Positions 1 to 35,538 of a stretch of 35,538 nt of DNA are shown here, piece by piece. The stretch covers positions 1 to 35,538 of the forward strand of contig PBQF01000045.1 in the NCBI GenBank assembly GCA_002724975.1. The letters are read 5' to 3'. Each line of letters begins with the position of its first letter. Positions within the stretch are counted from its first letter, which is position 1. The position numbers and the translations under genes were made by a program. Source of the stretch: Parcubacteria group bacterium (GTDB taxonomy: Bacteria > Patescibacteriota > Minisyncoccia > Phycocordibacterales > GCA-002724975). The notes below the pieces were generated by a model, which searched no databases, was not told the DNA's origin, and saw nothing but the letters and a program-made list of their open reading frames with translations.

Positions 1-2
1 AC

Positions 3-137
3 TCTGATGGCTACCCCCGCGTGTTTAGTGTTGCTTGCAATAGTAGCGATCAGTGGTTGAATGGCGATTACGATGATGGCTGTAGCACCTTATGGGGTGA
101 TGATAACCGCATCGTATTCGTGAAGCCCCGCAAGTAA
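3..137 (+). CDS. C-terminal fragment (truncated by window edge) of a possible DGR target / C-type-lectin-fold variable protein
   Basis: Open frame from the left edge: SDGYPRVFSVACNSSDQWLNGDYDDGCSTLWGDDNRIVFVKPRK*. Dense run of NNY codons (S,C,N,D,G,Y) before a conserved-looking DNRIVFVK tail. Confidence 0.5.
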   Translation, partial: SDGYPRVFSVACNSSDQWLNGDYDDGCSTLWGDDNRIVFVKPRK

Positions 138-189
138 CATCAATAAATTGCTCACCTGTTATGCAAAGGAAAGGAGGAAGGAAGTGGAG

Positions 190-230
190 AGGCTTCAGCA
201 TTAACTTGCTGGAGCCCTCGTTTATTTTAT
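190..230 (+). terminator. Hairpin downstream of the edge ORF (GGCTTCAGCA-TTAACT-TGCTGGAGCC, then T-rich)
   Basis: 10-bp stem with one G-T wobble, followed by ctcgtttatttta. Confidence 0.5.
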
Positions 231-496
231 ATAGTTCTATTCTTACCTTGTGTTAAATAATTAAGAGGTCTCAACACCCCGAAGCCCCAGAATTGCCTCT
301 GACGCTTTAAATATCCAATCATGCACTTGGTTCCACTTTTCACGTGCTATGTCCACAACTTGGGAATAATCTTATTTAAGTATATAGCACATATGAATGT
401 TTAGAGGTGGGTTCTAATTTATATATTGAAAAATCACTCTAAATATGATAAAAATAGCACTGTAGTATCCCGCTTTGGCGGGATTAAAAAATAAGT

Positions 497-1060
497 TTGA
501 GAAATTTTAATCAAAAAAGAGAAGAAAGAGCCAGAGTAAATGAAGCCATTAGAGCTAATGAGCTCAGGGTTCTAGGCCCAGAAGGAGAGACTTTTAATGT
601 CTTAAGTAAGGAAAGTGCCCTTTCAAAAGCAAGAGAAATGGGATTGGACCTTATAGAAGTCTCCCCCAACGCCAATCCTCCTGTTGCTAAAATAATGGAT
701 TATGGTAAATTTCTCTACGACCAAAAAAAGAAAGCCAAGGAAGCTAAAGCCAAATCTCATAAAACAGAGACGAAAAACGTTCAAGTCAAGATAGGTACAG
801 GAGAACATGATTTAGAGTTGAAAGCCAAAAAAGCTTCTGAGTGGCTGAAGGAGGGTCACAGAGTAAAGTTTGATTTATATCTAAGGGGAAGGGCAAAATA
901 TTTGGACAAGAAATTCCTCGAAGAAAGAATGGAGCGAATGCTCAAACTCATAACCGAAGATTATAAAGTAGCTGACGGACCTAAAAAAAGTCCGAAAGGA
1001 ATGACTTTGGTTTTAGAAAAGGGCAAGGCCGCAACAAATAAAGAAAATGAAAACAAATAA
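497..1060 (+). CDS. infC: Translation initiation factor IF-3
   Basis: VNEAIRANELRVLGPEGETFNVLSKESALSKAREMGLDLIEVSPNANPPVAKIMDYGKF; followed by rpmI-rplT; TTG start. Confidence 0.96.
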   Translation: MRNFNQKREERARVNEAIRANELRVLGPEGETFNVLSKESALSKAREMGLDLIEVSPNANPPVAKIMDYGKFLYDQKKKAKEAKAKSHKTETKNVQVKIGTGEHDLELKAKKASEWLKEGHRVKFDLYLRGRAKYLDKKFLEERMERMLKLITEDYKVADGPKKSPKGMTLVLEKGKAATNKENENK

Positions 1061-1232
1061 AGCATATACAAAAAGATTGAAGGTGACCAAAAAGGGAAAA
1101 ATTCTTGCAAGAAAGAAGGGTGGTAATCATTATAATGCAAAAGAGTCACGAGGAACTCAATTAAAGAGGAGAAGAAAAGTTGAAATTGTTTTAACAAACA
1201 AAAATAGAAGAAGGTTTTTACCAAATACCTAA
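1047..1232 (+). CDS. rpmI: 50S ribosomal protein L35
   Basis: Short basic protein between infC and rplT: MKTNKAYTKRLKVTKKGKILARKKGGNHYNAKES. Confidence 0.93.
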   Translation: MKTNKAYTKRLKVTKKGKILARKKGGNHYNAKESRGTQLKRRRKVEIVLTNKNRRRFLPNT

Positions 1233-1244
1233 TCTGACTTAAAT

Positions 1245-1589
1245 ATGACAAGAGTTAAAAGAGGAACAACTAAAAACAAGCGGAGAAAAAACATCCTTAA
1301 GAAAACTAAGGGTTATCGTAATGCTAAAAAAAGTAAGAAGAAGCAAGCCAAGGAAGCAATAATGCATGCTGGTAGCCATGCTTTTAATGACAGAAGAAAG
1401 AAAAAAAATGTTTTTAGAAGATTGTGGCAGGTAAATATAAATGCCGCTCTTAGAAAAGAAGGATCAACCTACTCTAAATTTATAGGAGACTTAAAGAAAA
1501 AGAAGATAGAAGTTGATAGAAAAATATTGGCTCAAATTGCCAGAGAAAACCCCGATACATTTAAAAGAATTTTAGAGGAAGTCAAGTAA
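1245..1589 (+). CDS. rplT: 50S ribosomal protein L20
   Basis: MTRVKRGTTKNKRRKNILKKTKGYRNAKKSK...RLWQVNINAALRKEGSTYSKFI. Confidence 0.97.
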   Translation: MTRVKRGTTKNKRRKNILKKTKGYRNAKKSKKKQAKEAIMHAGSHAFNDRRKKKNVFRRLWQVNINAALRKEGSTYSKFIGDLKKKKIEVDRKILAQIARENPDTFKRILEEVK

Positions 1590-1618
1590 AAAATGGCCCC
1601 ACTAAGCCATTCTTTACT

Positions 1619-2236
1619 TTAAAGAATCATATCCCCGGTTTTGCCACGAACATTGTCATGGTTTTGGTAAACGTTAATCTGCTTCCTTTCGATTTTTACT
1701 AATTCAATCAACTTCTCAACTAAAACTTTTGGGTCTTTGTCGAAAACTATTTTCTTATTACTTCGATGACTTTCCTTCATCATATTTTTTATAACTTCAT
1801 CGGTTTGCCAATCTCCTTCTAGGATACCAATTGGTTTTCCGTCTTCATAAGCGACAGTAAACTCATTTATTGTTCCAATTCTTCCACAGCCAACAATAAC
1901 TGCATCTGATGAACGAGTTAATAAAAGATTTCTACCTGAATAACCAAAACCCGTATAAATAATTAAATCTAAATACTCTAAAGGAAGTCTGTAAACGTTA
2001 ACATGTTCTCTCTCGGAAGCTGCAGGAGAAAGCCCAATGGAAAAACCTTTTTCTTCCTTGGCACCCATAGTAGACCAATAAGGAAACCCTGTTGTGGCTC
2101 CTGTTGTTAATATACCTCCCTGTCTGATGATTTCTTTACCCAATTCTTTGGCAATATCATAAGCATCAATCCCGCAGTGTCCCGTCTCTGCTGCTCCTGA
2201 AACACAAATTCTAATTTTAAATTCTGACTTTTCCAT
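1619..2236 (-). CDS. SLOG/LOG-like Rossmann protein (TIGR00725-like)
   Basis: CVSGAAETGHCGIDAYDIAKELGKEIIRQGGILTTGATTGFPYW...SDAVIVGCGRIGTINEFTVAYEDGKPIGIL. Confidence 0.7.
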   Translation of the reverse strand: MEKSEFKIRICVSGAAETGHCGIDAYDIAKELGKEIIRQGGILTTGATTGFPYWSTMGAKEEKGFSIGLSPAASEREHVNVYRLPLEYLDLIIYTGFGYSGRNLLLTRSSDAVIVGCGRIGTINEFTVAYEDGKPIGILEGDWQTDEVIKNMMKESHRSNKKIVFDKDPKVLVEKLIELVKIERKQINVYQNHDNVRGKTGDMIL

Positions 2237-2250
2237 TTACTAATATTTTA

Positions 2251-3624
2251 CTAGAAATCAAGCTCAAATTGCTCCCCTACTTCTGGGGAAATCGCATCAA
2301 TGTTTAAATAGTCCTTAATTCTTTGTACCAAAAATATTGATGACTTTGGTTCTCCCATAGCAACAAAAACTTTTTCTAGTCTTTTACTTCTGCCCGCTTC
2401 TTCAACAAACTCTAAAAGCTCGTCAGAACCCCTGTGGCCTGAATAACCGGTAATAGTTTGGAGTCCTGCTTTAATAGAAACCTTGCTGCCATTTATTTCG
2501 ACCTCCTTTACACCATCTTGAATAATTCTTCCTAAACTTCCGGGCGAATGATAATTGATAAATAGAAGCATATTCTTTGGGTCAGGAAGATATTTTTTTT
2601 CATGACGTAATATTCTTCCGCCATCTGACATCCCTGCTCCAGCAATAATTATTTTGGGTCCTTCAACATAATGTATCTTTTCAGATTCTTTTGAAGATTC
2701 AGTTACTTTTAGACCTGAGAAATCAAAAATTTTATCTCCGCTTCGAATTAAATCCTTTGCTTCGTCTTTAAAATTCTTTTGTCTTTTTTTGTAAATTTCT
2801 GTGACCTTAATCGCTAATGGAGAGTCAAGAAAAATTGGAACTTCTGGTATTTTTTTATTTTCAACCAAATCATTTAGTTCATATAAAAGAATTTGGGTCC
2901 TTGAAAGAGAGAAGGCGGGAATTAAAAGTGTTCCTCCTCTATTAATTGTTTTTTCTATTACATCTTTTAGCTTTTCTTTTCGAAGTTCAACATCTTCATG
3001 GTTTCTGTCACCATAAACACTTTCCATTAATAAATATTTTGCATCAGTTACTGGTTCCGTGTCTTTTAAAAAGGGTGCTGGAGAATTTCCTAAATCTCCA
3101 GTGAAAGCAATTTTTTGATTATTATATTTAACTTCAATAATAGCAGAGCCCAAAATATGTCCGGCATCTTTAAAATAGGCACTAAAACCATCACCTATAT
3201 CCAAATCTTGATGATAAGAAACACTTTTCCATAAAGATATAGTTTTTACTATATCTCCCTCATTGTAAATTGGTTTTCTATTCTCTTCCCTGGCTTCTTT
3301 TAAAACAAATTTTATGGCGTCATTGAGCATTATTTGAGCAATTTCCTTTGTCTCAATAGTTGAATAAATTTCACCATTAAAGCCATCATGAACGAGCTTT
3401 GGAATCCTCCCTATGTGATCAGCGTGAGAATGAGTAACCAAAAGAGTACTCACTTCGCTTGGGTTGTAAGCAAATTTTAAATAATTTTTATCTTCGTAAA
3501 ACTTTGAACCTTGGTGCAAACCACAATCAATAAGAATTTTCTTATCACTGCTCTCAAGCATGAAATTTGCTCCTGTGACAGATTGTGTGCCACCATAAAA
3601 AGTTAACTTAAGACTCTTGCCCAT
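2251..3624 (-). CDS. Metallo-beta-lactamase/beta-CASP RNA-processing exonuclease-like protein
   Basis: HSHADHIGR motif, DAGHILGSAIIEV, beta-CASP region, GAGMSDGGRILRHEKKYLPDPKN, C-terminal SGHRGSDELLEF. Confidence 0.9.
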   Translation of the reverse strand: MGKSLKLTFYGGTQSVTGANFMLESSDKKILIDCGLHQGSKFYEDKNYLKFAYNPSEVSTLLVTHSHADHIGRIPKLVHDGFNGEIYSTIETKEIAQIMLNDAIKFVLKEAREENRKPIYNEGDIVKTISLWKSVSYHQDLDIGDGFSAYFKDAGHILGSAIIEVKYNNQKIAFTGDLGNSPAPFLKDTEPVTDAKYLLMESVYGDRNHEDVELRKEKLKDVIEKTINRGGTLLIPAFSLSRTQILLYELNDLVENKKIPEVPIFLDSPLAIKVTEIYKKRQKNFKDEAKDLIRSGDKIFDFSGLKVTESSKESEKIHYVEGPKIIIAGAGMSDGGRILRHEKKYLPDPKNMLLFINYHSPGSLGRIIQDGVKEVEINGSKVSIKAGLQTITGYSGHRGSDELLEFVEEAGRSKRLEKVFVAMGEPKSSIFLVQRIKDYLNIDAISPEVGEQFELDF

Positions 3625-4040
3625 TCTCTCTTTAAAAATTTAAAAATAAAATATTTACAGAAAACAAGTACGCCAAGTGTGCCAACAATTAAATCACTGA
3701 CTGTATCAAATATGTAATTGGGTTCATAAATTGGTACACCAATAAAAACTTCAAAGATTTCCCATGATAGTCCTACAATAACAAAAGAAATGATAGCAAC
3801 CTTGAAAACTTTTCCTTTTTGAAATGCCTGTTGGCCAAAAAAACGAGAGAAGAAATAAAGCCAAAGGAAAGTAACACCAACCCACACGCCACCAAGAAAA
3901 TGCATCACAATATCGAACCACCAATATAAAAAGTACAGATACTTCTCTCCCGCATATATGTGAAGCGAACTAATCAAAACAATGAGAACCAATGATGCAA
4001 ACAATAACTGCATTCCATTTTTAGATATGTCAGAATTCAT
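3603..4040 (-). CDS. Small multi-pass membrane protein
   Basis: Several hydrophobic segments; FDIVMHFLGGVWVG and DTVSDLIVGTLGVL. Confidence 0.65.
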   Translation of the reverse strand: MNSDISKNGMQLLFASLVLIVLISSLHIYAGEKYLYFLYWWFDIVMHFLGGVWVGVTFLWLYFFSRFFGQQAFQKGKVFKVAIISFVIVGLSWEIFEVFIGVPIYEPNYIFDTVSDLIVGTLGVLVFCKYFIFKFLKREWARVLS

Positions 4041-4328
4041 GCGTATATATCATACCATCCCAACAAAAAAATCCATCTGAATTTAACAAAATGAATTTTT
4101 CTGTTGGAGCTACTTGTGTTATTACTTAACCTAGCAAAATGTAGGTGGGTTCCTTCAACGCCATGCCACGACAAGACGAAATCTAGATCCCAAAGTAATC
4201 AATTTAGTCTAGATAATATTACAAGCAACTCCTATCTATATTCTACACTCGCTAAATACAAATTGTCACAAAAACTTAGTAGTCTGAAACATTTTAGAGA
4301 AAAGTAAATATGCAAAACTGCTTAAAAT

Positions 4329-4348
4329 CTAATCTTTTTAGAGATTAG
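4329..4348 (-). terminator. Hairpin downstream of ndk (CTAATCT-n6-AGATTAG)
   Basis: 7-bp perfect stem, followed by ATTTT on minus. Confidence 0.5.
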
Positions 4349-4408
4349 AAACAGTAAAAGTTTTTATTTTACCTTAAAAAACTAAAATTCTTTGTGGAAA
4401 AGTTAATT

Positions 4409-4897
4409 TTAGCCCTTAAAATCGGGGTAGGAATCGGAATAAATAAATGGCGCATCTGGCTTTGTGTAATCAAATAACTCCTTCTTGTTAAAAAAGCGCT
4501 TAACCTCGTCATTTGCACTTTCTACCGAGTCAGAAGCATGAACAATGTTTGCTTGAGTGCTTAAAGAGAAATCCCCCCTAATGCTTCCAGCGTCAGCTTC
4601 ATATCCTTTTGTAGGACCAACAATTAATCTTGTAGCAGAAACAGTGTTAACGCCGGAAATAACCATCAAAACAACGGGGGCAGATTTCATATAGTTTTTA
4701 ATTGAAGCAAAGAACGGCTTATCTTTCAGATGAGAATAATGGTCATCTAAAAGAACATCACTAATTCTAACCATTTTCATTCCTATAATTTTCAGTCCCT
4801 TCCTCTCAAACCTTCTAATAACTTCTCCTAACAGCCCTCGCTGGATCGCATCTGGTTTCATAATAATAAGACTTCTTTCTTCTTTGGAATGTTTCAT
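4409..4897 (-). CDS. ndk: Nucleoside diphosphate kinase
   Basis: ERSLIIMKPDAIQRGLLGEVIRRFERKGLKIIGMKM... NIVHASDSVESANDEVKRFF. Confidence 0.96.
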   Translation of the reverse strand: MKHSKEERSLIIMKPDAIQRGLLGEVIRRFERKGLKIIGMKMVRISDVLLDDHYSHLKDKPFFASIKNYMKSAPVVLMVISGVNTVSATRLIVGPTKGYEADAGSIRGDFSLSTQANIVHASDSVESANDEVKRFFNKKELFDYTKPDAPFIYSDSYPDFKG

Positions 4898-4909
4898 TTC
4901 ATTAACAAA

Positions 4910-5683
4910 TTAGCTTCCAAGTTTGGTTAATATAATCGGATTATCATCAGTAATCAAGACCGTGTGCTCAAACTGGGCACTTCTTTTACCATCAGCGGTT
5001 TTTAGGGTATAACCGTCTTTATCTAGATAAACTCTTTTAGTGCCCTCGTTAATAATGGGCTCAATGGCTATAACCATACCAGGCCTTAATCTTGGACCCC
5101 TGTCCTTTGGCCCAATATTGGGCATATACGGCTCCTCATGAACACTTTCGCCTACTCCATGGCCTCCTAGTCCTTCGGCTGGAATAAAACCTTTACTCTT
5201 AACATAGCTTTCAATATTAGCTCCAATCAATCCAGCCTTATTTCCTTCTCTGGCGCTTTCGATAGCAACATCTAAAGCACCCTTTGTAACCTCTATCAAA
5301 GCCTTACCCTTCTCGTCAATTCCCCCTACACCAACGGTAATTGCAGAATCAGTCACTAATCCTTCATGAATTAAACCCATATCAAGAGTAACAATATCCC
5401 CCTCTTCTAAAACCTTCGCCTTCTCATTTGGAATTCCATGAACAGCCTCATCATTAACTGATACACAAAGCCCGGCAGGATAAGGGCGGGTAGCACCCTC
5501 TGGTTTGTAATTTAGAAAAGCCATTCTGTCTCCACGTTTTTTTACTTCCGTTTCCGCAATTTCATTTAACTTTTTAACGTTAACTCCTGGTTTTACTTCT
5601 TTTGCCACCATATTTAAAATTTCAGCCAATCTTTGGCCTCCTTCAACTAAAATCTTCATTTGTTCCTTATTTTTTACAATCAT
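4910..5683 (-). CDS. map: Type I methionine aminopeptidase
   Basis: CVSVNDEAVHGIPN, TLDMGLIHEGLVTDSAITVGVG, GLGGHGVGESVHEEPYMPN, metal ligands D,D,H,E,E. Confidence 0.97.
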   Translation of the reverse strand: MIVKNKEQMKILVEGGQRLAEILNMVAKEVKPGVNVKKLNEIAETEVKKRGDRMAFLNYKPEGATRPYPAGLCVSVNDEAVHGIPNEKAKVLEEGDIVTLDMGLIHEGLVTDSAITVGVGGIDEKGKALIEVTKGALDVAIESAREGNKAGLIGANIESYVKSKGFIPAEGLGGHGVGESVHEEPYMPNIGPKDRGPRLRPGMVIAIEPIINEGTKRVYLDKDGYTLKTADGKRSAQFEHTVLITDDNPIILTKLGS

Positions 5684-6273
5684 TTTTCAGCTATTTTTCT
5701 TTTTATTTCTTCATGAACTTCCTTGATTGTTTGCTCGCCTTTAACATCAATAAATTTATATCTTGGACTGCCCTTGTAATACTCAATAACAGGTGCAACT
5801 TTTTCATCATACCAATCAAGTCGCTTCTTAACATTTGCCTTTTCATCATCAGCCCTGCCTCTCTCTAGTAACCTTTTTTCGGACCATTCCCTTGAGACAT
5901 TGGGGCAAACTATGTAAACTTCATCCCTTTTGTAAAAATCCAGAGCATTCTCCAAGACATGTGCTTCACGAATTTGCCTTGGTGTACCATCAAAGATAAT
6001 ATGTTCATTGCCTTTTATCTCTTGCCCAAGCTCCTCCGACCAGATTCTAATAGCTAGAAAAGCTGGTTGTAAATCACCTCTTTTATATATCTCGCGTGAA
6101 AGTTCGCTGGTATAAGTGTCTTCTTTTAAAAACTCCCTGAACTTTGCACCTGTTTCCTCATAAAAAATGGGGGTATCGGGGTCAATCTCTTTGAGATGCT
6201 CCTGTAAAAGCCTTGCTTGAGTGCCTTTCCCAGAACCTGAACGGCCTATAAATATAAATGTTTTAAGCGTCAT
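5680..6273 (-). CDS. adk: Adenylate kinase
   Basis: FIGRSGSGKGTQARLLQEHL P-loop; DGTPRQIREAHVLENAL; spc operon position. Confidence 0.92.
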   Translation of the reverse strand: MTLKTFIFIGRSGSGKGTQARLLQEHLKEIDPDTPIFYEETGAKFREFLKEDTYTSELSREIYKRGDLQPAFLAIRIWSEELGQEIKGNEHIIFDGTPRQIREAHVLENALDFYKRDEVYIVCPNVSREWSEKRLLERGRADDEKANVKKRLDWYDEKVAPVIEYYKGSPRYKFIDVKGEQTIKEVHEEIKRKIAEK

Positions 6274-6304
6274 AAAAGAAGTATATATGAGTGGAGAACT
6301 TTTT

Positions 6305-7576
6305 TTAATACTCCCTCATTGAAACTTGGGCTTCTATCTTTTTCAATAAATCAAGAACGACAGAAACGGCAATCAGAAGTCCTGTTCCGCCAATAGCTAA
6401 GGATTGGATTCCAGTCACGGCTCTCATCACAAGAGGAACAACGGCAATAATTCCAAGGAAAATAGCACCAACTAGAGTCAGACGAGTAAGAACCTTGCTA
6501 ATGTACTCCGCGGTTGATGTCCCTGGCCGAACTCCCGGAATGAACGCACCACTCTTCTGCAAGTTCTTTGAAATAGTATTCGGATCAAATGTGACAGCGG
6601 TGTAAAAGTAGGTAAATAGAAATACCAAAATAAAATAAAAGGTCGCGAAGAGCCACGGATTATTAATGAAGTTGAAAATAAATTCAGAAACCCTTTGAAC
6701 AATAGAATTATCTACCTTTGAAAGAAAGTTAAATATCATCTGCGGGAAAAGGAGGAGAGAGAGGGCAAAAATGATCGGAATAACTCCGGCTTGATTAACA
6801 CGAAGTGGAAGATATGTTGAAATTCCTCCGTAAACACGATTTCCTCTAACTCTTTTGGCATAAGTGATTGGAATCGGTCTTTCGGCCTCCGTCACAACCA
6901 CAACTCCCAGAGTAATTAGGATTGCCGCTACAGCAAACCCAAGATAGAGAGGAATTTGATCTGGTGTAAAGGTAAATAGAAGTTGATTTACTGTAGACGG
7001 AAGTCCAGCCACAATTCCAGCAAAAATCAGCAAGGAGACTCCATTCCCTATACCAAACTCGCTCATCAGTTCCCCAATCCACATTAAAAGAACTGAACCA
7101 GCTGTAATTACAACAATATTAATAAGCATATCAAAAGGAGAAAGCCCTACGATAACTCCCTGGTTCTGAAGAAGAGAAAGAAAGGCAAAAGACTGAATCA
7201 AAGCTAGAGGCACAGTAAGAAGTCTTGAGTATTGGGCAAACTTTTTCTTTCCAGCTTCTCCTTCTTCTTGATACATCTGCTTCAACTTGTCAGAAGTCAT
7301 AGTTAAAAGCTGCATTATAATTGAGGCTGTAATGTAAGGGCCAACCCCGAGCATAACAATTGAGAGACTATCCAACCCTCCTCCAGAGAAAAGGTTAATC
7401 AATCCAAAAAACTGATTGTTTTGGAAAAATTCCTGAAGCCTGCCAACATCAATACCTGGAATTGGAATAACAGCCAAAATTCTAAAGACTATAAGAGCAG
7501 CGAGAACAAAAAGAATTTTATTCCTTAAACTTTTATCTTTAACTATTAATCTTAATTTATTTAAAAAATTTGACAT
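6305..7576 (-). CDS. secY: Preprotein translocase subunit SecY
   Basis: 10-TM protein, FRILAVIPIPGID, NLFSGGGL, GEGNGVSLLIFAGI-like, PITYAKRV; start taken at MSNFLNK. Confidence 0.97.
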   Translation of the reverse strand: MSNFLNKLRLIVKDKSLRNKILFVLAALIVFRILAVIPIPGIDVGRLQEFFQNNQFFGLINLFSGGGLDSLSIVMLGVGPYITASIIMQLLTMTSDKLKQMYQEEGEAGKKKFAQYSRLLTVPLALIQSFAFLSLLQNQGVIVGLSPFDMLINIVVITAGSVLLMWIGELMSEFGIGNGVSLLIFAGIVAGLPSTVNQLLFTFTPDQIPLYLGFAVAAILITLGVVVVTEAERPIPITYAKRVRGNRVYGGISTYLPLRVNQAGVIPIIFALSLLLFPQMIFNFLSKVDNSIVQRVSEFIFNFINNPWLFATFYFILVFLFTYFYTAVTFDPNTISKNLQKSGAFIPGVRPGTSTAEYISKVLTRLTLVGAIFLGIIAVVPLVMRAVTGIQSLAIGGTGLLIAVSVVLDLLKKIEAQVSMREY

Positions 7577-7577
7577 A

Positions 7578-8009
7578 TTATTTAATAGTTCCTCCAACCT
7601 TTTCTATTTTCCCTTTGGCTATTTCAGAAACTAAAAGGCCTTCAAGATTCAATTTCTTTTTTATTTCCCCATTCCCTAGAATTTTCACCTTTGGATTCTT
7701 GCCTTTTTTCTTATTAACCACTTCCCTTGCTAAAAGACTTCTAACATTCACATTGTCTCCATTTTCAAAAAGCATATCCAAAGCAGAAACATTAATAACT
7801 TGAGGTCTTATTTGAAAGCTTTTAAACCTGTATCCTCTTTTTTTGGGAATCTTTTTTATCATATCCCTGATTTCTGGCCTAATCTTTCTTCCAGCTCTAG
7901 ATTTCTGACCTTTGTGGCCTCGGCCTGAAGTCTTCCCTCTCTTTCCTCCTCTACCGACCTTAACTTTTCTAGTATTTGGAGTTTTTCTTTTTAAATTATG
8001 AATTTGCAT
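7578..8009 (-). CDS. rplO: 50S ribosomal protein L15
   Basis: KVGRGGKRGKTSGRGHKGQKSRAG signature. Confidence 0.96.
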   Translation of the reverse strand: MQIHNLKRKTPNTRKVKVGRGGKRGKTSGRGHKGQKSRAGRKIRPEIRDMIKKIPKKRGYRFKSFQIRPQVINVSALDMLFENGDNVNVRSLLAREVVNKKKGKNPKVKILGNGEIKKKLNLEGLLVSEIAKGKIEKVGGTIK

Positions 8010-8014
8010 AGTCT

Positions 8015-8668
8015 TTATTTAACTTCAGCCTTCTCTTTTTTGTCTTCTTTTTTTGAGACATCAATCTTGACTGGGCTCTTTATTCCGACCTTTTTTAAGG
8101 CTTTGATTGTAGCCTTAGCATTGTTCACATGATTCTTGCTCCTTGAAATAATTTTACCTGTAATATCTTTCGCCCCAAGTAAATCAAGGATAGCTCTCAT
8201 TGCTCCTCCAGCTTTTAAGCCCTTCCTAGGAGTCGGGAGCATCATTACCCGAGAGGCGCAGTATTTTGCATCAACATCAAAAGGGATAGAATTTGTTTTA
8301 GTTAGCATTGGAGTAATCATGTTCTTCTTGGCATCTCGAACAGCTTTTTCAATAGCAAGTGACGTGTCTGATGATTTGCCAAGACCAACACCAACTGAAC
8401 CATTTCTGTTTCCAATAACGACTCCAACACTAAAACTAAATCTTCTACCTCCAGCAACAACACGAGTCACCCTCCTCATGCTTATGATTTTTTGTTCGTA
8501 CTCTGATCTTGGTCTGACTGGACCCCTTCTTTTTTTCTTATTAAACTTTTTATTAACAAATTTTCTAGTTGTTTTCTTTAAAGCCGTCTTCTTCGAAATC
8601 TCAAAACCGCCTTGACTTGTCTCAGGCTCATTCAACTTTTTGATTTTTTCTTTTTTTTCTACAACCAT
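8015..8668 (-). CDS. rpsE: 30S ribosomal protein S5
   Basis: RVTRVVAGGRRFSFSVGVVIGNRNGSVGVGLGKSSD; basic N-terminal extension. Confidence 0.97.
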   Translation of the reverse strand: MVVEKKEKIKKLNEPETSQGGFEISKKTALKKTTRKFVNKKFNKKKRRGPVRPRSEYEQKIISMRRVTRVVAGGRRFSFSVGVVIGNRNGSVGVGLGKSSDTSLAIEKAVRDAKKNMITPMLTKTNSIPFDVDAKYCASRVMMLPTPRKGLKAGGAMRAILDLLGAKDITGKIISRSKNHVNNAKATIKALKKVGIKSPVKIDVSKKEDKKEKAEVK

Positions 8669-8670
8669 AT

Positions 8671-9021
8671 TTAAAAAATAAGTCCTCCTTCCCTAGCTCC
8701 TTCTGCTAAAGATTCAACATTCCCTGTGTAAATATATCCTCCTCTGTCAAAAACAATTTTTTTGATTTTTTTATCTTTTGCCTTCTTGGCTATGTCTAAA
8801 CCAACATTTTTTGATTTTTCATTAAAAGTCTTTCCAGAAACTTTAGCTGATGTACTTGAGGCAAGAGTTGTAGATTTACTGTCATCAATAAGTTGGGCGG
8901 AAATATTCTTATTAGATTTAAAAATTGAAAGTCTTGGTTTTAGAGAAGTGCCGAAAACCTTGGATCTAATCCTGCCCCTTCTTTTTACTCTTCCTAAAGT
9001 TTTAATTTTTGTTTTTTCCAT
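8671..9021 (-). CDS. rplR: 50S ribosomal protein L18
   Basis: RLSIFKSNKNISAQLIDDSKSTTLASSTS... VFDRGGYIYTGNVESLAEGAREGGL. Confidence 0.96.
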   Translation of the reverse strand: MEKTKIKTLGRVKRRGRIRSKVFGTSLKPRLSIFKSNKNISAQLIDDSKSTTLASSTSAKVSGKTFNEKSKNVGLDIAKKAKDKKIKKIVFDRGGYIYTGNVESLAEGAREGGLIF

Positions 9022-9022
9022 A

Positions 9023-9565
9023 TTACGCAGCCTTCTTTCCCTGTTTCCTCCTAATCACTTCGTCTTCATATCTTATTCCTTTGCCTTTGTACGGCTCTGG
9101 TTTTCTTTTAGCCCTAATTTCAGCCGTAAATTGGCCAACCTTTTCCTTGTCAATTCCAGAAATAGTTATGACATTTTTCTCTGCTGTTGCCTTGAGACCT
9201 TCGGGAATTGTCAATTCAACAGGATGAGAAAAACCGAGAGACATCACAATCTTATTCCCCTGGACATCAGATTTAAAACCAACTCCTTCAACTACAAGTT
9301 TCTTCTCATAAGGAGTGTTGACACCATTAATCATATTTGAAATATGAGAAGCGTAAGTACCCCAAAGAGCTTGTGCTTGTTGACTACCTTTCTTGGGTTC
9401 TAATTTAATTTCGTTCCCTTCCACTTTTATTAAAATATCGTCTTTGAATTCCCTCTTTAATTCTCCATTAGGACCTTTGACATTAAAAACATGGTCACTG
9501 AAAGTAACTTCAGTTTTTTCAGGAATGATTATTGCTTTTTTACCTAAACGGCTCATGATTACCAA
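9023..9565 (-). CDS. rplF: 50S ribosomal protein L6
   Basis: MSRLGKKAIIIPEKTEVTF... KPEPYKGKGIRYEDEVIRRKQGK. Confidence 0.97.
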   Translation of the reverse strand: MVIMSRLGKKAIIIPEKTEVTFSDHVFNVKGPNGELKREFKDDILIKVEGNEIKLEPKKGSQQAQALWGTYASHISNMINGVNTPYEKKLVVEGVGFKSDVQGNKIVMSLGFSHPVELTIPEGLKATAEKNVITISGIDKEKVGQFTAEIRAKRKPEPYKGKGIRYEDEVIRRKQGKKAA

Positions 9566-9954
9566 ATTTCAAATAATGCTTCCCCTCCGACCTTCATTTT
9601 TTTTGCTTCTTTTTCTGAGATAATTCCATTTGGGGTTGAAAGAACTAATGTTCCTTTGCCAAATTTTACAGGTTTTATTTCCCTGAAGCTCTTATATACT
9701 CTTCTCCCAGGCTTTGAAATTCTTTTAACCTCGGAAATTTTTGGACTACTATCTTTTTTGTAAATTAAACCAGTCTCCAAAGTTTTCTTGACACCTTTAC
9801 CTTTAACATTGACAAAACCAAGATAGCCTTCCTTCTTTAAAATGTCCGAGATAGACTCTTTAACTTTTGAGTAAGGAGTTGCGGTCATTTCAGAACCAAC
9901 AGCGCTGGCATTTTTCAGTCGGTTTATAAAATCTCCAATAGGGTCGCTTACCAT
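9559..9954 (-). CDS. rpsH: 30S ribosomal protein S8
   Basis: [14 protein letters not shown]... [29 protein letters not shown]. Confidence 0.97.
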
Positions 9955-10133
9955 GATGATTTCTTAATTCCAGGAACTTTCCCTTCATTAGCTAGCTCTC
10001 TAAAACAGATACGACACAGGTCAAAGTCTCTCATATAGCCCCTAGCTCTACCGCAACGAAAACATCGCCTGACAATACGGCTTGAGTACTTTGGCCTCTT
10101 ATTTGACCTTGCTATTGTTGACTTTTTGGCCAT
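9948..10133 (-). CDS. rpsN: 30S ribosomal protein S14, zinc-binding type
   Basis: [61 protein letters not shown]; CxxC...CxxC; start revised from the ORF track. Confidence 0.96.
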
Positions 10134-10168
10134 ATGAACAAAAAAGAGCTCAAAAAAGCTCAGGGGTA

Positions 10169-10197
10169 ATATTAACAATATAATGGCTTAACGTCAA
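10169..10197 (-). promoter_or_regulatory. Sigma70-like promoter for rpsN (TTGACG-17-TAATAT)
   Basis: Read on minus strand, -35 at 10192-10197, -10 at 10169-10174. Confidence 0.65.
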
Positions 10198-10275
10198 CCC
10201 AGAAATAGCTTGTTTTAGACATGTCACTTCAAAATCAACTTTAATTAGTTCTGATTTAATATTAAGATATACCCC

Positions 10276-10303
10276 TTGACAAAGAAAAATAAGGTTATAC
10301 TAT
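10276..10303 (+). promoter_or_regulatory. Sigma70-like promoter of small orphan gene (TTGACA-16-TACTAT)
   Basis: -35 at 10276-10281, -10 at 10298-10303, followed by SD AAAGGAGGTGAT at 10318-10329. Confidence 0.7.
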
Positions 10304-10336
10304 GAGTGACGGATTGGAAAGGAGGTGATAGATACC

Positions 10337-10561
10337 ATGACGTCATCACACACCACGATTGACGAGATCAATTTCCTGAGGCACCTCGGCACGTGGACAA
10401 ATAACTCGCCCAGCAAGGTCGAGGATGTGCCCTGGAAGAGTCGAGCGGAAAAGCTCTTTCGGTACCGAAACTCCATGGAGAATCGGGAGAGGTGGGGAGC
10501 AATCAATCCCGTCCTCGTCAGGCAGTTCATCAACAGCGAAATTGAACGCCTGAGTGCATGA
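10337..10561 (+). CDS. Small orphan protein (about 74 aa) antisense to the ribosomal operon
   Basis: MTSSHTTIDEINFLRHLGTWTNNSPSKVEDVPWKSRAEKLF...; full anti-SD complement 7 nt before ATG; own promoter and terminator; visibly GC-richer than neighbours. Confidence 0.7.
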   Translation: MTSSHTTIDEINFLRHLGTWTNNSPSKVEDVPWKSRAEKLFRYRNSMENRERWGAINPVLVRQFINSEIERLSA

Positions 10562-10651
10562 CCTCCTGAGTGTCAGGAGTAGGGTAATCGCCAAATCCCA
10601 TTTTTGCGTTTCTGGGATTAAGTCTCTCTTTGAGAGATAAAGAACGCTCCC

Positions 10652-10678
10652 GGCAGCGGTGGTCAGCTGCCTTTTTTT
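10652..10678 (+). terminator. Intrinsic terminator of the orphan gene (GGCAGC-n8-GCTGCC-T7)
   Basis: 6-bp stem followed by seven T. Confidence 0.8.
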
Positions 10679-10683
10679 ATGTA

Positions 10684-11217
10684 CTATTTTTGAAAAGGAA
10701 AGCCTAGGGTTTCCAGATATTTGGTGGCCTCTTCCTTATTCGAAGCCGATGTAACAACAGTTATAGAAAGCCCAAAAACATTCTTCAACTCTTCGTCAGA
10801 GGTTTCTGGGAAAATAGTGTGTTCCTTGATGCCGATGGTCAAATTGCCCATTTCATCAACTGATTTTTTTGGAATACCTCTAAAGTCTCTTGTCCTTGGA
10901 AGAGCAATATTTATAAGCTTGTTTAAAAAATTCTCCGCCCTTTTCCCTCGAAGGGTCACCTGGAAACCAATAATATTTCCTTCTCGGAGCTTAAAAGAAG
11001 CGATTGACTTCTTGGCCGGTCTTGGAGAGACCTTCTGTCCTGTAATTTTTGCCAGTCTATCTTGAATCAATTGAATCTTTTGTTTATCTTTTTCCTTCCC
11101 GATGCCAGTTGAAACAACAACTTTCTCAATTTGAGGAGTCTGCATCTTGTTTTTATAGCCAAAAGTATTCTTGAGTGAATCAAAAACCTTTAATTGTCTG
11201 TCTTTTATCATTTCCAT
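10684..11217 (-). CDS. rplE: 50S ribosomal protein L5
   Basis: PQIEKVVVSTGIGKEKDKQK... KSIASFKLREGNIIGFQVTLRG... LPRTRDFRGIPKKS. Confidence 0.97.
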   Translation of the reverse strand: MEMIKDRQLKVFDSLKNTFGYKNKMQTPQIEKVVVSTGIGKEKDKQKIQLIQDRLAKITGQKVSPRPAKKSIASFKLREGNIIGFQVTLRGKRAENFLNKLINIALPRTRDFRGIPKKSVDEMGNLTIGIKEHTIFPETSDEELKNVFGLSITVVTSASNKEEATKYLETLGFPFQK

Positions 11218-11219
11218 AA

Positions 11220-11462
11220 TTATTTCTTAGCCTTTTTCTTTTTATTAACTGAAATTTTCACATTTGAAACATGAATTGGCATTGTCCTTTCAATAATTTG
11301 CCCCTTCTGATCACTCTTCCTTGATTTTTGGTGTTTCTTAACAATATTAATTCCTTCAACAACCACTAAATTTTTTGAGGGCAACGCAGTAAGAATTTTT
11401 CCAGACTTACCTTTGTCTTTCCCAACCAAAACTATTACATTGTCTCCTTTTTTAACTTTCAT
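11220..11462 (-). CDS. rplX: 50S ribosomal protein L24
   Basis: [44 protein letters not shown] (KOW). Confidence 0.97.
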
Positions 11463-11467
11463 AATTA

Positions 11468-11839
11468 TTAAACAACTTCTGGTGCTAAAGAAATAATCTT
11501 CTGATAGCCCAAATCTTGTAATTCCCTTGGGATTGGGCCGAAGATTCTCCCGGCTTTTGGTTCTTTCTTTTCTTTTTCAATAATAACAACTGCATTTTCA
11601 TCAAAACGAATATAAGAACCATCTCTTCTTCTAAAGGGTTGCTTTTGTCTAACCACGACGCCTCGAAGAACATCTTTCTTTTTGACGGCTCTCCTTGGCT
11701 CTGAAGTTTGAATAGACAAAACAACAACATCCCCAATTCTGGCATACCTCTTCTTGGAACCACCCAGAATTTTGAAGACTCTACCTACTTTTCCTCCTGA
11801 GTTATCCGTTATTTTTACTAATGACTGTGGTTGAATCAT
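11468..11839 (-). CDS. rplN: 50S ribosomal protein L14
   Basis: [27 protein letters not shown]... [26 protein letters not shown]. Confidence 0.97.
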
Positions 11840-11840
11840 G

Positions 11841-12089
11841 TTATGAAATTATTTGAAAATGCTTATCTTTTGACATTGGCTTTGTCTCTTCGATTATAAC
11901 TTTGTCACCAATTTTGTGTTTATTTTCTTCATCATGTGCTTTGTATTTCTTTCTAATCTTTACAAATTTCCCATAGGTTGGATGTTTAACATATCTTTCA
12001 ACTTCAACCACAACAGTCTTGTCCATCTTGTCTGAAACAACAATACCATTTAATTTCTTCTTATTTTTTTGTTCGTTTTTACTTTCCAT
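11841..12089 (-). CDS. rpsQ: 30S ribosomal protein S17
   Basis: [44 protein letters not shown]. Confidence 0.96.
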
Positions 12090-12291
12090 GAAGTCTCCTT
12101 TTGTTAATTTCTGTCAAAATCTGTGCAATGTCTTTTTTTAAGGCTTTTCCTGCCTTAACATTTCTGGTTTTTGTTCCTGTTATACTAAATCTGAAACTTT
12201 TAAAACCCTCTCTCTTTTCCTTTAAGAGTTTGGCTAAATCGGAATCTTTCTTTTTTATCAAATTTTTCATTTCCATATTAATCTCTGACAA
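12079..12291 (-). CDS. rpmC: 50S ribosomal protein L29
   Basis: Position between rpsQ and rpl[32 protein letters not shown]. Confidence 0.9.
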
Positions 12292-12697
12292 CGACTTTAG
12301 TTTTAACGGGCATCTTCTTGCCTCCTTTTATTAAAGCCTCTTTTGCTTTTACCTCTGGGACCCCATCGACTTCAAAAAGAATCCTGCCGGGCTGAACTGG
12401 AAAAACAAAACCAGCCGGTTCTCCTTTTCCTTTGCCCATTCCAACCTCAGCCCCCTTTCTTGTATATGGTCTGTCTGGAAAGACCCGAGTCCAAACCTTA
12501 CCAAACTTACCAACAGTCCTAGAAATAACCCTTCTTGAGGCCTCAATTTGGTTTGAGGTAATCCTGTCTCCAGTTATGGCTTTCAGACCATAAGATCCGA
12601 AAGAAACTTTGTTCCCTCTTGAAGCAATCCCTCTTTTAACTGGATGCTTTCGGCCAGTCTGCCATTTTCTGTGTTTTACTTTCTTGGGGAACAACAT
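12278..12697 (-). CDS. rplP: 50S ribosomal protein L16
   Basis: MLFPKKVKHRKWQTGR... KVWTRVFPDRPYTRKGAEVGMGKGKGEPAGFVFPVQPGRILFEVDGV. Confidence 0.97.
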   Translation of the reverse strand: MLFPKKVKHRKWQTGRKHPVKRGIASRGNKVSFGSYGLKAITGDRITSNQIEASRRVISRTVGKFGKVWTRVFPDRPYTRKGAEVGMGKGKGEPAGFVFPVQPGRILFEVDGVPEVKAKEALIKGGKKMPVKTKVVVRD

Positions 12698-12699
12698 AA

Positions 12700-13359
12700 T
12701 TATTTCTTATCAAAAACCTCTCCTTTATAAATCCAGACTTTTATACCAATTGAACCATAAGGTAAAATAGCTCTTTCTGATGAAAAATCAATATCGGCCC
12801 TGAATGTTTGAAGTGGAATCCTGCCCTTTTTAACCTCTTCTTTTCTAGCCATTTCAGCACCTCCTAATCTTCCAGAAACTATAATTTTAGCTCCTTTAAC
12901 ATCTCGATTAGCCATAACCTTCTCGATTGTTTGCCTTAAAACCCTTCTGAAAGGAAATCTTTTTTCAAGACCCTCCCTAATCATGGCGCTGACAATCCCG
13001 GCATTGCTTTCAGGAGAACGAATTTCCTCAATATCAATCTTAACTTCTTCTGCTCCTAAAAGTTTTTGTTTCCTTATGAATTTCGAGACATCGTCCTTCA
13101 ATTTTTTTGAACCATCGCCACTTCTGCCAATTATCATTCCGGGACGAGAAGTCTTTAAAATAATTCTTAGAGATTTTTCATTTCTCTCCATTTCAATAGA
13201 ACTTACATAAAAATCACGAAGTTTTTTCTCAAGAAACTCCCGAAGTAAAACATCTGATTTAAGAAACTCTTTATATTTTTTCTTATCACCAAACCAGTGA
13301 GACTTCCAGTCTCTAATTACTCCGAGTCTATGTACATATGGGTGAACTATGTGTGTCAT
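12700..13359 (-). CDS. rpsC: 30S ribosomal protein S3
   Basis: THIVHPYVHRLGVIRDWKSHWF... RPGMIIGRSGDGSKKLKDDV (KH) ... GRLGGAEMARKEEVKKGRIPLQTFRADIDF. Confidence 0.97.
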   Translation of the reverse strand: MTHIVHPYVHRLGVIRDWKSHWFGDKKKYKEFLKSDVLLREFLEKKLRDFYVSSIEMERNEKSLRIILKTSRPGMIIGRSGDGSKKLKDDVSKFIRKQKLLGAEEVKIDIEEIRSPESNAGIVSAMIREGLEKRFPFRRVLRQTIEKVMANRDVKGAKIIVSGRLGGAEMARKEEVKKGRIPLQTFRADIDFSSERAILPYGSIGIKVWIYKGEVFDKK

Positions 13360-13361
13360 GA

Positions 13362-13733
13362 TTATTTTTTAGACTTTGTTTTCTTGGTTACCTTTGCTTT
13401 CTTCGGCACTTTTTTACCAAGTTCTAATGTAATGTTACTGGTCCTCTTTCTTATTAAATATGCACTGCCCCTAGCTCTTGGTCTCATTCTTTTTAAAGTT
13501 GGTCCTTCGTCAACCTTGATACTTTTTACAAATAAATCATCCTTGTTTACTGAATCATTCTCTTTGGCATTCGAAACTGCTGAATCTATAAGTTTGCCAA
13601 CAACTTTTGACGCTCTTTTATTTAAAAAGTTTAATTGAGTCGAAGCTCTAACCACACTTTTGCCTTTAATTAAATCTGAAACTAGCCGAACTTTTCTAGG
13701 AGACTGTCTGTAATTTTTTAAATAGGCCCTCAT
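13362..13733 (-). CDS. rplV: 50S ribosomal protein L22 with Lys-rich C-terminal tail
   Basis: LKNYRQSPRKVRLVSDLIKGKSVVRASTQLNFLNKRAS... VDEGPTLKRMRPRARGSAYLIRKRTSNITLEL. Confidence 0.97.
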   Translation of the reverse strand: MRAYLKNYRQSPRKVRLVSDLIKGKSVVRASTQLNFLNKRASKVVGKLIDSAVSNAKENDSVNKDDLFVKSIKVDEGPTLKRMRPRARGSAYLIRKRTSNITLELGKKVPKKAKVTKKTKSKK

Positions 13734-13744
13734 GATTATTAAAA

Positions 13745-14086
13745 TTATTTTTTAGTTTCAGTAGTTGCTTTAGCAGTTTTAGCAGCAGTAATTTCTGCTT
13801 CTCTCTTTTTTTGTTCCAGTTCTTTCTGCATCTTACCTCCATGTCTGTGGAACTTCTTGGTTAAAGAAAATTCTCCTAATCTATGCCCGACCATTTCTTC
13901 GGTCACAAGCACTTCTATATGTTGCTTCCCATTATGTACTCCAAACCTAAAGCCGACCATTTCGGGTGATATTTGGCTGGCTCTTGACCATGTCTTAATA
14001 ACACCAGCTTGATCTGGTTTCTTGCCTTCTACTTTTTTCAGCAACTTTGGGTCAACAAACGGACCCTTTTTGAGTGATCTGGTCAT
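13745..14086 (-). CDS. rpsS: 30S ribosomal protein S19 with Ala/Thr/Lys C-terminal tail
   Basis: [22 protein letters not shown]... [54 protein letters not shown]. Confidence 0.97.
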
Positions 14087-14123
14087 ACGAAAAAATAAAA
14101 GCCCTTTCGAGCTTCGGTTTCAT

Positions 14124-14152
14124 ATACTAGCCAAAATAAGGCCTGATGTCAA
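14124..14152 (-). promoter_or_regulatory. Internal S10-operon promoter upstream of rpsS (TTGACA-17-TAGTAT)
   Basis: On minus: -35 at 14147-14152, -10 at 14124-14129. Confidence 0.7.
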
Positions 14153-14189
14153 ACTATATTATAGATTTTTAGGCCCTATAAAGCCCTAC

Positions 14190-14215
14190 TAAACGGCCCA
14201 GGGGGTGAGCCGTTT
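14190..14215. terminator. Hairpin at the rplB stop codon (AAACGGC...GCCGTTT)
   Basis: Perfect 7-bp inverted repeat aaacggcccagggggtgagccgttt. Confidence 0.5.
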
Positions 14216-15056
14216 ATTTTTTCTTTCCAACCTTTCTTCTGGAGACTATTAGACTATTTGAATATTTCTTTGGCCTTCTAGACTTTTGACCCTTCCCAAC
14301 CATTTTACCCTGTTTTGTTTTTTGTCTCTTTCGGCCTCGTCCACCCCTTCCTTCACCTCCTCCATGGGGGTGGTCAACCGGATTCATTGCACTTCCCCTG
14401 ACTTTCGGCCTTCTTCCCAGCCATCTGTTCCTGCCAGCCTTACCAAGATTTACTAATTTATATTCCGGATTTGAAACTTCTCCAACACTAGCCCATGCAT
14501 TTTTAACAATTTTTCTAATCTCCCCCGAAGGCATTTTTAAATGAACATGGGTTCCGTCATTAGCTACAACTTCTGCATAGTTTCCGGCACTTCTAACTAG
14601 CTTTGCTCCCCCATTTGCCCGAAGTTCAATATTGTAAACAAAAGTACCAACTGGAATTTTATTCAAAGGGAGTCGATTGCCAGCTTTTATCGGTGCTTCT
14701 TCTGAAACAATGAAAGTTTGTCCAGCCTTGATTGACTTGGGAAGAAGTACATATCTTTTGTCTCCATCTTTATATGAAACAAGTCCTATAAAACCCGATC
14801 TGTTTGGATCATATTCAATAGTTAGAACTTTGGCCTCAACGTTTTTCTTTTCGTATTTAAAATCTATATCCCTGTAAAGCCTTTTTGTTCCACCTCCACG
14901 ATGATGCGCAGTAATTCTTCCAGCACTATTTCTTCCTTTGGCTCTTTTAACACCGCGAGAAAGTTTTTTGCTCGGTTTTTTCGCAGTCAAAACACCCCTG
15001 TATGAAACAGTTGTCATTCCTCTTCTTCCTGGTGTTATTGGTTTATATCTTTTCAT
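14214..15056 (-). CDS. rplB: 50S ribosomal protein L2
   Basis: GRNSAGRITAHHRGGGTKRLYRDIDF... AMNPVDHPHGGGEGRGGRGRKRQKTKQGK. Confidence 0.98.
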   Translation of the reverse strand: MKRYKPITPGRRGMTTVSYRGVLTAKKPSKKLSRGVKRAKGRNSAGRITAHHRGGGTKRLYRDIDFKYEKKNVEAKVLTIEYDPNRSGFIGLVSYKDGDKRYVLLPKSIKAGQTFIVSEEAPIKAGNRLPLNKIPVGTFVYNIELRANGGAKLVRSAGNYAEVVANDGTHVHLKMPSGEIRKIVKNAWASVGEVSNPEYKLVNLGKAGRNRWLGRRPKVRGSAMNPVDHPHGGGEGRGGRGRKRQKTKQGKMVGKGQKSRRPKKYSNSLIVSRRKVGKKK

Positions 15057-15063
15057 ATATTTT

Positions 15064-15105
15064 ATTCGTTCATAGAAATCATCTGTAGATAATTTCTATA
15101 CGAAT
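15064..15105 (-). promoter_or_regulatory. Long hairpin spanning the rplW stop codon and the rplB initiation region
   Basis: ATTCGT-ATAGAAAT / ATTTCTAT-GA-ACGAAT: 14 bp with a 2-nt bulge. Confidence 0.6.
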
Positions 15106-15533
15106 TCAATTTTATCTCCATCTTTTAAATAAACCATGGCCTTCTTTCCTCCTGCCTTCTTCCCTTTCTTCCCTCTGGTCATTACTGTCTTCCTTTTTAT
15201 ATCTGAAACATTTACCTTCAGGGGCTGGACTTTGTAATTGTTGACTACCGCTTTCTCTACTTCTTTTTTTGTGGCATTAGGATGAACATCAAAAGTATAA
15301 ACATTGCCCTCCTCGGCCAAGATAGTAGATTTCTCTGTAATCCTTGGACGGATAATCACACCCGAAAGGTCTGCACTGGAGCTAACTATAGATGTTTTCT
15401 CAGATACCTGTTTTTTTGGAACTGGCTTCTTGGTTTTAGCTTCCGGTGTAGTTTTTGGAACATCTTTAACAGGAGTAGTTTCTTCTACTTTCTTTTCTTC
15501 CTTTTTCTTTTTTCCAAATCCTAAAAATGACAT
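15096..15533 (-). CDS. rplW: 50S ribosomal protein L23 with about 55-aa low-complexity N-terminal extension
   Basis: VIIRPRITEKSTILAEEGNVYTFDVHPNATKKEVEKAVVNNYKVQPLKVN. Confidence 0.95.
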   Translation of the reverse strand: MSFLGFGKKKKEEKKVEETTPVKDVPKTTPEAKTKKPVPKKQVSEKTSIVSSSADLSGVIIRPRITEKSTILAEEGNVYTFDVHPNATKKEVEKAVVNNYKVQPLKVNVSDIKRKTVMTRGKKGKKAGGKKAMVYLKDGDKIEFV

Positions 15534-15534
15534 G

Positions 15535-16278
15535 TTACTTACTTATTTTCTTGCTTATTTTTTTAATTGCCTTGTTAGCCTTTTTGATTTTAGCTTCCTT
15601 AATTACTGCTTTTTTAGGAGTAACCTTATCTTCAATAAACTTCAATGAAGCTTCCGGATTTTCTATCAAAAGATACTTATAATTTAAAACACTAAGCGGA
15701 TTAAGGTTTCTGACTTCATCAACTTTAACATTTCCAAAATTATTAAAGCTTTTTGAAACATTTAAATCTTTACCATCTGTTGAAATCAAAATTGAATTCT
15801 TTCTTTTATTTAAAATTCTTTCATAACCTTTGATTTTTGAAAGTGAGCTTAAGATTTCTCTGGCTTCTTTTGTTTTCGGCCCATCAAAAGCAAGATTATT
15901 CACAAAAATTATTTCTCCGTCCTTGAGTTTTCTCGAAAGAACTATATAAAGGGCCTTGGTCTTCATTTTCTTGTTTATTTTCTTTGAAAAATCTCTTATA
16001 TTTCTTGGACCGTGGGCTACTCCTCCCGTTCTCCAAATCGGAGATCGTCTTGAACCATGTCTTGCCCTGCCAGTTCCTTTTTGCCTCCATGGCTTTGCCC
16101 CAGTGCCTCTCACTTCATCTCTTTCTTTAACATGGGCAACAGGTGTTCTCTTATTTGCCTCCATACCAACTACAACTTGATGGACTAAATCGGCATTCCA
16201 AGGAAGCTCAAAAATGTTTTTTGAGAGCTTGAGCGAACCGCTTTTCTTTCCTTTTTGGTCGTAAATTACAGCTTCCAT
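15535..16278 (-). CDS. rplD: 50S ribosomal protein L4
   Basis: AHVKERDEVRGTGAKPWRQKGTGRARHGSRRSPIWRTGGVAHGP. Confidence 0.97.
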   Translation of the reverse strand: MEAVIYDQKGKKSGSLKLSKNIFELPWNADLVHQVVVGMEANKRTPVAHVKERDEVRGTGAKPWRQKGTGRARHGSRRSPIWRTGGVAHGPRNIRDFSKKINKKMKTKALYIVLSRKLKDGEIIFVNNLAFDGPKTKEAREILSSLSKIKGYERILNKRKNSILISTDGKDLNVSKSFNNFGNVKVDEVRNLNPLSVLNYKYLLIENPEASLKFIEDKVTPKKAVIKEAKIKKANKAIKKISKKISK

Positions 16279-16287
16279 AATTCTTAA

Positions 16288-16884
16288 TTAGCCTCTTACT
16301 TCAACCACTGTTCCCCTTCGACCTGGAATGGCCCCTGAAATATATAGGAGTCCGTTTTCCTTATCAACATTTAAAACTTTTAGATTCTTAACAGTTGTTT
16401 TGTCAAAACCCATTCTTCCAGCCATTCTTGTTCCTTTGAAGACTCTCTGCGGACCGGTTGCTCCGATTGAACCAGGTTGTCTTTCGGCATGTTTATTCCC
16501 GTGAGTCCTGTTTCCGCCCTTGAATCCATACCTCTTAACTCCCCCTTGAAAACCTTTTCCTTTTGAAACTGCACTAACTGAAACAGTATCGCCCTTTTCA
16601 AAGTTTGAGATATTAATATCGTCTCCGACTTTCACCTCCCCTGTATTATCCATTCTAAATTCCTTAATATGTTTGAAGTTCCCAAGCTTTTTCTGTGCCT
16701 TATTTAGATTTTTTTCCTTTGCTTCTCCCGTCCCTACTTGGACTGAAATATACCCATCTTTATCTTCTGTTTTTAAGGCTGTAATTTTAAGGGGGCTTGT
16801 TTTTAAGATTGTGGCAGGAAAAACACGGCCCTTTTCGTCAAAGATTTGCGTCATTTCTTGTTTTGTTCCTAGTGCAATTTTCAT
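16288..16884 (-). CDS. rplC: 50S ribosomal protein L3
   Basis: ALGTKQEMTQIFDEKGRVFPATIL... VKRYGFKGGNRTHGNKHAERQPGSIGATGPQRVFKGTRMAGRMG. Confidence 0.97.
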   Translation of the reverse strand: MKIALGTKQEMTQIFDEKGRVFPATILKTSPLKITALKTEDKDGYISVQVGTGEAKEKNLNKAQKKLGNFKHIKEFRMDNTGEVKVGDDINISNFEKGDTVSVSAVSKGKGFQGGVKRYGFKGGNRTHGNKHAERQPGSIGATGPQRVFKGTRMAGRMGFDKTTVKNLKVLNVDKENGLLYISGAIPGRRGTVVEVRG

Positions 16885-16969
16885 AAAAAAATTCCTGCAA
16901 CAGAAGCAGAATTACCTGATCCCATTGGTCCCTATGGGGACTTAGATAGACCTAAGGTCTAGCAAAGAT

Positions 16970-16997
16970 ATATTACCCATATTGAATAAAAATGCAA
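16970..16997 (-). promoter_or_regulatory. Promoter of rplC transcription unit (TTGCAT-16-TAATAT)
   Basis: -35 at 16992-16997, -10 at 16970-16975 on minus. Confidence 0.6.
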
Positions 16998-17009
16998 ATG
17001 TCGTATATT
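16982..17009 (+). promoter_or_regulatory. Promoter of small orphan gene 17027 (TTGAAT-16-TATATT)
   Basis: -35 at 16982-16987, -10 at 17004-17009; overlaps the divergent rplC promoter. Confidence 0.6.
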
Positions 17010-17026
17010 AGGTTAAGGAGGAAACT

Positions 17027-17299
17027 ATGCCTGACAAGAAAGGACTACTCGTAAACATGCTGCTACTAGTGGCAGCAATGATTTTTTTTTGGGTGACAGT
17101 AGTTGGATTCGAACCAACATCATTAGAAAGGCCCACCGGGCTAATGCGAAAAGCCCTCTGCCGTAATGCCGAGAACATTATGAAGATACTCTCTGGTAGT
17201 GAAGGTGTTGGAGTCGAGTCCGTGGCCATCACCCCTGACAAAGTCACCGGGCAGAATGGGACCGTAGTTCTCGCTGTGTCCTGTAGTATTCAGGACTAG
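17027..17299 (+). CDS. Small orphan membrane-anchored/secreted protein (90 aa)
   Basis: MPDKKGLLVNMLLLVAAMIFFWVTVV... one N-terminal TM helix; AAGGAGG SD 5 nt before ATG; own promoter and terminator. Confidence 0.65.
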   Translation: MPDKKGLLVNMLLLVAAMIFFWVTVVGFEPTSLERPTGLMRKALCRNAENIMKILSGSEGVGVESVAITPDKVTGQNGTVVLAVSCSIQD

Positions 17300-17364
17300 C
17301 CAACATCAAGTCGACGACGTGAAGAACAGTAATTGCTGACGCACGTTGTTGGCTTTTACTTTTT
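17299..17364 (+). terminator. Large-loop hairpin terminator (GCCAACA...TGTTGGC, TTTTACTTTTT)
   Basis: 7-bp stem followed by a T tract. Confidence 0.6.
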
Positions 17365-17381
17365 ATATAAGGACACTAAAC

Positions 17382-17401
17382 TACTACAGTTAACTGTAGT
17401 A
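17382..17401. repeat. Perfect 20-bp palindrome TACTACAGTTAACTGTAGTA
   Basis: Exact reverse-complement identity of the half sites. Confidence 0.9.
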
Positions 17402-17420
17402 CCATAATCAATCGTAAGAG

Positions 17421-17455
17421 AAACAAAAAACCAGCTAAAGCCGGTTTTTTGTTTT
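17421..17455 (-). terminator. Terminator downstream of rpsJ
   Basis: AAAAAACCGGCTTTAGCTGGTTTTTTG on minus. Confidence 0.7.
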
Positions 17456-17479
17456 AATCTTTTTAATTCTCAGTAGTTC

Positions 17480-17890
17480 TTATATCATCTTCACATCAAT
17501 CGAGACTCCTGACGGAAGTGAAATGTTTGTTAATGCCTCAATTACCTTTGGCGACGGGTTCAGAATATCAATCAATCGTTTGTGGACTCTCATCTCATAC
17601 TGTTCTCGCGAATTCTTGTAGATGAAAGAAGAGCGATTAACTGTATATTTGTCTTTTTCCGTCGGTAATGGCACGGGGCCTAAGATTTTTGCATCAAATC
17701 TTATAGCCGTGTCAATAATTTGTTTTACAGAAACATCAAGAATCTTATTTTCATAAGCTTTAACTCGAATCCTAAGCTTCGAAATGCCTTCCGGCACTTT
17801 AGCTCCGGACACTTTTTTTGTAGTTGTCTTTTTGGCTTTTGTCGCCCCAGGCTTGGCCTTGGGCTTGGCCTTTTTTGATACTTCCGGCAT
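17480..17890 (-). CDS. rpsJ: 30S ribosomal protein S10 with about 35-aa basic N-terminal extension
   Basis: KLRIRVKAYENKILDVSVKQIIDTAIRFDAKILGPVPLPTEKDKYTVNRSSFIYKNSREQYEMRVHKRLIDI. Confidence 0.96.
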   Translation of the reverse strand: MPEVSKKAKPKAKPGATKAKKTTTKKVSGAKVPEGISKLRIRVKAYENKILDVSVKQIIDTAIRFDAKILGPVPLPTEKDKYTVNRSSFIYKNSREQYEMRVHKRLIDILNPSPKVIEALTNISLPSGVSIDVKMI

Positions 17891-17912
17891 TTTTTCTAAG
17901 AACTAAATTTGT

Positions 17913-19103
17913 TTAAGCAACAACTTTTGTCACAACTCCAGCACCAACGGTTTTACCTCCCTCTCGAACAGCAAACCTCTGCTTTTCTTCAAGAGCAATT
18001 GGGGAAACAAGCTTTACCTTAAAAGTGATTGTATCTCCCGGCATAACCATTTCAGTTCCTTCGGCAAGAGTAACCTCGCCTGTCACGTCAGTTGTCCTAA
18101 TGTAGAACTGTGGCTTGTAGCCAGTGAAGAACGGAGTATGTCGTCCACCTTCCTCTTTCTTCAGAACATAAACTTCTGCTTCAAATTCTGTATGAGGAGT
18201 AACACTTCCAATGGCAGCAAGAACCTGCCCACGAGTTATATCTTCCTTCTTTGTTCCTCGAAGCAAGATTCCAGCGTTGTCCCCAGCAATACCTTCTTGA
18301 AGTTGCTTGTTAAACATCTCAACTCCAGTAACAGTAGTTTTGGTTGTATCTTTAATTCCAACAATTTCAATCTCTTCTCCTACTTTAACCTTTCCTCTTT
18401 CAATTCTTCCTGTAACAACCGTTCCTCTTCCTTCAATTGAGAAGATGTCCTCAACCGGCATAAGAAATGGCTTTTCGGTATCTCTTACGGGAACTGGAAT
18501 GTACTCGTCAAGAGCAGTTGTAAGTTCAAGAACTTTTTTAACCCACTCGTCTTCAGCACTTGTGGCTTCAGAAGCTTTTAAAGCTGAACCTCTAATAATA
18601 GGAGCTTTATCCCCGTCGAATTCATATTTGTTCAAAAGATCTCTAACCTCTTCCTCAACCAAATCAATCAAATCCTTGTCTTCAACTTGATCTACTTTGT
18701 TCAAGAAAACAATAATTTTAGGAACACCAACCTGCTTTGCAAGCAAGATGTGCTCTCTAGTTTGTGGCATAACACCATCTGATGCAGCAACCACTAGGAT
18801 TGCACCATCCATCTGGGCAGCACCGGTAATCATATTCTTGATATAATCGGCGTGTCCAGGAGCATCAATGTGGGCATAGTGCCTATTTGGTGTCTCATAC
18901 TCATTATGAGACAAAGCAATGGTAATACCCCTCTCTTTTTCTTCGGGGGCATTGTCAATCTCATCAACCTTTCTCATCTTAACAATTGAACCAGTTAAGT
19001 TGAGTGAGTTGAGGATTGCAGCTGTAAGTGTGGTCTTACCATGGTCAACATGGCCGATAGTTCCAACATTGACGTGGGGTTTTGACCTGTCAAATTCTGC
19101 CAT
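17913..19103 (-). CDS. tuf: Elongation factor Tu
   Basis: [21 protein letters not shown]... [43 protein letters not shown]. Confidence 0.98.
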
Positions 19104-19120
19104 AATCGTAATTTTTAGTA

Positions 19121-19160
19121 GTCAGATTCAGGTTCACGAGAACCTTTATCTAAATCTGAC
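19121..19160 (-). promoter_or_regulatory. Two-tier hairpin in tuf leader (GTCAGATT...GGTTC-TCGT-GAACC...AATCTGAC)
   Basis: 8-bp outer and 5-bp inner perfect stems, 18 nt before the tuf start. Confidence 0.6.
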
Positions 19161-19314
19161 CGCTATTAATAATTAACTTCTAACTAATAATTCTTGTCAG
19201 GTAGTGAAATTTTCAACTGCGCCAGGGGCACGGTCTGAAGAACAGTTGGAAATTCTACTATCCTAATCTCACACGTGAATACACAAAAAAAATAACGCAT
19301 CTGCGTGTGAAAGA

Positions 19315-19342
19315 ATAATAACAGAAAGGTAAAAATAGTCAA
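19315..19342 (-). promoter_or_regulatory. tuf promoter (TTGACT-16-TATTAT), about 205-nt leader
   Basis: -35 at 19337-19342, -10 at 19315-19320 on minus. Confidence 0.65.
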
Positions 19343-19373
19343 CGCCTGTGTGAGTCATAAACTCACACAGGCG
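19343..19373 (-). terminator. 13-bp perfect-stem hairpin (CGCCTGTGTGAGT-n5-ACTCACACAGGCG)
   Basis: Perfect inverted repeat; directly abuts the tuf -35. Confidence 0.7.
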
Positions 19374-19397
19374 CTTAACAACTTCCATCAGGTATTG

Positions 19398-19775
19398 TCA
19401 GATTGTAATTCTCAGATGTTTGAGATTGGGAACTTCGTGCACGAGAGCAATCTTCCACCCTTTGGTGAGAGCTAGAAATTCATCATCTCTGTTTTCTGAA
19501 ACCGAGGCATTGAACCCCATCTTAATCGGAGTTCTCCCATTCGGATTCCCGAGTCTGATTATGTAGCAACCAGCTTCGTAGGAGCCGAAAATCTGTCCGA
19601 GAACACCCTGGCTTCGGCTACCGATGTCCAAAGTATCCGTGTTAATCTTTGAACGCCAATCCGAATCCGGACACAACAAGTCGAGCTCACGAATTCCCGC
19701 CATGATGCGACCACCAACATGAAAGACCTTCCGGATATCTTTCGCGAAAGATGGGTCTAGTGTCATCTGATGCAT
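19398..19775 (-). CDS. Small orphan protein (122-125 aa)
   Basis: MHQMTLDPSFAKDIRKVFHVGGRIMAGIRELDLL...; AAGGGG before start; no family recognised. Confidence 0.65.
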   Translation of the reverse strand: MHQMTLDPSFAKDIRKVFHVGGRIMAGIRELDLLCPDSDWRSKINTDTLDIGSRSQGVLGQIFGSYEAGCYIIRLGNPNGRTPIKMGFNASVSENRDDEFLALTKGWKIALVHEVPNLKHLRITI

Positions 19776-19840
19776 TAAAGCAGCCCCTTAACTAGAAAGT
19801 TTACGAAAAGAACTTTTATCAACAGTGATTCTATCACATT

Positions 19841-19871
19841 AACCAAAAACCCCCGCTTTCGCGGGGATTTT
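19841..19871 (-). terminator. Terminator downstream of the TM_helix protein gene
   Basis: CCCCGC-GAAA-GCGGGG-GTTTTT on minus. Confidence 0.75.
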
Positions 19872-19908
19872 TAATTGCTTGAAATATCTAGACTAAACTA
19901 CGCCCAGA

Positions 19909-20595
19909 CTAATCTCTGGAAACTTCTCTTCGCATTCGTTCAATGTAACGAGCAGCTGCGTCCTGTCCTCCAAGACCGAATGACAGTCCTACCCCCAGTG
20001 AAAGGGCTAGAACAATTCCGGTGAAGAGTGTTTGAACAAAAGCTGAAGCAACACCAAGTTGGAAAAGAGCCGCAAGAACGGCAAAAATCCAAATAGCCCA
20101 TTTTGAAACTGCTCCCAAGAAATTTGCTGAACTCATGTGTGCAGCCTTAGCTGCTCCAACAACTGCGTGTTGGACTGCTTCTGCCAAAACGGCTGAAACA
20201 AGAAGAATAAGGACAGCAACGAAGACCTGAGGCAAGAACGATAGAACTACCGACTGCAGGAACACGTTTACTTGTGAAAGTCCCAAGACATCAAGAGCTG
20301 CTACAAGGAAGACAACGACGATGAACCATTTTATGATTCCACCGATGAACCTTCCTACATCGAGCTTGTAACCAGCTCTCTGTACTGCGCCTTCAAATCC
20401 AGCACTTCTTAAAGCATTGTCCACTTTCAGGGAGCGAACGATTTGAGCTACGGCTCTACCAAACAGAGACCCTACTAACCAGCCAATGATGAAAATCACC
20501 AAGGCAATTACGAGCTCTGGAAGGAAGCCAATAACTCCTGCCCACAAATCCTGAAAGGATGCGGTCAATACTTCACTATAATCGTTAATTGTCAT
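19909..20595 (-). CDS. Mechanosensitive-channel-related conserved TM-helix-repeat protein (PF05552-like)
   Basis: LPELVIALVIFIIGWLVGSLFGRAVAQIVRSLKVDNALRSAG... GLGGQDAAARYIERMR. Confidence 0.8.
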   Translation of the reverse strand: MTINDYSEVLTASFQDLWAGVIGFLPELVIALVIFIIGWLVGSLFGRAVAQIVRSLKVDNALRSAGFEGAVQRAGYKLDVGRFIGGIIKWFIVVVFLVAALDVLGLSQVNVFLQSVVLSFLPQVFVAVLILLVSAVLAEAVQHAVVGAAKAAHMSSANFLGAVSKWAIWIFAVLAALFQLGVASAFVQTLFTGIVLALSLGVGLSFGLGGQDAAARYIERMRREVSRD

Positions 20596-20741
20596 ACTTA
20601 TATAGTGTATTTAAACACGGTTACAGCAAACGCCGACCTAATTGCGCATGCTGAATAACTTATAATTTGTAAATAAATAATATCACCAAACGCAAATGGC
20701 TCATTGGCAAGTTGTGGAAAAGTTTTTTTAGGTGAAATAGC

Positions 20742-21368
20742 TTAAACCCCCAGTTTATTGACTATTTTTTGATGAGGATAGTCCAAAACATCACGTATTA
20801 GCTTATCGTAGACGTTCATTCTGTATTCAAATTCCGATGTATCAAAGACTGCGTATGATAATTCCCTACCTACCTCCGATTCAAGGGCCGATACAGCCCT
20901 GTCAATAGAGCTATTATTTATACGATCTCCTACAATTAACAAATCGAGGACAGAATCCCATTCTTGAATAAAGACCCCAGAAACAATTAAGAGTCGTAAA
21001 CTACTTGCACCTTTAAAACGCCTTTCCAATTCCCTAGAAGTAAATGGTGGAATTTTAATGAGAAGGTTTTGTAGAGCAGAAAGATAATGAAAATCTTTAT
21101 TTAAAATGTATCCTTGGCACTTTTTGTTCTTAAGCTTCCTTTTTTTACCTCTGCCTGTTTCTACCTTTTGAAAATAGGCTTTCTTTTTAATAAACTCAGC
21201 CCTTTCAAGATCGGAAATCTCCTTTCTAATTGAGTCTTTTGAAGATTTAACTTTTTTTGAGATTTCATCAAGATTGTGTGGTGTATCAGCGTTAAAAAGA
21301 AATAGTCTCATAATCTTCACAATGGAAGAGCTCCCAAACAGTTTCCCTAAGACGTCTATTTTGGTCAT
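20742..21368 (-). CDS. Winged-helix protein with possible C-terminal nucleotidyltransferase-like domain
   Basis: N-terminal LGKLFGSSSIVKIMRLFLFNADTPHNLDEISKKVKSSKDSIRKEISDLERAEFI; C-terminal SLRLLIVSGVFIQEWDSVLDLLIVGD. Confidence 0.6.
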   Translation of the reverse strand: MTKIDVLGKLFGSSSIVKIMRLFLFNADTPHNLDEISKKVKSSKDSIRKEISDLERAEFIKKKAYFQKVETGRGKKRKLKNKKCQGYILNKDFHYLSALQNLLIKIPPFTSRELERRFKGASSLRLLIVSGVFIQEWDSVLDLLIVGDRINNSSIDRAVSALESEVGRELSYAVFDTSEFEYRMNVYDKLIRDVLDYPHQKIVNKLGV

Positions 21369-21400
21369 GCAAACATATTACCACCAAATCCCAATCAAAC

Positions 21401-21429
21401 AAAAAACCCTGCCAATCGCAGAGTTTTTT
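21401..21429 (-). terminator. Terminator downstream of rplL
   Basis: aaaaaaccctgccaatcgcagagtttttt. Confidence 0.6.
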
Positions 21430-21444
21430 GCTATTTCGGCTATT

Positions 21445-21855
21445 TTATTTGAATTCAACTTGACCTCCAGCCTCTTCAATTGCCTTCTTAAGATCTTCGG
21501 CTTCTTCTTTTTTCATTCCTTCTTTTAGAACAGACGGAGCATCGTCAACTAGGTCTTTCGCTTCTTTCAGGCCAAGACCAAGTGCTGCCTTAACTGCTTT
21601 AATAACTCCTATTTTTGAGTCACCTCCAGATTTAAGCTCAACAGTGAAAGTACTTTGCTCTTCGACACCTGCATCACCTCCATCATTGGCAGAACTGGCA
21701 ACTGCAACAGCTTGGGCAGAGACCCCAAACTTCTTTTCAAGAAATTTTACTAGAGAATTAAGTTCCATTACAGACATTTTTTCAATCTTTTCTACAAGAT
21801 CTTTGAATTCTTTGGGAACTTCAACCTCAACTTCTTTTTTTTCTTCTTCAGACAT
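21445..21855 (-). CDS. rplL: 50S ribosomal protein L7/L12
   Basis: [57 protein letters not shown]. Confidence 0.97.
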
Positions 21856-21880
21856 AATTTTAATTAATTTACTTCTAATT

Positions 21881-22372
21881 TTATTGTTTCTTCTCCGCTA
21901 TTCCGTTCAGAGCAATAACCAAACCTTGAATTGGAGAGTTAATAACGTTAACAAACATACCCTTCAAGACTTGTGGTGAAGGAATGGTTGCAATCTCCAT
22001 CATTTCCTCTTTGTTTTTGAAAACACCCTCAAAAATTCCTCCTAAAATATGAAGTTTATCTTTGAATTCCTTTCCAAAGTCATAAATTTTTCTAGCTGGT
22101 GCAGTCTCGTCATCTTCTGAAAAAGCAAAAGCTAATTCTCCGTCAAATAGTGGTATATCTCCCTTAACTTTAGAATCTTTTAAGGCAAGGTTAGCTAATG
22201 TTTTCTTTGAAACAAAATAGCCGACACCTTCTTCTCTAAGTCTGTCTCTCATTGAAGTAGTGTCTTTAACAGAAAGACCATGGAAGTTAACAAAGGTGAT
22301 GGATTTTGATTTGTCCAAAATCTTTTTTAATCTTTCCAATATTTCTTTCTTCTTGTCTCTATTTATTGCCAT
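21881..22372 (-). CDS. rplJ: 50S ribosomal protein L10
   Basis: [62 protein letters not shown]. Confidence 0.96.
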
Positions 22373-22384
22373 TGTTTTAAAAAG

Positions 22385-22468
22385 AAAAACGGCTAATCAA
22401 AACCGCTCTATAAATGAGTCTTCGACCTCAGTAGGTCTTATGGTGTGCCTACTTTCTCCGGTTTTGTA
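22385..22468 (-). promoter_or_regulatory. rplJ-rplL leader (L10-leader-like structured 5' UTR)
   Basis: On minus: ACCGGAGAAAGTAGG...CCTACTGAGGTCGAAGACTCA...GAGCGGT; nested stems GTAGG/CCTAC, TGAG/CTCA, ACCG/CGGT directly upstream of rplJ. Confidence 0.55.
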
Positions 22469-22474
22469 TTGAGA

Positions 22475-22503
22475 ATACTACACTGATATATATAAAAAGT
22501 GAA
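22475..22503 (-). promoter_or_regulatory. rplJ promoter (TTCACT-17-TAGTAT)
   Basis: -35 at 22498-22503, -10 at 22475-22480 on minus. Confidence 0.6.
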
Positions 22504-22591
22504 GTATTTAAAATTTGATATATCTGACACTATTTAAAAAAGTACATTTCAGGAGGGCAGTACCACTCGTTTTTTACATACAAAAAGACAC

Positions 22592-22619
22592 TTGACTTTC
22601 GATATAAGAAGAGTAAGAT
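22592..22619 (+). promoter_or_regulatory. nusA promoter (TTGACT-16-TAAGAT)
   Basis: -35 at 22592-22597, -10 at 22614-22619. Confidence 0.6.
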
Positions 22620-22634
22620 AATGACACTAATTAA

Positions 22635-22681
22635 ATCCGCCTTGGCGGATCTGATTTTTTTAAAGGCCGCGCTATCGCGGC
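22635..22681 (+). promoter_or_regulatory. nusA leader: terminator-like hairpin plus second hairpin
   Basis: ATCCGC-CTTG-GCGGAT then ctgattttttt, then GCCGCG-CTAT-CGCGGC. Confidence 0.6.
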
Positions 22682-22714
22682 TGAAACATTACAACTAAAT
22701 AACAATTAAATATC

Positions 22715-23959
22715 ATGTTTGATTTAAAAGTCATAAATTCAGTACTGGACCAGCTTGAGGAAGAGCGTAGCGTACCAAAAGAAAAAGTCCTTGAAGCAAT
22801 CGAGGCTGCTTTGGCGTCTGCTTATAAAAGAGAATACGGAAAGAAAGGACAAATCATAAAAGCGAAGTTTGATTCAAATTCAGGAAAAACAGAGTTTAGC
22901 CAAATAAAGATTGTTGTTGATAAAAATACAATTAGATTTGATGATGAAGAAGATGAAAAGGAAGCTGAGAATGAAAGCGAGGAAGACCTTCTGCCAAAAT
23001 ATGACCCTGAAAAGCACATCCTAATAGAGGATGCTAAAAAAATTAAAAAGGATGCAGAGATTGATGAAGAAATAATCTTCCCTCTTGAACACAAGGATGA
23101 TTATGGAAGAATTTCAGCCCAAACTGCCAAACAAGTAATTATTCAAAAGATTAGAGAAGCCGAGAAGGTTTCTCTCCTGAAAGAATTCGGGGAAAGAGAA
23201 GGAACCATTGTTTCCGGAACAGTTCAAAGAATTGAAAGGGGTAATATCTTTATTGATTTGGGAAGGGCAACCGGAATTATGCCTCGTGATGAACAGATTC
23301 CAGGTGAGAGATACAGGCAAGGTGAAAGAATTAGAGCTCTCCTTTACTCTGTTGAAGAAAGCCCAACAAAAGGAACATTTCTTAGAATGTCTCGTTCGAA
23401 TCCGAATATGATAAGAGAACTCTTTAAACTAGAAGCCCCAGAAGTTCAGAATGGTATTGTTGAAATTAAATTCATTGCCAGAGAGCCTGGTTCTCGTGCA
23501 AAGATTGCAGTTGTTTCAAATGACGAGAACATTGACCCTGTTGGTTCCCTCGTCGGCCAAAGAGGGGTGCGTGTAGCAACCGTCACCAGCGAACTTGGGG
23601 GTGAAAAAATAGATATTATAGAGTGGTCAGAGGATTCGGCTAAATTCGTGGCCGATTCTCTTTCCCCTGCCAGTGTCATTAGTGTTGAGATTGAGGAAGA
23701 TAACGAGGAGGAGAAAAGAGCCAAGGTTGAAGTAATGGAAGATCAGCTTTCGTTAGCAATCGGAAAAGGCGGACAGAATGTGAGGTTAGCTGCAAAATTA
23801 ACTGGCTGGAAAATTGATATTCAGTCTGCTGAGGGAGAAAATGCAGCTGACACTGATGAGAAGAAAGTTGAAGTAAAAGAGAAAGAAGCCCCAGCTACAG
23901 AACCGAAAAAAGAGGTTGCAGAAGAAATTCCTTCAGAAAAAGAGGAAAAAGCCGAGTAA
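22715..23959 (+). CDS. nusA: Transcription termination/antitermination factor NusA
   Basis: IEAALASAYKREYGKKGQI... EGTIVSGTVQRIERGNIFIDLGRATGIMPRDEQIPGERYRQGERI (S1), KH domains GSLVGQRGVRVATVTSELGGEKIDIIEWS. Confidence 0.97.
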   Translation: MFDLKVINSVLDQLEEERSVPKEKVLEAIEAALASAYKREYGKKGQIIKAKFDSNSGKTEFSQIKIVVDKNTIRFDDEEDEKEAENESEEDLLPKYDPEKHILIEDAKKIKKDAEIDEEIIFPLEHKDDYGRISAQTAKQVIIQKIREAEKVSLLKEFGEREGTIVSGTVQRIERGNIFIDLGRATGIMPRDEQIPGERYRQGERIRALLYSVEESPTKGTFLRMSRSNPNMIRELFKLEAPEVQNGIVEIKFIAREPGSRAKIAVVSNDENIDPVGSLVGQRGVRVATVTSELGGEKIDIIEWSEDSAKFVADSLSPASVISVEIEEDNEEEKRAKVEVMEDQLSLAIGKGGQNVRLAAKLTGWKIDIQSAEGENAADTDEKKVEVKEKEAPATEPKKEVAEEIPSEKEEKAE

Positions 23960-23977
23960 AACTCCAGGATTATTAAC

Positions 23978-24009
23978 AAAAAAGAGCCCTAATTTGTAGG
24001 ACTCTTTTT
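23978..24009 (+). terminator. Terminator downstream of nusA
   Basis: AAAAAAGAGCCCTAATTTGTAGGACTCTTTTT. Confidence 0.75.
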
Positions 24010-24050
24010 GTCGTGATATAATCACCCCAATTATTCTTTATTTTAAAATT

Positions 24051-24890
24051 ATGAGAAAAACTATAGATAATAGAATTCTATTAGGAAGCATAGTCAGTAT
24101 CGTTGCTACATTCTTTCTACTGGGAAATTTAGCTTATGCCCAGGAAACGGATACGGCCACAACAAAAGCAAATACTGATAATGTAAAAACTAAGTCTTTA
24201 AAACCCTCTGATTTGCCAACAAGAACCAAGGCAAAAATTCAGAACTTTAAAGACAAGGCTACCGATGTAATGACTAATAAGAAGAGTGACTCTAAGAAGA
24301 AGAAGTTAGACTCTAGAGAAACCTCTGATAAAAAAACTAAAAAACCTCGGGCTTTAGAAGTCGGAGACAATGTAAAAGAGAAAAGATCAGATCTTACAGA
24401 TAAAAAGAATAAGAAAGTAGACGCTCGCAAAATACAAGAAAAAAAAGATAAGAAGAAATTAGAAAAAAAAGAAAAAAGAAAAAAACTGTCTGCAAAAAGA
24501 AAAGACAGGATTAAGGCTTATATCGAAAGAATATTGAATAGATTCAGGACGGCAATTGGAAGATTAGAGAAACTAGCAGACCGAGTTGATTCAAGAATTG
24601 TGAAGCTTGAGGAGAAAGGGTTAGATCTCTCAAAGGCAAAGCAACTACTAGCAGAGGCAAGAATAGAAGTTGAGAGTGCCAAGAGTGCACTAGGTGGTCT
24701 TTTGGTTAAAACTGACACCGCATTAGGGGAAAACGAGCCAAAAACTGCGTTTGTGGGGGTAAAAGAAATCCTAAATGGAGCGAAACAAGACATTAAAGAT
24801 GCACACAAGAAATTGGTCGAGGCTATAAGAGCTGTCAAGGCTTCACTTCCAAAAGATGACGATGATACTCCTGAGGCAGTAACAAATTAA
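24051..24890 (+). CDS. Secreted/anchored Lys-rich coiled-coil hypothetical protein
   Basis: Signal peptide ILLGSIVSIVATFFLLGNLAYAQ; extremely Lys-rich middle, helical C-terminal half. Confidence 0.8.
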   Translation: MRKTIDNRILLGSIVSIVATFFLLGNLAYAQETDTATTKANTDNVKTKSLKPSDLPTRTKAKIQNFKDKATDVMTNKKSDSKKKKLDSRETSDKKTKKPRALEVGDNVKEKRSDLTDKKNKKVDARKIQEKKDKKKLEKKEKRKKLSAKRKDRIKAYIERILNRFRTAIGRLEKLADRVDSRIVKLEEKGLDLSKAKQLLAEARIEVESAKSALGGLLVKTDTALGENEPKTAFVGVKEILNGAKQDIKDAHKKLVEAIRAVKASLPKDDDDTPEAVTN

Positions 24891-24955
24891 TAACTTCCGC
24901 CAGAGGCTAATCGACCTAAGGCTGGAAACAAACAATAGAAACACTAAACATAAAC

Positions 24956-25309
24956 ATGAACGACAATATGAATACAACTAATACAGGAAACAATACTCCT
25001 GGAGCTGGGTCTGGAAGTGGCCCAGAGACTAAAGAGGGCTCCGCTGGTCCACTTGTTGGATCAACTATAGTCATCATAATCATTATCCTTGGTGGGTTAT
25101 ACTTTCTAAACCAGAGAGCATCAGATGATGCAACAGATACAGGTCCAACAGGAGATGAGATAAGGCTGGAGGAAGACAGTGCTGCCCTGGATTTGGCTGC
25201 ACAGAGTGAGTCAGATGAGGTTGGAGATATTGAGACTGACCTAGACATCACAGAACTTGATGACTTGGACGAAGAACTGGGAGATATTGATGTTGAGTTG
25301 AATTTCTAA
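24956..25309 (+). CDS. Single-pass membrane protein with acidic C-terminal tail
   Basis: TM LVGSTIVIIIIILGGLYFL flanked by a G/S/N/T-rich N-terminus and Asp/Glu-rich tail. Confidence 0.75.
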   Translation: MNDNMNTTNTGNNTPGAGSGSGPETKEGSAGPLVGSTIVIIIIILGGLYFLNQRASDDATDTGPTGDEIRLEEDSAALDLAAQSESDEVGDIETDLDITELDDLDEELGDIDVELNF

Positions 25310-25320
25310 GAAATTCAAAT

Positions 25321-25351
25321 AAAAGCCCCTCGCTTAAAGCGGGGGGCTTTT
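25321..25351 (+). terminator. Terminator hairpin
   Basis: aaaagcccctcgcttaaagcggggggctttt. Confidence 0.75.
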
Positions 25352-25394
25352 AGCTTGAAAACTAACTCCTAAAAGGATAGGATAGCGAAACAAC

Positions 25395-26441
25395 ATGAAT
25401 CCCACAGTAAAAATTAAGAAATTGCCACATTCGGTTATAGAAATTGAAGGAGAACTCCCCTTTTCTGACTTAGAAGTTCACCGCGAAAGAGCCCTCAAGA
25501 AGCTAGGAGAGAATTTAAATTTAGCAGGCTTTAGGAAAGGTCATATACCAGAAAAAATGGCCTTGGAGAAAATTGGTGAAGTAAACCTATTAAATGAAAT
25601 GGCTGAAATGGCCCTGGGAAACGCTTACCCAAAAATAATTATTGACAAGGAGATCGACCCAATTGCCCATCCTCAAATAACAATAACCAAAATAGCTATG
25701 GGTAATCCATTAGGATTCAAGATTAAGGTTCCTGTAATGCCAAACTTTGAACTGCCTGATTATAAAAAAATCTCCGAGGAAATTGCTTCAAGGGAAGAAA
25801 AAATTGAAGTTAAAAAAGAAGATATAGACAATGTTATTAATCAAGTTTTAGATTCAAAAAAAGGCGAAGATGGTAAGAGACCAGAATTAACAGAAGAGCT
25901 TGTAAAAACACTGGGTGATTTCAAAGATCTAAAAGATTTTAATCAGAAAGTTGGAGTTGGAGTGAAAAAAGAAAAGGAGTTTCGGGTAAAAGAAAAAGTG
26001 AGAATTCAAATAATGGAAGAAATTATCTCCAAATCCAAAATTGAACTACCAGAGGTAATCATCGAAAGTGAATTAGATAAGATGATTGCCAGCTTCAAGG
26101 GAGATATCAAAAGAATGGGCCTTGAACCAGACGAGTATTTAAAAAATAACAATAAAACTATTGAGGACCTCAGAAAAGAATGGCGAGGAGAAGCGGAAAA
26201 GAAAGGTAAAAGCCAACTAATATTAAACAAGATTGCGATTGAAGAAAAACTTTATCCAAAAAAAGACGATGTAGAGAAAGAGGCAGAACACTTAATGACA
26301 CATCATAAAGACGCGGACCCGAACAGGATAAAAGTTTATGTTGAGATGGTTTTAACCAATGAAAAAGTCATGCAATTCTTGGAAAAAGGAGCTCAAGAGA
26401 CAGGAGAAAAAGAAATTGAAAACAAAGATAAAAAAGAGTAA
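25395..26441 (+). CDS. tig: Trigger factor, apparently lacking the FKBP/PPIase domain
   Basis: N-domain LNLAGFRKGHIPEKMALEKIG; PNFELPDYKKI; C-domain; 348 aa. Confidence 0.88.
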   Translation: MNPTVKIKKLPHSVIEIEGELPFSDLEVHRERALKKLGENLNLAGFRKGHIPEKMALEKIGEVNLLNEMAEMALGNAYPKIIIDKEIDPIAHPQITITKIAMGNPLGFKIKVPVMPNFELPDYKKISEEIASREEKIEVKKEDIDNVINQVLDSKKGEDGKRPELTEELVKTLGDFKDLKDFNQKVGVGVKKEKEFRVKEKVRIQIMEEIISKSKIELPEVIIESELDKMIASFKGDIKRMGLEPDEYLKNNNKTIEDLRKEWRGEAEKKGKSQLILNKIAIEEKLYPKKDDVEKEAEHLMTHHKDADPNRIKVYVEMVLTNEKVMQFLEKGAQETGEKEIENKDKKE

Positions 26442-26453
26442 TATAGCGACATC

Positions 26454-27035
26454 ATGTTAATACCAACGGTAATAGACAAAACACAATACGGCGAAAGGGC
26501 TTATGATATATATTCCCGTCTTTTAAAGGACAATGTTATCTTTTTAGGCGGTCCAATTGATAGTGATACTGCTAACAGCATCATCGCCCAATTTCTTTAT
26601 CTTCAACGACAAGACTCAAAGAAAGATATCTGTTTCTATATTAATTCTCCAGGGGGTTCTGTGACGGCAACAATGGCGATTATGGATACCATGAATCATA
26701 TTAAAAACAATGTTTCGACTGTTTGTGTTGGTGTGGCGGCTTCAGGTGGAGCAGTTTTGCTTTCAGCTGGTAAAAAGGGTAAGAGATTTGCATTAGAAAA
26801 TTCTGAAATAATGATTCATCAGCCATTAGGAGGTGCTGAAGGACAAGCTTCTGATATTGAAATTACAGCAAAGCAAATAATTAAGTTGAAAGAAAAATTA
26901 AATAAGATTATGGCTAAAAACACCGGCCAGAAATTATCCCAAATAGAAAAGGATGTTGATAGGGATTATTACATGGATGCAAAAGATGCTAAAAAATACG
27001 GAATTATCGACGAGGTCTATAAAAATAAGAAATAA
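26454..27035 (+). CDS. clpP: ATP-dependent Clp protease proteolytic subunit
   Basis: [21 protein letters not shown]... [19 protein letters not shown]... [35 protein letters not shown]. Confidence 0.97.
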
Positions 27036-27118
27036 AAACAACTAGTGAAGCCTCGGACACGCAAAGCATATCTGAGGCTTGTACTCTGTAGCGCGAAACC
27101 TAGTGGAAAAGTCTTGTA

Positions 27119-27142
27119 AAGCCGGCGCTTAAGCGCCGGCTT
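27119..27142. repeat. Perfect 24-bp palindrome AAGCCGGCGCTTAAGCGCCGGCTT (hairpin terminator)
   Basis: Exact palindrome spanning the stop codon of the 27129 ORF. Confidence 0.85.
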
Positions 27143-27365
27143 CCTCCAACCTAATCTCGACCTTGCGACCATCCAAGGTACGCCAAGTGCCATCAGCGTG
27201 AGTCAGACAAATATCAGCAGTGACCCGCTGATCATTTTCACTAAACTCAACTCGAGCCTCAATTTGGTTTAGCGAAATACGACGACCAAATGAGATTACC
27301 GAAACCTTCGAAGCAGTGCGAAAAAACCGATTAACCGTCTCAGTATTCATCACTTCTACGCCCAT
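27129..27365 (-). CDS. Small orphan protein (about 78 aa)
   Basis: MGVEVMNTETVNRFFRTASKVSVISFGRRISLNQIEARVEF...; GGAGG SD 5 nt before ATG at 27365. Confidence 0.65.
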   Translation of the reverse strand: MGVEVMNTETVNRFFRTASKVSVISFGRRISLNQIEARVEFSENDQRVTADICLTHADGTWRTLDGRKVEIRLEEAGA

Positions 27366-27431
27366 TAGCACCTCCGCACCAGATTGTGCAATTTTTTATG
27401 ACATACTGTCAACAAAAGCTTTATTACATCC

Positions 27432-27460
27432 TTTACAGTCACACAAAAAAGAGATATACT
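27432..27460 (+). promoter_or_regulatory. Promoter upstream of rny (TTTACA-17-TATACT)
   Basis: -35 at 27432-27437, -10 at 27455-27460. Confidence 0.55.
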
Positions 27461-27547
27461 TGATACATTAGAAGAGTAATGTTGGTACTGAAGTATTCGA
27501 AAGATTAACCGAAAAGATAGATACAGCTTAACAGAAGGATATATCAA

Positions 27548-27628
27548 ATGAGAACAAATTTTTCATCAGTAAAAAAACTAGAAAAATTAGAGGATTCCGA
27601 AGGGAACCTTGGCTCTATTCGAATATAA
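27548..27628 (+). CDS. Possible 26-aa leader peptide upstream of rny
   Basis: MRTNFSSVKKLEKLEDSEGNLGSIRI* preceded by AGAAGGA; between the promoter and rny. Confidence 0.35.
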   Translation: MRTNFSSVKKLEKLEDSEGNLGSIRI

Positions 27629-27663
27629 GGTGCCTTTGACACCGGCGCCAAGCGCCTAAAATT

Positions 27664-29193
27664 ATGCCATTAAAATTAGTTCTGTTATTCGCAGGATTAG
27701 CTGGTCTTGTTGGTATAGCTTTCGGATACTTTCTAAGGTGGATTATTTCCCTGGGTCAGAGAGGTTCAATGGAGCTCGAGATTAAGGAAATGCGTCTTGA
27801 AGCCGAAGAAGAAGGTAAGAAAATCACCAAGGAGGCCGAGAAGAAATCATCGCAAATAATTGAGGAAGCTCGACACGAAAGTAAAGAGCTTAACGAAAAA
27901 CTTAAAAAAACAGAAGACAGACTTATCAAAAAAGAGGAGCTTATTGATAATAGACAACTTGATGTCGATAAAGCTGAAGAAAAAATTAGGAAGACCTCTG
28001 AAGAAGTTGAGAAAATAAAATCAAAGAACGAGCAAATCCAAAAAGAAAGAGTTGAAGAACTTAAGAAAGTTTCTGGTTGGAGCGAAAAGGAGGCTAAGGA
28101 AAAACTTTTGGAAATTTTAGAGAAAGATAATGAGGAAGACTTAGCCATCAGACTTCGAAAACTCGAAACAGTCGGCCAAGAAAAGATTGAAAAGAAAGCG
28201 AAAGATATTCTTTCTACCGTAATACATAGATATGGAAATTCTGTCACATCAGATGTTATGTCTTCGGCAGTTTCTATTCCTTCTGACGAAATCAAAGGGA
28301 AGATTATTGGAAAAGAAGGTCGAAATATCAAGGCATTTGAGCGAGCAACAGGGGTTGAAGTTATTGTTGACGATACTCCAGGTTCAATTATGCTTTCTTC
28401 TTTTGATCCAGTTAGACGACAAATTGCAAGACTAGCTCTCGAAAACCTAATTCTCGATGGAAGAATCCAGCCGGCTAAAATTGAAGATGTGGTTGAAAAA
28501 GCTAAACAAGAAATAAATAAGATTATAAAAGAAAAAGGTGAAGCGGCCGTTCATGAACTCGGAATTTATAATCTAGACCCAAGAATTATTTCAATCTTGG
28601 GAAGATTATATTTCAGAACAAGTTACGGACAAAATGTTTTGAACCACTCCGTTGAGATGGCACACATTGCAGGAATGCTTGCAGAAGAATTAGATGGCGA
28701 CCCGCAAGTCGCCAAAGCGGGAGCATTGGTTCATGACATTGGAAAAGCAGTTGACCATGAGATTCAAGGAACACATGTTGAGATCGGTAAGAGAATTCTT
28801 CAAAAATTTGGTGCTGATGAAAAAATTATTCAGGCGATGCAGGCACATCATGAGGAATACCCATACGAAACAATTGAATCTGTTATCGTTCAGGTAGCTG
28901 ACGCTATTTCCGGTTCGCGCCCAGGGGCAAGAAGGGACACAATTGAAAACTATTTAAAGAGATTGGGAGACTTGGAAGAAATTGCAACATCAGTTGACGG
29001 TGTTACAAAAGCTTACGCCATCCAGGCAGGAAGAGAGATAAGGGTCTTTGTTTCTCCAGAGGAGGTTGGAGACCTTGAAGCTAAGAAAATAGCTAGAGAG
29101 ATAGCCAAAAAGATAGAGCAAGATCTAAAATATCCAGGTGAAATAAAAATTGTGGTCATTAGGGAAAATAGGATTATAGAGTTTGCCCGATAG
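27664..29193 (+). CDS. rny: Ribonuclease Y
   Basis: N-terminal TM, coiled coil, KH (GKIIGKEGRNIKAFERATGVEVIVDDTPG), HD (HSVEMAHIAGMLAEELDGDPQVAKAGALVHDIGKAVDHE). Confidence 0.97.
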   Translation: MPLKLVLLFAGLAGLVGIAFGYFLRWIISLGQRGSMELEIKEMRLEAEEEGKKITKEAEKKSSQIIEEARHESKELNEKLKKTEDRLIKKEELIDNRQLDVDKAEEKIRKTSEEVEKIKSKNEQIQKERVEELKKVSGWSEKEAKEKLLEILEKDNEEDLAIRLRKLETVGQEKIEKKAKDILSTVIHRYGNSVTSDVMSSAVSIPSDEIKGKIIGKEGRNIKAFERATGVEVIVDDTPGSIMLSSFDPVRRQIARLALENLILDGRIQPAKIEDVVEKAKQEINKIIKEKGEAAVHELGIYNLDPRIISILGRLYFRTSYGQNVLNHSVEMAHIAGMLAEELDGDPQVAKAGALVHDIGKAVDHEIQGTHVEIGKRILQKFGADEKIIQAMQAHHEEYPYETIESVIVQVADAISGSRPGARRDTIENYLKRLGDLEEIATSVDGVTKAYAIQAGREIRVFVSPEEVGDLEAKKIAREIAKKIEQDLKYPGEIKIVVIRENRIIEFAR

Positions 29194-29381
29194 TTGTTGG
29201 AAAGAAAAGACGGCTTTACAAAGCCATTTTTTCTAAAAATATCCTCTTTTGAGGTTTTCCACAGAAAAAATTTTTAATTATATGGCTCTATTGCAAGGGT
29301 TTTCGGTAGATATTATAATTATACCAAGAGTCTTATTGGCGAATGGTCGATATTAAAAACTAAAGTTAGGAAACTACAAAC

Positions 29382-29657
29382 ATGAACAAATCAAGTTTAG
29401 TAGATAAAGTTCATCAAGCGCTTGGAGGAACTAAAGTTGATGCTGAAAAAGCTGTCGACACTATAGTTGACTCAATTATCGACACACTAAAGGGAGGAGG
29501 TGAGGTTTCAGTAGCTGGTCTAGGAATTTTCTCAACCAAGATGAGAGCTGCTCGACAAGCGAGAAACCCCAGAACTGGGGATCCAATTCAAGTCCCCGCC
29601 ATGAGAGTTCCTAAATTTAGAGCAGCAAAAGCTCTGAAAGAAGCTGTCAGAGGTTAA
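29382..29657 (+). CDS. HU-family DNA-binding protein
   Basis: MNKSSLVDKVHQALGGTKVDAEKAVDTIVDSI... RQARNPRTGDPIQVPAMRVPKFRAAKALKEAV. Confidence 0.95.
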   Translation: MNKSSLVDKVHQALGGTKVDAEKAVDTIVDSIIDTLKGGGEVSVAGLGIFSTKMRAARQARNPRTGDPIQVPAMRVPKFRAAKALKEAVRG

Positions 29658-29737
29658 ATAAAAATTATTTTTTCTCGAGAGAAAGTAAATCAAAAGGAAC
29701 CGCACTGCGGTTCTTTTTGATTTAAGTTTTAATCCTG

Positions 29738-29808
29738 TGCGGGTAGAGAGAATCGAACTCTCGTCTACTGCTTGGAAGGCAGTCATTCTGCCACTAAACT
29801 ATACCCGC
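29738..29808 (-). tRNA. tRNA-Gly (anticodon UCC)
   Basis: GCGGGTATAGTTTAGTGGCAGAATGACTGCCTTCCAAGCAGTAGACGAGAGTTCGATTCTCTCTACCCGC-A; complete cloverleaf, CCA not encoded. Confidence 0.95.
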
Positions 29809-29895
29809 TAACAAAAAAATACTATCAGAAAGGTAATAAATAACAAACTTCAACAATAATAGTGTCGAAATCTACGGCATGCTAAAATCATCCCC

Positions 29896-31089
29896 ATGAT
29901 TACTTTCATAAAGAACATAACCATCGCTTTGGCCGGGATAATTGTCTCACTGATAATTGTCGTGGCCATGAGTTATATTGAAGAGAAAAATAACAGAAAT
30001 CTTGCCGTAGTGGAAATCGGGGAGGAAGAAACTGGTGATGGAATAGAAATAGAAGAGATTATTGAAGGCATTGAAATAGTTAAGGAATCTGAAAAAGATA
30101 GCCCAACACCAGAAGAACCGAAGGTCTTAATAGAAGCCGAAGAAGATGAAATTATTAAGATGAGTTTGCCTAATTTAGATTCGGAAATCTTAGATTTAAT
30201 CGTAATTCCACCCATTGAAAATAAAATTACCCTTAGTATTAATGAAGTAAACTCCAGAACTAGAAATGCACTAGTAAATATAATTTGTATGAGCCAACAA
30301 GGGGGTCTTTTTCAGCCAATAACAGGGAGTGGAATTATAATAGACAACCGAGGTGTTATTATCACAAATGCCCATATTGCCCAATATTATCTTTTAAAAG
30401 ATTACATCGTACCAAACTTTCTCGATTGCATTATCAGAACAGGAAGCCCTGCGGTAAATACCTATAAAGCAGAACTTCTATATATTTCCTCATCGTGGAT
30501 AGTTGATAATTTTCAAAAGATTGCCGAATCAAGTCCCAAAGGTACTGGCAAAGACGACTTCGCTCTCCTTTTAATAACAGAGACCACCAAACCAAATACA
30601 ACGCTCCCGGCAGAATTTCCATTTATTCCGCCCGACATAAGAGGAGAAGAGCCTAAAGTAGGAGATTTTGTGGTAGCAGCAGGCTATCCTGCCGGATTTT
30701 TAGGGGGAACATCAATACAAAAAGATCTCCATGCTGTTTCAACAGTCACTCAAATCGAGAAGGTCTTCACATTCAAAGAAAATACCTTAGACTTATTTTC
30801 CGTAGGTGGAAGCATTGCGGCTCAAAAGGGTTCTTCCGGCGGAGGAGTAGTAAGTTTAACAGGGAAACTTTTAGGTATAGTAGTTACCGCATCTGAAGAA
30901 GTGCAGACGGATGATCGAGATTTAAGAGCAATTAGTTCATTCCATATAAATGAAAGTATGAAGAATGATACAGGCGGTGTTGATTTAAATAATTATCTTT
31001 TGGGAGACCTGTTTGCCAAGTCTCTCCAATTTAAAAACATTATAGCACCAGGACTGACAGCTCTTTTAGAATCAGCATTTCTAAACTAG
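29896..31089 (+). CDS. Membrane-anchored trypsin-like serine protease
   Basis: N-terminal TM; catalytic-site-like TNAHIA, DDFALLLI, KGSSGGGVV. Confidence 0.8.
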   Translation: MITFIKNITIALAGIIVSLIIVVAMSYIEEKNNRNLAVVEIGEEETGDGIEIEEIIEGIEIVKESEKDSPTPEEPKVLIEAEEDEIIKMSLPNLDSEILDLIVIPPIENKITLSINEVNSRTRNALVNIICMSQQGGLFQPITGSGIIIDNRGVIITNAHIAQYYLLKDYIVPNFLDCIIRTGSPAVNTYKAELLYISSSWIVDNFQKIAESSPKGTGKDDFALLLITETTKPNTTLPAEFPFIPPDIRGEEPKVGDFVVAAGYPAGFLGGTSIQKDLHAVSTVTQIEKVFTFKENTLDLFSVGGSIAAQKGSSGGGVVSLTGKLLGIVVTASEEVQTDDRDLRAISSFHINESMKNDTGGVDLNNYLLGDLFAKSLQFKNIIAPGLTALLESAFLN

Positions 31090-31090
31090 G

Positions 31091-31118
31091 TTGTAAAATT
31101 AAAATTTTGTAATATAAA
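31091..31118 (+). promoter_or_regulatory. Promoter of 43-codon mini-ORF (TTGTAA-16-TATAAA)
   Basis: -35 at 31091-31096, -10 at 31113-31118. Confidence 0.5.
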
Positions 31119-31138
31119 TACCCGCAGAGGAGGTGCGG

Positions 31139-31270
31139 ATGAAATATTCATCGGGCCCCACAAAGCTGCCGTTGCGAAGGAGGCCGCAGCCATCAAGGCA
31201 CCCACCGAAGAAGAACCCAAGAAAGCTCCGCTTTGCCAACGGGCAAAGCGGAACAAATTTATTTATTTAG
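31139..31270 (+). CDS. Putative 43-aa Pro/Arg/Lys-rich mini-ORF, not in the ORF track
   Basis: GGAGG SD 5 nt before ATG; MKYSSGPTKLPLRRRPQPSRHPPKKNPRKLRFANGQSGTNLFI*; a competing frame (DEIFIGPHKAAVAKEAAAIKAPTEEEPKKAP) also looks protein-like but has no obvious start. Confidence 0.4.
   Translation: MKYSSGPTKLPLRRRPQPSRHPPKKNPRKLRFANGQSGTNLFI
31228..31251. terminator. 10-bp perfect hairpin CCGCTTTGCC-AACG-GGCAAAGCGG
   Basis: Perfect stem and tetraloop between the converging mini-ORF and mscS-like gene. Confidence 0.65.
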
Positions 31271-32287
31271 ATAGATAGTTTGGGTAGGATAAGCCATTCC
31301 AATCCCCTCTTTTTCAAACTCTCCCTTCAACTCAAGGTTAATTTCTTGCTGGGCTTCCATATATCTCACATAGTCATCAGATTCTATAAAATAAATTACA
31401 TCGAAGTCGAGTGACGAAGCATTAAAAGTACTAAAATGTGCTCTATCAAATCTGGCTTTCTCTACACCATTAACAATTCTTTTCACCATCTCCGGAATCT
31501 TTTTCATCTTTTCATTTGGGGTGTCATACAATACGCCCAAAGTTAGACTTACCCTTCTTTCATTTATCTTTTTAAAATTTTGAACTCGAGCCGAAGTCAA
31601 TTCAGTATTTGAAATAACAAGTTCCTCATTACTACTCAAAGAACGGAGTCGTGTAGTTTTAATACCAATTTTTTCAACTGTACCAATATCATTTCCAACT
31701 TTAATTGTATCTCCGACAACAAATGGCTTATCAAAGTAAATTGAAAAAGCACTAAATAAATCCTGTAAGACACCTTGGACGGCCATTGCAATTGCAATAC
31801 CACCAATACCGAGTCCTGCTATAAGAGAGTTAACATTAAATCCAAGATTGGAGAGCACCAAAATTAAACCAACAATCCAAAGAGACCATTTAAAAAGATT
31901 ACCTAGAAACTTAAAAGCATTCTCTTCGTCTTTGTTTTCTGCCTTCGTTTTCTTTTCGATTATGTAATCAATTAACGCCTGCATTGATTTGATAACTTGA
32001 TAAACAACAAGAATTAAAAGAATGATGCCCAGCCAGCTTTGAACACTAGAATTAATATTTAAAAACAAAGTTGCCAGATAAAAAGAGAGATAAGTGTAAA
32101 AAGTTGGCTTAATTGACTGAAATATCCTTATAAAGGTGTCGTCCAAGTCCGTCTCTGTTTCCTTTGAGAGTTTGGCTAAACGGCTTAAAATTCCCTTTTG
32201 AAGAAACCGCAAAACTATCCAAAAAACAACAAACGCCCCTAGAGCTATAAGATACTCCTCTATTGTATTGCCTAAAAATTCAATCAT
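31259..32287 (-). CDS. MscS-family mechanosensitive ion channel
   Basis: NSLIAGLGIGGIAIAMAVQGVLQDLFSAFSIYFDKPFVVGDTIKVGNDIGTVEKIGIKTTRLRSLSSNEELVISNTELTSARVQN. Confidence 0.95.
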   Translation of the reverse strand: MIEFLGNTIEEYLIALGAFVVFWIVLRFLQKGILSRLAKLSKETETDLDDTFIRIFQSIKPTFYTYLSFYLATLFLNINSSVQSWLGIILLILVVYQVIKSMQALIDYIIEKKTKAENKDEENAFKFLGNLFKWSLWIVGLILVLSNLGFNVNSLIAGLGIGGIAIAMAVQGVLQDLFSAFSIYFDKPFVVGDTIKVGNDIGTVEKIGIKTTRLRSLSSNEELVISNTELTSARVQNFKKINERRVSLTLGVLYDTPNEKMKKIPEMVKRIVNGVEKARFDRAHFSTFNASSLDFDVIYFIESDDYVRYMEAQQEINLELKGEFEKEGIGMAYPTQTIYLNK

Positions 32288-32556
32288 TACTTAATACTTT
32301 CACCCGAAATAAATAAAAAAACAAGTCTTCGGTATTATTTTCTTGCAGGTATAAATATAAACAGAAAAGATGGGCAGCCAGATATTGCAGAATGTTGAGG
32401 GAATTCGATCGAAAAAGTCCAAAGAACCAAGTGGGAGAAAACGACAGGCCTTGTGTGGCAAGAGAAGGTTTTAGCCTCCCTCACTTCCCTTCTCTTTTAC
32501 AACAAAAGCGACGAAGCCGAGAGACAACCTCTTCCGAAAACCTGATTTGTTTCAAC

Positions 32557-32630
32557 TGGTCGGGGCGCCGAGAATCGAACTCGGACCACTCGGTCCCAAA
32601 CCGAGCACACTACCACTATGCTACGCCCCG
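32557..32630 (-). tRNA. tRNA-Pro (anticodon UGG), CCA encoded
   Basis: CGGGGCGTAGCATAGTGGTAGTGTGCTCGGTTTGGGACCGAGTGGTCCGAGTTCGATTCTCGGCGCCCCG-ACCA. Confidence 0.95.
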
Positions 32631-32887
32631 ATAAAAAACAAAGCCTTAAACCGTGCACATTAATTAATAACATCAAAAATATAGCACAGTTGAGAGCTGT
32701 TATCTATACCGAGCTCTTCTGTAAAGAGCCAAAAGAAGTCGTGGGACAATTAAATAGGTTTGAATAATTCGGTGAATCCTTTTCAATTTCTGCGGATGGA
32801 CATTTTCCTCCAACCTAGACTCGTCACTTCCCTACCCCACCCCATTTTTTAAGATAATTTCGGTCTAAAATAGAAGAGCCTTTGTTG

Positions 32888-33187
32888 TTAGACCATTTTT
32901 CGGCTATTTCTCCCATATATCACTAAATTTTCGCTTTTCTGAAGGCATGTTTCACAAGAAACGGCTATATTAGGCCATATAAAAAACAAAATAAGAAACA
33001 GAAGTATGTCCTTTATAAAGTCCTTTAGAGAGTTTTCATCTAAGTACCATGCTCTTCCAAATTTCTTTCCTTTAATCACTCCGTTCTTAGCTAGACGACT
33101 TAAATAATCATGAGTGTATCCGAACAACTCTGCGCTTCGTTTAGACGAAATATACTTATTCTTAGCGATGAAAATCTCTTGATCCAT
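32888..33187 (-). CDS. MerR/excisionase-like HTH protein with C-terminal TM segment
   Basis: KYISSKRSAELFGYTHDYLSRLAKNGVIKGKKFGRAWYLDENSLKDF then ILLFLILFFIWPNIAV. Confidence 0.65.
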   Translation of the reverse strand: MDQEIFIAKNKYISSKRSAELFGYTHDYLSRLAKNGVIKGKKFGRAWYLDENSLKDFIKDILLFLILFFIWPNIAVSCETCLQKSENLVIYGRNSRKMV

Positions 33188-33486
33188 GTCGTCTTAATTC
33201 TAATTAGGTAATATGACTTTGTGGGGGCAAAGAAAAAAATCTTTTGTGGATAAGAGGGAAAAATGTCTTTTAAAATACTTCGTAAATGTCCTTAAAAAGA
33301 CAGAGTTAAGCCCCCGAAAAGAGAAAAATGGGGGTTAAAAAGCTTAACTTAGTCATTAAAAAACAAAAATGGACCAAAAAATTCTCAAAAAGAGTTTCAC
33401 AAGATAAGAATAAGACACCAAATTAAGCAAGAAATGTTTCTCAAAGCTAATTTGGGTTAATTTTAAAAATAAATCAGATGAAATTC

Positions 33487-33512
33487 TTAAGATGTTTTGC
33501 AAAACATCTTAA
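33487..33512. repeat. Perfect 26-bp palindrome TTAAGATGTTTTGCAAAACATCTTAA
   Basis: Exact palindrome in an ORF-free AT-rich region. Confidence 0.9.
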
Positions 33513-33696
33513 AACTTGAATTCCAGTAATTAAAATTTGAAGATGTCGTCAAAATCAATTTTTTAATTTTTATACAAATTCTGTCAATACTTTTTGAACA
33601 AGAACACAAAAGTTTATAGTTTCACAAGAGTAAAAATAAAAACCCGGCTAGGTTAGCCGGACAAAATCCTTCGTTTCACAATTCAAAAAGCTTAAT

Positions 33697-34302
33697 TTAT
33701 AAAGGAATACCTGTTACAAGAAAGAAGATAAATGAAATTATAGGAAATAATAGCCTCCATAAAAAGAAGATGAGAATAATGATTAAAATTAGAGAATATC
33801 TCTCCAAAAAAACTCTAAATGATAAATATTTTAAAGGTAGTAAGGAAAATAATATCTTCGAACCGTCAAGAGGTGGAATAGGAATAAGGTTAAAAATTGC
33901 CAAGAGAATATTCACAAAAACAATCAAGCTAACTGGAGTTAAAAGCGCAGTTGAAACCAAACCAGAACGAATAGCCAAACCAAAAATCAAAGCAAGTAAT
34001 AAATTTGATGCTGGACCTGCAAATGCAACCTTCGCTTCCCCCCATCTTTGGTCAGTTAGATTGTAAGGATTGTATGGAACCGGTTTTGCCCAGCCGAAAA
34101 TAAAACCACCAGTAATAAAAGTTAGAAACGGAATTATAACCGAACCAAACAAGTCTAAATGTTTAAGGGGGTTAAGCGTAAGCCGTCCGGCAAGCCGAGC
34201 CGTCGGGTCCCCTAGCCTGTTGGCTGCATATCCATGTGAAGCCTCATGAAGAGCAATCGACAGTATTAAGATGACAATACTAAAAATAAAATTGGTTTGC
34301 AT
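33697..34302 (-). CDS. Site-2-protease-like M50 membrane zinc metalloprotease
   Basis: HEASHGYAANRLGDPTARLAGRLTLNPLKHLDLFGSVIIP... FNLIPIPPLDGSKIL. Confidence 0.93.
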   Translation of the reverse strand: MQTNFIFSIVILILSIALHEASHGYAANRLGDPTARLAGRLTLNPLKHLDLFGSVIIPFLTFITGGFIFGWAKPVPYNPYNLTDQRWGEAKVAFAGPASNLLLALIFGLAIRSGLVSTALLTPVSLIVFVNILLAIFNLIPIPPLDGSKILFSLLPLKYLSFRVFLERYSLILIIILIFFLWRLLFPIISFIFFLVTGIPL

Positions 34303-34348
34303 GATAGCCTTTTTATGTTAGCATACATTTTGCTTAACTTAAAAAAAC

Positions 34349-34591
34349 ATGGCTAAGGTATGTAAAATAACAAATAAGAAACCACAAGCTGGGGGAAGAT
34401 ATTCCAACCGTGTTCGTGCTACTCAATTTAATCCAACCGGCAAAGTTAAGAGAAAACCAAACATCCAGAAAAAAAAGATTTATGTGCCAGAGATAGACAA
34501 AACCCTAACACTAAATATTTCAACCAAGGCAATCAAAACTATAAAGAAGAAAGGGGCTTACAAGACACTTAAAGAAGCAAAACTAATATAA
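34349..34591 (+). CDS. rpmB: 50S ribosomal protein L28
   Basis: MAKVCKITNKKPQAGGRYSNRVRATQFNPTGKVKRKPNIQKKKIYVPE. Confidence 0.85.
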   Translation: MAKVCKITNKKPQAGGRYSNRVRATQFNPTGKVKRKPNIQKKKIYVPEIDKTLTLNISTKAIKTIKKKGAYKTLKEAKLI

Positions 34592-34616
34592 AATCTCTGA
34601 GGAACCCTCGGAGATT

Positions 34617-35495
34617 TTATTTAACCCTGACTTCTTCCCCATTAGAAAGAAAAACTATAGAGCCGTCTTTTGATGTCTCAAGAATATTTATTTCAAAATC
34701 ACTTAGTCTGTCTAAAACTTCCTTATGTGGATGACCATAGCGATTGTCTTCCTCCGCCGAAACAACAGAATATGTCGGAGAGACAAAACCGAGAAAGACC
34801 TCCGAACTTGAAGTCTTCGAACCATGGTGGCCCGCCTTTAAGACGTCGGACTTGAGACCTTTGCCATCAATTGAGACCAAATATCTCTCGATAGATGCCG
34901 GTGAGTCGCCTGTAAGCATAAAAGACACTTCCTCGTGTTTGATTTGAGTAATAATTGAAGCAGTGTTAGGTTCAAAGCCTGAAACCTCTCCATCGGGGAA
35001 AAGGACTTCAAGCTGAACACTATTGCCTAAATCAAAAATCATTCCCCTTTTAGCAATTATTCTAGTATTCTTTTCTTTCTCCAGAGTATTCTCAAGGGAG
35101 CTATAGACCAATGTGTCTGATTCAACTCCAGATTCAAGATAAATATCATTATCAAATCTATTTAGAACTCCAACCAAACCACCTATATGATCACTGTCCG
35201 GATGAGTGGCTATAATCATATCTATAGAGCGGTCAAAAAAAGACATAAATTTTGAAAGTTCTCGCAAAACTTTATCATTTGGCCCGCCGTCTATAAGGAC
35301 TTGGTTACCATTTTTGGTCTCTATGAAAACAGCGTCGCCTTGCCCGACATCTAAAAAGACTACTTTTAGATCGTCCCTCAGAGAAAAAGAAAAAAGTCTT
35401 TGCCAAATTAAAAGATTGATGACCAGAAATACAGCCAGTGAGATCCATTTAATCTTACTTTGGCTTAAACCAAACATTCTTAAAGTATACCCCAC
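34617..35495 (-). CDS. Standalone ComEC/Rec2-type metallo-beta-lactamase domain protein with N-terminal TM
   Basis: VVFLDVGQGDAVFIETKNGNQVLIDGGPND... ATHPDSDHIGGLVGVL... KAGHHGSKTSSSEVFLGFVSPTYSVVSAEEDNRYGHPH. Confidence 0.92.
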   Translation of the reverse strand: MGYTLRMFGLSQSKIKWISLAVFLVINLLIWQRLFSFSLRDDLKVVFLDVGQGDAVFIETKNGNQVLIDGGPNDKVLRELSKFMSFFDRSIDMIIATHPDSDHIGGLVGVLNRFDNDIYLESGVESDTLVYSSLENTLEKEKNTRIIAKRGMIFDLGNSVQLEVLFPDGEVSGFEPNTASIITQIKHEEVSFMLTGDSPASIERYLVSIDGKGLKSDVLKAGHHGSKTSSSEVFLGFVSPTYSVVSAEEDNRYGHPHKEVLDRLSDFEINILETSKDGSIVFLSNGEEVRVK

Positions 35496-35538
35496 GAACT
35501 AGCTCTACCTTTACCCTACTCTCCCAACGATTTTTGTG

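Follow-up and report, generated by a model that had tools for sequence, protein, structure and literature searches.

The first bases of the stretch of DNA analysed here (the window, 35,538 nucleotides of contig G000:C45 from a Parcubacteria group bacterium) very probably encode the variable repeat (VR) at the C-terminal end of a Paceibacteria-type target protein of a diversity-generating retroelement (DGR), and the codons of this tail would most likely have been written by mutagenic retrohoming. In such a mechanism, proposed for this organism by homology, the reverse transcriptase (RT) would copy a template-repeat (TR) RNA and misread its A residues, after which the cDNA would replace the VR and turn AAC and AAT codons into NNC and NNT. 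We infer that this copy of the tail was itself DGR-written, that its TR and RT are, or formerly were, on DNA missing from the genome bin, and that the product would be a diversified binding protein. Present homing activity of this VR stands at about even chances: the tail would be either the target of a DGR on the missing DNA or a frozen leftover.

The truncated tail and its homologues

Base 1 of the window is also base 1 of the contig, and the contig edge cuts the target ORF inside the tail. The translation proposed in an earlier note on this DNA was recovered exactly, as 44 residues followed by a TAA stop codon in an intact reading frame. The pattern of codons ending in C or T described there also held: 34 of the 44 codons do so, compared to a mean of 49% for the window genes, and none of 4,432 44-codon stretches taken from these genes contained at least 34 of them. 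The GC content of the tail is 0.50 versus 0.375 for the window. Neither Pfam, PHROGs nor the PDB sequences yielded a match to the 44 residues, and phage records searched for the tail yielded none either.

A 10-bp-stem hairpin with CTCGTTTATT directly behind it follows the stop codon. The hairpin had previously been noted as accompanying the putative VR; it is present, but its candidacy as a DGR-specific element was rejected since a 10-bp stem with a T-rich tail fits an ordinary intrinsic terminator. It is thus likely a Rho-independent-terminator-like site of the target gene, and terminators are also found right behind other targets devoid of a downstream RT. The genes infC, rpmI and rplT come next and take the place that TR and RT occupy in most relatives. 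Unlike in these, no TR or RT was found downstream of the tail and, consequently, any DGR serving this VR would act from upstream or from elsewhere.

Table 1. Coordinates of the features in the window and in related loci.
Feature	Position	Strand	Basis
Truncated DGR-target gene, C-terminal 44 codons and stop (probable)	window 3..137	+	translation; homology to VRs of complete DGRs
Variable repeat within target-gene tail (probable)	window, about 3-134	+	homology to VRs of complete DGRs
10-bp-stem hairpin and T-rich stretch, likely intrinsic terminator of target gene	window 191..216	+	
infC-rpmI-rplT, context outside the feature	window 497..1589	+	Pfam
infC (IF-3)	window 497-1060	+	Pfam
rplT	window 1245-1589	+	Pfam
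RNA element, examples	L041:6934-7074; L042:5363-5503	-	alignment
RNA element, examples	L051:5895-6035; L165:6686-6826; L178:6692-6832	+	alignment
Targets with RNA element directly downstream	L178:5968-6870; L188:6200-6820		
DGR-type RT C-terminal fragment (L202)	G001:C31:1-290		
DGR-type RT C-terminal fragment (L203)	G001:C36:3797-4067		
Same RT C-terminal stretch at two contig starts	G147:C2:1-160 (L208); G147:C7:1-160 (L207)		

A protein search detected related tails in 40 of the 297 genomes of the same order, with a best non-self E-value of 1.7e-6 and a threshold of E <= 1 per genome, at which the weakest of these matches may be due to chance. Twenty of the places with tail matches and further neighbourhoods were examined together with 37 related loci taken from a named collection, mostly CPR MAGs (Parcubacteria, Paceibacterota, Nealsonbacteria, Nomurabacteria, Wolfebacteria, Harrisonbacteria and similar). 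Many of these loci are complete DGRs, in which a target gene ending in such a tail is followed a few hundred bases downstream by an A-rich second copy, the TR, and then by an RT carrying the GLPLGNLTSQ and YADDF motifs. TR and RT usually lie on the same strand 3' of the target, within about 1-2 kb; the target is inverted relative to both in L050 and L151, and target and RT are on separate contigs in genome G235. Of the 800 mismatches counted over 44 TR/VR pairs, 759 (95%) are opposite an A on the coding strand, a figure that describes pairs pre-selected for at least 75% of such mismatches and is no independent test. The DGR reading of the tail was therefore right in kind, the tail being homologous to VRs of same-order cassettes whose TR/VR differences are nearly all opposite A.

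A codon alignment of the window tail with 26 TRs and 25 VRs, scored at first and second codon positions, places the tail with the VRs and not with the templates. The tail differs at 13 of 26 template-A sites (50%), compared to a mean of 7% (maximum 23%) for left-out TRs and 59% (range 27-85%) for VRs; the segment is thus, on this alignment evidence, a VR and not a TR. Non-A sites differ at 8 of 30 positions (27%), while VRs average 10% (range 0-32%). Because this non-A divergence is high as well, the excess at A sites does not reach significance on its own (p = 0.06, with templates from relatives only). A distant lineage, an alignment shift near a one-codon insertion or some decay may account for the divergence. 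Ten columns hold AAC or AAT in most relatives' templates; there the window has TAC, CGC, AGT, AAT, AAT, GAT, GAT, ACC, GGT and AAC, with 7 changed codons, 3 unchanged ones and a C or T at all 10 third positions. The TGT column, an insertion covered by no template, was left out of this count. The end of the tail, DNRIVFVK, had been described as invariant-looking; its R-[FIW]-V-F part is indeed conserved among relatives, but the codons that line up with its D and N are variable in them.

Two further features of the relatives' loci were observed. In L043, L044 and L050, a second target architecture joins the VR-bearing domain to a conserved N-terminal stretch of ~450 amino acids that starts near MEKHPLH. 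In addition, many paceibacterial DGRs contain a strongly conserved structured RNA of ~115 nt between target gene and TR, consisting of two hairpins with 33 predicted pairs, 14 of which show compensatory changes across 14 sequences. This element may belong to the template RNA. The four loci tested showed no match to Rfam 15 families, a literature search found nothing on this element, and a short motif used to seek it in the window gave no match.

Missing partners of a probable variable repeat, active or frozen

The bin to which the contig belongs comprises 1.24 Mb in 92 contigs, with an estimated completeness of 92.4% and contamination of 4.7%. The earlier note had reported neither a TR nor an RT in the window, which is correct, and had proposed to look for a near-identical copy of the tail and an RT gene in the genome; the entire 92%-complete bin holds neither. 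BLASTN of the tail against the bin matched only the window itself, as did a 120-nt A-degenerate template pattern in which any non-A may be A (3 mismatches allowed); viral contigs scanned with this pattern gave no match. RVT_1 is absent from the bin, and an order-specific RT profile found no match there while recovering its positive controls G233, G235, G119, G147 and G244. The N-terminal part of the target, including the conserved domain upstream of the VR, was not found elsewhere in the 92 contigs; the bin therefore lacks the DNA next to the contig edge. How VR and TR repeats break assemblies is illustrated by G068, where the VR contig and the TR+RT contig begin with an identical 55-nt stretch. 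Two contigs of G147 also start with the same RT C-terminal stretch, which suggests several near-identical DGR RT copies that break the assembly of that genome. The DGR interpretation stands for the kind of sequence, by homology to VRs, and not for a working DGR, given that TR, RT and the remaining target gene are absent from the bin and that the footprint of this tail, taken alone, is no more than suggestive of A-specificity.

The absence of an RT from the bin would fit a lineage that once had a DGR, lost its TR and RT, and kept its target as last written, now a fixed or decaying gene. Such a history, which falls only slightly short of an even chance, has the same origin as our preferred explanation and differs from it solely in present activity. 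G001, the one other genome of this genus, has no recognisable target but contains two C-terminal pieces of DGR-type RTs, broken by stops or a frameshift. The first lies at the start of a contig and is preceded by disrupted sequence; the second is internal to a contig, frameshifted and with unrelated sequence upstream. At 96-98% completeness, G202, G257 and G047 bear targets and no RT, and the target of G257 is frameshifted. A second target in L178 retains the conserved RNA element behind it, with TR and RT gone. From these cases, it seems that members of this order can lose the retroelement and still keep a target. The raised non-A divergence of the window points in the same direction. Conversely, the tail frame is intact, and the DNA upstream of it is demonstrably missing from this incomplete bin.

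L188 resembles L178 in having a target with the RNA element directly downstream and no recognisable TR or RT behind it, and its target is, in addition, frameshifted; both loci are apparent instances of DGR erosion. Targets in near-complete paceibacterial genomes lacking an RT (G202, G047 and possibly that of the window) might keep a VR-like divergence at template-A sites either as a fixed binder retained once the retroelement was lost or through rewriting in trans by the RT of another replicon or cell, a suggestion that we put forward as rather unlikely.

Predicted fold of the target and other possible origins

DGRs are common in the Paceibacteria (CPR), and targets of the present type occur throughout this group. 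In the relatives, the target is a protein of about 200 amino acids with a predicted C-type-lectin-like C-terminal domain. A shared domain upstream of the VR, WKTIKLGT...LCPAEVGPQLRLQY.DQPKGEWL...MEPI.DSDG, has no Pfam match. An AlphaFold model of the homologue L160, built from a 22-row alignment that included the window tail, reached a mean pLDDT of 91. C-type lectins (Mincle, NKp65, BDCA-2, langerin) make up most of its best PDB matches, at E-values of about 0.1 and above, and the C-terminal domain of Bd2740 is also among them with a weak E-value. A C-type-lectin-like fold is predicted for the target family from matches that are weak yet consistent and that concern this full-length homologue; of its own target, the window contains the last 44 residues only. 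The modelled fold would agree with the survey of Roux et al. (2021, PMC8144416), in which annotated VR regions adopt C-lectin folds.

Homologues of the target domain outside the CPR were observed in Bradyrhizobium (L189, L190, L191) and in two IMG/VR contigs (L063, L064). The Bradyrhizobium tails are nearly identical among themselves, and neither a DGR RT nor a TR was found in their fetched flanks; the target domain thus also exists without signs of diversification, and domain homology alone is no proof of it. On these grounds the window tail could belong to the same lectin-like domain family without ever having been a DGR target. We deem this improbable, as the window tail retains W-L-N and W, motifs of paceibacterial VRs that are absent from the Bradyrhizobium tails, and shows the excess of C/T-ending codons and the pyrimidine third base at every template-AAY column.

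Still less probable is an assembly artefact or a contaminant, in which the first bases of the contig would be a misjoined repeat of another population. The position of the tail at the very contig edge, its GC content above that of the window, the contamination estimate and a bin size twice that of its sister would be compatible with such an error. However, replacement of A would raise the GC content in any case, no second copy of the tail exists in the bin, and the tail continues into its own stop codon and terminator. The remaining contig also fits the genus, its rplT being single-copy in the bin and closest to that of G001 (76% identity). Finally, although contigs of relatives also break within TRs (e.g., G068:C1), the notion that the segment is a TR was rejected and has a negligible probability, since A is missing at half of its template-A sites when TRs retain it at 93% of them on average, and no RT lies behind it.

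Relation to known systems

The preferred reading, a DGR-type variable tail, would make the window segment a truncated but ordinary example of a well-described kind, to judge from its sequence. The prototype is the DGR of Bordetella phage BPP-1 (mtd, brt). The same principle would be expected here, with A-directed replacement acting on a C-lectin tail, whereas the phage system targets a phage tail protein and comprises an accessory gene along with dedicated elements behind the VR; none of these is demonstrated for the window.

Roux et al. (2021, PMC8144416) describe a DGR clade confined to Patescibacteria and report that the targets of CPR usually lack other recognisable domains. The systems of this 'DGR clade 2' would be the closest known to the window tail: the host group is the same, the variable tail is homologous, and a putative C-lectin-type variable domain in targets lacking other recognisable domains would be shared. 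The tail departs from them in that only the VR end is present, TR and RT being absent both from the bin and from the position directly downstream where most relatives have them. The VR does lie at the 3' end of its target, ending in a stop codon and aligning with VRs of complete DGRs. Remote and multi-target DGRs likewise have a VR apart from TR and RT, as in the relative G235, but here there is no RT anywhere in the bin, so that a remote arrangement is indistinguishable from a lost one.

With the window, the list of likely DGR targets grows by one, from a genus in which the other genome carries broken RT remnants. VR and TR repeats break short-read assemblies, and surveys centred on the RT miss targets that are separated from it; Roux et al. 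(PMC8144416) state that remote targets would escape their own approach. Should orphan targets prove common, they would offer a way to ask whether a fixed lectin benefits lineages after the loss of its diversifier.
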